From Phlebiopsis flavidoalba (Eukaryota; Basidiomycota; Agaricomycetes; Polyporales; Phanerochaetaceae): 64,000 nt of DNA. The translations under genes and the position numbers were made by a program. The notes under the pieces are model-generated. The model ran no database searches. It was not told where the DNA came from and saw only the letters and a program-made list of their open reading frames with translations. Below, in pieces: positions 1 through 64,000 of the stretch (position 1 is its first letter; each line of letters opens with the position of its first letter). The DNA is taken from assembly GCA_035772785.1 (NCBI GenBank), contig JAOCPU010000045.1, positions 1-64,000 on the forward strand. The letters run 5' to 3'.

Positions 1-469
1 TATATAGTATACTAATATAATTTAATAAATGTACCAGAAAAGTGTGAATAATAAATAAAATAATCGGGCAGCGGCCGGGGCGGCTCCATATAAAGCATCC
101 AGTCGGTGAGGCGCTACTGCTGCAGTGAGCGGTTGAAATGCGGAAAACCCCTAGCTCGAATTTCCTCTTCCGCATCCTAGGCTCACGCGGTGTATCGAGG
201 CGAACGGCGCGCGTGAACGACCAGCCAGGGCGTCATAAGCTTGAACGTCCGGCTTTTCCATAGAGTGATGCGACTCATCTAGAGAACCGAATCTGAACGT
301 CCATCCCCCGCGAACGCCCGTGCTCACAGCCCTCGTTCGAAGAGATTATTGCCCTTGGTCACCCAAGTCCGAGTCCGTCCGAGCTTCAGAGTCTCCAATC
401 ATCTGGTACGTCTTCGTACCACAGCCCTCTACAGATTTTTTTTCTGGCATTTGACTTGCTGATCAGACA
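1..469. other. unassigned flank upstream of the Ca2+/H+ exchanger
   Basis: The first 60 bases are very AT-rich and the rest is mixed. I see no convincing coding sequence. This stretch should contain the promoter and perhaps the first exons of the exchanger gene that becomes recognisable from about 470. Confidence 0.4.
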
Positions 470-2049
470 GTGGTCGGCTCCAAGATCCTGGGTGACTTCG
501 CGTGCGTATATCGTCTTGGCAAGTACCCTTTTCTAGCAAACGTTATGGGCATTGCGGCTTCGTTTTGTGGCGGAACCCAAGTTATCAGAGCAAGGGGTTC
601 GGCGTTAGTGAGTGGCTCGCAGCCTTTCCAACTGGGCTCGCGGTGTCTACATAATGTCCCACGTCTTGTATGTTTGACAGGCGCAACACAGCCCAAACTC
701 ATCCGTTCGCGGTACTGTCTCCGTCATTGCGGTGCTTCTTCCGGCGGTCAATTCGCAGGTCTCTCACTTCGTCGCTGGTAGCGACATTGCCGACCCCAGG
801 AAGGGCCGTGGGATTCCTGGCTGTTAGCCACGGGCGTACGTCGCATTACGTCATCCTTCGCTCCGAGCACATTTTATTGCCAGACGCATATAGTCGGCCA
901 TTATCCTGTTGTTTAGTATGTCCAAGGTTTTCCAACAGTTTACCAAACCTATGCTGATGTGCGTAGTATATAGTCTACATCAGCTACCTCGTCTTCCAGC
1001 TCCTCTCGCACAAGAACCTCTTCCCCAGGACAAGAAACGAGGACGACTCGCAGTCGACGTCTTACTCAAACAACCCTCAGGGCTCTCTCAGGCGCAGACT
1101 GCATTGTCCCAAGACTAAGGGAGCCAATGACGAGAGAAGGCCGAAACTTCTACCAACGGCCGTCAACCCCCAAGAGACAATGTCCAGTCAATCGCATGGT
1201 ACCGCCACCGCCCCCACAGAGGCCGAACAGGAGGGATGAAGTTAAGAAGCCCATGCTCAGCTATGCCCATGACCATCGGACTTCTTGTTGTTGTCACACT
1301 GTGGTAAGTTTCACGCCACATGATGACAGAATCCGGCTGAACATATCCCCCAGATTGTTGTCTTCACTGAGGAGTTTCTGGTTGATTCAATCAACAGTCT
1401 TACGGACACTGGCCACATTAGCAAGGAATTCGTAGGTCTTGTGCTCCTGTCAATTGCTGGAAAACGCCGCAGGTATGCCTATCCAGTGCTGTACGACGTT
1501 CTGTCAATACTGACTGCGCATCGCCGCCCCGCGTCTCCCGAACGCGTAACGGGCGGTTACTGTGTCCGTCAAGGAAAAGCTAGGGTTGTAGCTGCAGGCT
1601 CCAGTATAGTTGAGTAGCGGTGATCATCTACAGCACTGCGTGGTCTGTCTGGTGGCAAGATGCCCTGATAGCTAAAATTGCTCTTTCGTCATCCGTACGT
1701 CCATTCGCGACCGCTGCGCGCATCACGCATAAGCAGTATCACTGACGTTTTGTGCCTGTGACCGACAGGTTCATCGTCGCCCTCGGATGGATAATAGGCA
1801 GGCCCCTCACGCTCCTCTTCGACCTCTACGAGTCGATTGTGCTCTTCCTCTCTAGTGGGTCCTGCATGCTGTTCCCGCTCTGTGCAGCACTCTTACGGTG
1901 CACCCGTCATTGGAAAGCTTCTTTTGCTTGGCATGCCCACCTACCGTCGTCAACTATACAGTCGCCGATGGCAAGTCAAATTAGCTGGAGGGCATGATCG
2001 TCATGTGTCCTTTACCTCATGCTTGCTGTGACGTTCTGGTATTATCCGG
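470..2049 (+). pseudogene. vacuolar Ca2+/H+ exchanger (CAX/VCX1 family), interrupted
   Basis: CAX proteins use the vacuolar proton gradient to load Ca2+ into the vacuole. Blocks typical of the family appear in order. SEQGFGV ends near 607 and is followed by a clean intron (608-680). Then come NSS..TVSVIAVLLPA (about 690-745), YISYLVFQLLSHKNL (about 975-1020) and MTIGLLVVVTLW (about 1268-1303), then an intron at 1304-1353. The next exon carries FTEEFLVDSINSL and TGHISKEFVGLVLL, followed by AVTVSVKEKL (about 1553) and AAGSSI (about 1590). FIVALGWIIGRPLTLLFD (from 1769) and YTVADGKSN (about 1953-1980) complete it, with a VTFWYYPG-type end near 2049. The reading frame must be changed several times. 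An extra A makes G-N-A-A-E into GKRR at 1461-1472, an extra G lies near 1555, and there is a stop after ADGKSN. The true start upstream of 470 and the last short exon are not resolved. The family call is firm; the single-base lesions could be sequence errors. Confidence 0.85.
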
Positions 2050-3589
2050 GTATGTTACTTTGTTCAGCTAGGCCCGTCCCATGCATCCCCGGGTTCTCAC
2101 AAGCGCGCATTGGTATGGGGGTGTCGACATCTCACAGCAGCTGGCGCAGTGTTAACTTATTAGTCCACGCAATCAACACGTTCCCCTATCGTCCTACTAT
2201 GTCACCTGTCCCTCATTTTTTGGCCCTTGGACTGTTACTACTTACTTACACTCAAGCAGACATTTACCTTATTACCCGAGTTGTATATACCCCGTTCCTT
2301 CACGCCGCCTCACGTGCGGCTTATCGTATGCCATCACCACTTTTGTAGCATGTAAAGGCTCCTATCCAATAGATGCATAGTAATCATTAGGAGCAGCGAG
2401 ATACCAAACACGTGTAGGAAGACATGAAACTCGTGTAGAACGCATGGGAACGACGGCGCAGAACCTAAAGCTTCGCTTTCACTGCGCCATAGACGAGGGT
2501 AACGGCAGCTGACGCAAGGACAACCGCGTTCCGTTCTTTCAACCTTGGTACCTGGAAACCCACAACGAATCAGCTATAGCGGAGGCGGGAGTGAACAAGG
2601 GAAGGGGACTCACCGAAAATGACCTTGCCGCCCTCCTTCCACATTCCTATGATCAAGATCTCGCCCGGGTACACGACACCTTCGAATCTGTAGGCGGAAA
2701 TGAGCGCGTTAGTTTGTCGGAAAGGGCGCCACACGCGTGAAAAGATTCCGCACCGGACTTTGATATCTGAGTATGCGCCGATCGTTTTTCAGCACGTGCT
2801 TGCCCGAGATACCGAACGCGCAGATCCTTGGACGCCCTCAGTAACCTGAAAGACCGTCTGAGCTGAATAGGGGGTTCTCGTACCATGAAGGATAGGCCGG
2901 TCAAATTCTCTTACTGCTGCGAACAGTCGCTATGATCTGCGGCGTGAATTGTGTAAGCGAGTGAACGGAGATTACTGCAAGAAGCGACGATAGGTATGAG
3001 CAGTGGCTTCGGATTGCTGCCCTGAACCTGTGCGAGAAGCGTCGGTACCCTCATGCCTGGGCTGGGCGAGCCGAAGTACATACATGTACAGCGCCGCCTG
3101 CGTAGGAGAGAGGGTTTTTTCTCTTCGTTACTAAACCACGGCATCTGGGCTGCACTTGGGTGGCGCATTAGCGGCGGTGGCGGGGGCGCCGTATAGTCTA
3201 TGGATGGGTCAGCATCCGGCTGTTACTTGAGCTAGTATGCCCAATCTGAACTTTCCCTTGCCTGTTCGCCCTGCCTCGAATGCCACACGACGAGCCCCCG
3301 ATGAACACGAGTCGACTGATTATCGAATAATCACCGGGGTGCCGCTTTTCTTCTCTTTTGTGCTCGACAATCATGGTGACTGGCCGCTGCCTTGCCTTTG
3401 TCAAGCACCTCGAGGAGGCTGTTCAGACCCGTTATTAGGGGTCGAGATCCGTCGGACGGGAGCTTTAGTACCTTCTGAGGTAAGGAGTATACTTACCGAG
3501 CCTCGTTTACGAGCTCCCTGCTGGTAGGATGATGGGGGCCTTAATGGCGAAGTATTGTTCTCCACGCAGGAGCTTTGCCTAGTAGTCAC
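2050..3589. other. no recognisable gene
   Basis: Reading frames are short and overlap on both strands, and I recognise no protein family, RNA gene or repeat. The stretch separates the end of the exchanger gene from the decayed membrane-protein copy at 3.6 kb. Confidence 0.4.
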
Positions 3590-4024
3590 ACATGAGGCTT
3601 GTCACAATGCCTAGGAGACAATTGCAAAGTCTCACAGAGTTGAAGTGTGGAAGCCAGTCCTGCATGATAGACAGAGTGCCCCAGCTAAAAACGACACTTG
3701 TGAAAGGAACTGTGAATACATTGAATGTGAGAGCAATGAGATAGACGTACCTAACGTCAGCAATAAAAAAAACCGACGATGCTGTAGTTGCAACTCCCAC
3801 ACCACAAAACACTTCAACACTGGAATCGGATGAGACACGGGACCCAAACGAGCGTGTTTGGCGAAATAGGTCGCGCTCACCTCGACCAGCGCACATGACA
3901 TCTACAACAGAGTGCTACACTGCCATCGTGAGATACACCTTTTTTTCCTCAGCAGAACAAGGAGAAAGCCCACCATGGTCATGAGTGCAGATTTGACGAG
4001 CAAAGTCGTGACAAAGTACCGCAT
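3590..4024 (-). pseudogene. seven-helix membrane protein relic, copy A
   Basis: This is the poorer of two related copies; the better one is at 17126-18024. Read on the minus strand from 4024, it starts with MRYFVTTLLV and a hydrophobic helix, which matches MRYLIATALV in copy B. Further on come the conserved FVVW motif and, after a frame change, FFIADV followed by a possible intron donor. In this expanded basidiomycete family the equivalent stretch is L-Y-R-x-F-V-V-W-x-R-N-Y followed by a helix ending in I-A-D. The R-N-Y block is shifted out of frame here. Only the first third to half of the protein is left. The function of the family is unknown; seven-helix topology suggests a receptor or transporter-like role, which is inference. 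Confidence 0.6.
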
Positions 4025-4800
4025 ATTCTTCCCTGGCGCGCTCGCCGCGCCAAAGCCTAAAAAGCACCCAGAGAGAGAGAGAACACCGCAGCCACGGATG
4101 CCCCTGCTGCGCCTAGCGTACGCCACGTGCAATGGCCGAACGCGCTCACTGTATATCACTGGCTCTCGATAACCGTGCAGAGCGGGAATCGCCTTGGTGG
4201 AGGAGCAGCGTCATGCTGTGCGATGCGGTGTAGGGGCGAGAGGCGAGAGGCAGAGGCGAGAATGGGGCGACACGAACCGTGGTCGAGGGGTAGATATGCG
4301 TGGTTGCGCGTTGGTCGGATGGTGCAAGGGCGTGTGAGGGAATGCACTAACAGGGAGCGTGCCTGTTGCGTCCGAGGGTCCCGTGCTTTGCTGCGTGATG
4401 CAACGTGTGGGCAGGCGGGAGCCTTTGCCACCGTCGAGGGCGTAGATCCCACGGTGCCGGGCAAGTATTGTGTGGGGATATGTGGAAATCGCGGTCTGAT
4501 CCAGTGCGGGGAGATGGCGTGTGGCAGGCATGCGTCCGAAGAGATAGGTGTACTATGCACCCGCTGCGTTCGAGTACGAGAGCATTCCAGCGGCTTGATA
4601 CATACTCATCTGACACCTTCTGAAATCCGGCCGCCTGATTTTCGTTTGGCAATTTGCGTAGGTAAGCTGCCTAGGACGACATTTGCTTTAGTGGTTCTTA
4701 TTAGTTCCGAAACGTTCCCATGCCGGAGACAAATCCAGTGATTGAAGCATCCCTTTGAGCAATCGAACTTTTTATTGTCTCCCCTGTCTAGACGTCAACC
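4025..4800. other. shared 5' region between the divergent copy-A pair
   Basis: This segment separates the minus-strand membrane protein from the plus-strand dehydrogenase. It resembles 18025-18939 piecewise: GA-rich runs followed by a GAACCGTGG word near 4275 and 18293, and a GAAATC(C/T)GGCCGCCT word near 4621 and 18779. It is therefore part of the duplicated block and not a gene. Confidence 0.5.
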
Positions 4801-5250
4801 GGATGGCGTCCGACGGGACAGCTCCTGAGTGTGGTACACCACAGGTTACGCCACCTCGCTCGGCTCACGGCGCGTTTTACTGAACGGCCAGCCACCCAAG
4901 CACCCTCTTCCGGCTTCGGTTAACGCCTCGTCCTTCTCCTCGTGCGCGTCGACAAGGTCATCGCGACCGCGAGCTCGCTCGCCCGCTCTCGACTTTCCAT
5001 CCTTGGGTAACTTTCCTCCTCAAGAGCTCGACGTGACGGACGGCTCGGCGTCCAGAAAGCACAAAGACAAATGTTCTTCTTCGGGCGCCTCGAAGTGCTC
5101 ATCAACAACCTTCAACACGCGAGTATCGGCGCGAAAGGCAACGCTCAAGGGCGTCGCCCGCGCGCCACATCACTGGACACAGGCCGTATTTACGCGCGGC
5201 GGGCGCAGCGGAACCCGGCGGTGATTTATTCCGAGCGCACATTTCTATTG
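4801..5250 (+). pseudogene. short-chain dehydrogenase/reductase fragment, copy A
   Basis: A 5' fragment related to the longer SDR at 18940-20215. Visible blocks are PSSGFG (glycine-rich nucleotide-binding loop) with a stop directly after it, RLVLLLVRVDKVIATA, ALDFPSLGNFPP and LDVTDGS. These match SSGSFGFGKR, RLVLILLARGDKVI, ALDFPPAENL and LDVTEGS of copy B. The following FFGRLEVLINN block corresponds to FFGRVDVLVNNAG and is in another frame. Similarity stops by about 5250, before the catalytic Tyr-x-x-x-Lys region, so this copy could not encode an enzyme even if the frameshifts were errors. Confidence 0.65.
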
Positions 5251-8200
5251 TGTAAGGCTTCCGGATCCTCCTGATTCGACGCGACAAATGTCGGCCTGTC
5301 GCATGTGCACAGGCAAAGGGATGGCACCGTGGTCGTCCTCCCCGGCAACCACTTGAACTAGGCCCGCCAAGGGTTCCCGTGAGTTACGCGCCCCCCAAGC
5401 TCACAGCGGCCTTGCTGGCGCTCCGTGCCACATAGGTGATGGTAGCTGCAATGGAACAGGGTGGAAAGGCTTGTGGGGGTCTGGTCTCGCATTAATGAAG
5501 GGGCTGGGGCGCGAACAATAATTCTTCTGGAATAAGACCACGGTAACAATACGCGGGCTGATCAGGAGACTGTTGGTAATGACATCGTGAAATGTCTTGG
5601 GGGAAAATCGTGAAAAAACAGACCCCACACAGTCGTAAGTGACAGCCCAGTATCTGCGGGCGAATAAATTTCTAGACAATTGCTTCAGTTTGTCTCGTAG
5701 GCACGTCCTTTGAGGGTTCGAGCTTTGAGGTATTTGACCAGCTCCAATATGGCATACAAGGGAATATGGCCAGCTTCTTGTTACGTTGACACAAAATTGA
5801 GTACCTTCCGCATAAGAGGTCTCGTTTTTGTGTAGTAGGATCTTGCCGAGAGCCTAGCTTCAAGCGGCTGCAACCGTTGTGAATGCAACTTTCGCAGAGA
5901 GCATCAATCGAGGGCTTGACGGCGCAATGTGATCAGCGTGAAATATGTTTAAACAGAGAGGGCTAACACCCCCAATACTCACCGGCCGTGTCTATGTCAA
6001 TCCCGCCTGCTAGCTCATAGCGTCCTCTCGACACGGCACACTTGACGCCTGTCAGTGCAGCGATGTCCATGTAATTACTGCGATTTAATACCGGACTTGT
6101 GTTTTCCTTACACCATGTAGCACCGTTACAGCTTTTGACTCCTAGGGTCGTACGTCGTTTCGTTGCTCGGAAGGTGGCTGTGCTAACGAGCAGCTAGTAG
6201 GAACGATGCAGCTATGTCTATTAGGGAGACTTTGACTTGCCGGAAGGGCCCGACGGTTGTAAAATTTCTGATTCTGAGGGCTGGCAGGCGCCGTAAGCGC
6301 GCAAAGTGTGTCGACTTCTATATTTCCTCCCTCAGGGTCCAAGCGCTGGTAGCCGTCATAGCATATACATGGCCCCACATAGGAGCACGACGGAGCACCA
6401 GAGTGGTCAGGCGGTCACAGTTGGGTGTGCCAAGGTTACAGCCTACATCGGTAGCGAACTGTCAGCCGCATATGGGAGGTTTGTGTAACTGTAACCCTCG
6501 GCTAGAGAGGCACGTTAGTGTCTGGAGGGTCAGAACTTCTTTAGAGGGCGGCTCAACGTCGCAGAATTTGCGTAAAGAAGCGCGAATCGTGGTTGCCGAG
6601 GCTAAGCATTCAAGTGCATGGGAAAGCATAGATCTTTGCATTTGGAGAGACTGAACGGGGCTGTAGCTCTGTGGGCGCGAGATTGTGGAGACAAAAAGAT
6701 TGATCGCCACCCCGCCTTTGATGCGCTTTTACCGACTTGGCCGCTTTGTGCGTAATCGAATGTCCCGGATGCAACATCAATATTCCGGACATTTCCGAGG
6801 CTCCGCGGGCCATTTCTTTCTTCCCTACCATCATAGTACTGCAGCGATCATTTATGTACCGTTCATCCAGCCTGGAGATTGCCAAGATATGGTAGGTATG
6901 GCTCCACGGAGCGTCGTGGGGAAGTCCCCATCCGGAAGGTCTTCTTTGGCATGCACGCTCCACGTTTAATGAAGGCGCACAATGCGATGTTCAGTAGGGA
7001 TGCGCACAGCCAAAACGGATTCTCACAAATCTCGTGGTTGTCCGGCCCTTCATCCATCGTCTCAGCTGCCGGGCGACATGTTGCATTTCCCTTCGAGCCA
7101 ACGCTGCTTTACGACTGGCGGCACCGAAATCTCGCTCGTCCTGTTTCTCTCCCCAACAAGCACGAACGCCGCCATTCAGACTTTCTTCTTTTCCTTTGCA
7201 TCCGAAAGCACATTGTGGCACGGCGCTCGCTCTTTGGCAAGCAAGTAAGAGCGCTAGCCCCATCGGCAACTGATCTTACTCGTTCCCCGCACTCGAGTTC
7301 ACAATGTCAGTCAGGATTGTAGTTCAACAACTGTGTCTCCACTTTTCCATTTATACCCTACTACCCCTGACGCCCTAACCATTTCCTCGGCTTCTACCCC
7401 AGCTCATCGCCTGAACCCGTTTGGTGCAAGACCTCCTTTCACGAGTGATTCGCGACCATCCCTGCGCTGAGGCTAGCACCACTCGGGGCCGACTCTCACA
7501 CGAGGACCATCATGCGGCGTGTGGTTCGTGCGATTTCTTTCGTCAAATAAGGCAGGGCTGACTTAAATACTGCGTATGCTCACTGGCGCAGGGCTAAGCG
7601 AGCAAATAAAAACTTGGGGCAAAATATGTGCGCACTTCGCGAGCGGCAGATTCCGTGCCCGTGGCTTCTTGCAGCAGTGTCTTCACTTCCTGTGATGCTC
7701 GTGTTACGCGGCTTCCCCCTCAAGGAGTGAGCGAGCGCCGGGCAAGAGGCCGTCCGTGCGTGATCCCCGACGTCAGTGTCGCATGACGTCGTCCGGTTGT
7801 GTTGGTGTGGTCGATAGGGTGAGATAAATAGTTGGAGGGAATAGGACATGAAAGGCGGGTCGGGTGCGCGATCGGGAATATATGCGTGGGTTGTTTCACG
7901 TATATTTTCCTCGGGTGGATCTGCACCAGACGGGTCCGGTCGTGCCGGAAGGCTTATCCCGGACGATCGACCAGTACTCTCGTGGGTGAAGACTCTTCAT
8001 CCAAACATAAAACTGGTCCCTGACATGTCTCATCGGCTAGCACGCCACGTCGTTTTATGTCTAACAACATGGTTTGCGTTCATCAACCTCGCTTGAATAT
8101 CCTGACTGTATATTCCCAGTCTCGGTAGCCTTGCCCACACGTCGGCCCCTTTCAGTGTACCCATTCCCTTCCCTATTTCCTACTATCAATACTGACAAAT

Positions 8201-8640
8201 ATTCTAGGCTTCGTTTGTCACACAGCAGTATTGTGACGCCGGCACGTTGCACTGTCTAGGCGTTCTCAAATGGAATGACAACCCGTAGAGTTGCTGCACA
8301 TGGACCATGGTTCGCGAGCGTGTGCTTCACGAGCCTCGCACCAGTACGGCACGCTCGCCTCGGCGCACAATATCCGCGCGGCCCAGATGAGCACGGAGGT
8401 GCGCAACGTGCTCAAGGGCTGGGATCCGGCAGGTGAATCTATACGACGGGCGTCGCTTTTGCGCCGTCCGAGGACGAGCACTGGGCGTTGAAGCAGGGCG
8501 GTGCGGCTGGGCGTGCGGCTGAGCGTACGTAGACTGGGTATATTGACGTCTTATCTATGCCGTGTAATCTAATCTGCGGCCTCAGGGGACCTGGGCGCTA
8601 CCACAGGCGCCTTACATAAGATGATGTCGCCGATTCCGGT
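5251..8640. other. no recognisable gene
   Basis: About 3.4 kb with only short conflicting reading frames. The only pattern I can point to is at 5700-5870. It resembles 27588-27770 (shared words around GACCAGCT(C/T)CAAT, GGCCAGCTTCTTGT-like and GAGGTCTCGTTT) and may be a diverged repeat or gene remnant. Confidence 0.4.
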
Positions 8641-8990
8641 TTCTGGGTTGCCCCCTGGGGTGTGCACTTGGCGAAAGTCCAGTTGTAGGGCTGGTCCGGC
8701 CGCAGGCCGGACGCCGGCGAAAAATCTGTATGATTTGGGCCCAAATTTTGACCGTTCCCTCCCCCACCCATTCCGTTCTGGGGCGGTTTGGCGAAATTTC
8801 TGGGGAGGTTTTCACCAAGCACCCCCCCCCCCCACCCCCCAGGGGAACCGAAAACCTTAATCGCTGATATCGACCAAATCGGTCGACCAACCGTGGTTAA
8901 GTGCCCGGGTCTAGCGCCCGCACTTTTTTGAACCTTCGACTTCACTTTTTTGGCTAGGCCATATTTTCATCAGCGATTATGGTTGTTATA
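8641..8990. repeat. structured non-coding block with nested inverted repeats
   Basis: Contains a perfect 8-bp stem hairpin, GTCCGGCC-GCA-GGCCGGAC (8694-8712). It also has a long C tract broken by one A (8822-8840), and an 11-bp perfect inverted repeat TAATCGCTGAT (8858-8868) / ATCAGCGATTA (8969-8979) that extends imperfectly to AACC/GGTT. Several smaller palindromes around GGTCGACC lie between the arms. The density of inverted repeats suggests a small transposon remnant. I found no clear target-site duplication, so its class is open. Confidence 0.45.
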
Positions 8991-10602
8991 AGGTCGGATC
9001 CAAAGTATAGTATATATTCGGTGTTTTATCACGTATTTAGATCGATTTTATGTGGCTATACTTACGCTTCCTGAACGAAAGTGTTCTGAGCAAGTAAACG
9101 CCCGCCGTGCCTGAGGCAGCTAGTCAGGCGCCTAAGTATGTCATGGCTGTCGTGACCGCGACTGGTCTTGCGAAACTACACACCAGCCTCAGTAGCATAG
9201 GAAACACTCTCCTTAGTAAATTAGAATGATTTGCTCACTTCAGGTATTGCTCCTGCGCTGCCACACCTTATCACTTTCCCCCTTGCAGACTATCAGCCTC
9301 TCCCGGAGACCGGCAGCATCCCAAACAGGCCCCCACTTAACCCGACGTACAAGCTCTCAACCTGAAACAACATCCCGTCTCAAAGGTTCTTCAGACTGGG
9401 ACCTTCAATCCTACCACTAGACCTCACATTGATTCCACAGCACAGTACAAACAGCTCGCCTCATAGCAGACATGACGCACAAGTGATCGGCGGTCCCGAC
9501 ATGCGCTAATGGAGGGTGCGTTTCACGGATGTAAGTTTTCTGGCTCCCCTTGGGTTACCCTCGTCCATTGTCAGGGGTCCTGATGTGGCCCGGGCGAGAC
9601 ACGTGGGGAGAGGTTGGGTCGATCCCGGCTTCCGATCTCAGATCCCAGAACGCCGAGATCTGATGGTCGTCACCACGAACGAATAGCCCGTTACTATTCA
9701 CAAATTCTAGGAGTTTGAACAAAATCATTGGAACATTTTATCTACTGTCGCATGACATACGCCCTTAGAGGGTAGCGCGGCTATGCCGTGCACGCACGGC
9801 CCTACCTGTTTATTCCGAGTTCATTAGTCCTACAAAGGCGCGTCTTAGGAGGATGCGTCTTTACAAGGGGGCCTGCGTACTGCGAGCGCCGGACATCATC
9901 TTGTGTGAAGCGTCCCATGCCGTTCTCCGAACAGCTGGGACCCCGTGACCACACACCCCATCGCTCGTGCGGTGGAAATGGTTCTTGCGTCGAAGATACA
10001 GCGAATAACTATCATTCGACTCATGTTCACTGCAAAGATTCAGAGGATTAGTGCTATAAATCGAGCAGTAGAGCATAAAGCTTTCTCACGACCTCTGACC
10101 CGGGAGCCTGCATAGGCTCGGCGTAAGAGCCAGACACGCTAATGTTGCTTTCAGGCTATGACGCTAATTTTATCGCTCGTTTGTGTTCGATGGGCTTATG
10201 ACTTTGTCATGTTTTCAGCGTTATAACTTGGTGACAAGGTAATAAGTTGTATATGCAGCAGCGAGGGTACCTGCTTGGTGGTGCTTGAGGTCCTAGTCAC
10301 GGTGTGGTCGTTTTACCCCCCCAAGGGGCAAGATGATGTCGGCGCCTGCAGCAAGCGCCATCCAGTGCAGGCGCCTTGGACTTTACGGCTAAATATATTA
10401 CACGGTGAAATTATTTCAATGGCGATCGCTCGAGAATCGAGAACGTCCCAAAAGCGGCGATGAGTTCGACGCACAGTCGTCAGTGCCTTCGCACTGTCCA
10501 AACGATGTTGAGTACCAGGGATAGGCCATCATGTATATCTCAATATAAAGTATAAAGTCGATTACACGGCACGCCCCAGACATCACACCATCCTCATAAG
10601 AC
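8991..10602. other. no recognisable gene
   Basis: Short, mutually overlapping reading frames only. No family, tRNA or repeat could be supported here. Confidence 0.4.
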
Positions 10603-10623
10603 ATGGACTTCGCCGCCGTACCT

Positions 10624-10745
10624 GAGTCTATATACTCAACCCCAGTCCAACCCCGTCCGTCTACGGCCCATGGGGCCAACGCGTCTACACCCGTAGGGCA
10701 CCATCCCGCGTCTACGCCAGTGGGGCCGACCCCGCGTCTACGCCC
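10624..10745. repeat. minisatellite with GCGTCTACGCC core
   Basis: Three copies of a 26-27 bp unit begin with GCGTCTAC at 10681, 10708 and 10734; on the plus strand they read A-S-T-P-V-G. Just before lie CCG-TCTA-CGG (10657-10666) and GAGT-CTATAT-ACTC (10624-10637). Two of the GCGTCTAC copies are themselves mini-hairpins, GCG-TCTA-CGC (10708-10717, 10734-10743). The same stem-TCTA-stem theme, on the other strand, dominates the hairpin array at 15395-15584. Confidence 0.6.
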
Positions 10746-13700
10746 ACCAATGCGAGATCCCCCTACCCACAGCCTGAGTCCAACGTGGCTTAAACCCTTT
10801 TTTCCCTAAGCATAGTGCCGTTGTTCACAAACGAACCCTGCGCTGCCTACGCCTTCACTTCCGCGACGCCTTCACCGCGTCCCCGAGCTCATCAGGCCGC
10901 GACTCTCAGCCCTTTGTGCGTTAGACCTCTCTGCGATATCAACCCATGTGGAACTTAGTGAATCAATTCCCTCGGACAACCTCGCTCCCGCCGCCTTGTC
11001 GCACCGCTTCCCATTATGCGAACTAGCCCTGGTAAGTGCAGCTCAGGCCAATGAGGGGACCCTGCGATCATGACTACATTTTAAGCGGTTGTGATTCCCA
11101 ATAACTATCAAACATCCCCAGGAAACTTCCTTGGGTGTTGTTCGCAAACCAGTCCTATCACGACCAACGCAGGCGTGATAATCCCGTCTATCCTCAGGGG
11201 GACCGCCCTCGAGGATGAAGGGAGGCAGAACGACAAGTCCGACTGGTGGCGAGGACTATTCTGAAGGATAGATGATCCAGGCCCAAATACTCCTGGAAGT
11301 TACATGGTTTGTCATTCCGCGGACATGTGCCCGCATTGGCAGGAATATATAGTAACCCCGCTCTCCGGTCGTTAACGATTGACAGGGTAATCAACACGTT
11401 AGCCAACTAAGCAACTACCGTGCCAGAATTGGAAGGACCAGAGATGGCCAATCACCTTGAATACTGCAGGTTTACCATAGCCTAAGCAAGAAGTTCATCG
11501 AAGGTTTATCTCCGAGAGGTGGGATTTCTAAATAACCCATGCATTAGGGCGTTCTTCATAGAGTACTGAGGTTTCCAATCTTAGGGCACACCAATATTTT
11601 GAAAGAGGGTGCAGATCATTGGTGAGGGGGGATTGGGCAGGAATGGTGGCCCTCGGTTTTTCAGGACTTGATCCCTTGTGTGAGTTGCAAATCAATTGGG
11701 GCGAACCGTTCGCCCAATTCTCCGCTTTTATTACGGACGAGAAGCAGTCGTGTTGACTATAGAGGTCCTCTACCCTTGTTTGCACTTTTTTCCGTTTGTT
11801 TGGCTATTGCGCTCGACTTGATGTAGTACTGGGGGGGAAATGTGATAAGAGAGAGCCTGTCCCATAGATCTCACCAATCTCTGCCCAAAACCTTTCTTCT
11901 GTCGCTCTGCGCGCAGAGGCCAACAGCTGCTCAGTTGGGGCTAGTTATGACAATGCATACCTGACGTTTCCCTTCTTCATTCTCACAATCCCGCCAAAAG
12001 GCACAACAACGATCCACCGCGGATCATGAGTACACTCATACGGGGACAGCGCTTCATTTCCCTCAGCGAGATGAGTAATCATCCCACGCGCACAAAACCG
12101 TTCGCGCGCTCATCTACCTCGACAGCGGAGTGCGGGGTGCGGCCTTGGCCCTTCTCCCCCTCCCCCCTCCCCAAACAAGCGCATCACGTAGATGCGCCGC
12201 CCTACGCCCACGCATACTCTATCGCACTGCGCACGTTTAGCCTTTCCCACTGACGTAAAACAGCAAGAGGAAACGCACCGCGGGTCAAAGTCCCGGGACG
12301 GTCTGGACACAATCGCCCGCGCGCCCGCGGTCAGTCCAGCCGTCTCCTACTTTCCTACGCGCACTCAAAAGAAGTCATGGGTGTGCCAGCGTCCGTCGGC
12401 ACTGCACATTGAGGACGGCAGACAGTCCGACGAGGTGTGAGAGACGATCAGTTCTCAGAGTGGGGGCGTGTCGCGTCGAGAGGGTAATGATGCCAAGGCA
12501 AGGGGACCGTGTCGGAGCGCTAGGAGCGGAGGAGGGATTGTAGGGGATGAGGACGGGTGATGTTCCCAGGCGGGGATGGAGTAGGAGCGGGCTTTGCTGT
12601 GACACAATAGAGGGGCTACAGGAAACTATGAGTAGAAGATTCTTTAGAGTATGTGTTAGCATCTCCGTACTCGACAACGTCACCTAATAATGTCATCGAT
12701 ACAAACCTCTTGCCTATGGTCAATTTTACGTACGCCGTATCAAGACCGTAGGTCCTGCTCCAACGTCCAGAACGACGGAAACACCACACCCGCTACAGCA
12801 CCGTCCCCGGAGGCCCTTGAGCACGTCGCACACCTCCGCGCACAGGGAGACCCCCGCGCTTGTCTAGGTCGTGCGGATGTGCGCCGAAATGAATGGGCCG
12901 TACTATATACGAGACTCGTAAGGCCGCACGCGCGGATCACATTTGTGTAACAGCTCGGTGAGTATCATCGCCATCGAGGATGCCTGGACGGCGCACGCGC
13001 CATTTTATACTGCCGTGGCGACGAAACTTTGCTAGTATGGGCTGTAGCAGATGCGAAGAGAGTGGGTAGATTTGGAAGGAACTGATATGAGCGAAGCTGC
13101 AGAGGCTATGAAGTATCAGTTCTGGACGGTGTGCGGAAGTGAGCGAGACGGACCTGTTGTAGTCTCACGATGACGCGTCGCGGTACAAGTTGACAAGATG
13201 CAAGGGGGAGTTTCTTCTCGATGAACATCTTCATTGATACATAAGGCCGTCGGAATAAGCTTCGGCACGCCCGCCGTAGTGCCTGACGAGTGAAAACGAA
13301 TGTATATATCCCGCTTGTACACCGGACGGACGAGACATCATCCTCTTCCTGCAAGCCCTCTTCGTACGCAAGCATGCCCCTGCCTTCCTCAATCAGTGCA
13401 CCCAACACGGATATCATACGCAGTGACGCGTCCGGACACAGCGGGCCTTTGCGGCGCTTGCTCGCAAAAGCGTGACGACCTGGGCAAGGCGTGAAGAGAA
13501 CCCGGCGCGAGGCCCGCGGTCGTGAGTGCGCATAGTTTGCGGAGATCCCTCATCTCGGTGCCCGTAGGCCTGCTACATCGGTCAGCCCCCATGCTCATCT
13601 GGAAAAGAAGACAAGTACCACATTGCTGATGATGTCCTCGTGTGTGAGGATTTGACCCTAGTAGTGAGGCTTACGTCAGCGCAGGGAGGTCGCGATCCAC

Positions 13701-14918
13701 TCGTAGAAGGTGGTCTTGGCCCAAGCGGGGGTTCGGGCGATGAACTAGGGTATTGGGCGAAGGATGGTTCGGGTCCGGTCGCCGCAGGGGGTAATGACCG
13801 CGCGAAATGAAAAGCGAGAACTAGTTGCTGGAGGTCCCTGCAGACATTGTAACTCGGAGTCCGGGGATCGAGTACACCTAATACCATTCAGCTGATTGGA
13901 CAAGAGTGAGCGTCCATGCACAACGCTCTGGTAGGAAAAGAAGGAAGGCTGGACGGCGGCGTCGGGTCTGTCAGCGAGAGGAGAGCAAGTAGTCTCGTTC
14001 CCATCCCGCACCGGACTCCGAAAGCGCAGGCTTTCGGCCGGCGAATCGGACATCGAAAACAACGGATGTTCGCCGTTCGTCCAGAGGTAGGCTCGTAACC
14101 GCGTGTTTCCGCTCGTGAGGCACGTGGTAATCGCACACCGCGCCTTTTTGTTGGGTTGATGGTGGCGGCGTCGGAGTGCGAACCGTGCCAACTCGCTCAA
14201 GCCGTTATCGGCACGGCTGAATTTGAACGCGGGCTGGGAAGTTCCGAGCCTAGTCCAGAGGGTCAGGTGCGTTTGGATCATGACCGGCTAGTACTACATC
14301 GCGCGCACATGATCGTTAGTCTCCCTAGGCAGACTTTATATAATCGGCCTATGGCGAGCCCACTCTCGCCGTCGTATACATCCTTTCGCGGAGGCCCTGC
14401 TATCCTGGCCCTTCGAGCTCGGACATAGCGTACACCAAATTAAAATAAGACTATTCTGTGCATTTCCTTCGACTACCAGACTAGCCCTCTTGGAGACCTG
14501 ACCACTTTGCTATCCAACCGCTGTCCGGCGATATGAACGGTCGCGCCGCTCCGCTCAATGCCCCCCTCTAGTTTCAAACTGAGGTGATAATGTCCTAGCA
14601 ATAGTAAAATGTTGTGGAGAAAACACTATATAATGTCAGGACCCACCGGAGTTCTCGTGGCCGCCCAGCCCCAGTTTGAAGCGCCATGACTCCCGCATAT
14701 ACCCGGCACAGACTCCATATCCTACTATGTATGAGTTATTTTTATGTGAAATTTCCCTGATGGTTGCATCTGCACTGCTATCACGCTCCTTACTATGTCT
14801 TGCTCCCCTTTGGTGATCAGGGCAGTATTGATAATATGGGATTCCTGCTTTCTCTATCATGCTTGTGACCAAAGGAAATTTTCTGGGGGTAGTATAGTAT
14901 ATGCGACGAATTTTTGGT
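10746..14918. other. no recognisable gene
   Basis: About 4.2 kb. A stretch at roughly 10860-11033 stays open on the plus strand and runs into a GTAAGT donor-like sequence, so an exon remnant is possible, but I do not recognise it. A long minus-strand frame at 13745-14281 has no family-like motif. No RNA gene was seen. Confidence 0.35.
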
Positions 14919-14923
14919 GGAAC
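14919..14923. repeat. target-site duplication, left (GGAAC)
   Basis: GGAAC directly abuts the left end of the TRIM and is repeated exactly at 15885-15889 after its right end. A 5-bp duplication is what integrase-mediated LTR-retrotransposon insertion leaves. Confidence 0.9.
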
Positions 14924-15140
14924 TGATAATAAAAGTGTATGCGCGGAGGGGTGGTGATTATCGTCTACACTTCGGTTGCCATTCCGTGTACATACAGGGG
15001 GTTTATATACACCAGAAACTATCTAGAATATTCCTACCGACCATATGGCGCGGTGGGCCTGCTTACCAATCCCGACGTCATATCCTATTCCAGAATCTTC
15101 CCGCACCCCACTTCCACATGCGCGGCTCGATATTCCAACA
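14924..15140 (-). repeat. 3' LTR of the TRIM
   Basis: 217 bp, matching the 5' LTR apart from two one-base indels. The same TATA-like sequence is at 15001-15010. It is directly preceded, on the minus strand, by the polypurine tract. Confidence 0.93.
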
Positions 15141-15149
15141 CTCCCCCTC
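15141..15149 (-). other. polypurine tract of the TRIM
   Basis: GAGGGGGAG on the minus strand, directly against the start of the 3' LTR, in the position expected for second-strand priming. Confidence 0.8.
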
Positions 15150-15394
15150 GAACGCGCATATCCCAGAACCAATTGTGAACTTCCGCTGTGGTCAACACCA
15201 GCCGGCGCCTATCCCACGCGAACATACCGTTCTCTCGCACTAAAAGGCCTCGGCTCGCATTCAAACAACTCCCCCTGAAGCACGGCATAGGCCACAATTC
15301 GTTCGATGACTCCCACTGGATCTGTTCTCTACACTTGTAGACACACAAGCGAGACCGAACGTCCGCGCGGCGCGCATCCGAAAACGGCTAAGTG

Positions 15395-15584
15395 GCGTAT
15401 ACACGCACAAACAAAGACCGCGACGGCGTAGAGACGCCCGAAGCGAAAGCGTAGAAACGCAGCACGGCTAGAAAGCCAACGCGGTGTAGACAGACACCAA
15501 ACGGGTAGAAACCCATCAACGATGCGTAGAAACGCACGGGTAGAGACCCAACGGCTAGAAAGCCAGGCTCGACGTAGAGACGCC
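15395..15584. repeat. array of ten mini-hairpins with a conserved TAGARA loop
   Basis: Plus-strand hairpins in order: GCG-TATACA-CGC (15395), GGCG-TAGAGA-CGCC (15425), GCG-TAGAAA-CGC (15449), GGC-TAGAAA-GCC (15466), GGTG-TAGACAGA-CACC (15483), GGG-TAGAAA-CCC (15503), TGCG-TAGAAA-CGCA (15523), GGG-TAGAGA-CCC (15538), GGC-TAGAAA-GCC (15553), GACG-TAGAGA-CGCC with one mismatch (15571). Stem sequence varies while pairing is kept, and the loop is nearly constant. Start-to-start spacing ranges from 15 to 30 and is often not a multiple of three. A repetitive peptide is therefore unlikely to be what is conserved, although the minus strand is open across the array. In the element's sense the loops read TYTCTA. 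The array fills much of the TRIM interior; its function is unknown. Confidence 0.9.
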
Positions 15585-15654
15585 GAAATGCGGGTGGTCC
15601 GCCGAAGTAGCGCAAAAGAGTGACAGTAACGAGAGAAGGGTACCGCCGCCCAAG

Positions 15655-15669
15655 GCGGGGCTCATAACC
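15655..15669 (-). other. primer-binding site of the TRIM
   Basis: The minus strand reads GGTTATGAGCCCCGC immediately inside the 5' LTR. Its complement, GCGGGGCTCATAACC, has the form of a fungal initiator tRNA-Met anticodon stem and loop with CAT in the anticodon. Priming by a cleaved half tRNA-iMet is established for copia; its use here is inferred from the sequence match. Confidence 0.8.
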
Positions 15670-15884
15670 TGATAATAAAGTGTATGCGCGGAGGGGTGGT
15701 GATTATCGTCTACACTTCGGTTGCCATTCCGTGTACATACAGGGGGTTTATATACACAGAAACTATCTAGAATATTCCTACCGACCATATGGCGCGGTGG
15801 GCCTGCTTACCAATCCCGACGTCATATCCTATTCCAGAATCTTCCCGCACCCCACTTCCACATGCGCGGCTCGATATTCCAACA
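15670..15884 (-). repeat. 5' LTR of the TRIM
   Basis: 215 bp, TGTTGGAATATC at its start and TTATCA at its end on the minus strand. It contains a TATA-like GTATATAAAC (15746-15755), a plausible promoter for the element. Relative to the other LTR it lacks one A in the terminal A-run and one C in the ACACCAG/ACACAG word. Confidence 0.93.
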
Positions 15885-15889
15885 GGAAC
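15885..15889. repeat. target-site duplication, right (GGAAC)
   Basis: Exact copy of 14919-14923, marking the right boundary of the TRIM. Confidence 0.9.
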
Positions 15890-17125
15890 CCTGTGCATCT
15901 CTTAGGGTGTAAATTGGTTCAACACGGGTGAACAAGGCTGTATTCTCTGCTCTATTTTCAGCACTGATGGAAAGGTCCCCGGCGATCCCTTCAATTCTGA
16001 AAAACTGTGAGCTCGACGAGGTATTAGATCACATACCCCTATATGATCCGCCACAAATTGTAATATTGCAGGGGATAGATTGATAGATGAAAGTAGTACC
16101 AGAAGCATCGTTGCTAGACTATAGCAACACCCGGTAAAGTGACGTAACGTTCCGTGACATGGCGTGATATAGCGTAGTGTAGCGTTAACAGGAAACGTTG
16201 GCGAACGGGAGAACGTGAATTTCACAACCATCCCACTGCGGAGATGGTAAGGCAGCCTACGCCGACGGAGAAGTGCCTCACACTGGATAAGAGAGTGAGA
16301 TGTGCCGTGGTCATGCATTCGATTCCGGAGGCAAGCATTTTTTTGTACGCACGGCGCACTTGCGCGCTCCGAAAAGTTAGGATGCGGGTTAGTAGTCTCG
16401 GAGGGTACTCAGGGTTTTGGGTTTTTGGGTTGCGGGTCTTAGGCTTTCGGGCCTTGAGTTTGCTTTTGGTCTAGGGCTCAGGGTCTCCAAAAAAGCACTC
16501 CGTTGAGCAGACTCACCCCATACAGGAGCAACACCAATTAAAAAACACAATTAAATCACAACTGTTTACACACAAATCAAAACATGCACTAAACAGCAGC
16601 TACAATATACCCAAAAAAGACAGTCAAAAATCGCGGCAACCACCACACGCAGCTCAAAACGCAGACCGCCACCGAATCCCGCGCCCACCACCGCGCCCCC
16701 TCGCCCTCCGACAGCTTATCGAGCTCCACCTCCACCGACGGCCTCACATCCACACATCACCCTCACGCTCTCGGCAGGCGTGCCCGCGAGCACGCGCGCG
16801 CTGGAGCGGCGCGAGGCTTGGCGCGGGCGGTATTTGAGTGCGTGCGCGTGCGCGCGGGGGCGAGCCACGAGCGGGGGGTGTGCGAGCGCACGAGGGATGG
16901 TGGGGAGGGAGACTTGGCGCGCGGGAAGAGCGCGGTGGTGGGCGTGAGCGGGAGGGAGAGGGTGCTTGTGAGGAAGGTGTCGGTGTGGTATTCCTTTGAG
17001 GCGCGGACTATTACGGCGGAGAAGACGATGCCCTGTGTGTGCCGTGATCATTAGCGAGGGGTGTCGCGTTTAAACTTGGATGGGGAAACTTACGATTATG
17101 GGGGATATCAGACCCGTTGGGCTGT
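15890..17125. other. no recognisable gene; G-rich telomere-like tract inside
   Basis: 16403-16490 is a run of GGGT, TTTTGGGT, TCTTAGG and CTAGGGCTCAGGG words that loosely resembles degenerate TTAGGG repeats. 16132-16190 is a string of diverged five-to-eight-base ACGT/AGCGT words. A GC-rich frame at 16818-17054 has no recognisable motif. No gene is supported. Confidence 0.4.
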
Positions 17126-18024
17126 TTAGTGGGTGGCGTTGGAAGGAAGGGAGGGAATGGATTCGTACCGCAGCGTGAGGACGATGAACCGGATATCGCT
17201 CGTGCTTGCGACGACGCTCGTGACGATGAGGATAGTCCCTTCAGCAGGAGCGTGTACACGAACGCTAACGGACCCCATCAGCACAACGCAAGTGAAGATA
17301 CACCCAGGGAGCTTACCGCAGGACTCGACGATGACAGCGATGACGCCCCATGAAGCGCACACCCGAGACCGAGTGGCCCGACACGTTACGGTCGGATCGT
17401 CCAGATTTTCCACGCGATGGGCACTGGCTGCCCGGTACGCTTTTGGAGTTTTAAGAGGAGGGTGGGAACGCACGGGAGCAGAAGAGGTTGAGCGCCATGG
17501 GGCAGGGTGACTGCGTTAGAAGTATTTCACGCGCAGGTCACGGCGGCGGCGACCATGACGTTGTCGCCGGGCTGGACGTTGGGTGATAGAGGACCGAGGT
17601 TGCCCAGGAGGATAATACTTGTAAAAGGAACAGTCGGTTTATTTACTAGAGAGCACAAGGAGTTTGAACGTACCGATATCGGCAATAAAGAAGATCGAGG
17701 GAGGGACGACGATGCTGTAGTTGCGGCTCCACACCACAAACGTCCGATACAAAATAAGCCCGTCCAAAACGAGTGTGACAGCGACGTATGTACGCGCTCT
17801 TCGTGAGGTTCATAACCGCGCTCGCGTGTTGATATGACTGTAATACACCACCGGGGGCGCATCCGCCACATCCATATGCGCCGTAAACGCCTCCACAACG
17901 CGCACAACATCCACAACCAGATGCTGTTTCCCCCATCAGCCATCTTCCCAGCACGATGGAGAGAAAAACTCACCGCGGTAATCAGCGCAAAGATCACAAG
18001 CGCGGTGGCGATGAGATACCGCAT
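17126..18024 (-). pseudogene. seven-helix basidiomycete membrane protein, copy B
   Basis: Read from 18024 on the minus strand: MRYLIATALVIFALITAVSF (first helix), then NLTKSAY. After a 4-base duplication (TACATAC near 17795) the frame changes and gives VAVTLVLDGLILYRTFVVWS, RNYSIVVPPSIFFIADIG and an intron donor. This is the hallmark second block of a large Agaricomycete seven-helix family. Downstream, VQPGDN and then CIFTCVVLMGSVSVRV and LIVTSVVASTSDIRFIVLTL fit the later helices. It is divergently arranged with the SDR at 18940, the same layout as copy A at 3.6-5.2 kb. At least two frame changes prevent a continuous product. Family function is not established. Confidence 0.75.
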
Positions 18025-18939
18025 ATCCCGCCCCTGCACCATCCTGCGCGGCGCCGCACGAGCACCTGCACACACTCGAGAAACACAACCACGTACCGAC
18101 CCCTGCTCCGCTCAGCTTCCCACCATCTAAAAAGCCACACCGCGCTCACCGTACCACGACGGCCTCGCGAGGACCGTCCCCAGGAGCTCGCCTTGGGAGC
18201 GAGGAGGTAGATCGTCATGCCTTCTACCGTGCGATGCGGCGGTGGGGGCTCGAAGCGAGAGAGCGAGAGGCGGTGAGAGGTGAGTCGAGAGACGAACCGT
18301 GGGCAAAGGCTAGATATGCGCGGATGCGGAGCGTGGGTGGGCGCGCGGGCCGGATGGGGCAAGCGCGTGCACGGATGGGGACGCGCGCGAGGCACTGTAT
18401 CACGGCGCGCGGCGGCGTGCGACAGGGAGCGTGCCTGTTGCCTGCTTCGCGGGCTTCGCTGCGTGGCGCGGACGTGCGGGGGTGGTGCGGGGGGCTTTGC
18501 GCCCGTCGGGGGTGTATGGAGATCCTGTGGTGGTGGGCCGGCCGAGTAGGAGTGTAGATAGGTAAGGATATATGGAAATGACGCCGCGTGGCGACGGCTG
18601 CGCGTGGCGCGGGGAGGGCGAGGGTGATGCGCCCTGATGCGCTGCGGCACGACTCCTGCACGGGGGGACATACGATCTTTCGTCTCCTGTCGAGCGCCGG
18701 CGCCACCCCCAGGCGGCGCTGATAGCGTGCCAGCGGCTCGGACGCGCATGCCTGCGTTCGGGCGCGCATCCTCTTATGAAATCTGGCCGCCTCAGATTTA
18801 TTAATCGTATGTGGCTGACTAGGACGACACTGGTTTTGATGGTTCTATGAAATCCAGAAAGTTTGCCGGTCTGTTATAAGCTGGAGACGACTCCGGTGAG
18901 CGAGCAACCCCCCTTCTCATCCCCCTGTCCAGACGCACC
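18025..18939. other. 5' region between the divergent copy-B pair
   Basis: GC-rich sequence between the membrane protein and the dehydrogenase, with long frames on both strands that carry no recognisable motif and arginine/alanine-rich composition. It resembles 4025-4800, so it belongs to the duplicated block and probably holds both promoters. Confidence 0.5.
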
Positions 18940-20215
18940 ATGGTCTCCGTGTGCCCAACTCCGCCCGCGGGACAAAGCTCGTGTGGTACATCACAGGGTA
19001 CCACACACCCTTCGGCTCACAGTGCGCCACTGACAGCGACCCAGGCACACTCCTCCGGATCCTTCGGCTTCGGTAAACGCCTCGTCCTCATCCTCCTCGC
19101 ACGCGGCGACAAGGTCATACGCGACTCACGCGCGCGCTCGCTCGCCGCGCTTGACTTTCCACCCGCGGAGAACCTGCGGCTGACAGGGCTCGACGTGACG
19201 GAGGGCTCGCGGCTGGCGCGATTCGCGCGCAAGGCGGAAGGAGGCGATCGGGCGTTCTTCGGGCGCGTGGACGTGCTCGTCAATAACGCAGGGGACCGGC
19301 GCGAAAGGCACGAACTCGCAGGGAGTCTGGGGTTACGTCGTACGTCGCGCCTCGCGAAAACGCAAAGGCTGATGTGTAAAAAGCTCGGAGGGCCTCCGCG
19401 CGCAGTTTGACGACGCGAATGTGTTTGGGCTGCGTCGACGTGACGACTGGCGTACTTGCGTTCTGCCGCACATGCGCAAGCGCAGGTCCGGCACCACTCG
19501 TCCTCCTCGGGAGCCGCTCGAGCTGGGACGCCCGAGAACACCGGTGAGTTGAAGCCGCCCCCTGCTCTCCCTGCGACTGTGCTGACGTCTGTGCTACCGG
19601 ACAGGAAGGTACGCAGCTGCCTTAGTTCACACGCGCCTGCGTCACACCTTCGCGTACAGGCCTATACGCAGGCTGTCCAAAAGCAGTTGTGCCGCCGTAC
19701 GAGGTGCGTACACCACCGCCCGTCTCCACCCCCCGCTAACGCAAGCCCCCAGCCCTCGCGTGGTGAAACGCTGCACTGACGACCCTCGCCGCCCTTCAAA
19801 CCTAAGCGTATTCATCGTCGAAGCCCGGACTGCCTTCCGCACAGAACGCATCTTGGCGCAGCCGCTCGCGCCCGCGCGGCCAGCGCTAGCGGCCGTACGA
19901 CGACTGCGAGCACGCGCGGCGGCGGCTCTTACGCACCGCGGCGTTACGTGCGCGCAGCCGGGCCGAACCCGCGGTCCGCGCGATGGCGCTGCTCGTCGAC
20001 GTCGTGCGTCGGGCGATGGCGTGGCGCGTGGGCGCGGCTGCGTTTCCTTTGTACCCGACCACCTTGCGCGGCCTAGGAAGCGGAGGGGATGCGATCCGGG
20101 TCAAGTGTGCGAGTTGCTCGGGTGTGTGGGAGGAGTGGGGGCCCTGGTCCGATTCGGGACACGGGCTCGAGGAAGGAGGAGGTGGGCGCCACAAGGACGG
20201 GCGGGGAGGCGACTA
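18940..20215 (+). pseudogene. short-chain dehydrogenase/reductase, copy B, interrupted
   Basis: SDRs are NAD(P)-dependent Rossmann-fold oxidoreductases. From the ATG at 18940, TKLVWYITG is followed by SSGSFGFGKRLVLILLARGD (nucleotide-binding loop), ALDFPPAENLRLTGLDVTEG and FFGRVDVLVNNAG (the family N-N-A-G motif, ending near 19292). Later blocks lie in changing frames: QFDDANVFGL (about 19401), VLPHMRKRRSGT (about 19461) and VLLGSRSSWDARE. An intron follows, about 19542-19602, and then a YAA.. block at the position of the catalytic Tyr-x-x-x-Lys. Next come NLSVFIVEARTAFRTE (about 19800) and a C-terminal ALLVDVVR..WEEWGP region (about 19985-20145). Several frameshifts break it. The catalytic lysine cannot be assigned with certainty. 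The substrate is unknown. Confidence 0.85.
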
Positions 20216-21019
20216 ATTGAGGGACTGCGTTGGAGGGTTTCGATGCGATCGGGTGAGTTGTCCCCCGCCTCGGGAGGCGGATCGTGCGGGTCGTCTTGGT
20301 CGTAGCCCGCCGGAGGCATTTGCGCAAGGCATCGTGGAGTGTCGTCTCCGCCGCCCCCCGCGCGGCGAGGCGCCGGCGGCAGCGTGTGGGCATGTTGTTG
20401 CAGAACCGGCGCGGTTTGGATCGAGCACTTGTGGCGCAGAATTCATATGTATATGAAGCACGGTGCAGGCTCCTTTTGTGATGGAGCGACAACACGACGC
20501 AGGCCGTGCAGATGTGGATCCGTGAGCTGGCTGGCAGCGCACGTGGCGGGGCCCTGGGAGGCTGGATCCGGTTCATACTCTCGATAGCGGCGTCGTCGTC
20601 CGGCGAATCGCGCAATGCTGTTGGCGAAGGGTCGCCTTCGGCGGGTCGCACCTGCACCTACCTGCAACGCGCGTCGTCGCGTCGCGCTGCGCGTCACCGG
20701 TGGGTGGCCGCGCCCGGGAGCCGTGTAGCACACGAAGGAGCACGCGGGCCCGCGGGCGGGCAGGCATGCGTGTTCCCAGGGTCGCTCTAGAAACGTGGGG
20801 TCGCGACTGTCTCCTTCCCGCCCGGCTTGCGCTGCCCCGCGGAGTGCGATTGGCCAGCCCCCGAAAGACTCTCTCCTGCACCGCGACCTTGTATTTGATG
20901 AGCCCAGGATCGCCCGTGCCTGCGCCCTCCTCTTCCTCCTCCCATCTCGCTGTGCACCTCGACGCTGCGCTGGCCCGCCTGCTCGCCGCCCGACGCGATC
21001 CCCGCTAGCGCCGCCGACC
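20216..21019. other. intergenic region upstream of the P450
   Basis: GC-rich with long frames on both strands, but codon composition is arginine/alanine-skewed and no family motif is visible. It should contain the P450 promoter. Confidence 0.45.
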
Positions 21020-22445
21020 ATGCCCGCCGCGGCCGCCCCGACGCTGCTCGCGCTCGCGCTCGCCGCGCTCGTGCTCCTCGCCGTCCGCGCGATCATCGAG
21101 TTCAGAAGGGCCGTGCATTCAGTGCAGTACGTCGCCCGATCTCTCGCTTCGCCCCGCCTTCTCCACCTTCTAGTGGTCTACTCTACATCCCTGCTGCATT
21201 GAGTCGTGCCTTGATGCGCCCTGCCTTCTGTGTCACCTCTAACGCGACAGGCAGGAACCACCCCGGCTACCGCACGCTGCTCAACACCCTCGGGCCCATC
21301 GAGAACTTCTTCCCCCGCATCCCCGGCGTCACCCCAGGGTCCTTCCACATGTGGCACCGCAAGCACAAGGACTTTGAGCAGCACGGCTGGGACGTCATCA
21401 CCTACGTGCGCCCTGCCCTCCCTCCCCCCTCTACAACCTACTAACGCGCCATCTCCCGTGGCCTGATAAGGTTGCCGCGTTCGGCGGTAGCAGAACCAAC
21501 TTCTACGTCGCGGACGCCGACGCGATCAAGGTGCGTCTTTCTCCGCATAGGCGGTGGGGGACGACTGACGGTGCGCAGGAGATCACGACGCGCCGGCACC
21601 GCTTCCCGAAGCCGACGGAGCAGTACAAGCTGCTCACCTACTTTGGCGGGAACATCGTCGCGAGCGAGGGCGACGTCTGGAAGCGCTACCGGCGCATCAC
21701 CGCGCCCGCGTTCTCCGAGGTGCGTCTCTACCCCCGCACCCGCTGCTGCGCGCTGACAGGGCGGAAGAGGAATAATAAACTCGTGTGGGACGAGACGCTG
21801 CTCGTCATGCAGGATTTGTTTGCGAATGTATGGGGCGACCAAGCCGAGATCGCGGTGGAGAACTGCGTCGATATCACGCTCCCCGTGCGTCCCCCTTCCT
21901 CCCGCGCACGCATACACCCACTTGAACACTAATCATGCCGCCCGCAGATCGCGCTGTACGTGATCGGCGTCGCGGGCTTCGGGCGGCGCATATCCTGGCG
22001 CGAGGACGCGCTCGTGCCACCGGGGCACACCTGCACCTTCAAAGTTTGTCCACTCGTTTTACCATGTGCTGGCGTATGAGTTGATGTTAGCGTAGGACGC
22101 GCTACACACCGTCTCGCGGAACGTGTTCACGCGGCTTTTACTCCCCGACTGGGTGCTCGCGCTCGGGCCGACGGCGCGCGTGCGGGACATCCGCCGGTCG
22201 TTTGACGAGCTGCAGGTGCGTGCGTTCGTGTTTGGTGTTGTGCGGGTAGCTGGAGGTGTGCGGGTGTTAGGGCGTATTATGCGTCGAGATGATCAGCGCA
22301 AAGGAGGCAGGCGGGAGAAGAAGGAGGAGGAGCGTCTTCTTCCTATGGATTTGTTTAGCTTAAGCTTGTTGGAAATGAGAATGGCGGTACGAGTGTTGAG
22401 GGGGAGCCGGCGTTCGGCGGATGAGGAGCTCCATTGGTGTGTGTT
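21020..22445 (+). pseudogene. cytochrome P450, N-terminal half intact then decayed
   Basis: Seven exons splice cleanly: 21020-21126, 21255-21405, 21471-21530, 21579-21719, 21768-21884, 21948-22043 and 22096-22215. They give 264 codons without a stop. The ATG opens an Ala/Leu-rich membrane anchor (microsomal targeting). Family blocks follow: NHPGYRTLLNTLGPIENFFP, GWDVITYVAAFGG, RRHRFPKPTEQYKLLTYFGG, NIVASEGDVWKRYRRITAPA (helix C with its W-x-x-x-R heme-propionate contact) and LYVIGVAGFGRRISW. From 22262 the next exon is recognisable only across frame changes: YM, REMISAKEA with two one-base insertions, then EKKEEERLLPMDLFS and ADEEL. The I-helix, the E-x-x-R helix and the heme loop do not follow in order. 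A heme-loop remnant sits at 23313-23371. The pattern resembles monooxygenase families expanded in wood-decay fungi; I cannot assign a CYP number. Confidence 0.93.
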
Positions 22446-23312
22446 TTATGCTCGGTGTATGCGCAATATTGCGTAAGGTTGTGGTGTGTTTGGTTTGTGT
22501 TGGAGCGGAGGCAAATCTCTTTATTTGCCTTCTTGCGGCGTAAGCATGGATGGCAAAATGCGCTTCTATTTTTTTGAGGCTGAACTTGGCTCGTTTGTCC
22601 TTCCTGCATAGGTAAGAAAGTGGGTTTCCAAGACATTTCTACCCAGACTCTTAATTAAACAGCTCCTCTGCAGACAAAACAAGACACACACCCCTGTGCT
22701 AAGCTACTCGGACTTGGATCGCCATACACCAAAGACGAGCAAAAGACCGGGACTATACGCGGCAATATAACGAAGCCGTCCTCTGGCCCAAAACGACCGA
22801 CTGCCCGGACGCCCCGCCTTTCCCTCCTAGAGCACCAAACCTCTCACACAACCCCCAGGAATGACGACGACTTCTCCTTCCCTCGCATACGTACTTCGCG
22901 CTACGTCCCATCCCTCCCCCCTCTCCTTCCTCACTAAACACAAAAAAAGATAAGGCCGTGCGACTACGAAAACCCTCCGCCTCTTTCCTCGCCCGTTGCA
23001 ACAAGCAAATTCACCCAAAAAGCGCACCGCCGAAGACACCGCGTGAGCGGCTCACCAACGCAGCGGGCCGCCCGCGCCCAGACGGACCCTCGCCCATCCC
23101 CGACGGCCAAGCTAAAGATCAAAGCACAAGCCTGGGCGTGAAAATAACAACCGTACGGCCGAGCACATCAACTCCACTGCTCACACCTGAACTTATTTTG
23201 TTTTTAAAAAAATAGACCGCTGCAGCAAGGTACTGGACGCGAGCCCAAATTAGCTTCAGCGCCCGCGACGCTTCCTCGGACCCCAGACTGGCCCCAGGCG
23301 CGGCAATTCGCG
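22446..23312. other. unrecognised sequence between the two P450 parts
   Basis: In a normal gene this interval would hold the I-helix, the E-x-x-R helix and the P-E-R-F region. I find none of them clearly. A YSDLDRH word near 22710 is the only faint resemblance. It is either heavily decayed P450 or inserted sequence. Confidence 0.4.
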
Positions 23313-23371
23313 CCCTTCTCGGGCGGGGAGCGCGCGCGTGCCTTGGGCGCAGGTTCACGGAGACGGATGAG
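23313..23371 (+). pseudogene. P450 heme-binding loop remnant
   Basis: Translation gives P-F-S-G-G-E-R-A, then after two extra bases (about 23337-23338) C-L-G-R-R-F-T-E-T-D. This matches the P450 signature F-x-x-G-x-R-x-C-x-G-x-x-F, including the cysteine that ligates heme iron. It lies on the same strand and 0.9 kb downstream of the N-terminal half, so it is probably the tail of the same gene. A separate relic cannot be excluded. Confidence 0.8.
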
Positions 23372-26200
23372 CGTCGCGGTGGCTGGCAGGCGCTGCATGA
23401 GGCGCTAATAGGGTCGTGTGAAGGATTGCCCCGCGGTGGTGAGACTGATAAAGGGAGTTTGGGAGGCGGCGTGGTTCGGTCGAGGGGCCGGTGTTCGTTA
23501 TAGTAGTGGACGTTGAGGTGGAGTTTTTGTTTGATTTTCTTTTTGGGGGGGGGATGCTGAGATTGGTGGGGTAGCGCCGTTGGGCGTGCGGTGCGGTGGT
23601 GTTTGTGAAGCGGTTGAGCGAGTGGAGCCAGTGCGCGGACGGGGGTTTGTGCTGCGGTTGTGGTTTTTTTCTTCGTGGCTCTGCCTGCTCTGGACTCCAC
23701 GCAGTGGACTTTTGAATCTCTCGTGCAAGATTTTTGTGGTGGATGTGTAGATGGGATAAGAGTTGTCTTGTGACGTTGCATGCAAACAAATGATACCCTC
23801 CGGACTAGCAGATTACCTCACTCTCATGATTAACAAAGCGTGTATGTGGCTGTCCTTGGGTGGGACAGTGTGTTTAACAGCAAAGTCACTTCGTTGTGAG
23901 CGTTGTGTAATGTGTGTCTGCATCAAATCTATTGGCTAGGCGTGAAAAGACGGAGATCGAGTTAAGCTGCACATATGCAATACCTACTATCATCAGCCAC
24001 GACCATCTATGTTGCCGCCACCACCGGAAAAGAGACACATTCCCCGGGACGCCGATACCCTCAAAATACATAGTTGTATTCACGGGGTGTATATGAGTGG
24101 CGCGGCAGCGTTTAGGTGGTGAGCTTAGACAGGGCCGCTTAGCAGTAGATTTAATAGGTTTCGTTAGGACATACAGGCTCTGTAGGAATTCTGCCTGCAG
24201 AGTGAAAGAGTCCGATATATGTCTGGTAAAACATGACCTTTGCACCACTTGAACGGTATTCTGTAAGCACTTAAGAGCTTCGACTTACTTGGGGTTTAAG
24301 CGGAGTTTGGAACCTTCGCTGATCGACATAACGACCGGTTTGAAACTGCCGATCATTGCCATCGTCTACCCAAATAACCAAGAGACCTAACTTGCGCAAG
24401 TTTGACTCGGGAGCGCAAGCTACGCCGAGATCAGACCTTTTAAGTCTCTACATTTAATTTGTCAAGATAACACAGATGAGGCCTTTCTCTGAAAATCTCA
24501 AAGATTTATGAGCCAATTCTATGCACATAATCTAGGCATAAAGCTGCAGTCGTGCGCAACAGATTCGCCTCATTTACGCTTCTATAAAGCGTTCGTTAGA
24601 CACAACATATGCTTACGGCACGACGCTAACTAGGAAATTGTACCTGCTCGCATCTCGCAAGCGGTCCTGTACGTGCGACGCTGGACAAAGTGTATTTCAG
24701 ACCCCTTTCTCCCATCGTCCAAATCCCCCAGAGAACCCATTCGCGTTATGGAATCTTGAGTGCGGCCTATCCAGGTATACCAGCGACGAAGCATTTGTTG
24801 AGCGTGTGCCGTGCATCGCGTGAACGCAGACAGACGCCTGGCGAGAGACGACACAAGCGAACACTCGCGCATACGGCACGCCCTCCCACAGCCCATGTCT
24901 GCCCCACCCATGCCGAAGGCGGGCTGTGCCATTGCCCTGCTGAGAGGGCCCTACCCGCCGGCCACCAGGACGATCAACGAGGACTCGTGCCGGCGGCTGC
25001 AACAAGGAGTTCTAACGCAGCATCTTTGCGCGAGCGCGCAAGTGCAAACCACTGTCGCGCTGAGCCCATGGTCGCATACAGGCGCGAGATCCGCGGTTGC
25101 AGGGAGGAATCCTGATGCGAGTGTAAGGGCCATTCTGGTACTGTGTCAAGTCGCTGCACCAGGATTTTCCAGGGCGTTGATGCCGTAGGCAGAGGAGGGA
25201 TGGGGACTTACGTGCGTAGTCGCGGGGCGGGGGTACGACCCTGTGTCCCGGTTTGTGCGTCTGCATCGAAAACTTGAATAGTGAGTTGACTATTGAGGCA
25301 ATGCTGTGGTGTTCGAGTCTACCATAACGATTCTCAATTGCTTAATCCGCGTAGTGACGGTGGCGGTGCTGGAAAGGGTCAACTTCGCGGCTTCTCGTTA
25401 GCCAGGCTCAAGAAAGTATGCTAAAGAATACAAACATCAATGTCAATGGAGTGATAGAGAAGGACGATTCATTGATAGACTTGTCGCTGCAAGGGTGTGT
25501 GTATGACGTTGCCTATCTCCAGGAGCATTGTCTCAGCTTCAGTGCTCCTCCATAGGGACCCCAATGGATGCTTGTCGTCGGGGAACGAGGTGAGTGCCAG
25601 TGCTATCTCATGATATGTCATTTTGTTCCAATTCCAGCAACAGAAAATATTATCGGCTACATTCAATACCTCAGAGACCGTCGGAGCGCCAGCGTCCCGC
25701 GCGGATTCTTTTCTCGGGCAAGAGAGGCTATGAACCCCCAGTCACGCGTCAGATCAGCGGCAGCCCCAGCCGCCGCCAAACCCACAACGAGCTCGGACAA
25801 CCTCACATCCAAATTCGTTTCCACGACCCGACCTCGAGCCGGATTCCCCTCATGGTTGTCGGACCTCCGCCCCAGGAGCAACCGCGTAATCAACAGCAGG
25901 TGCATCCGCGCCCCCTCAACAGCCAACCGTCCCGCCGCTGAGCCCATATCCTCCACCTAATCCAAAGCTATCGTACATACAACCCTCACAGTAATCGTAA
26001 TCAACCGCGAAAAGCAGGAGCACACCCAGGTACAACCCTCCTCCAGGACCCCCTTCTCAGGCCCGTCCCCAAGCCCGACGCAGCGCACATCCCTCCGCCA
26101 ACAATCTGGACGTACCCCCTCCAAGCCCCCCGTACCTCGAAGCGCATCAGCTCCGCGTGCCCACCTCAGCCCCACACGACCCGAAAACAACCTCTCCAAC
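23372..26200. other. no firmly recognisable gene
   Basis: A T-rich to GC-skewed stretch (23400-23780) gives long minus-strand frames of low complexity (Pro/Lys/His-rich). An intron-like GTGAGT...CCAG at about 25591-25638 precedes Pro/Gln-rich plus-strand frames (25640-25940). These may be the N-terminal, poorly conserved part of the RING gene that follows. Nothing else is supported. Confidence 0.35.
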
Positions 26201-27072
26201 CCCCGCCCATACCGACCCTAGACGAACTCCTGAACATGCCCGCCGATGTCGTGCAGAAGCTCTCCATCTCGACGCTCAAGGCGATCCTCTTCCGGGACCA
26301 CGTCAACACGGGAATGGTCGTCGAGAATGGCGGAGACCACTCGTGGCAAAGGTTCAGACACTATCGTACAAAAGAAGAGAAAAAACCAAAAGACTAGCAC
26401 GCAAGACGACGCCACAAGAGCGCTAGAGAGCGCGAAGGCCGCGGTGAAAACTCGAAAAGGGGGATGCCCCAAGTAACCTTCATAGTCAAGAGACAGGAAA
26501 AGACTATGCGACAAGCTGCCGCATATGAGTAAGAGGAGAGAGGGACCGAGGTTAAAGAGAGCGAGAATGCAGAGGCGCTCGAGCCAGTCGCGTCGTTCCG
26601 GAGCACAGGAGTCAGGTCGCGCAGCCAGCTGAGGATGTCGGTCGCCGCGGCAGCAGGGTGCGTCTGCTGGGGATGCACCGCGGGCCTGCGACGCGAGAAC
26701 CCGAGGGCGCGACCGGCGCCGTCTTCTGCGTAGAGGCTGGACAGGAGGGTGATGCGGACGTCTGCCGAGCCCGAAGCCTGCGGCGGCCCCAAGCTGACAA
26801 ACCCAAGGCGTCAGGCGATGGGCGTCGCATCTTGAACGCACCGGGTTGTGTGTCATTTGTCAGGACGAAGAGGCAAATATCGCGATTGTGGACTGCGGGT
26901 GCGTGTCATGCGTTCCCGACGCGTCTCAGAGCTGACTCTACCCTTACTAGGCATCTCGCGATGTGTCGCGCTTGCTCGGAGCTGATCATGAAGGGCACGA
27001 GAGAATGCCCGCTTTGTGCGGACAAGGATTGTCACGGAGGCCAGACTGCTCAGGATCTTTAAGGCATCATAG
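26200..27072 (+). pseudogene. RING-finger E3 ubiquitin ligase with SAP-like motif, frameshifted
   Basis: The segment from 26209 reads IPTLDELLNMPADVVQKLSI and then STLKAILFRDHVNTGMVVE. This is a SAP-like helical motif like that of RFFL/RNF34-type ligases. It shifts frame at about 26326, after which LVAKVQTL continues it. The RING begins CVICQDEEANIAIVDCG (26849-26899), is split by a 52-bp intron (26899-26950), and resumes HLAMCRACSELIMKGTRECP and LC. The full C3HC4 set of zinc ligands is present. One extra G near 27018 then throws the tail out of frame; removing it in thought gives R-T-R-I-V-T-E-A-R-L-L-R-I-F-K and a stop at 27070-27072. The linker between SAP and RING is not readable. Such proteins hand ubiquitin from an E2 to a substrate; the target is unknown. 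Confidence 0.88.
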
Positions 27073-28573
27073 CTAGCAACGGGTTCATGCTAGGTGTCTC
27101 GCTACAGGCTCCGAGGTCCGATCTCGACAGGTGTTTTCTTATTGAGCATGCTGATTTTTTCTGGGATATGTAATCCACTGTAATCTACACTCACACTGCA
27201 TGTAAATCAATTGTGCATCTCAACGATATGATTGTAAGTTATGTGCACGCAGGGGATAGCTAGAGCCTAGAGATACACCATACCTCGAACAACAAATTTT
27301 ATACAACAAGTCAATGATGAGAGGAGAATATTTCGATACTAGAATACCTTTTTCACGCTTTGGATTATAAGTAGAATATGAGGAAAGCACAACGTGGAGA
27401 GGCGTGGGGGATTGGACAATCCCATATCAGAACACGGAACGACACCGGGCTGACCAGGACTGGCCGGGCTGATAACACCGTCAGATTACTTCGAATAAAA
27501 ATGTGAAAGGCGACACACGTAGTCGTGGAGACATCCCAGTTGTGGACGCACAAATTGAGTCAAAGTGTTTTACATTCGGTACTTCTTACGTGCTTTCTTG
27601 GAAAATTGAGCTCTGAGATATTAACCAGCTTCAATTCGTAGGGGGTGCAGTACGAAGAGAGGTGGTCAGCTTCCTGTACCCCCGCTACCATGAGATTAGA
27701 ACATCGACCTGAACAGCATTGAGCTAGCTCTTCGTGAGAGGCCTCGTTTGGGTAGCTGCCTATAACTATGGTCAATTTACGGACCTACTATCAGAACAAC
27801 GTATGGCGACTCCACGAAGAACTTCATCAAGGGCCTAATGGCACACAAATATTAAGCATAAATGTTTGAGAACGTGCGGACGCCCTTGACTCCAATAAAA
27901 CGCACTTTTTAATAAACAAACCTCCGGTCTTGTCTGACAAACGCCCTGGTTGGGATCCCTGGCAAGCAGCAGCCCACGACACCTAAGCGAAAGGAAATTG
28001 TTTAGGGAATACAAATGTTTTCAAAGGGGCCCGGCTACTCACCACGAATGGGTAGCTGGCGTACTGACACAGACAGTCTCATCTGTACTGGCAGAAGAAG
28101 CGGATACGTCCGAGACGGCGGACATAAACATTTATTAGATCATCGTCTTCAGACGTTCCACTTGTTGGCAGGCAACAGCATGGTGACTATCCAGAAATAT
28201 CAACATTGTTATATGAGGGGGGTGAACATCGTTGAACGACCTTTGGAAGAGTTTTCCCAGGTTCAACAGGACTCTTGCGATGCGAAATGTGGTAGTGGTC
28301 TGAGTGAGTATGGGGAAGATCCTGTGGAGTAATTCAGGTCAACGCGTCGTTCGAATGGAGTTAAAGATAATACAAACCTGCGGCCGTGCCCGAGTGACCA
28401 ACAATCGAAAATTATCTAACGGTTGAAACGATCAGTAGCGAGTCGATATTAGCCTTGAGTATACCTACAACAAGGTAAGCCCCGTTCGGACCTTGTCAAC
28501 AAGCTCGGCTCGGATTTCCTACAAGTGCATGCCCCAGTTTAGCATGAGGGGGCTACGAAGACAAGACACTCAC
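27073..28573. other. no recognisable gene
   Basis: Moderately AT-rich with short frames. 27588-27770 resembles 5700-5870 at perhaps 60-65 percent by eye. The 3' end of the metacaspase may extend into 28350-28560, but I could not trace it. Confidence 0.35.
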
Positions 28574-29276
28574 GTAAAGAGAGGCACGTCCAGGATTGAC
28601 ATTTTTGGCGTCTTCTGGGCGCGCGCCAGGGATGACATCGGACGGCCAAATTGCTGTCGGAGGGCTCTATGAGTGAGGAATGGGCGAACAATGCTACCGT
28701 CACGACAATACCTTCGTCCTTTCCATCTTCTCCTTCCCATACCATATTCTTTTTCTGCGAACCATGTCCAGAGACTAGACAGTGGGTCAAACAGCCGTCG
28801 CTGGAGACATCAGTATCAGTACGCACAATGGAAGACTAGTCGATCTCCTGGCTTTGCATCGGAAAACGAGGTCCCGAATAGCGCTCATCTGAATGGACGT
28901 TCAAACCTTTAGAAAGCAGCTTTCGAATTGATACGCACGATGTTCTCTCGCGTGGGACAAACGGACTTCTCTCTGAGCCGTCGTCTTTGAGAACGGTGAT
29001 ATCCTCTTTCCGATAGCCAAACCGTTCTGTCGATCCTATGAGCTTGTCTGCAGGAAAGTAGGGAATACCGTTACGTACCACACAAAAGCCCTTGGACGCG
29101 ATCGACGTCCTCGAAGGTACTACCCAAACGCATTTTGGCATACTCTTCAGGAAAGGTCCGGTAACTGACTCCGATGCACAAGGCCTTCCTCCGACTCTCT
29201 GTACGGACTCGGAGCTTAGGGGGTGCCATCGTGGTAGGAAGCTATGTCTGAGAGGGCGGATTGCTACGCCCTGCAT
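28574..29276 (-). pseudogene. metacaspase (peptidase C14) remnant
   Basis: Read on the minus strand from about 29276: RRKALCIGVSYR, the first beta-strand of the caspase fold, then STFEDVDRV. A GTACGT...CTGCAG intron follows, then STERFGYRKEDITVLKDDG, a strong metacaspase block. After a frame change comes PTRENIVRI, and further on SGHGSQKKN, which carries the catalytic histidine. The exon ends SILDVPLFT before a GTGAGT donor at 28571-28573. In relatives the stretch just before S-I-L-D is D-C/S-C-H-S-G with the catalytic cysteine. Here the expected residues are absent, as if a short segment was lost. Metacaspases cleave after Arg/Lys and act in cell death and proteostasis. At least three frame changes, together with the missing cysteine block, make an active product unlikely. 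Confidence 0.75.
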
Positions 29277-30631
29277 CTGCCCTATATAAGCGACCCGAGC
29301 CTAGACTAGGTTAGCATCACATCCGCGAACTGAACCGTATCGCTGTTGAAAGTTTTGCAGCATCAATGCAAATATACGCGCGCGCCCGGGCAGCCAATGC
29401 GGCGTTCCAATATGATAGGTCCCTGGGCGGTGACACTTTCACTCACCACCGCCCGCGGGAATTGAATGCAGCCCAGCCGAGATACGGGCAGGGAAGTGTC
29501 AGACCCTTTCCATTGGCCAGGACTGCTCGCCACGGTTCATATGGCTAATCACTGCACTAAACACTCCATCTCGTCAAGCTATGTGGGAAGACGGGGACCG
29601 CAAAATGGTAAGCTTACGGAGGTGTGTATCGTTTGCCTCATCGGACTGGCGGCGTGGCTTCCGACCCGCCGACCGATCTAGAAGATTCGGACAGTGGTCA
29701 ACTGCCACATCGGCGGGATCTTCGTCAATCGCCTAGTGGACTGCCTTGGTAGCAATGCACAAGAAACTACAGCCAGGGTCAGGGCGCCATCCGAAGTCGT
29801 TGCCGCCGTGAAAGATTAATCATGAGGGGGGGGGGGGGGGGCCGCACCGGACTCAGACCGACTCCGAGTGTGAGATGAACGTCGGGCTTTGGTCCAATGC
29901 GGCGCCATGAGTAAAGTTGCCTTCCGAATGGGTATGCAGCCAGCTCGATGACCCTCATCAGGGGGCCATCCCCGCTGCACCGTGTGGCAATCGTGCGCGA
30001 GCCTTCTCATCCGAGTGCCGACCTGAAAAATCCGCCGCCGTCCTCAGCGGAGTACAGGGGTTGCCTTCAGGGTGAAGTTGCGACTGAACGCCGCTCTTCT
30101 GAGAAAGCTTCGTAGCGCCTGGGAGGTTGACATAACAAAGCTAACTGTTCCTGCGGAAGGCGACCATAGTAGAATACGGTTAGCATATCCTACGGCAACG
30201 GTGTGATATCCCGTGCGGCAAATTCATGTACTCAGAGCTTTTCTGCTACCGCAGCAGTGCACTCAGCACGCAGACATTCCTGCGATACGGTCGGTAACGT
30301 GTCGGAGTATCACTACCAAACTGGACACGTTCGTAGCGAAGAACCCTTAGCCGGCCTCCAAACGCTCACATTAGCTGAACACGTTTGGTTCATCTATTCG
30401 TAATGTGTCTATCAATGCAAGAATCAGACCCAGATATGTCCACTCACTGAAGACCAAACCCCCGTAATGATTCCGCGAAGCAGGGGTCAATACAGCAACG
30501 GACAGATTGTCAACCCTTGTCGAATCTGAGACTGAGAGTGTGGGAGGGATCTGCTTCCCGTGATCAGTCCAAGATGCGCCCATTGAAGCTCGAAAAAGCG
30601 GTGATATTGATACAAGAAAGCAGAAAGATGT
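29277..30631. other. no recognisable gene; contains a 16-G run
   Basis: This holds the presumed promoter of the minus-strand metacaspase and the 3' flank of Rpn3. A pure run of 16 G lies at 29826-29841. Short frames only; no family recognised. Confidence 0.4.
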
Positions 30632-32595
30632 TTAGAATCCCTCCCCGAGGCCCGGTTCATCATCGAAGCTGCCTCCACCGTCTTCGCCGACCTGTCTGAG
30701 GAGTTCTGCCTCACGCTGGCGAGCGGCCTCCGCGGCGTCCAACTCTTTTCGGTGTGCGTTGAGCGGGACGTAGCGCCTGGCCTAGAATCCGCAATGTTAC
30801 TCTCACGATGTCAAAACAGTGGAGATAACATCACGTAACTTTGACACTCTCGTTGTGCAATTCCAAACAATACTGGATGCGCCGCAGCAATGAAACACGT
30901 CGCTCACATCGAATCCGTAACCGCTCTTCTGCCCCTCCACATTCCATCCAACCTTGCTCATGGGAGATGTGTCCCTCGATCACACCGTCACAGAATCGCC
31001 TTGCCAACGATGTACTCGGCATCCTCTTCGGAGTCCGAGGTGGAGCTTGACACAAATATCGCGAAGGGAGATGCGCGAGTACGATAGGGAGAGTCGACGG
31101 ATGCCGGTCTTAATAACGTTCTGGCGAAGGCGGACAATGAGAGATGATGAGTAGGTCTTGTCCGCCTCGAACTGTGCAGCGTGTTTTGACAATGTAGACT
31201 GGAACTCCGAGAGGGATCCTGTCCGTACGGCTGTGATTGTAACCCCCCAAAAAAATTGATGAGCAGCTATAACATCGAGGAATAATGCGCTTACCCTTGA
31301 CAATCTCGAAGTAGCCGGTCAGAGCCTTCTGAAGTACAGGGTCCTGTCTGAACAATCCTCGCTCGGGTATATCTCCCCATCAAGCAGTTCGACAACACAC
31401 GGAAAGCTCCCCCCCCCCCCTTTTTTCATGTGTACGGCCTGGTAGAAACCGGGCGCAACTGTGGCTGGTGGCGCCGGCGAATGGCCTGCTGCAGATTTGT
31501 GTGGGCGGCACTGTAGTTGTGAGGCTGTACTGCTCGTATATGCGGCCGACCCGCTCGGCGTAGTAGTAGTGGTATCGGGCATGCTGAGGATTTCCAGAGG
31601 AGGCGGGGAAGGTGGTCTTCAAAACAAGCTTGTCGGCCTGATCATAAAGGTTGTAATGAAGGTAGTTGCGGAGGAGTCCGATTGATGAGCGAGCTTGAGT
31701 CTCGTCCTCATACGCATGACGGAGGGAGGCAGTCTGCGCGCGTCTGAGCAGCCAAGAACAAACTAGCATACAGTCAGCTAACACGGAGTGCGCGTTATTA
31801 AGGAGCCTAGAGAACACTCACGGACGGCGCTTGGACAGGCATCGAGTTCTAACCACCCAACTCATACGCTCTAACCTCCAACGGCCCATACCACACCTTC
31901 GCTGTTCTGCAAATGGGATCCATACTCATGCGATTCAAGGACTGGCATTTTCTGTGTACACAGTGTCTTGACCGAGAGCTTCAGAGCTTGGCCGTACGAG
32001 ACGACCTTGTCACTCAATAGTGTGGTGAATATTGAGAAGCTGGGTCGTAAGTAGACCTCGTGGACTTCAGAGGGAACTTGGCTCAGATTATTCTCTGTTT
32101 GGTGGACTGCCTGGGAGGGGTGGCAGGGGTGAACGGAGGTGTCAACGTCCATCTTCCCACTCAGATTCGGGTGCTGGCAGCCATTTGCATTAGTTCGTGT
32201 GGCCTCACAGCGGGAGCTTTTTTTTAGCCTAACACAAAGAGAGTCAGTCCATTTACAGTCATAGATACGAACTATGCATACTGGAGGGGATAGACGGCTT
32301 CGATAGCCTCTGAAAGTACTCCTAACTGCAGTACTGAGACGTTTCCTAAGAGCTGGGCCAACGTTCGGAGGACTCGCAATGGTGTGTACCCGAGGCTCAA
32401 GTGTCGAGACAGACCCCCCCCTCCCCGGTCAATGAGGATGGCATTCCCTCTGATTTCGATAGGAACGCCGGGGAGAGTGGTTCCTTCTTGGTTTTCTTCC
32501 TTCTTGTCCCCACCTCTTCTTCCTCTTCCTTCTTTCATCGGGAGTAGTTCTAGCTTTGCTTCGCGTCAACGGGCTTCATTGGGACCGTCAGACAT
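30632..32595 (-). pseudogene. RPN3: 26S proteasome lid subunit Rpn3/PSMD3, interrupted
   Basis: Rpn3 is a PCI-domain scaffold of the proteasome 19S lid. Reading minus from the ATG at 32595 gives MSDGPNEAR, then a TGA, then a Lys/Glu/Gly-rich N-terminus. After it come PIEIRGNAILIDRG, YTPLRVLRTLAQL, AVLSEAIEAVYPL-type helices and SYGQALKLSV. An intron lies at 31744-31821. Next are GLLRNYLHYNLYDQADKLVL and KTTFPASSGNPQHARYHYY, APGFYQAVH, and [16 protein letters not shown], followed by an intron at 31231-31294. The PCI domain then reads [66 protein letters not shown] and RRIQYCLELHNESVK. The tail is PLNAHRKELDAAEAARQREA with a stop at 30632. Breaks are one-base insertions (for example in the CTCGGACTC and ATTCTGTGAC words) and a homopolymer block at 31409-31426. 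Confidence 0.95.
31409..31426 (-). other. homopolymer insertion inside Rpn3
   Basis: Twelve C followed by six T on the plus strand, that is AAAAAA plus a G run in the gene's sense. It falls between the codons for GFYQAVH and those for the V-V-E-L-L helix. It adds about 16-19 bases that have no counterpart in Rpn3 proteins and breaks the frame. Confidence 0.7.
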
Positions 32596-34253
32596 TGGTC
32601 CGGTAGGCTGATCAAGTAGCCCTGCAGAAGCTGAGACGCGTAAGTGCACGCGCGTCGCGTACCCTGTGCTTACCTGGTAAGTATTGATACTTACTCTTTC
32701 TTTACTACTTCAGTCTAAGTAAGTATACTCTCTTGGCGCTGAGCTCATTTTGTATATGCTTTGTAGCAAAATGACGTAACGTCCCTTCATCTTCAACCAT
32801 AGTCTATCTGTACAGCGAGTCTGGCCAAAGGAATACGCAACCCAGTGCGTGTAGCGTGGATGCTCGCTCTGGTGGAAAAGACTATGCCGACTCGTGTCAT
32901 ACTTAGGAGAGGGTTTGTGGGACGCGCCCTTAGAAGGTCAGGTCGATTTCCTGAGGCGTTAGGCTTCCTACGACTTGCAGAGTGCTTGTGCGCGAGGTCT
33001 GCTGAACAGGACAATGCGCGTCCTTTTAGCTACTCCAGGACCCATAAAGCTGTTTTGGGTAGGTCTCGTTACACATTCGGCGATACCTGCCATCAGCGCA
33101 TTGAATACATCATGAGCTTGTGCGAAACCGGTGTGAAAGCGCGGTTGAGTCTAAAATATAAGGAGGGTTGACTACATGGTGGACCCTTACCTTGCTGTGG
33201 GAGAGGAGACCTGCCCGGATTGAAGTGCGAGTCATCAACCTCATTTTGCATCTGTATCATCATTAGCACCTTTACAGTGTCACAGTTGGACGTTCATGGT
33301 TCACGCATCACACGTTTATACATCCTCCGTACTATCGGAAATGAGCGAACTCATGTGGAGCTATTCCTTCCAAAAACATCACAATAACCGCTCCTGCAGG
33401 AACTCTCCGCCGACGTGGGCAGCGGGCAACCAAAGGAATGCAGGCTTAAGGTCGCCATGATTGAGGCCCGTGACGCGGGAAATACGATGGCTGCGCAAAT
33501 TGCTGCTTCCACGGTCCGCCGCTAATCATGCATTTATACCGGCGGATCTCGCCCACACACAACCAAATCTCCGAAGACACTGCTTACCGGAAGCATCGAT
33601 TTCTGTGGCTGACCAAACAGGCACGGAAAACAGAGCTCAAGACTGGTGCCAATTCCGATATTACCACAAGACGCCCACCGCCCTACCACCGAACCTTCGC
33701 TCTTGGGATTTTAGACCTCAGACAAGTGACGAACCTCGACAGCTTGGACCCCTTAGAGAGCTCGTGACACGTGCGAGGCGACTGAGCAGTCAGCGTGGGC
33801 TTCCTTGAATCCGTTTTCTTACAACACATATATTAAAGCTTCAGACAACGTAGTAATAGATAGACAAGGCCACCATCGCTGGTACATGACAAGCCTGAAT
33901 GTTACACACTACTTTGTGCCTAATACTGAAGCCTCTGTACGTCAACCTACTCGACCCCTGTGTGCGAACTCTTGCCCGTAGTATACTAAACTTTTGTGGG
34001 GTGGATCCGTGGCGATAACGAGCCTTACCCGGACGCGTCAGGCCGGGACCAGAAAGGGTGTGGTCGCGGAGACGCCTCGGGCCGCACGCGATCTGCACTT
34101 TGCCGTCATTTGTGATCACTCGGCTGGTGGTGGAGACTGGAGTGGGATCCTTCGACACCGTCCATCCTCTGTTTGTCTCTGGCTGGTCACACCACCTCGC
34201 GGTTTCTCTCTCTTTCCCCTCCTGCCTCCCAGACGCTGCGCTGGCCGACGAGC
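32596..34253. other. no recognisable gene; contains an 18-bp palindrome
   Basis: Upstream of Rpn3 lies a perfect palindrome GTAAGTAT-TG-ATACTTAC (32677-32694) followed by more TAAGTA words up to 32725; it may be a promoter element. Two plus-strand frames (32845-33171 and 33461-33808) have no motif I recognise. The end of the stretch is the 5' flank of the membrane protein at 34254. Confidence 0.4.
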
Positions 34254-35849
34254 ATGCTGTCGCCTCTAGTTTGCTGTTCGCGTTCCTGCCATGCTTGGCT
34301 GCACCCGCGTATTCTTTCGACTTGAATCGACGCCGATGGAAGTGTGGGCAACCTCAACATATCCATCACTGGCTCTGGCTCGCCCACCGTACAGCGTCCC
34401 CTCGTCATCCCGTTTGGGCCCTCACCGCTGGCAAAACAACACCGAAGTTCGAACCCATATTTCAGAAGAACTTCACTGGCGACGCGACTTCGGTCTCATT
34501 CCAGCTCAAATACCCACAAAAAACTCTCAATTTTGTGGCCGTTGTTCGGACAGTACAGGATTTGTACTGGTGGGACTAGTGGCTGGTGCTGTCACCGTTT
34601 CTGCAAGGGGACCTCATCAAGTTGCTACGACACCAACACGTCGGTGTCTCCGCCATGCGGTGTATATAGTTTAGTCCCGACCAAGTCTTACGCAATGCCA
34701 GGGTACGCCGTATATGGGTGGGACGAGACTACGGGACTAGTACAAGGGTGGCGGTCGCATCATAGTCCTCTTTCCATGGCTAAAGATACTGGAGTGTAGT
34801 CACGCGATGAATATACTCCGTTTTTCACAAGAGGCGTCCATCCCGTGTGTGGCCAAATCCGTTCTCAGTCCCCGTTCCTACAAAACAACTCTCACGATAG
34901 TTCCGAACCAAGGCAAGGGGTGTGTGGCTTCGAATGGACCCCCTTCGGTGAGGGCGGGATACAACAGTTGTGTTGATTGGGGGCGACAACCGCGGACCTG
35001 GCTCCCCGGGGGCAGCTCCGTGTACATTGTGAACTTTGCGAGACAACTCGTGCCAGATCAACGATTCGTCCCCGTCGTCAACACCGGGCTCTCCTGCTGG
35101 TGGAAGCTACCCAACGGAGCACGTCGGGGGCAGGTACTGACCGGCACCATCCTCTGGGTAAGGCGTGCTTAGCCCAAAGCAAAAACGCAACCCGAACAGA
35201 TATGTACTCATCAAATCTATTTGTAGTCATCACACCAAACGTCGGGGCCATCGTTGGTACGCGAGACCTCTCCAATGCAATCAAAGCCATACTGACACTC
35301 TTTGAAAGGCGGTGTAATCGAGGCGTAGTCGGATTTTATCGCACTATGCCTGATTGCGCTGTTCTTCTTTCGTCGTCGCCGCTTCCACGAAGCACAGAAG
35401 AGTGGCCAGTCGATCTTCTCCACGAGAACGACGGTAGCAATGACAACCTCCCACAATTCTACCGACCAGAACCGTTTGTGGTGCCCGAGCCCTCCGCGCC
35501 GTCCACACAGCGGGAGGTGCCGAGACGACCCAGGCGGGCACAGATACCCGTCCGAGTGTCGATCGTCGGCAGTCCCACTATTCAAATCTCACTGCTGACC
35601 AAACCGGCGTCGATGCGACCTCCTCGACTCCGGACCAGTCTGTGTCTACTTCGGCGTACATGCGCAAATCGCCTGCACCGCACGCCGAGCTTTAGGCCCG
35701 TAAACATCGTCCAGCACGAAGACGCAGGGCCGAGTGAAGATCCCACCCAGCCAGAGCCTGAGACGATTGAGCTTCCTCCTGCGTATACGAATATCCGTTC
35801 AAGTAATGCGCCACCGCCGCCACCGCCGGAGGAAACGGCTGCAGCATAA
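34254..35849 (+). pseudogene. single-pass membrane protein with secreted N-terminal domain
   Basis: The ATG at 34254 opens a signal peptide (LLFAFLPCLAAPAYSFDL after an early frame change). An extracellular part follows with GNLNISITGSGSPTV, PFGPSPLA, NNTEV, FTGDATSVSFQLKYPQ, SDSTGF, CYDTNTSVSPP, WDETT and LTIVPNQG blocks. This layout is common to a family of Agaricomycete surface proteins of unknown function. TPNVGAIVG and then FIALCLIALFFFRRRRFHEA (near 35335-35395) form a transmembrane helix with a basic stop-transfer. The cytoplasmic tail is VDLLHENDG, NLPQFYRPEPFVVPEP, PVNIVQHEDAGPSEDPTQPE and a polyproline end, with a stop at 35847-35849. The tail frame from 34977 is open for 290 codons, but the transmembrane part is in another frame, so indels are present. 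A cell-wall or signalling role is inference. Confidence 0.72.
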
Positions 35850-38800
35850 ATGCACAAGCAAGGCTTGTCAGTCTCGTGAGTCCCCTCATGTTGTCGCTTA
35901 ATGCACCTTCTTAATCTTGGCGAAGTAATACCCTTTCCGCAGCTACCCCAATCCGTCATCTCATTTATTCTTGCTCGTGATATCTCTCAGATACACCGCT
36001 CTTTGGTCTAGCACGGACGATTGTCAGCGCGCGCCCGGTCTTGCTGCGCGGCGTGTTGTCTTCGATTACCTGGATTCGCGTCGGACATGGCCCACTACCT
36101 TTCTCTTTTCTTCCCCTTTCTATTTCTATTTCATAATCCAACTTTCCTCTGGCGGTCGCAGTTTTCTCTCATTCACGGACTCTTCAGTGTTGCATTCATT
36201 CTTCTGTTTTCACATCTTAACTGCCCATCACATCTCGCCGGCTACCCCTCCCATCCACATTTCGCAATGCACGTGCCACCCCGAGAGTCTCTACCCTATG
36301 TAGTGATCTAATTCAGGCTGTCCCCCCCTTGTGGTTTGATTCAAATGCCTCGTCCACATGGCAGAGGCATTAAAGGAGACTGTATATACCAACACAAATG
36401 ATTTGATCTCCAGGAACTTCCCATACGCTCGTGCGCCTAGGTGAATGCGCTAGGTATTGCTGTCAGGAAGAGGCTCGCCAATCGAAGCCATCCGCAGCGG
36501 AGAACAGCTTTTTGACAGTACACGTTTCAGCAGTGGTGGGGATATTACGAGACACGTTTGCCACATGTGTATCCGCGGCGGGGATGTGGGAATGTTGGGA
36601 GCGGGGTGATTGTGGTTCAGATCCGCCTCCCGAGACTGCTGAACAAAAGGCGCATATTAGCCATTACATGAGAGCCAGTTCGAAATACAGGACCGTAACT
36701 TACACTTGCTTCAGCTTCGTGGTCGCTACATTATCACCCAATGTCCGATCAGTCTTCTGGTTCATTTCCGAACTCATACCCCACATTCTTGCGCATGATG
36801 CCTCGCAATCTTCGCCGCGTCCGCAAACCAACGATTACACCCAGTCATCGAACGAAACAGCCTTGCGATCAATACATCCCCGAGGGCACCCGCGCAGGCG
36901 GGTCCGTGTCATCTACCGCGTCTTGCTCCGAATCCAGAGCAGGGTGGAGTCTTGTGAAAATCGCGCGCGTAGCTCCTCGAGCAGGGTATCAGCCGTCTTC
37001 CGGCCCCACTGCCGCCCCGCGTAGAAACAGCCTGTTTGATGGCGCTGAGGTCGCCTTTGCGCGGATGCCAGCGCGAGGGCGCGCATCTTCTGGATCACAG
37101 AGTACGAGAAGGAGAGAGGTCGTTGAACCTAGATAATGGCGTGGAGGAAACTGGCGGAAGTGGTCTCAATCCGAAGGGCAGAGGTGCGTTTGGGGGTGGT
37201 ATAGCCGGCCTTTGGCCAGAAGGTCAACGGGCTTGCGTGAGCTCGGCCGGTGAAGCACAACGATTGGGGTGCTTTAAGAGCGCCCATCCCGTCGTCAAAG
37301 TGACTCGAACTCGAGGTACATGTACTCATTTGGTGCTGGGGCGACTGCTTTTTAAGAGCAGCTGCCAAAGATGAATTGTGACCTTGGCATCTGGCCAGAC
37401 GAGGTTTGAATGCGGAGCGGATGTTTTACTCGGGTTCTGAGGTATTCGGGAAGGGTATCGTATTTGAGCTCGTTGAGCATAGAAATCGACAGCTTTCGGA
37501 ATGCCAGCAGTTCGGATTAGTAAGTGGCGGGAAAACACAGAGGGCGGAAAAGCTCCATCCCCTCGGTCAAAGTAATAAGACATCTCCGCATTGGCCCATT
37601 GTCGGATAGCTCTCGCCCTCATAAGACTTGTGCGTGTGGAACTGGTCTGAGAGTTGTCGTGAAAAAGCTCTGTATCTCCAGGACGATACGCAGAGCTTGT
37701 GAATAAAAGAAGCGAAGGCGAGAGAGTGTAGGAATATGCCCATCTGCGAGGATTTGTTGTCGATCAGGATTGCAAGCGTTGCCTTCCCAGTGGCGGTGAG
37801 ATCTTCAGGAGATGCGAAGACACCTCTCTCCTTCAGCGCCCAGTACTTCGTTGGCCACCCAGGAAGCGTTCTTCCTTGATCCCATGCTTGTCGCGGAGTT
37901 TGTGAAGAAGGAACTGCATGGTTAAAATAGTGGCCACACTGTATTCACGAGCAAGCGCGTCTCGGAGTAAGTGTCACGCAGGACCTTGTGTCATTGTCCA
38001 CACAACGGGTGCGAATAGCTAAAGCGTACCAGTTCTTGAAGTTGCCTCGGTTCTCGCTCTTAGCGTGGACGTTATTGGCTCTTTCGCGATTACGCAAGAT
38101 CGGCTTTCCGAAAGGGTTTGCATGAAAACCCCTACTGGCCGAAATTGTTACCAGGACTTGAGGGCCAATCCCATGGAACTATGCGGGGAGCTATGCTGGA
38201 AGAGTAGCCCATGGAGGGCGGCAGATGGTGGCATGCCGCAGAGTGGCCGCTTTCCAGCCCGGCAGTTTGCGTAAAAGAGTGGACTGGAAGAATGGGATCT
38301 GGTCGAATAGCGCTGGAGCTGGCACGAGAGCTGCCCACGAGTTAAAGTGAGGCAGCCATTCTCGTGCTTCAGTCCAGCTCGTAAGAGCATTTACCGCTGC
38401 CGCCATGTAACGAGTACCGGCTTTTTTGAATGATGACCCCAAGCTTCTCCAGCTCTTCCTTCACCCGCGTAGCAGTCGGTAACAAGTCATTTTCATCAAT
38501 GAGACTTTAACAGGACATCGCAGGGCTTCCGTGCCTACACCATTTGGCATCTCGCTGTGTCTCCGAGTGGGTCGTACTCTTCCGTGGACCTGCTTCAAAA
38601 ATCGAACGGTCCCAGCCGAAGGTACGTGGCGGCTGTTTCAGCATTCCTCCATCGACGGCGTCATGTCCGAGGGATCGATGTCGACCGAGACGGACAGTGC
38701 ACTGGCGAAAGCCCTTACCAGCGACCAAGGGGAAGTAACAGGGTGGTGTGCGAGAAAGAAGCGTAGGTTTTGGGATGAGACGTGAGATGTGAAGAGGGGA

Positions 38801-39132
38801 AGGTTGTGTTTGCCAGTACCCATGGAAGGCCATGAGTATCTGCGCAAGGCGGCGGATACGACAAGGAGGAAGAGAGGCGAGAGGGACGGAGGCCAGTGAG
38901 CGTGGACAAGCGACAAACCGGTATAACGCGTGGCGATCAGAGATATTTACTTGACACTTGTTACTGCTGCTTGCATCTTGCTCTCTGACGGTCAATATGT
39001 TGACTGACTCTGCGCTTACCGGCCATCAACATCTTTGTTTGCGCTCTTTACCGAGCCTGGACCGCTTCCACAAACTTCAGCTCCAAACCCCTCTCAAGGC
39101 CAAGTCCCAGACATTTACTTCGCGCGGACACC
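35850..39132. other. unrecognised; probable decayed minus-strand gene
   Basis: On the minus strand between about 38520 and 36900 several coding-like segments follow each other: PTATRVKEELEKLGV, SWTEAREWLPHFNSW, YSVATILTMQFLLHKLRDKH, ATGKATLAILIDNKSSQMGI, LNELKYDTLPEYLRTRVKHP, EYMYLEFESHFDDGMGALKA. They look like one protein broken by indels, but I do not recognise the family. 36000-36300 is T-rich and featureless. A minus-strand frame at 38507-38995 has no motif. Confidence 0.4.
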
Positions 39133-41423
39133 ATGTCCTAGCCGAAGCGTAGCGGATCGCCCTCTCCATCCTCCTCAGAGCCCAGAAACGTATTAGGCTC
39201 ACTGTTCCTCAACAAAACCTCGCGAAACACCCGTTGACCCTGAAAATGCACTGGTGGCAAACGAAGCGAACTCGAGCCAATAGAGGGCGGAGACTTGGCA
39301 ACTTGCCTCCCCTGGACGCGATAGCAGTGCTACTGACTCTGCTCCCGCGTCTGCCATTCCTCCTAGGTATCCGACAAACTGAAGGCCGACGACGGCGATG
39401 ATGGAGGGGACGTGTCAATGCCGAAAGGAGGTGATGCCGCGGACGAAGAGGCAGAGTCCGGGGGACGAGAACGACGACGTTGAAGATCCAGCCCAGCTTG
39501 AGGCGACGCGGCTGAAGCTCGAGGAGCAGGCACGGTAGTGTAGTACTTGGCCGCGCAAACACACGAAGTCATCATCCCCTCATAACGCGGCTTGGTTCGA
39601 CATGTCGAAGATCCATCCCGTCGAGCGACGCGCCTTACCCGAGTTCTTCAAACTCGCGTAACAGGTCGATCGAAAACGCCTGCAATTTACAAGGACTACC
39701 GTGACTTCATGATTAACACGTATCGACTGCGGCCAACCGAGTATTTGGACGGTCACTGCGTGTCGTAGAAACCTGGCTGAGAGACGTCTGTGCCATTATG
39801 CGCGTCCACGCCTTTCTGGAGCAATGGGGGGTCTCATCAATTACCAGGTATTTATCCTATCCGTGCATTTCCATACCTTGGCTGAACATATGCCGCCCAG
39901 ATTGACCCAGAGCAGCGTCCTGCTGCGTTAGCCCCAACCATTCACCGGCCACTTCAGAGTGATCCTCGATACCCCTCGTAGGCCTCCAGTCGCTTCATCC
40001 CGGCACCCGCCTTCTCAGACCACCCGAACGCGCAACCAGTCAATGGTTCCGTCAAACAACAACCGCCAAGCACTCCCCGCGTCCCTCGAGCATTTACGCT
40101 CTTCCATCTACCAAACCTCTCTGCGAAGGCTTCGCGCCAAATCAGCCCCGCCGATGCCAACCGGCGCTCTAACAAAAACGGTGCTTCAGGGGAGTCATCT
40201 CGACCCGTCGGACGTCAAGCATCAGTGCGACACTTGCGGCGTTGATTGTACCTCCATACGATAACCACTCGCTCAAAGTCAAGAATTTCGAGCTCTGCCC
40301 TCCTTGTTACCTCGACGGTCGCTTCACTTCGAGCATGTTTAGCGGAGATTTCGTCAAGCTTACCCAAGCTGCTGCTACTAATGGTGTGCACCATGGTTCT
40401 GGGAGCGAGGCAGATGACGACTGGAGCGACCAGGAGGTGCTCCGGCTACTCGAGGGAGTGGAGATGTACGACGATGATTGGTCCGAGATCGAGCGCCACG
40501 TTGGGTCTCGCTCCGCCCAGCAGTGTATCCGGAAATTCCTTCAGTTACCCATTGAAGACCCCTACATCGCAACTGAAGGCAATACCGGACCTCTTCGATT
40601 TGCACGGGTACCATTCGAGCAAGCGGATAACCCAGTCATGAGCGTCGTTGCGTTCTTAGCCGGTGTTGTTGGACCGGGTGTCGCCGCCGAAGCAGCCAAG
40701 ACGGCACTGCATGAGTTGAACAGGACAACGACAAGAAGACTGCGACAGAAGGGGAAGGTGGAGAGAAGAGCGAAGTGGGCCCCGGAGAGGGAGTGGATGT
40801 CCCAGAGAAGCCGGAGGACAAAATGGAGGAAGATGTACCGAAGGAAGCTGAGCGCTGCAGCAACTACAGACAAGCCTGCTGAGTTGCAACCCGAAGGCAG
40901 CGAGAATATGGCTGGTCGATGGCGAAATCTTATCCGATGCTCCTAAATCATCAAAGACTCTCCCACATTCCAAGGTCGTTCGTGCGGCAAACCTTGCTCT
41001 GAAGTCGTCGGCGAAGGCCGCCCGCGAGTTGGCTGACGCGAGGACCAGCACATTCGCTCAAACGCTGGCAACAGTCATCAAGCTCACGCTAACCAAGCTC
41101 GAGCTTAAGATGTCACAATTCGAAGAGCTGGAAGAGCTTCTGGAGGACGAGCGCAAGAGCCTCGAAAAAGCGCGCGAGGATGTCCCTCGTCAGCGAGGCG
41201 ACTAGGTGCTTGAAGAAGATGCTCGACACCGTCAAAGGAGAGCTGACCTAAGAATCAAGCTGGCCATGAGCGGGAGTCGATGCGCTGGCTGGTGTTGTGA
41301 CCAAACCAGGCGCAAGAGGCGTTTGTGCGAATGGCACCCGGGTAGCCGAGGTTCAGGGGATTGCCCATGGATGGAGGCCATGGGTCCGATTGGAGACTCC
41401 TGCTATTGCCAAACCTGGGCTGA
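39133..41423 (+). pseudogene. SWI/SNF-RSC core subunit Swi3/Rsc8 (SMARCC family), interrupted
   Basis: A scaffold subunit of ATP-dependent chromatin remodellers. The ATG at 39133 gives M-S, then TAG in frame, then PKRSGSPSPSSSEP. An acidic region (DENDDVEDPAQLEATRLKLE) precedes the SWIRM domain: QTHEVIIPS, AWFDMSKIHPVERRALPEFF, IYKDYRDFMINTYRLRPTEY. A 53-bp intron (39848-39900) follows, then IDPEQRPAALAP. A ZZ-type zinc finger starts KHQCDTCGVDC (about 40217) and continues VKNFELCPPCYLDGRF. The SANT domain DDDWSDQEVLRLLEGVEMYD and QQCIRKFLQLPIEDPYIATE lies near 40415-40575, in a frame open from 40242 to 40946. The conserved FAGVVGPGVAAEAAKTALHE-like stretch (LAGVVGPGVAAEAAKTALHE here) follows, and a coiled coil (LTLTKLELKMSQFEELEELL) ends near 41170. 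The stop is 41421-41423. Several one-base insertions break the frame. Confidence 0.95.
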
Positions 41424-41821
41424 AAGACCAAACTTTTTGTGCTTCTTGCTTTCGATTTGCTACGCTATAGCTTTACTACGTTTACATAAGTTAAGGCGGT
41501 GTATTTGTTTCTTGACTGCAAAATTCATAATTTTTGTGCCACTCTCGTCAACTAGCACTAGCGGACGTAATTGCGATCTCGCTTGCTGCATGCTCGCATG
41601 ATAGCGCCCGTCGGATGCGGGCCCTTTGCCAGGCGTCCTCGTCACTACGCCCACTCTCCCAGTTCTTCAACTCAGGGGAACCGCCGAATTGGAGCTCAGT
41701 CTACCTGCTTGCTATACTCTAGAACAGTCAGATCGATCCCCCAGACAGTTGTCGCATTTAATTCAGCCTAAGTCCTACCCAGTTGTTTGTGTGGAACCCA
41801 TGAAGGCCACTCGTACGGGCG
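41424..41821. other. intergenic, Swi3/Rsc8 to F-box gene
   Basis: AT-rich 3' flank and then the promoter region of the F-box gene on the same strand. Nothing else recognised. Confidence 0.45.
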
Positions 41822-44533
41822 ATGGAGCCTTGAGGCGACAAGAAGAAACGCATGCGCAAAGCGACGTCCACTTCCGAAGAATCCATACACAAAATGCTCC
41901 GTTGGGGTCCCTTCCATCAGTGAAACTACTCGATGATGTCCCTTTCGCACACGACTCCCCGAGACATTCTGGCTGTATGTCTCGGACAAGCACAGTACTT
42001 TTGCGCAACATTAACGGACCCCGCACATACCCGCATCTGGAAACACGCTCGCCTTGAGTTTGTTCCAAAGATACCGGAACCCACCCCTGAACTTCACGGA
42101 GCCGGCTTATGCTGCGAAGAATAATATTTTTCCTCTTCGACCACGGCGCCCATGTGAGGTGCTTACAGTTCCAATGTCCGGGTCTGAGGTCTGTGCGATT
42201 CTAAGACAGTCGATTACTGTACAAGCAATGTGGGAAGAAGGCAAAGACCATGTATGCTGTCCTCCTCTCCCTCAGGCTTGCGGCTTTGTGTAATAAGGTG
42301 TGCACTGCGAGTATATTGACATGACGCAACACAAGTTCTCAAGTATCAAACTATGGCAGGAATCGATGTAGGTCTCGTTGGAAGATCAGAAGATTAACCT
42401 GTGATTATAACACCGGTTTCCTCATATACGCCCTCTCTGATACAGATACAGTTCAAGACCACGAGCACACAAGTATCGACGCGCGAGAGGCGACTGCGCC
42501 ACGGTACTCATCAAATAATGTTCATGGATTCCTACGCTTGAACATAGTGACTTAGGCGAGTGTACACGCACATTTCTACCCCTGAAGTCAATGTTGACGT
42601 CTATATCAACCAGGGTTTCATCAGGGTGCGCCTCTCTAACACTCGCTATGTGACAGTCCGCAATAGTACGGCCTCACCTTATTTCCCTACAGGCGCTCAC
42701 GGTTTGCGGGGGCGACACTCTATCATTCGCACAAAGGATCTTCAGGCCGCAGTTAACGAATACAACAAAGCCAGTCTTGATCCCACGGATAAAAAAAAGT
42801 ATCACCAAGAGAAGACTACTCTAGCATCTCACAAGACTACATGGTTGAAGGTGTTTGTGTCCAAGCCTCAGCTTTGACCGAGGCTAATGTTCATCGTAGC
42901 TATGCAGGGACTTAATCAATTGGCGCAACTTGTCTTTAGATAAGGCACAAACGAACCAGCGCACAAACCATTCCTTGTGAGTCAGTGCGCGCGCTTTCTG
43001 TATTTGTCTAAATATCACTCTTTAGCGCAAAGCAAGTTTCGGTCCGCGAAGGATGGACTCTGTGGGACATGCTACAGAGCCAAACCTTCGGAACTCTGTA
43101 TCGGAATAGGAACGTTTAGCTTGATGGGAGCCATTAAACCTAGCGGTGCGTGTGATCCGCGGCGGAAGCCTTGCCCGCTAATCCTGAACATCATTCAGAC
43201 GTAGAGTCTATCCGTGTGGATTTAGAGCAACAGCTATTGGATATGAAAGAAACCGCCAAGCGACGAGAGGATGAGCAAGGCTATTCCAAGCGGCGGCAAG
43301 ACGTCGAGACCTTCTATCATGAGCTGAAGAATGATGGTGACGGAGGCGTCTTGCCACCATTACCTCAGTTCCGCAAACTTCCTACAGTCCAAAGAATGCA
43401 GTACAGGATCGACAGCAACCTAACAAGGGCATAATGAAGGAGCTCAAAAACTCTAGCCTGTTTCGGGAACTGGTAACTGAAGATCTTACCCGGTGGCGAT
43501 CTGAAGCCAAGACCGCACTGGGTGCGCTTCTCGGTGTCAAGACTTGGAAAAGTGCGAGCAAGAACAAGCTTCATCCAGTAGACCGACTCACCGCGCGCTT
43601 CCGCTGCAGAGTATGTGACGCGAAGCACAAGCACAAGGGTTTGGACAGTCCTGGCTTTGATTTTTCCGGAGCCTGTGGACACATCTGTACCCGTGAAAAT
43701 GGGAAACTCTCAAAAGACGACTGGGCGGTGGATAGGTTTTGTGCCTGACACAACGGTGTGAGAGCTGTGGTGCTTCTCCGCATCTGTCTTCTCAACTGAC
43801 TTCTCCCCGAGGATAGGCCATAAATGTGGTGCGGCAAATCTTACAACAGTGCGGCTGCGATGCCGACGACGTCAAATCCGTTCAACTAGTGGAGGGGCTC
43901 GAGTCACGGATCGTTTGCAAGTCTTGTCCCAGCCAACTCAGGATGGACTTTCACACCTCGGTAAGCTACCGCGCCGCTCAGCCTCTTCGACTTCTCATTT
44001 GCAACTTAGCTGCGACACTGCTACCGTCACGAGGACACAGTAGTCCAGGTGCTCTCCCCTGAGCAAACAAAACACCCCAACGGTACCCATAGAATGCGGT
44101 CCCTGTATGCTAGGCTCCTTACCAAGGCGTCCGAGTCCGAGCGACGACGGCGGATCTACCAATGCCGGCATTGTGTGGCGGCAGTGCAGCACTCTGCAGA
44201 GGAGCCTAGTCAGTCACGGCGACGATACACTTCACGCTGAGGCCTGTCCATGACGGTGATGTCGAACATGTGGCGGAGTCAGCGATGGCCTGGCCGGGAT
44301 ACAACACCTCAACCCCCCGCAGCGACCAAAAACGGCGTATGGAAGCAGCAGAGCAGAGCTTTCACCTTCGATGGCCTGAGGTCACATGCGAAAGAGAAGT
44401 AGGTCCACCGCGTGTCCACAAGGCGCCTGCTGATCGTGTGACGTATACAGACACGGTATCAAGTGGGTCGGCGACGAGGACCTTTATAGACAACCGGACC
44501 TCTGGTACCGCTGCAGCCTCAGGCCCAGCATGA
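41822..44533 (+). pseudogene. F-box protein with Cys/His-rich tail (Agaricomycete family)
   Basis: From the ATG at 41822, GDKKKRMRKATSTSEES (basic leader) is followed by an F-box: HTTPRDILAV, LTDPAHTRIWKHARLEFVP, then EPAYA. In this family the F-box recruits Skp1 for SCF ubiquitin ligases. Next come RVRLSNTRYVTV, IIRTKDLQAAVNEYNKASLD, then ESIRVDLEQQLLDMKETAKR and a charged helix up to LPPLPQFRKLPTVQ. Then ELKNS, KSASKNKLHPVDRLTARFRC, RVCDAKHKHKG and FDFSGACGHICT follow. The tail is DDKAINVVRQILQQ-like (AINVVRQILQQCGCDADDVK), IVCKSCPSQLRMDFHT, IYQCRHCV, FDGLRSHAKEK and IKWVGDEDLYRQ. The paired cysteines and histidines of the tail suggest zinc binding. TGA follows the fourth codon in the first frame, and several later indels break the gene. 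Confidence 0.8.
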
Positions 44534-47500
44534 TAATCGCATGTAACCCCATTCTAGACGAATAGGAAGTCCTGTAGCTTCTGGGGTGCCTAAGGGGTAT
44601 GTTGGGCCCATTTGCAGCTTGCTTTACGCGACCTCTTGTTCTATTCCTTGCCTTGTGACAACAACGGAGATAGGATGACCCCTCGGTCGTACTCAAACGC
44701 TTCCTAGCTTCTGCGAGCCCCGTACCCCATTCGTCGCATCACGAGTCATAAAACTCGAGCGTAGCGGTGGTCAAATTTGCTCGCTGATCAACGGTCAACG
44801 CTAGTCTCGGGACACAGACCGCTGAAGCCTCGGGTCTGATTTGGGGTTTATATTCCTCTCCTTGGCTCAACGTGTCTCTACTCGAAATTCTAAAATAATC
44901 ACCTGGAAGTGACACCACCTTCCCGACACACGGAAAGCAATTCTGACAAACATGGCGACTCTAAGTATACTCACTAATCGTATCAGAAGATGTATGGTAT
45001 ACGGACCCCCTTCTATCGTGCATGTGCCGTACCCTTAGAACGTCCTCCATTCCCCCCTCACCTAATCATGCCGTGAGGCCCTTCCCCTTGCTCTCTGGCC
45101 TTCCCTCCCTCACGCACCGAGAGCCATCGTGCAGCACCTCGAGAACTGCCTACCCGCCGTGACTTGGACCGCCCCCCCCCTGGAGCATCTGTCCTCCCGC
45201 TTCCTTACGCGTTCCGGTCTCAGCAGACCTCTCCTCTTCTGAGTGGTCGTTTCCTTGCCTTCCAACTCCCAAACAGCGGGCGATACAAAGCTACCGCGTC
45301 AGTCGACCGAGAATCCCCGTCGAGGTCGGGGCCTTATATATATCAACGTCTCCCAAGCACACGCAGACGGAACAGGTCCTGCCCACCCGGCCATCCACCA
45401 CGGTTAGTGCCTAGCCCTCGTGGTTGCTCAACACCCCGCGAAGCTTCACCTCCATAGCCACTCTATCTTATACCTCGGAGGCATCTCTGGTGCCTTTGCG
45501 GGCCCCCCTGTCCAGAAAACCATTCTTATCTCTTCCGCCCAGTGCAGCCGGACACAAAGCAAGCGGTAAAGAATATTTTCTTGGAAAGCTACTCTGCCTA
45601 CAAGTGAGTGTCACAATCGACGTGGAAAAGCAGTCGCTGACGCCGCATTTGCGAAGGCAGTTCGCATTCGGACATGATGACCTAACTGCCGTTACGAAGT
45701 CTTTTGTTGACGATCCGTAACATTCGGTAATGGCTGAGGGTATTGCCTCAATCGTTGACGCGCTCTCAACCTTGGTGTGTCTTCATGCCCGCCGTCCCAT
45801 GTCATCAAATGTGGTTAATTTGCAACGTTGTAGGCTATAATGGGTGAAACAGTGAGTTCACCACTTCAAGCTGATTGCAAAGAAGTTTCATCATGTATCT
45901 TCCTATCAAAGGAACTCTTCAACGAGGGTGTAAACTTCACCAGTAAGATTGATTTCAGCCATCTCTCACACAACCGGACACTGTGAGGTATGGCTGTTAC
46001 TCATATTTTTGCAATGGCTTCTTCACTAAAATCCATGGCAGCGTGTTCGAGACGACTATCCGCTACCTCACGCTGGCAGTTAGTTTGATGTGCATATGAA
46101 CTTAGTGGCAAGAAGTTCCCAGTTTTGGTTGAGAAAGCCAAGGAGGTTGCAGACAAAAATGTCCGTGGCCTGTTGGTTGGTGTAGGTCGAGTGATGATTT
46201 CGCGCACACATTACGCTCATGAATGTGGCTAGTCGAATGCCATTCCTTTCGGAGAAGTGGATTTCAACACGAGCTCCCCTCAGATGCTACGTAAGTGATT
46301 CGTCGCTGATATTGTGCCCAATTTAACTGGCCATTGTTCAGTCAAATATTGCCTGAGGCCGGGGCACGTGTGAGATGACTCCTTACGGGGAATGGCTTAA
46401 AGCTGACGCTTTTTGATCAATGAGCTCACGCTCGAATGGGGCAGACTCGCGTAAGTTACGATCTTATCTTACGGGCACATTCACACGATGCGATGTCTGG
46501 ACCCCCAACCAGGCAAATATACGGGCAATGACACTTCGGTATCGCAACAAACTCGCCGAAGTTCAGTGAGACAGATCTATCAGTGTGGTATGTCCCGGAT
46601 GTTAAACGTCACGCGCACAACTCTGACATGTCCCCCCCCCGGGCCATAGCCAGATCCTTTGCCAGGTATGTCGCCCTGCCATGGTTCCTGCCAGATCAAG
46701 CCATTGAATCGGAATGTACCACCACCTTTCAGGTCTGGCAAGGTCAAAGTATTGACCCCGAGCACGCGGGATGAATCCCAGCGACTCATTTACTGTTGCT
46801 AGCATCACTGCCATATCTTCTTGGCTCGAATGGTGCCGCTGATCCTGGTTCATGGACTCTTCTAGACAATGGCGGAGGCGGTTTACAAGACAGTTACATC
46901 CGAATATTTAATCAAATTACGACCCGCCATCACCAAACCAACCAAGGATCATAGCTCGCTGAAACCTGGGCCACTGCGGATAGCACTACATCGATCAAAG
47001 ACATCTACTTGTTTTCGGTATGTTACGACTACTAGACTTTTCAAACCTCAACTTGACTTCTACGATTGCTTATGTAAACGTCTACTGTTGGAAACCACAA
47101 ATACCTCAGCCGCCTTTTGATGAGAGGTGCGGGAACGCATGATCAACGTCGGCTCTCACTTGGGCCCTGCTTGATGGTCCGGAAACCTGGCTTCTCGTAT
47201 GTTCATGAGGCAAACCTAAGGCATACAAGGGGAATTTGGCGTTTTTGGCTAATGACGCCACAGCGTGCATATATTGGACTGTAACGTACCAAACTAATGC
47301 CTGGTCAATGGTGGTCTCGAAGTTAATGACGGGTGTTGTGAACTCATACGCCAGTCACTCTCGTGTGTTATTTCTGTGTACCTCCTCTTCAAGATATACT
47401 ATTTTCCGTCCTAGTACTGGTATTGGGCCGGAGCGTTTTGCGGGTAATTCTCTAACACAGGGTAACGCACCAACCGCACGTCACCCCGGATGACTTGGCG

Positions 47501-48404
47501 TTCTATGTACAGACGGCTTCTTCATTCAGTCCGGCGCCACCTACTAACGCCAACGCCCTAGTCTTGGAGAGTAACTTTACGCGTGCGCGTGAACCAGGGT
47601 GAATACGCAAGTACCTCGACGTGCGGCATCAGCTGGTTTTCTAGTTTCACGAGAAATTCCTCACAGGCGCCTGCTGGTTTCGCAGGCAGTTGGAACGTCC
47701 CCCAATACCCAACAAAAAACCGAACAAGAAACTACTTTCATCGACGACACTCAAAGTTTCTGGGTTCGGTACGCCGAAGTCAGATTTGAAGTATCTGTAC
47801 CTGACCTTTCGATGATCCGCGAACCACGATCCATCCATTGGGGAGGAGCATTACAATGTCAAGCAGAGGGGGCTACAAAGATATAACTACAGCTAGCTCT
47901 TTTAACCTAACTGCGTCCATAGGGTCTTATCACACAAACACCTGAGGCTCCCACATTCCAAGCGCCACCCGACTTAAAACCATCAATACTGGGTCTGGGT
48001 GAAAGCTTACCACCCCAACGAAGCTGAAACTAGCCAGTTTTACTCCTACTGCTGACCATCCCACTAAAGTTTTAGCTTCGTGCACATTCGTCGGCTCTAA
48101 CCAGGTAAGGACCACTTTATTATAATCTCGTGATCACACTTTTAGATTGAAAGATGTTCTGCGTATTCGCCGTGTTTCACCATCAAATGACAGCATTTCT
48201 TAGCGAGCTTTCAAAGTACCCATTGTTCTCAGTCTTCTTGGATTATATTTATGATGATGCGTAAGTGTAACTAGATGGCAAATCCCGTAGGTGTAAGTGA
48301 GATTCGCACTGAGATGCGGTGAACTATATCGACTTATGGGTATCATTAAGTTAAAGCCGTGCGGACTCTTGGAAGTTTGATAGCGTGAATATCTCCTGCG
48401 GACG
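44534..48404. other. unrecognised; scattered coding-like segments
   Basis: Plus-strand pieces look exon-like: 45424-45720, 45835-45960, 46150-46300 before a GTAAGT...TTCAG intron at about 46290-46341, and 46800-46930, 47490-47890. They include words such as GGISGAFAGPPVQKTILISS and LPYLLGSNGAADPGSWTLLD. I do not recognise a family and cannot join them. Short C runs occur at 45172-45180 and 46631-46640. Confidence 0.35.
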
Positions 48405-49739
48405 TCTATTTCCGACAGGGGCACGATTCCGCTGCGCGACAAATTGGTCAAGGGTGCTGAATGATGCTCCGAGTTTCGAGGAAGGCGGTGGCGGGAATTT
48501 ATGGGTGGGTAGAGTCCGTGGACGTTTGGCCTGGGTAGATGAAGGCCTTGGTCACTGAAAGAAAGCGATTAATGAGTGTAAAAGTTGGACGGTGGAAGGC
48601 TACGAACAATCAGGATGCCATCGTTCATCGACGGTAGGGCTAGTATTAGACGGCTCAGCATCATCGTGAGGTTACTGAGGTAGCCACAACTACTCACTAG
48701 GTGAGGTGTTGCACTCGAACTCCTGTCATGCGCTCCATTACGCGTGCGGCCTCGGCGAATGTTGTGCGGAACGACGAAATGGGTTGAATAGTATGGTTGA
48801 GAGGATGCTCTAGGAGCGAACGACCGGTCGATTCAAGATCCTGGAAAGAATGGACTAGGGCCAACATTGCGGGTCCGAGATCGCGTTCTACCCACTAAGA
48901 AAGGATATTGAGTGTGGGAGCCGGGTTGAGATTGTGTCCGCTTACTATCCAAGGTAATGGCTCTGTTTGCGTCGACCGTATAGTTCCAAACTACAAGTAA
49001 TAGGTAAATGTCAGACAAAAAAGTCAAGTGGTCAAAACCATGGCTTACACTCGAGCTTTTGACCATCCTCAATCCAACGTATTAGTGGCCAGGTATATGT
49101 GTTCTCGGCGAAGAAACCGGTAGACACAAAGACCGAAGCCAGTCCAATCGACTTGATGTAGCTCTCCACCTTCGATTTTGCTATTCAAGATTCGGTAAAT
49201 ATGGTTTATGAAGACAAAAATTATCACGTACAGTCATAGAGTTCGCAGCCACCCAAGTTCATGAACTCAGGGCCAACGTATGGGAGCGTGCTCCACAGGA
49301 GAAGCTTCGCGCCGGCCTCTTTAGCCGCGTCAGCTTGCATGATTCCTTGCTCGTACTCCGAAATGGTGTTGCCGTAGCCTGTGTGCCAAGGAGGAATGGT
49401 AACAGAATATACCTGCCGGTCTGTCAGGCAGGATTACGAGCAATACAAGGTGCACCTGCGTACCACGTATGCGCCTTCGAATGCCCAGGCAAGGTCATCC
49501 TTTTTCTCAAAATTAGCCTTGACGACTTGCATGCCTTCCTTGGCAAGTTTCTGAGCGACGGGGCCCGTTGGGATCCCTTGTGAGGGCTCGGACGGTCCAT
49601 TTGCCGGTCCTATGGAAGGCATGGCAAACCGAGCGGCCTTGCACTCCCGTACCTGTCACAACAGCCTGGAAATATTCAGTGAGTACATGGAGCTGAGGCA
49701 GGCGAGGGAAGGAGTTACAATAATGGGTTTCGTGGACAT
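48405..49739 (-). pseudogene. NmrA-like NAD(P)-binding protein, interrupted
   Basis: NmrA-like proteins have an SDR-type Rossmann fold and often act as redox sensors or reductases. Reading minus from the ATG at 49739: M-S-T-K-P-I-I, a 52-bp intron, then AVVTGTGVQG (G-x-x-G-x-x-G loop), TGKWTVRALTRDPNGP, AQKLAKEGMQVVKANFEKKD and DLAWAFEGAYVV. After a break comes EQGIMQADAAKEAGAKLLLW, then STLPYVGPEFMNLGGCELYD and a GTACGT...ATAG intron. SKIEG/SYIKSIGLASVFVSTGFFAE, NTYTWPLIRWIEDGQKLE, a further intron, WNYTVDANRAIT, DLGPAMLALVHSFQDLES, LLEHPLNHTIQPIS and RVMERMTGVRVQ follow. The last exon ends KFPPPPSSKLGASFSTLDQF and VAQR near 48410. Most exons are readable; a few one-base changes of frame (for example in the NGP-AQ join) interrupt it. 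Confidence 0.92.
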
Positions 49740-50973
49740 GCCTGCTTGCTATGTGCAATCGTTGTTGCTGCTGGAAAATGTGGGAGTCTATGAGGTCGAC
49801 AAGGAGACAATGGAGTGCTTATGAGGATCGATCGAGCAAGATCGCATAGCCCAGAGCGGACATGGGAGCCCCGCGACGCGTCTCAATCTGTCGGTTTGAG
49901 TCGGTGTCCATGTAAACTCGACAGGAACCCGCCCATTTTGATGGTACAAGCGGGCTCGCTTCCGAAACTTCGCATTGTCTCCCGTGAAGGGCAAAGTGCG
50001 CGTTGCTATTCGATCGCCACCACGACAGGTTTATCAGAAGTTCTTGATAAGGTGTGCGTGTGGTGGAAAAGATCCTCCACAAACAGCGGCAGAGCCTAGC
50101 AGAGCTGGGGCAGATCATATCCTTGACTGACAGTGATCTGTACTGGTCCAATGGCGGCCTCCAATCTTTGGCCGGTCAATCGAGTTGCACTGCAAGAGCA
50201 CGATTCAATGCGCACTAGTGCGCCCTGCAGTTCGATCAAATGGCTATGATAGTTGCTGCTGTGCGACCGCACGCCTTGAATCCGATGACTGCGGTTCGCG
50301 CGTACACTACGCGTGTCAATGTGCCTGAGTTGATACGCCACTTCCGCCAGCTCTCAAGCAGTCTCAAGCCCGGCTGCAGGGAACGAGCGAGTGGAATCTC
50401 AGCATTCGAGTCTACCGTGACCTGCAGCTGGATTTCTTGAGCATATATGTAACAGTGTGTGAGGCTCTTTCGTGAGTGATACTCACCACTAACTCTTCAA
50501 CACGACGTTCTGGAACATTGATAGACGAAATATCATAACTGTGGAGAGCATTTCGTGTCGCGGGAGCTGACTGCAATATCTTTACGACCATAAAATGATG
50601 AACTCGATGGAATGCGACAAAGCTTGTCGGACTGAAAGCTGATTGGACCTCATCCCGGCGCTTTGAGCCACGAGACCCCTGAAGACCCCCCCGGAAACTC
50701 CTGTTCGATTTTGGGTGGCTGTCATGATGCGCTGCTGATCCCGACAAACCGTGATCAGCTCATGTTGGAAAGTCTCTCAAGTTCACACTGACATCAACTC
50801 CCCGTATGTTTTTCATCACGGACATCTTTGTTCGTGGCCCTGTCTCACCAACAATCTTCGACGCTCTCCGAGTCGGAGCCAGAGAAAATCCAGAGAAAAT
50901 AAAAGAAGAGAATAATAATAATACCAGCAGACAACTAAGAAATACATGTGCGTCGCAGGGAGTGAGCCCCTAC
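49740..50973. other. unrecognised; possible minus-strand exons
   Basis: On the minus strand 50747-50485 reads HHFMVVKILQSAPATRNALH and SYDISSINVPERRVEELV. It then meets GTGAGT and an intron ending near 50433, followed by LQVTVDSNAEIPLARSLQPG and LRLLESWRKWRINSGTLTRV. It looks like a real gene fragment, family unknown. 50900-50940 is an AT-rich AATAAT run. Confidence 0.4.
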
Positions 50974-52304
50974 TTAGGGTCGTAGCTGGCCCACATCGGT
51001 CGACTTCTTCGCGCCGCGCTCAAGGTCATGAGAGCTGAATTCGGCATCTGATATGTCCCAACAGATGGTGCTTGCGTCCGAGTAGGCAGCAGCAGGCGTC
51101 CCCGTGGCATACTGTGTAGTCTTCGCAAGCGGAGCGAGCATTACTGTGACTTGCGGGCCTTGGTTGCGGATGTTCAGGATCAGCCGCGAAGGGAAGACAT
51201 GATGATGCCGAGCATTGCGGTAGCGGGGCAAGTTGATGGCCTGCAGTGTCGGCGGCATGGTGGTTGGTGAAGAGGATAACGTTAAGAAGGTTCATCCTCG
51301 GGAACTTTGTTCAGCGCTAGAAAACCGCCGAGTATGACAGTCTGACTTACCGCAAAAATCGCGCTGAAATAAATAATAAGTCCGTCTCGGAAGAGGATTG
51401 TGAGCATAGGGAGTCTTCACTTCGAGACGCCAAAATTCGTAAGACTTGTACGCAGTGAGAAGGAAGGTGAGGGCATCGATCGTAGCCCAGAGGAAGACCC
51501 TATACGCAGCCAGGCGGGTCAGATCCATATATGAAATCGAAGAGGTAGGGCATACCCAGAAAACGCAATCAACCATGCCTCTGGCCCCCAATCGCAAACG
51601 CAGGGAACAGTAAAATTCCTGGGGCAGGAGAAGGTGCCGGGAACACCTTGTCATGGTAGCCGCCATGAAGCTGAACTCGGCGAGCCATACTACTCCCAGC
51701 ACGCCCCAAGATAATGTACGAGTAGCTATAAAGCTGCACATCATGGGGGCGATTAGAATCTAGGCTCTATATCAGGGCTTAGCAGCACTTACAACAAACA
51801 CTCGCGCGCCCAGAATGAAACTGGCACAACAAAGTGGTGATCATCGCGCCGACCGGCTGCTGCCATCGAAAGATCTTCGGACATTCAGTAGCGGAGAGAA
51901 CGCGTTGGTGAGGAGTGGGATAACCAAGGCGAACTGTACGAGGCCGTAGTAACGGTTTGCAAGGTACAAGTACGAGATGTACTGTATGGGAGTGATGAGC
52001 ATTACGACGTCCAGAAGTGGTGCGTTGAAGCTCTATCTCACCGTGAACTTCCTCCTCCAAATGCGCCTGAATCTCTTTGGGCAAGCAAGCCAACCACTCC
52101 CACGACATGATACAGAACCTAGAACAAGATCGATGAGGAAGGCGGGAAGACCTAGGAGTTGAAGTGATTACATTCCCACCGTCCAGATGGGACGATGGCT
52201 TGTGCCTGTTTTTGTGCGACCTCCATAGCATGCTGGGCTGCCGCTGCCGCCGCGGGATCGGACGAAGGCATGCCAATGCTGGGAGCAGTGTCGTTGGCGG
52301 ACAT
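50974..52304 (-). pseudogene. DUF6533-type seven-helix membrane protein, lightly interrupted
   Basis: The ATG at 52304 gives MSANDTAPSIGMPSSDP, an alanine run and VAQKQAQAIVPSGRW. Then comes MSWEWLACLPKEIQAHLE, matching the start of the DUF6533 domain (Y-D-x-x-x-x-x-x-x-E/D). RYYGL, SATECPKIFRW and QPVGAMITTLLCQF follow, then LSWGVLGVVWLAEFSFMAAT, LTAYKSYEFWRLEVKTP and LINLPR..FPSRLILNIRNQGP. The hydrophilic C-terminus DISDAEFSSHDLERGAKK has its stop at 50974. Helices are well preserved and introns end in normal GT-AG pairs. A few frame changes remain, for example around the LPRYRNARHHH segment and the first intron. The family is large in Agaricomycetes and its function is unknown. Confidence 0.85.
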
Positions 52305-55300
52305 GGTCGTAACGAGAAGGAAAAGGAAAAGGGGAAAAGGGAGGGGAAAGGGACGAGAGGTTGAAAGAGGTCACGTCCAGATAGCCAAGGCAGCCCATAA
52401 GAGAGCTCCCGGAATCGGGCACACCGACTCTTCGACGCGGGACGTGACACTGGTGAAACGTCTCCAATCATTTTGATGGCGGGGGAGCGCAAGAGCGACG
52501 TGAATTCAGTCATTGACCAATGGCGGGTCTCTGACTAATAGATGCCCCTTGGCTGGATACAGCCCCCACAACGCACTGGCGAAGGGACCTCCTTGAAGCC
52601 GCTCTTCGAGTGCGGTGTCGTCTGGCCCTGAAACTACCGATCGATGGTCGATCAGTGAGCTCAAAAACATATCTTTGCAGTGAACGCGGCTTACATTGGC
52701 CATCACTGGGGTAGAAACTTGTTCACTGTAAAGATAATGAGCGGGTTCAGGGTAAATCCCGTTGGGCCTGATTAGCCTGTATACATCCGTCTGCAGGATT
52801 TCTAAAATGGGAGTGAGGTCGTTTTATATATAAGCGGACTGTTCTTTAGCCCCCTCGTGAGTATGTAAATACCTGGTCGTCTAGTTAGACTTTGGCTACC
52901 GACCCCCCGACGGTCCAAGGGTAGGCAGGCACCTACTGAGTGCCGCGGCCAGTGTCAAACTCTTACAGTGCCGCCGATCGGACTCGTCGGTGACCATGTG
53001 CAGCGGCTGGCCTTCACCAGCTGCAACGAGTCGCAAGCTCTGTTACAATCAGACAAGTGGTTGTCTGTACAAAGCTGATGATTCGTCGGACTAGCTGGTT
53101 TGAAGATGGCGTCTCCGCGGGAGACTGTAGACCGGGCGCGTCTGCACACTAGCCAAGACGACGCCGGACCATTGGCGCCATTGATGGGATGTATACTGTG
53201 AGCGTCGTGTCAGGCGTCGTTCGTGCTTCCTCCGCGATTGTTCGGCTTGTGACAACCATGCTCCTCATCCCCGAACAACCTCCCCCGAAACTAATGTGGC
53301 TAGACTAGAAGACTTCCATAGGCTATCATTGATTCGGGGATTCGCGCTCCCTCCCTCAAGAGGGCGCGGGTGATGAGCAAAGTCCAAAAGAGTATGTCGT
53401 TTGCTCACCTGGATGGATCAACGCCTAAATTCGCTCCTCAGGCAACTCCAACGGTCGTACCATATCGGGGACGGTCGTTTCGGCGCTGGCTGTTGATACT
53501 GGCCCGTTTCAGTGTTCGATGATCAGCCAAGCAAGGAATCAGGGATTGACCGCTGCCGTCAGACCGTCGTAGCCAGAGCCGCGCGACCCGAATGAACATC
53601 AAATCCTCTCACGGTTCTCTGTCTCCCGTCCACGCAGAAAAAGTGTCCTTGAGAGGAACCCGCACTGGCACGCCCATTCGCTTACAAAACGCGGGACGAA
53701 CATCCTTCGTTGGCACTATACCAAGCGAGGCAAGAACCAGCCCCGAACACGCGCGATAGCGCGCACCCGAACTACGGTGATATGACCTCTTTTCCGGGCC
53801 GCTTTTTATTTTCTTTGCTGTTTACCTCTGTCCCGCTTCGCTCACTCCGCCAGGGCGCCCACTTGCCGTGCCTGCCTGTCTCGTCCTGGCCAAATACTCA
53901 GAACTTAATCTTGAACCGTCCACCTCCTTTTCTATTTCGCCCGACCACACCACTGTGCCACCCAAGCGAGTTGTACCAGACGCAGATGTACTCCGCAAGG
54001 CTCTTGCTGCCTTTTGTACAGCGGGGACCGGTCGCCACGGCCAGGGACCCTGTCTCCAACAAGACACTTTACCAGGACCCAGCCATTGGGAAATGCGCCT
54101 CGGAGAGGGAGCACATGAACACGCCGGTTGCTCGTGTATCATGAACAACGCGGGAGCTAGCCTCAGCTTACGTATCGATCAGGTATGGTCGTGGACTGTT
54201 GAATACACTCCAAAATGCTCTCTAATCGTTGTCTCTAGCACAAAGCTACCCACCATACCCAAAGAGAAAGAGCAGGACTATTCTATTGGGTTACCCGCGT
54301 TCTTACTATGGTGTGCGACACTCGACCCACCATCATGAGTAAGTTCACTCCAGTTGAATTACATTTGTATCTCTCAACGTAATCCTACAGGTGGGAAGAG
54401 ACGCTATTATACTATCCAATGTATGCACCAAAGTTCGGACACCTCGTTCATTGTTTGCGGAGGCATGAGACCTTTCCACGACGGCACCGTCGCGCTCGAA
54501 GAGTATTGATCTCCACCTTGCCGTCTGGCGCGAAATATGCTTTGGAGCAAGGTCACACACGGATCACTCGCAAGTTGCTTATGACGGAGCCAAGGTCCGG
54601 TCACTCATCGACGCATTTGCGGAGCATTTAGGCCACTCATGTGCGTATTTCATGTCGTTGTCATTTGTCCACATATTGACGTCTCAAGTAGCTTACTCAA
54701 GAAATCACGTACATCGAGCCCGAGAAGATTCGGGCCTCCGGCCTCCCCTGACGGAGGCGGAGACCTGAAGAAAAATCTCTGACAGTCTAACAAACATATG
54801 ATGAACATGGTGAGTGTGTGGAGTCATTTCACTGTTGATGTATACTCATTACTGGAATGATTCATAAGCCACCTACTACATTCTTGGCCATACACCGTTC
54901 TCATCACTCCCAAGTACTCGCAATCCCCTCCGGGCGCCAGGGTTGTCAAGGAGCTTCCTTGTCCCCTAACGTCTGCTCTTCGTTGCCGACCAGACGCCGT
55001 GAGGATTGAGTTTCATGAATTTTTCCAGCCGTTTACACAACTGATTGACCATCGCTTAGTTCTGGCAAATTTGCTCCGAAGCTCTGAACTGCTTGCTCCG
55101 CCATTATTGTAGTCTTAACTTCCCGTGTTTCCTTGCTCACTCATTCACAAGTATAATATACCGCGTTTCTGGTTACCATTTCTCCATGCCATTTCTTCAA
55201 AAATCTGGAGCTCGTTGTTGTTATGTTACATAATGGTTATCCACAATCTTCCATCTGCAAAGTCTCCACATGATCTACTGTTATGAGCCCGCTGACTTGA

Positions 55301-55473
55301 AACGAGCCGACATCAAACGCCTAGCTAGCTTCAGAAAATAACGATCAGTTCAGCGCTTAACGCCACAACGCTGGCGTCTATTTCGCGCTCGACGTGTCCA
55401 GGCGCCTCGGGCTGTCGCGTCTCGCACCTGACTACCACGCTCTTTCCTCCCTTACCAGTGGTCCCAGCTCGTT
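52305..55473. other. no firmly recognisable gene
   Basis: A plus-strand region at 53710-54640 has coding-like blocks (DPVSNKTLYQDP, EMRLGEGAHEHAGCSCIMNN, AGASLSLRIDQV, EKEQDYSIGLPA, VAYDGAKVRSLIDAFAEHLG) with an intron-like GTAAGT...TACAG near 54340-54391. I cannot name the family. 52700-53700 and 54650-55470 show nothing beyond short frames. Confidence 0.35.
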
Positions 55474-56735
55474 ATGGGTCTCGCCAATATTTGTCTCCTG
55501 TCGCTGCTTGTTGCAGGCCAGGCTCTTGCTGGACAACTCGCTGTTCAGTCACCGCGCCTTTCACCGTCATTTGGCAAAGACTGCGAGCACTCTGAGGTCC
55601 TGAGCCGTCCACGTCGTAGTTGTGCCTGTCTCTGTATCACTTTCGCTTATATTTATATGTATGCAGAATATCATTAGCCGCTGCGAATAGGCCTGCCCCC
55701 GTAGCACTCGGCTCCACCGAGACCCTCAAGCTCTCGTTCAGCGTCGTCGCGAAAGACAAGAATCCGGACGTCGAGCCCAAGGGTGTACAGCCCCACCAAA
55801 CTTTCCTGAGGTTCTTTGACAAGACAAGCGGGGAGGAGGGCGTAGTACCCGTAAGAGTTACACAAAATGGAAAGGCGAATTATTACGAGTTAAGCATACG
55901 TGCCAACTCTGCAGTTACCTGTCCGCAATGCACCTTGACACTTTGGCATCCCATCCTGGAATTTAGAAACATGGTCGTCCACCCAGCCGCTCTGCACTCA
56001 ACACACTACCAACACCATCGATTCAACAAATGGTTTTACCCACCAACCCCCCCCACGCGCTTGTTTAGCTGCATTGCTCGGGTCTTACACCACTCATCCC
56101 CCGACCGTCACAAGCTCCCTGCAGCCTCTTCGGACCCCATATACCTCACACCGTCCCAGCCGGCACTCAGACCAAACCACCTCGGACGAGCATCCACTTC
56201 GACCCTCTCCATCCCTCACCCACCCATTTCCCCCCCCACTACATGGCACCCACGACACACAGCACCCCCACCAAGTTAAGGGCACCCCCCCCCCCCCTCC
56301 CGAACAAGACCCCCCAAGTCCCAAAACCTCACACAAGGCCTTCCCCCCGTATCGACGCGGAGGGTGCTCTCCTCGTTAGCGGCTGGGACCCTGGCTGCTG
56401 CCTGCTAGGACCTTGGTACGTAAATGCTGCTAACGACCTGGGCAAACCTGTGAGCCGTCTTTGTTAACTATTAACGCTGTTCGCTCTGCCCAAGACATGT
56501 AGGCAGATCCCTATTGCGTTTACTCTTACCTACTCTGTCGGCCCACCATCTTTGCCCCCTTCAACAATATCTCGTTGGCGCTTTCGAAAGCCCTATTGCC
56601 GTATGGTATTGGGTGGACCTGAATCTTTGGGAGTGTGCCTTGACATACAGGTGCCGGTATTGGGCGTATTGGCTACCGCCGTTGAAGGAAAAGGACCCGC
56701 GTCTGTTCAAAGAGGGCTTCTGTGCTGAGAGTCGG
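55474..56735 (+). pseudogene. SWP1: oligosaccharyltransferase subunit Swp1/ribophorin II, interrupted
   Basis: Swp1 is an ER membrane subunit of the complex that N-glycosylates nascent proteins. The ATG at 55474 opens the signal peptide MGLANICLLSLLVAGQALAG, followed by QLAVQSPRL. After an intron ending near 55680 comes PAPVALGSTETLKLSFSVVA, then VQPHQTFLRFFDKTSGEEGV and VPVRVTQNGKANYYELS, the characteristic lumenal domain. The middle (56000-56540) is hard to read and includes long C runs. The C-terminal membrane helices reappear as VGAFESPIAVWYWVDLNLWE and then LTY before frame changes. The end is approximate. Identity is firm from the lumenal domain and last helices; the centre is either decayed or badly sequenced. 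Confidence 0.88.
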
Positions 56736-58244
56736 CAAGAGTGCAGCGCAAGGTTAAAATTCGCTCCCTGTACTACCACTCGCTTCATTCCTACCCCCCT
56801 TATATGATGAAGTATCAGATCAACAAACATAAGAAGGTCTCGAAGATCCCACCGTATCGGACGCGCGCTCTCATGCATCTTTGTCGATATGACTCGAAGG
56901 TGTCTATACTTGCAATTATTTCCAAGCGTCGTCGAAGGCTTCTGCGCATAGATCGAAATCATTGATAATCGTGTGCCGGATAATGAACCCACCTCTGACG
57001 GCGGACTGCTTCGGATACGTAGTTCCGATTTGTCAGGCACTGCCGTAGAATACAGGGCCACGGGTGGCCGAGATTGTGGTCCCGCGGAAGGAGCTGCACT
57101 GCCTACCCAGAGACACGCCTTACCTAGTGTACCAACAGCTCCGTAAGATAAAGTGGCAACCTACCTGTCAGAACAGTGATAATGCCTCCGTTTCTATATC
57201 ATTAGATTTAGACTCCGTTTCTAACATGCTTACTGTTTATGTTACAAAATTGTTTGCAAATACAAAACTTAAAAAAACGTTTGCAGCCTTATTTGCTCTA
57301 GGCAGTCTGGAGTTCTGGACCCTGTGTTCGCGCCTAAGGTGGCCGTGCGTGTGCGGGGCGCAAATCCAAGGTTATGAAGGCTGTTCTTGGGACAAAAATC
57401 AAATGACATGTATTTTTACCACGCGGGCGCCTCACAAACTTCCATAACGGTTCACGGACAAGTACACAACGCCTCACATGACTTATCAAAGTGCCACCTA
57501 TAAGACATCATGACATGCCACAGAGATATGCACAAACCACTCACAAACCACGCACAGTGCTTCCCTACGTCCATAAATCTTTCCACAGACGGTCTATCAC
57601 CACAATATGTCCCAGGTCAGTACTTCACAGTCTGGTAAACTATCAAGTAACAACGACTTCACTATATCCGGTTAAGGCCCGGGTAATTTAATATATATAT
57701 CATTACCGTAAGGTGCTGCGAATTTTGGAGGGAGGGCGGAGATTGTAAGTGCTGAAGTACTGCCAGGTTACTGACTGCGAGTCCTGATGAGTGATATCGC
57801 TTATGGGTGCAATTGACCTTGGCCAAATGCTGCGACAAACATTATTAGATTTCATTCTGAACTTGCCTGCACATGGTTAGTAAGTTAATACTTATTACTT
57901 AACTTGATGATTGACTCAGTAAGAGCTGTTATACTGACTGCTGGCGACTAATAAGAACTCAGTAAGACTATGGCATCACCTCAACAGATGTTGAATATAA
58001 TTCTTCACCCCCACAGAATCTCACACCTTACTGTAATTTGTGTTCATGGGCTAGCTTATGGCAAGTTTATGGACACTTGTGCGCCATTGTGCGCCACTGT
58101 GGAAGGGCGTGAGAATTTGTGAAAATCATTAGGGACATTTATGAGCGGATATGATAATAGTTGTTCGAAGACAGATAAATACCGTATTATTGTCCAGTAT
58201 CGCGCTCGAAACCAAGGAGTCAGGGACTCAGGACTAAGGCTCCA
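56736..58244. other. no recognisable gene
   Basis: AT-rich. 57222-57285 contains ACTGTTTATGTTACAAAATTG, which resembles the two short inverted-repeat elements at 58.2 and 59.1 kb and may be a third, poorer copy. 57880-57905 has the inverted repeat AAGTTAA...TTAACTT. Confidence 0.4.
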
Positions 58245-58366
58245 ACTGTTTAGTTTATTTACTGTTTATGAAACTGTTTATACTGTTTTATGTTTTATGT
58301 TTATTTACAAAATTGTCCGTAAACCTGGCGTAAACTGTTTATCAAACAGTAAACAAAAAAAACAGT
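58245..58366. mobile_element. MITE-like element, copy 1
   Basis: Starts ACTGTTTAGTTT and ends AAACAGT, with multiple internal CTGTTTA words and a shared core TTTATTTACAAAATTGTCCGTAA. The right terminal repeat is partly lost. The core and left end match copy 2 at 59067. It is non-coding; no target duplication is visible. Confidence 0.6.
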
Positions 58367-59066
58367 TTAACCGTTTCTATACATAGTAGAAGAACCTCTA
58401 CAGAATCAAACTGCTCATCGTGGGTCACGGTCTACAGCTGCACGCCACCTAATTCCGAGAGTTATATCAGTGCTCGACACGGAACGACGGTCAAGGCGCG
58501 CGTCGGTCAGGCGTCTAATTGCCATAATAAGGCAAGGAGGCGCGGACCGTGACCGTCCATGTCACGCAATGCCTCGGCATGCATCAAGAGCAATAAGAAG
58601 AGTGGAGTAGGTAGGTTATGAGTGTCTCAGCAGGCCAAGCATCGTTGTATATTACTCCTGCACTAGTGTATGTAGATTAGGACAGCCAGAAGCCCTGAAT
58701 GTTTCCTTTGGGATCCTGCCCAGACGGCCGGGGCTCCCTCACCGCTTCTGCGCAGGCTGACGACCTCGCTGTCGGACCTGTGAGAATAGTACTGTCCTCC
58801 ACTATCTGATTACACGGGCTTTTCTTCGAGCTCATTGACGCCGACCCCATAAAACCTCTCGCGCCACATGGTCTCCCACGGCAGTGCTTAGCGTTTAGTC
58901 ACCAGGCTGAGCGGGTTGTCCGTGTCGGCCCCCTCTCGTTGCTCCCGGGTGCAGCAAGTTGGACGTCTCAGACAGCCATGGGGGCTCGTATCTCTCTCGG
59001 ATACACAATCAATAGGTTCCCTCTCCCATAGCTATTGGAGGCCAATTTCGGAGAGAAACGTCATAT
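58367..59066. other. no recognisable gene
   Basis: Spacer between the two MITE-like copies with short frames only and no RNA gene. Confidence 0.45.
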
Positions 59067-59165
59067 ACTGTTTAGTTTACTGTCTACAAACTGTTTATAA
59101 ACTGTTTATAACTGTTTCACTGTGTTTTATTTACAAAATTTTCGTCGTAACAGAAACTAAACAGT
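59067..59165. mobile_element. MITE-like element, copy 2, 12-bp terminal inverted repeats
   Basis: 99 bp bounded by perfect inverted repeats ACTGTTTAGTTT (59067-59078) and AAACTAAACAGT (59154-59165). Internally AAACTGTTTATAAACTGTTT repeats, and TTTATTTACAAAATTTTCGTCGTAA matches the core of copy 1. The size and termini are typical of miniature inverted-repeat transposable elements. Flanking bases do not form an obvious target duplication, so its superfamily is undecided. Confidence 0.65.
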
Positions 59166-59483
59166 TCTGAGACTCCTTACTCAGGACCAATTCCCCTGGC
59201 ACCTGATTGGCCGCTGGTCGATTTTAACATGTGGGCTACAGAAGAACGGAGGGGACAGGAGGGGGAGGGGAGAGGAATGGGGTGAGAGTGTTTTATGTGT
59301 TCGAATAATTTTGGACCCTCCACGGGTATACAGGGGAGGGACGAATGCAACTAATTCTCAGGCGGATGGGGGACATCGAAGGAGACTATGGGTCCATACA
59401 GAAGGACAGGCTTCCAGGAACAAGGGTTTGCAAGACTGCAGCCTGATTGGCCCTGGCGGCAAAAAACAAAATGTTTCTCTCAA
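59166..59483. other. spacer between MITE copy 2 and the tRNA-like sequence
   Basis: 59172-59188 (GACTCCTTACTCAGGAC) resembles the 5' end of the tRNA-like sequence that follows (GACTCCTTAGCTCAGTG). The word CCTGATTGGCC occurs twice, near 59200 and 59440. G-rich purine sequence lies around 59250-59285. No gene. Confidence 0.4.
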
Positions 59484-59558
59484 GAACCCCTGCGTGATTT
59501 GAACACGGCGACCCTGCGATCTGCAATCGCATGCTCTAACCACTGAGCTAAGGAGTCC
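59484..59558 (-). tRNA. tRNA-Cys(GCA)-like sequence, weak acceptor stem
   Basis: On the minus strand: GGACTCC, TA, D arm GCTC-AGTGGTTA-GAGC, A, anticodon arm TGCGA-TTGCAGA-TCGCA (perfect stem, anticodon GCA), variable loop, T arm CCGTG-TTCAAAT-CACGC (four of five pairs). Internal promoter boxes TAGCTCAGTGG (A) and TGTTCAAATCA (B) fit the RNA polymerase III consensus. An interrupted T-run lies about 15-27 bases downstream. The acceptor 3' strand AGGGGTT pairs poorly with GGACTCC (two mismatches, three wobbles). This suggests a tRNA pseudogene or the head of a tRNA-derived SINE; a working tRNA-Cys is less likely. Confidence 0.65.
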
Positions 59559-61048
59559 GTTGAACCTCTGCGCTTGACGCAAGACTCGTCCGTCCATCAC
59601 AGGGCTAAATTAGCGTCCCGTTCGTCGAGCGCGTCGCGTCGGAATAACCTGGCCCCTATATTTCCATTTTCCCCACGAGGCACTCATCGAGATGGATAAA
59701 CCCGATGACATCTAAGCTTCCTCGTCCCACTCAATCTCACAACAACACAACCGTTCCGATCATCGTCAGCGTGGCGTTATCGCACCACATCCTCAAGAAG
59801 GGGATTTCCGCTGGCTCTCCACATGACAGCAGCCTGTCAGGGCATCGAGCACACAAGCACACTTTCCACAGCCATTGACTCTACGGGGGAAGGCCTATAA
59901 CGAACGTCACTAGCGCGTCGTATGAGCACCTGGTCTTCCACAGGGCAATAACGAACGATCCAACATGTAATTTAGAAGTCGTTTTGTGACCGTCTCGAGC
60001 TCACTAGTCTGCCCAGTCGTCGGTCCACAGAATACCGCTCGCGGCTTCTCAGGCGGCATCTACTGCTCTAGAGCACGACCAGAATATCACAACCTGGCCA
60101 CCGCATTAGCGTCAATAAATGCTAAGCTAGACAAAATTGGAAATTGATCTAGCAGACGTACAGTCAGCCAACGTAACTTAGGGGCAATCAAGGGAGTGTG
60201 TAGCAGTTAGTCTATTGCTACCCTCAGCTCGAGACTTGCCGGCGTGGATAACCCTCGTCGAGGACCAATGGGCTGCCGCTGTACCAGTCTGGTCTGACGA
60301 AATCCGCGGGAGATGAAGGGTCAAATGTTGAGCTTCGAGTACCTTTTACGGGAGTTTGTGAGAGAAAGTTGGCGAATCTCCCTTCCCCAAGGTTAGGTTA
60401 GTTGAATCCACCCAATCCTTCCATGCGTGACTAAATTCAGACAATGGGTGAAAATTGACAAAATTGAACATTAAGCAGTCGAGACTTCACACGAGAAGGT
60501 CCATCTTGACGGAGCCGTTTTGTACAATCGGTCAGCATTCTCCTTACTATACAAGAGGTTCAACATAACCTTACAAGGTCCACTAAGGCTTAAAACCTGC
60601 TCAATGGTCATCGGAAAACGTTTTGAATGCGTCATGTAACATTTCGCCAGAGCCTTCATACAGCGAAATCGATGATAATGGTGAGCATATCATGGTCTAC
60701 ACACGTATCGTCTCACTGATAGATACATATAGGCGCGGCAAGTCCACCGCTTTCTCAGCATACTGCGAAATTTAAAACGACCAAACGTGCCGGTTCTGAT
60801 GCATCCTTATCCGCCAGGAGCAGGGCTCGCCTCTCATGCTGGGAGACATAGACAGTTTTCGAACGCGGCTAGCCCATTAACGTCGAGAGAGACAAACGCC
60901 TGGTATGTTTTTCTCTAAAACACAATTCGTTTGAGATTGCTGTGTTTTACCGCTCTTCAGGCCCTACAATAGCTGATCTGAGAGCTCGGTGGCTGTCTAA
61001 GTCCAGAGGACGTCATCTACGGCTGCAAGTGACACAACTCTCGACATC
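59559..61048. other. no recognisable gene
   Basis: Short frames on both strands; a minus-strand frame at 60471-60659 has no motif. The last part is the presumed promoter of the PHD/chromodomain gene. Confidence 0.4.
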
Positions 61049-63216
61049 ATGACCACACGCATCTCACAAACATGTGGACCTACGCCTTCCCCTGCGCCCA
61101 TGCCGTCCCACAGTCGTCGTCAACTCGAGGGTTTCCTCACCGCGTGGGATGATGACCCTCGAAAGAAAGGACAGTCCACTGCAGTCGCCAGATTCGGCGA
61201 TAGACCCCCACACCTCCACCACTCGCTTTTGCCCTCAAAATGCAATATGCAAGCTGTCTCCACTCGCCCGGCACGGCAATGAACCCACACAAACTCTCAA
61301 AAGAGGCTACGGTTGCACGCAAACGAGGGTTTAGTACGTGCTCTCCGGATTACATGCGCGCTGAGAGCCTCAATCGCTGGCAGGTTCCTGCGAGAAACTC
61401 AGCCGCCGACGTTGAGAATAACAGAGCTGCCGACGGATTTGGCGTCCCTCCCGAGTCAGCTTTCAGAGAAATGCACGTATAGAACCCCCTCAGAGCATTA
61501 CTCATGCAGCACACACCCGAGCTTCTCGAAGCGTGCCAGGTCAGCAAGCGGCAGCTAGAAGACATGGAGGAAGCGAGGAGGAAACTCGAAGTTGAATTAG
61601 ATACTTACACACACGATGATACTTCAAGACCGGGCTCAGCCAGCGAACCCCAAGACCAAGTCGATGGTAAGTACAGCAAAACTTGGTTAATGTTTGCTGC
61701 TGGATAGACTTGTAGAATTGTGGGCTCTTTGGTGACTCTGGCGGGAGTAGGTGATCGATGGTAGAGCGCTGACCGAGCAAAAACATCCGCCACCTTGCAG
61801 GTGAGAGTGCTGAGATCCTTGTACACGACCTTTCTGACTGTAAACCTTCAGAGATGACCGTACAGGCCCAAACAAGCGGTTGCACCCGTCTGTGGCTCGC
61901 TCAGAGTCTAGTATTTCGTCTCTGTCGCTACCCTTTCATCCCTATCGTCCCCCCTACCCTCAAGTTCATCCTCGAGCGCCGAGACTGTGCATCCCCTGAA
62001 CGAATTGGAAGACTTTGAGGAAGAAGAGCCGACATCTCGTGGCTCTTACTCTGCATCATGCTTTGGGATCAAAATCTTTGGGGATTAGCCTCCGCCGTGT
62101 CAATGAGAAGTCCGTACCGTTTTCTGCCAGGGCACGAGAGTTTGAAGCGGCCAAGCAGTTAGCCGCTACCAAGATCAAGAAATCCTCGAAAAAGAGGCGC
62201 AAGACCATTTCTGTTCTAGGGTATTCTGTCGGCGATATCACTCCCGCCTTCCCTTCTACGTCCGTATCGGCTCCCATTGCCCCGACTAGACGTAAATCGA
62301 AATCAAAGAAGAAAAGATGCGTTCAAGAAGTCCAGAAAGCAAAGTCCGCCAAAGTCACCTTGAAGGCGACGGCGACTAGTTACACCCCTTCAATCGCATT
62401 ATTGGCAGGTCAGCGCGGGATATGCTGGACCTTGTACTTGGCCGGAGATTATCAGGCGAAGGTTCCAGGGTTGGAGATGTGAGTTTGTCACTCAGATCAG
62501 TCTCAAAAGTCTGACGTGCGGATCGATAGTTCATTGAATGCAGCAGGCGAGTGTTATCGGAAGGGGGGACAGTCAAGTAGACTTACGACGATGACTTTTC
62601 AGCTGCCAAGCATGGTACCATTTTGGATGTCTAGCAGTGCAGGAGGGCGATCCGAGGACGAACGATGACGTGGAGCTGGTCTGTCCACCCTGTGAGATGT
62701 CGTTGTAAGTTCTGCACTTTCATTCAAGTGGTCACATCCTGACCTGCATTCGCTGCTGTAGCAAGAAGCACGGTGCGCTTTCCATTATTGTTACTAACTA
62801 TCGGATGCATCGCTAATGGGTGTTGCATCACAGGCGTCGGCAGGACGCTACGCAACATAGTCAACCAGCACTGCGCACGACCAGACTGTTCGCTGCACTG
62901 TGCATGACCGCTAGCGCAGATCAGGAAGGGACGTATTTCCTCGAACGTCTCATAGGTCGCATCCCGATTGATCGCGTTCTCGCAACCTGGCGAGGACACA
63001 CCTCAAATACGAAGCTCCAAGACGGAGCATTTATGTGGCTTGCCAAATGGATGGAGTGAGTCTCACATTTAACACAGCGTATAGTACTGAATGTGTGCTC
63101 GTCTCGTCAGCTACGAGGCGACGGAATCCACATGGGAATATACGAGTACTGTATCCGCCAATGGGGACACCTTCGTCAAAGAGTTCGCGAAAAAGGCTGA
63201 GGAGGAGGGGTTTTGA
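61049..63216 (+). pseudogene. PHD-finger and chromodomain protein, interrupted
   Basis: A chromatin-reader architecture. The N-terminal region has RRQLEGFLTAWDDDP and ITELPTDLASLPSQLSEK, then MQHTPELLEACQVSKRQLED and MEEARRKLEVELD (coiled coil, 61504-61600). An acidic stretch FEDFEEEEPTSRGSY (about 62000) and a basic one (AREFEAAKQLAATKIKKSSK and KKRRKTISVLG) follow. The second half of a PHD finger is clear at 62603-62704: CQAWYHFGCL then NDDVELVCPPCEMSL, with the His and Cys zinc ligands. A chromodomain follows: TYFLERLIGRIPIDRVLATW, then WLAKWM, a 55-bp intron (63056-63110), DYEATESTWEYTST and FVKEFAKKAEEEGF, with a stop at 63214-63216. The first PHD zinc knuckle is not resolved, and frame changes occur throughout. 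PHD fingers and chromodomains bind modified histone tails; the exact mark is unknown. Confidence 0.88.
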
Positions 63217-64000
63217 TGTCAATGACTCAACATCGTATATTATCTTGGAGGAAGGTGCAAAGGCAGGGTGGCGAAGCCTGGCTGGACCATTCCTTATAAG
63301 TCTTGAGTTTGTCTAGCTCAAGTCTGGCTTACAGATTACTTCAAGTTCTCCTCTCAAGCTTCGTAGTCTTTTTGGTCCACATTCGCGTAGTATCTTTTCA
63401 ATTTTGCCCCTAAGACTCGGATATGCCTTACACTATAACCATCCAGGCCTATTATACTTACTCTACATATGTCTAATGCAGGATCGTCTACCTTCTTGCA
63501 AACCTTCTTCGCTACCAGAGTACATCGATGATATTTCACGAGTTTTTAATACAGGTCCAATATGATGGCATGGTCGCGCATCGCGGCGTTCCTACTTCGT
63601 AAATTGCACAAAAACTAACTGAAAAGTGTAACACAGGAGAGTCGCGGAGAGTGATGACTTTCTAGTCCTGTAGATATATAGTAACCCATGAAGGTTGGTA
63701 CGAGGGATGAAACATTGGGTTGAAATCCTTCAAGTGAGGAGCACTATTACAATTCAGCTGTTAGTGTTACAATGATTCATCATTTGCCCACACCGATTCA
63801 CAGACGATTCAGAGTGCAAATTTTCTACAAGAGTCATCGTATCTTTCGGCTTTCGAGGCACCCCGATGAATGCTTCCGCCGCGCCAACCTCCTGTTCGAC
63901 AATTACCCATTACGACAAGTACGTGCCGTTCGACTCGTTTCAGCGTTGTGGCGTTCATAATACACGATGGACGTAGCTCTCGAGATTACATAACCAAGCA
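63217..64000. other. no recognisable gene
   Basis: 3' flank of the PHD/chromodomain gene. A 62-codon plus-strand frame near the end (63772-63960) could be an exon of a gene continuing beyond the window, but it has no motif I recognise. Confidence 0.4.

What the first reader, a model, noticed from the sequence alone, without database searches (positions are those of the whole stretch)
15395..15584. Ten mini-hairpins with a constant TAGARA loop and compensating stems inside a TRIM
Within 190 bases there are ten short hairpins whose loop stays close to TAGARA while the stem changes between GCG/CGC, GGC/GCC, GGG/CCC, GGTG/CACC and TGCG/CGCA. Both sides of each stem change together, which is the signature of selection on structure or of repeated copying of a hairpin-forming unit. 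Spacing varies (15-30 bases) and is often not a multiple of three, so a repeated peptide does not explain it. I know of mobile mini-hairpins and double-hairpin elements in fungal mitochondria, but not of such an array in a nuclear retroelement. Possible roles are a packaging or dimerisation signal, a binding array for an RNA-binding protein, or protection of the RNA.
Basis: partly seen in the sequence, partly recalled or inferred. Interest (0 to 1): 0.92.

Follow-up and report, generated by a model that had tools for sequence, protein, structure and literature searches.

The report
Hairpin array in Copia RNA leader
A small parasitic retrotransposon in a fungus carries, right after its reverse-transcription start site, a row of ten tiny RNA hairpins with nearly the same loop but exchanged stems, which gene-bearing relatives also carry, and which may serve as a repeated landing site for the capsid protein that packages its RNA.

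Summary
Ten mini-hairpins lie at 15394-15584; 0 of 1000 shuffles per strand reach their number, and of 2128 sampled 200-nt windows only those on the array hold four or more of one core. The setting needs turning round. The element (14924-15884; 5-bp TSD; LTRs without substitutions) is a Copia-type TRIM on the MINUS strand: primer-binding site matching a tRNA-Met anticodon arm, polypurine tract, relatives with copia Gag. The array therefore lies between PBS and gag in the RNA leader. The unit is a short stem closed by U-A over a YUCU loop. Five insertions carry it: three TRIMs and two LTR-leader-gag elements. Stems are exchanged in matched pairs; between C51 and C5 stems are 55/64, loops 44/49, spacers 14/46 identical. 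Two of eleven Gag relatives have frames reaching into the leader, and both are compatible with an array. Two unit words tested are not dispersed in the genome. Best mechanism (inferred, not shown): a multivalent Gag-binding packaging signal kept by gag-less TRIMs; MoMuLV's zinc knuckle binding UCUG in its leader is the nearest parallel. A second Copia family shows a five-hairpin array, not statistically secure. New variant of a known kind.

The parts
14924..15140 (-). 3' LTR of the element (217 bp), read on the minus strand TGTTGGAATATCG...TTATCA
   Evidence: 215 matches, 0 mismatches, 2 gap columns against the other LTR
15670..15884 (-). 5' LTR of the element (215 bp)
14919..14923 (.). target-site duplication GGAAC, left copy
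15885..15889 (.). target-site duplication GGAAC, right copy
15655..15669 (-). primer-binding site GGTTATGAGCCCCGC, complementary to the anticodon arm of tRNA-Met (half-tRNA priming as in copia)
   Evidence: the 13-nt core occurs 18 times in the genome, 3 times in ARAGORN tRNA-Met genes, 15 times after LTR-like ends (judged by eye); 7 of the 15 lie just before a PF14223 gag match
15141..15149 (-). polypurine tract GAGGGGGAG directly before the 3' LTR
15571..15584 (-). hairpin U1 GGCG-UCUCUA-CGUC (one G.U; CGCC in C51 and C1)
15552..15565 (-). hairpin U2 UGGC-UUUCUA-GCCG
15537..15550 (-). hairpin U3 UGGG-UCUCUA-CCCG
15523..15536 (-). hairpin U4 UGCG-UUUCUA-CGCA
15502..15515 (-). hairpin U5 UGGG-UUUCUA-CCCG
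15483..15498 (-). hairpin U6 GGUG-UCUGUCUA-CACC (8-nt loop here, 6 in C51 and C1)
15465..15478 (-). hairpin U7 UGGC-UUUCUA-GCCG
15448..15461 (-). hairpin U8 UGCG-UUUCUA-CGCU (outer pair not formed)
15425..15438 (-). hairpin U9 GGCG-UCUCUA-CGCC
15394..15407 (-). hairpin U10 UGCG-UGUAUA-CGCC (other loop; outer pair not formed here, formed in C51 and C1; contains self-complementary GUAUAC)
15334..15349 (-). possible eleventh hairpin CUUGU-GUGUCU-ACAAG (loop GUCU in C51)
   Evidence: sequence; for C51

Best explanation
The array is a structured RNA signal in the 5' leader, between PBS and gag, of a Copia LTR-retrotransposon lineage. The window holds a non-autonomous TRIM member on the minus strand. 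Each unit is a short stem (4-8 bp), closed by U-A, that displays a YUCU loop (UCUA word). What is held is the loop and the fact of pairing, not the stem letters or the spacing. Most likely the Gag protein (its relatives carry one CCHC zinc knuckle) binds the displayed UCUA words. Eight to ten sites side by side would give the avidity that selects this RNA for packaging into virus-like particles. TRIMs without gag and pol keep LTRs, PBS, array and PPT because these are what they need to be packaged and copied by Gag and RT supplied in trans. Shown: position, strand of the element, paired exchange, conservation against spacers, separate insertions. Supported but indirect: presence outside this genome (from open frames), selection at the RNA level. 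Inferred without direct test: Gag as the binder, packaging as the role.
For: Orientation: PBS matching tRNA-Met, PPT and 5-bp TSD, copia Gag PF14223 in C5 and C42 and a zinc knuckle PF00098 in C42. Five insertions carry the array: C45 (window), C51, C1, C5, C42. Paralogous covariation: fully Watson-Crick units 10/10 (C51), 9/10 (window), 10/10 (C1), 7/8 (C5), 5/8 (C42), permutation p 9e-5 to 0.015 by pair sum. On 18 distinct unit sequences 92.2% of 90 cells pair and 15 cells are changed on both sides; 0 of 500 shuffles reach either, and slid controls pair in 21-52% of cells. Strand sense: 23 G.U and 0 A.C among 184 stem cells read in gag sense. C51 against C5: stems 55/64, loops 44/49, spacers 14/46 identical. 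UCUA occurs in the loop of 42 of 46 units (counted from the list). Gag relatives P0001 and P0002 have leader-derived extensions compatible with 8 and 5 units in three frames; shuffled residues reach at most 4 and 2 in 300. The three TRIM copies, without gag, hold the array at least as well as the gag-bearing copies, which speaks against a purely translational role. Parallel: the MoMuLV NC knuckle binds UCUG in its leader, with several UCUG sites exposed on dimerisation.
Against: There are no binding, packaging or probing data, and the gag frames of C5 and C42 are broken, so the cognate protein cannot be named. MoMuLV NC holds a G at the fourth place and did not bind its isolated hairpins; the word here is UCUA, in hairpin loops. 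Ty1 Gag, a Copia-group case without a zinc finger, binds RNAs with low specificity, though it prefers Psi RNA in competition. Loop motifs as packaging signals were judged unsupported in vivo for STNV-1. The leader of C5 does not fold more stably than shuffles (z -0.58), and 1 of 8 (C5) and 3 of 8 (C42) units are no longer fully paired. Fold stability and hairpin counts do not favour the minus strand (z -3.00 on plus against -2.32 on minus; 7 hairpins on plus against 6); strand rests on PBS, PPT, gag and wobble pairs. Two of five measures are not unusual. The covariation is mostly between paralogous units; at the three positions where subfamilies differ (U3-U5), unit reshuffling could replace substitution. 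TRIM and gag copies differ in age (C42 has 11 LTR mismatches), so the comparison of their arrays is confounded. No autonomous copy with pol was found among the best candidates in this assembly.
Confidence: 0.55

Rival explanations
1. The array binds a host RNA-binding protein (for example a pyrimidine-tract-binding type, motif recalled) and serves translation of gag, nuclear export or RNA stability, not packaging.
For: Loops are pyrimidine words repeated many times; in C5 and C42 the array lies upstream of gag, and the only AUG found between the start of the PBS and the gag AUG is the one inside the PBS.
Against: TRIM copies without gag keep the array and hold an AUG inside it (positions 154, 158 and 161 of the C45, C51 and C1 leaders), which does not fit a role in gag translation; export or stability roles are not excluded.
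Confidence: 0.2
2. No function: the array is a hairpin-prone repeat that grows by slippage or template switching, and pairing is kept because new units are copied as whole hairpins.
For: Units share flanks (GTTG...CGT) and some are identical (U2 and U7); units at U3-U5 differ between subfamilies as if reshuffled.
Against: Over six copy pairs between subfamilies stems are 78-86% and loops 85-90% identical, spacers 28-33%; stem order agrees at U1, U2, U6, U7, U8; TRF finds no tandem repeat; two unit words are not dispersed elsewhere: GCGTYTCTACGC 14 of 25 hits in the five arrays and 11 outside against 19 for the reversed control, GGCTYTCTAGCC 9 of 13 in the arrays and 4 outside against 3; compatible arrays are inferred for two Gag relatives from elsewhere.
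Confidence: 0.15
3. The array serves dimerisation or strand transfer during reverse transcription rather than Gag binding.
For: It lies near the PBS, where dimer and cyclisation signals of Ty1 lie. U10 holds the self-complementary GUAUAC.
Against: The YUCU loops of the other units cannot pair with each other, so an array of ten is not explained by kissing loops.
Confidence: 0.1

Closest known systems
Retroviral packaging leader with repeated NC sites (MoMuLV Psi, UCUG sites bound by one zinc knuckle)
   Same: Near the 5' end, upstream of gag; repeated short UCU-purine words; Gag relatives of this lineage carry one CCHC knuckle (for MoMuLV; here for C42, and by eye 10 of 11 proteins, P0009 ending before it).
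   Different: Here 8-10 near-uniform mini-hairpins display the word in their loops and the fourth base is A; MoMuLV has a single-stranded linker site and palindromic dimer hairpins, and NC did not bind its isolated hairpins.
Degenerate packaging signals of small RNA viruses (STNV-1, AxxA loops)
   Same: Short stem-loops with a common loop word, five putative ones in a 5' fragment (passages).
   Different: Motifs occur throughout that genome and the same paper weighs against them in vivo; here they are clustered in a leader with clear stem exchange.
Plant Copia BARE2, a gag-less parasite of BARE1
   Same: Gag-less element said to keep dimerisation and packaging signals and to be packaged (passages).
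   Different: No array of constant-loop hairpins is mentioned in the passages seen.
Fungal Copia-driven TRIMs (Helenus; TRIMs of Boletales)
   Same: Short LTR elements, 5-bp TSD, tRNA anticodon-loop primer incl. tRNA-iMet (passages); TRIMs reported in Boletales genomes (passages).
   Different: Helenus LTRs hold a tRNA-like sequence; none was found here.
Mitochondrial repetitive hairpin-forming elements (RHE, double hairpin elements)
   Same: Repeated short hairpin-forming elements (abstract and outline).
   Different: Those invade intergenic mitochondrial DNA; here the units tested are confined to one leader position.

Membership tests
[quoted passage not shown]
   LTRs 215/217 bp, interior 529 bp, TSD GGAAC; PBS; no PF14223 or PF07727 match listed at the window element
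Copia superfamily (as the mobilising lineage) | half-tRNA-Met PBS and copia-type Gag in closest relatives | tested here: met
Copia superfamily (as the mobilising lineage) | an autonomous partner with pol in the same family | tested here: not met
   none of the 23 RVT_2 matches lies beside an LTR match; both calls score best candidates only, so the driver is merely not identified in this assembly
Helenus-type TRIM | tRNA-like sequence inside the LTR | tested here: not met
   ARAGORN 0 genes in 14800-16000; Rfam 0 matches up to E 1 in 14900-15900
Retroelement packaging signal (Psi) | located between PBS and gag on the genomic RNA | tested here: met
   array between PBS and gag ATG in C5 and C42
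Retroelement packaging signal (Psi) | specific binding by Gag/NC and need for encapsidation | not testable with these tools
   needs protein and RNA experiments
Ordinary minisatellite | tandem units of one period, divergence without regard to pairing | tested here: not met
   TRF none; spacing 14-31 nt; paired divergence
Mobile hairpin element (DHE/RHE type) | units dispersed at many unrelated sites | tested here: not met
   two unit words only: hits outside the five arrays are isolated and near background (11 and 4, reversed controls 19 and 3)

The most novel reading that the evidence does not exclude
Copia retrotransposons of these fungi use a modular packaging code: a cluster of five to ten mini-hairpins between PBS and gag whose loop word is particular to each lineage (YUCU here; CAGGCGU in the L016/L024 family of the same genome) and is read by that lineage's Gag, while stems drift freely by matched changes. 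Gag-less TRIMs would parasitise a given lineage by carrying its loop word.
Probability: 0.3. Interest if true: 0.82.

Novelty: new variant of a known kind. Interest (0 to 1): 0.62.

Why it matters
How LTR retrotransposons pick their own RNA, and how tiny gag-less elements get themselves packaged, is little known (one of the papers seen says so of the packaged RNA of retrotransposons other than BARE). Here a candidate cis signal can be seen in sequence: a short, repeated, constant-loop unit, kept in TRIMs that have no gag or pol. It makes partner recognition testable with a roughly 190-nt RNA and one Gag protein. If the second family's array is real, loop words may tell which Gag drives which TRIM.

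Tried and rejected
Mobile mini-hairpins: not supported by genome-wide counts of two unit words. Minisatellite: rejected. Repeated peptide: rejected, because in P0001 and P0002 the compatible units fall in three frames and 7 of 9 spacings are not multiples of three. Known RNA family: none in Rfam. Helenus: no tRNA found in the LTR. RNase III-type AGNN tetraloops on the + strand (recalled motif): set aside, because wobble pairs point to the minus strand and the stems are very short.

Searches that gave nothing: Copia RT and gag peptides in viral contigs (none; one distant locus, L072, not used), PBS pattern in viral contigs, Gag alignment in viral contigs and genome contigs. So no DNA of the array from another organism was read; the outside evidence is from protein frames only, and only 2 of the 11 hits have an extension that can be tested. 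That test was designed after I had seen the two extensions.

Other Copia leaders of this genome (11 further leaders, 340 nt after the PBS): only L016 and L024 (3 hairpins of one core; 6 of 500 shuffles reach it in each) and L019 (3; 4 of 500) stand out, not secure over 11 tests. For the five hand-marked hairpins of L016 all 25 pairs form with G.U, but 8 of 120 permutations do as well.

Literature: the listings of searches (best 4 to 20 rows each of up to 57,600 papers) show no title or abstract start on constant-loop hairpin arrays in a retrotransposon leader; this covers only the held open-access library and those terms. Papers: PMC7599994 one section and passages; PMC3735527, PMC10886601, PMC6475782, PMC8396678, PMC5689174 passages; PMC2800124 abstract and outline.

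Full report
What is there. The window (contig C45 of a 36.28-Mb genome held in 129 contigs) contains a complete TRIM at 14924-15884. It has LTRs of 217 and 215 bp without a substitution between them (215 matches, 0 mismatches, 2 gap columns), an interior of 529 bp and a 5-bp target-site duplication GGAAC. Reading the minus strand, the LTR runs TGTTGGAATATCG...TTATCA. It is followed at once by GGTTATGAGCCCCGC, and the interior ends before the other LTR in GAGGGGGAG. The 13-nt core of that PBS occurs 18 times in the genome: 3 times in ARAGORN tRNA-Met genes, in the anticodon arm, and 15 times after what look by eye like LTR ends; 7 of these 15 lie just before a PF14223 gag match. That the tRNA is the initiator is recalled, not tested.

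The array. Ten units lie 86 to 276 nt from the start of the PBS. Each is a stem of 4-8 bp, counting a constant U-A pair, around the loop YUCU; U6 of the window has a longer loop and U10 another one (UGUAUA). Partition-function folding of the leaders (300 nt, gag sense) gives a mean pairing probability of the units of 0.90 (window), 0.86 (C51), 0.76 (C1), 0.54 (C5) and 0.47 (C42). Whole-leader stability exceeds shuffles for C51 (z -2.78) and the window (z -2.32 on minus, -3.00 on plus), not for C5 (z -0.58). Stability therefore does not tell the strand.

More than chance. For the five 340-nt leaders of this family 0 of 500 shuffles reach the observed number each.

Other copies. Searches of the genome (best candidates only) give five copies with the array: the window, C51:214534-215484, C1:2394422-2395443 (with an unmatched stretch inside), C5:689113-690678 and C42:80390-82083. 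LTR matches without interior hits lie on C19, C22, C98 and C129. The flanking 5-mers match exactly in C45, C51, C1 and C5, and with one mismatch in C42, so I take these as separate insertions. LTR mismatches are 0 (C45), 1 (C51), 1 (C5) and 11 (C42) (C1 not computed). C5 and C42 are LTR-leader-gag elements in which no pol match was listed: copia gag PF14223 is found in both and a zinc knuckle in C42. Their gag frames are broken. Such gag-only elements have been called TR-GAG in plants (recalled). The part of the TRIM between array and PPT (236 bp) matches only the three TRIM copies.

Paired exchange. Inner stems within one element are GCG/CGC, GGC/GCC, GGG/CCC and GUG/CAC. Fully Watson-Crick units: 10 of 10 (C51), 9 of 10 (window; the tenth G.U), 10 of 10 (C1), 7 of 8 (C5), 5 of 8 (C42). 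Permutation p by pair sum is 1.5e-4, 1e-4, 9e-5, 1.3e-3 and 0.015. The copies are related, so these are not five independent tests. Among the TRIM copies stems differ at 0 to 2 of 80 positions. On the 18 distinct 14-nt units, 92.2% of 90 cells pair against 72.6% in shuffles (0 of 500) and 15 cells are changed on both sides against 5.0 (0 of 500); two of the five measures (number of pairs with a double change, number of pair types) are not unusual (130 and 166 of 500). Units with loops of other lengths were left out of that alignment. Among 184 stem cells of all 46 units read in gag sense, 148 are Watson-Crick, 23 G.U, 0 A.C and 13 other. Wobble therefore points to the gag-sense RNA as the folding strand.

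Selection against drift. Between C51 and C5, first eight units paired by order, stems are 55/64, loops 44/49 and spacers 14/46 identical; over all six pairs of a TRIM and a gag copy stems are 78-86%, loops 85-90%, spacers 28-33%. At U3, U4 and U5 the subfamilies carry exchanged stems (GGG/CCC against GCG/CGC and the reverse): paired in C5 at U3 and U5 and damaged at U4; in C42 paired at U3 and damaged at U4 and U5. This is either compensated change or unit reshuffling.

Outside this genome. The nearest Gag proteins in a 5.8-billion set (11 hits) include P0001 and P0002, whose frames run into the leader. Their 88- and 50-residue extensions can encode 8 and 5 complete units, in all three frames. 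Shuffled residues give a mean of 0.53 and 0.25 and at most 4 and 2 in 300, and the remaining 265 residues of P0001 give 1. Eight is also the number of units in C5 and C42. P0003 is named a Phanerochaete sordida polyprotein, which suggests, no more, a fungus of that kind.

Mechanism. The unit keeps its loop and its ability to pair and lets stem letters and spacing go. That is what a protein that reads a displayed loop would require. The neighbours are PBS and gag, where retroelement packaging signals lie. Elements without gag and pol keep the array. Gag relatives of this lineage carry a single CCHC knuckle (by eye in 10 of 11 proteins; Pfam match in C42). For MoMuLV the single knuckle binds UCUG in the leader, and 42 of 46 loops here hold UCUA. 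I therefore favour multivalent Gag binding for packaging, at 0.55 for the whole statement; that it is a structured leader element under selection I hold at about 0.9. Against it stand the missing G, the low specificity of Ty1 Gag, the in-vivo evidence against a comparable idea in STNV-1, and the absence of any experiment. U10, with its self-complementary GUAUAC, could have a separate role such as dimerisation.

A second array. In another Copia family of the same genome (L016, L024; two copies found) the leader holds five hairpins with loop YAGKGCG/CAGGCGY and stems CGGUC/GGCCG, CAGUC/GACUG, CGGUC/GACCG, CGGCC/GGUCG, CGACC/GGUCG, all able to pair in L016 (one has a longer loop there). In L024 the first is CGGCC/GGCCG and the last has an extra base. 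Permutation gives 8 of 120, so this is a lead, and the predicted minimum-energy fold of that leader does not show most of them.

Verdict. The object is best described as a leader RNA hairpin array of a Copia lineage retained by its TRIMs: a new variant of a known kind (packaging-type leader signals).

Noticed in passing
L016 1180-1513 (minus) and L024 1501-1840: Leader of another Copia family with about five hairpins sharing a 7-nt loop CAGGCGT and exchanged stems, between PBS and gag ATG.
   Followed up: partly
L028 1501-1680: Leader with two hairpins GATCC-ATTGC-GGATC and GTCC-ATTGC-GGAC and a third imperfect one (TCC-AATAC-GGA); too few to judge. The related copy in L027 is interrupted.
   Followed up: partly
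L005 and L008 (C5:689113-690678, C42:80390-82083): LTR-leader-gag-LTR elements without a listed pol match; possibly a fungal gag-only class. Longest contigs of several Gag relatives are only 1.2-1.5 kb.
   Followed up: no
L008 1481-3200: By eye, the C42 copy differs from C5 by many small insertions that look like short local duplications, in LTRs, gag and array alike.
   Followed up: no
window 15252-15276 (minus strand): Inside the TRIM a second AGGGGGAGTTGTTTGAATGCGAGCC resembles the PPT-LTR junction AGGGGGAGTGTTGGAATATCGAGCC, perhaps a remnant of an older LTR start.
   Followed up: no
window 16402-16485: Degenerate telomere-like G/T-rich repeats (AGGGTTTTGGGTTTTTGGG...) at an internal place.
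   Followed up: no
L034 (C28:16107-16574): A copia gag with no match to the tRNA-Met PBS word in the about 1300 bases held upstream of its ATG; its leader or primer may differ.
   Followed up: no
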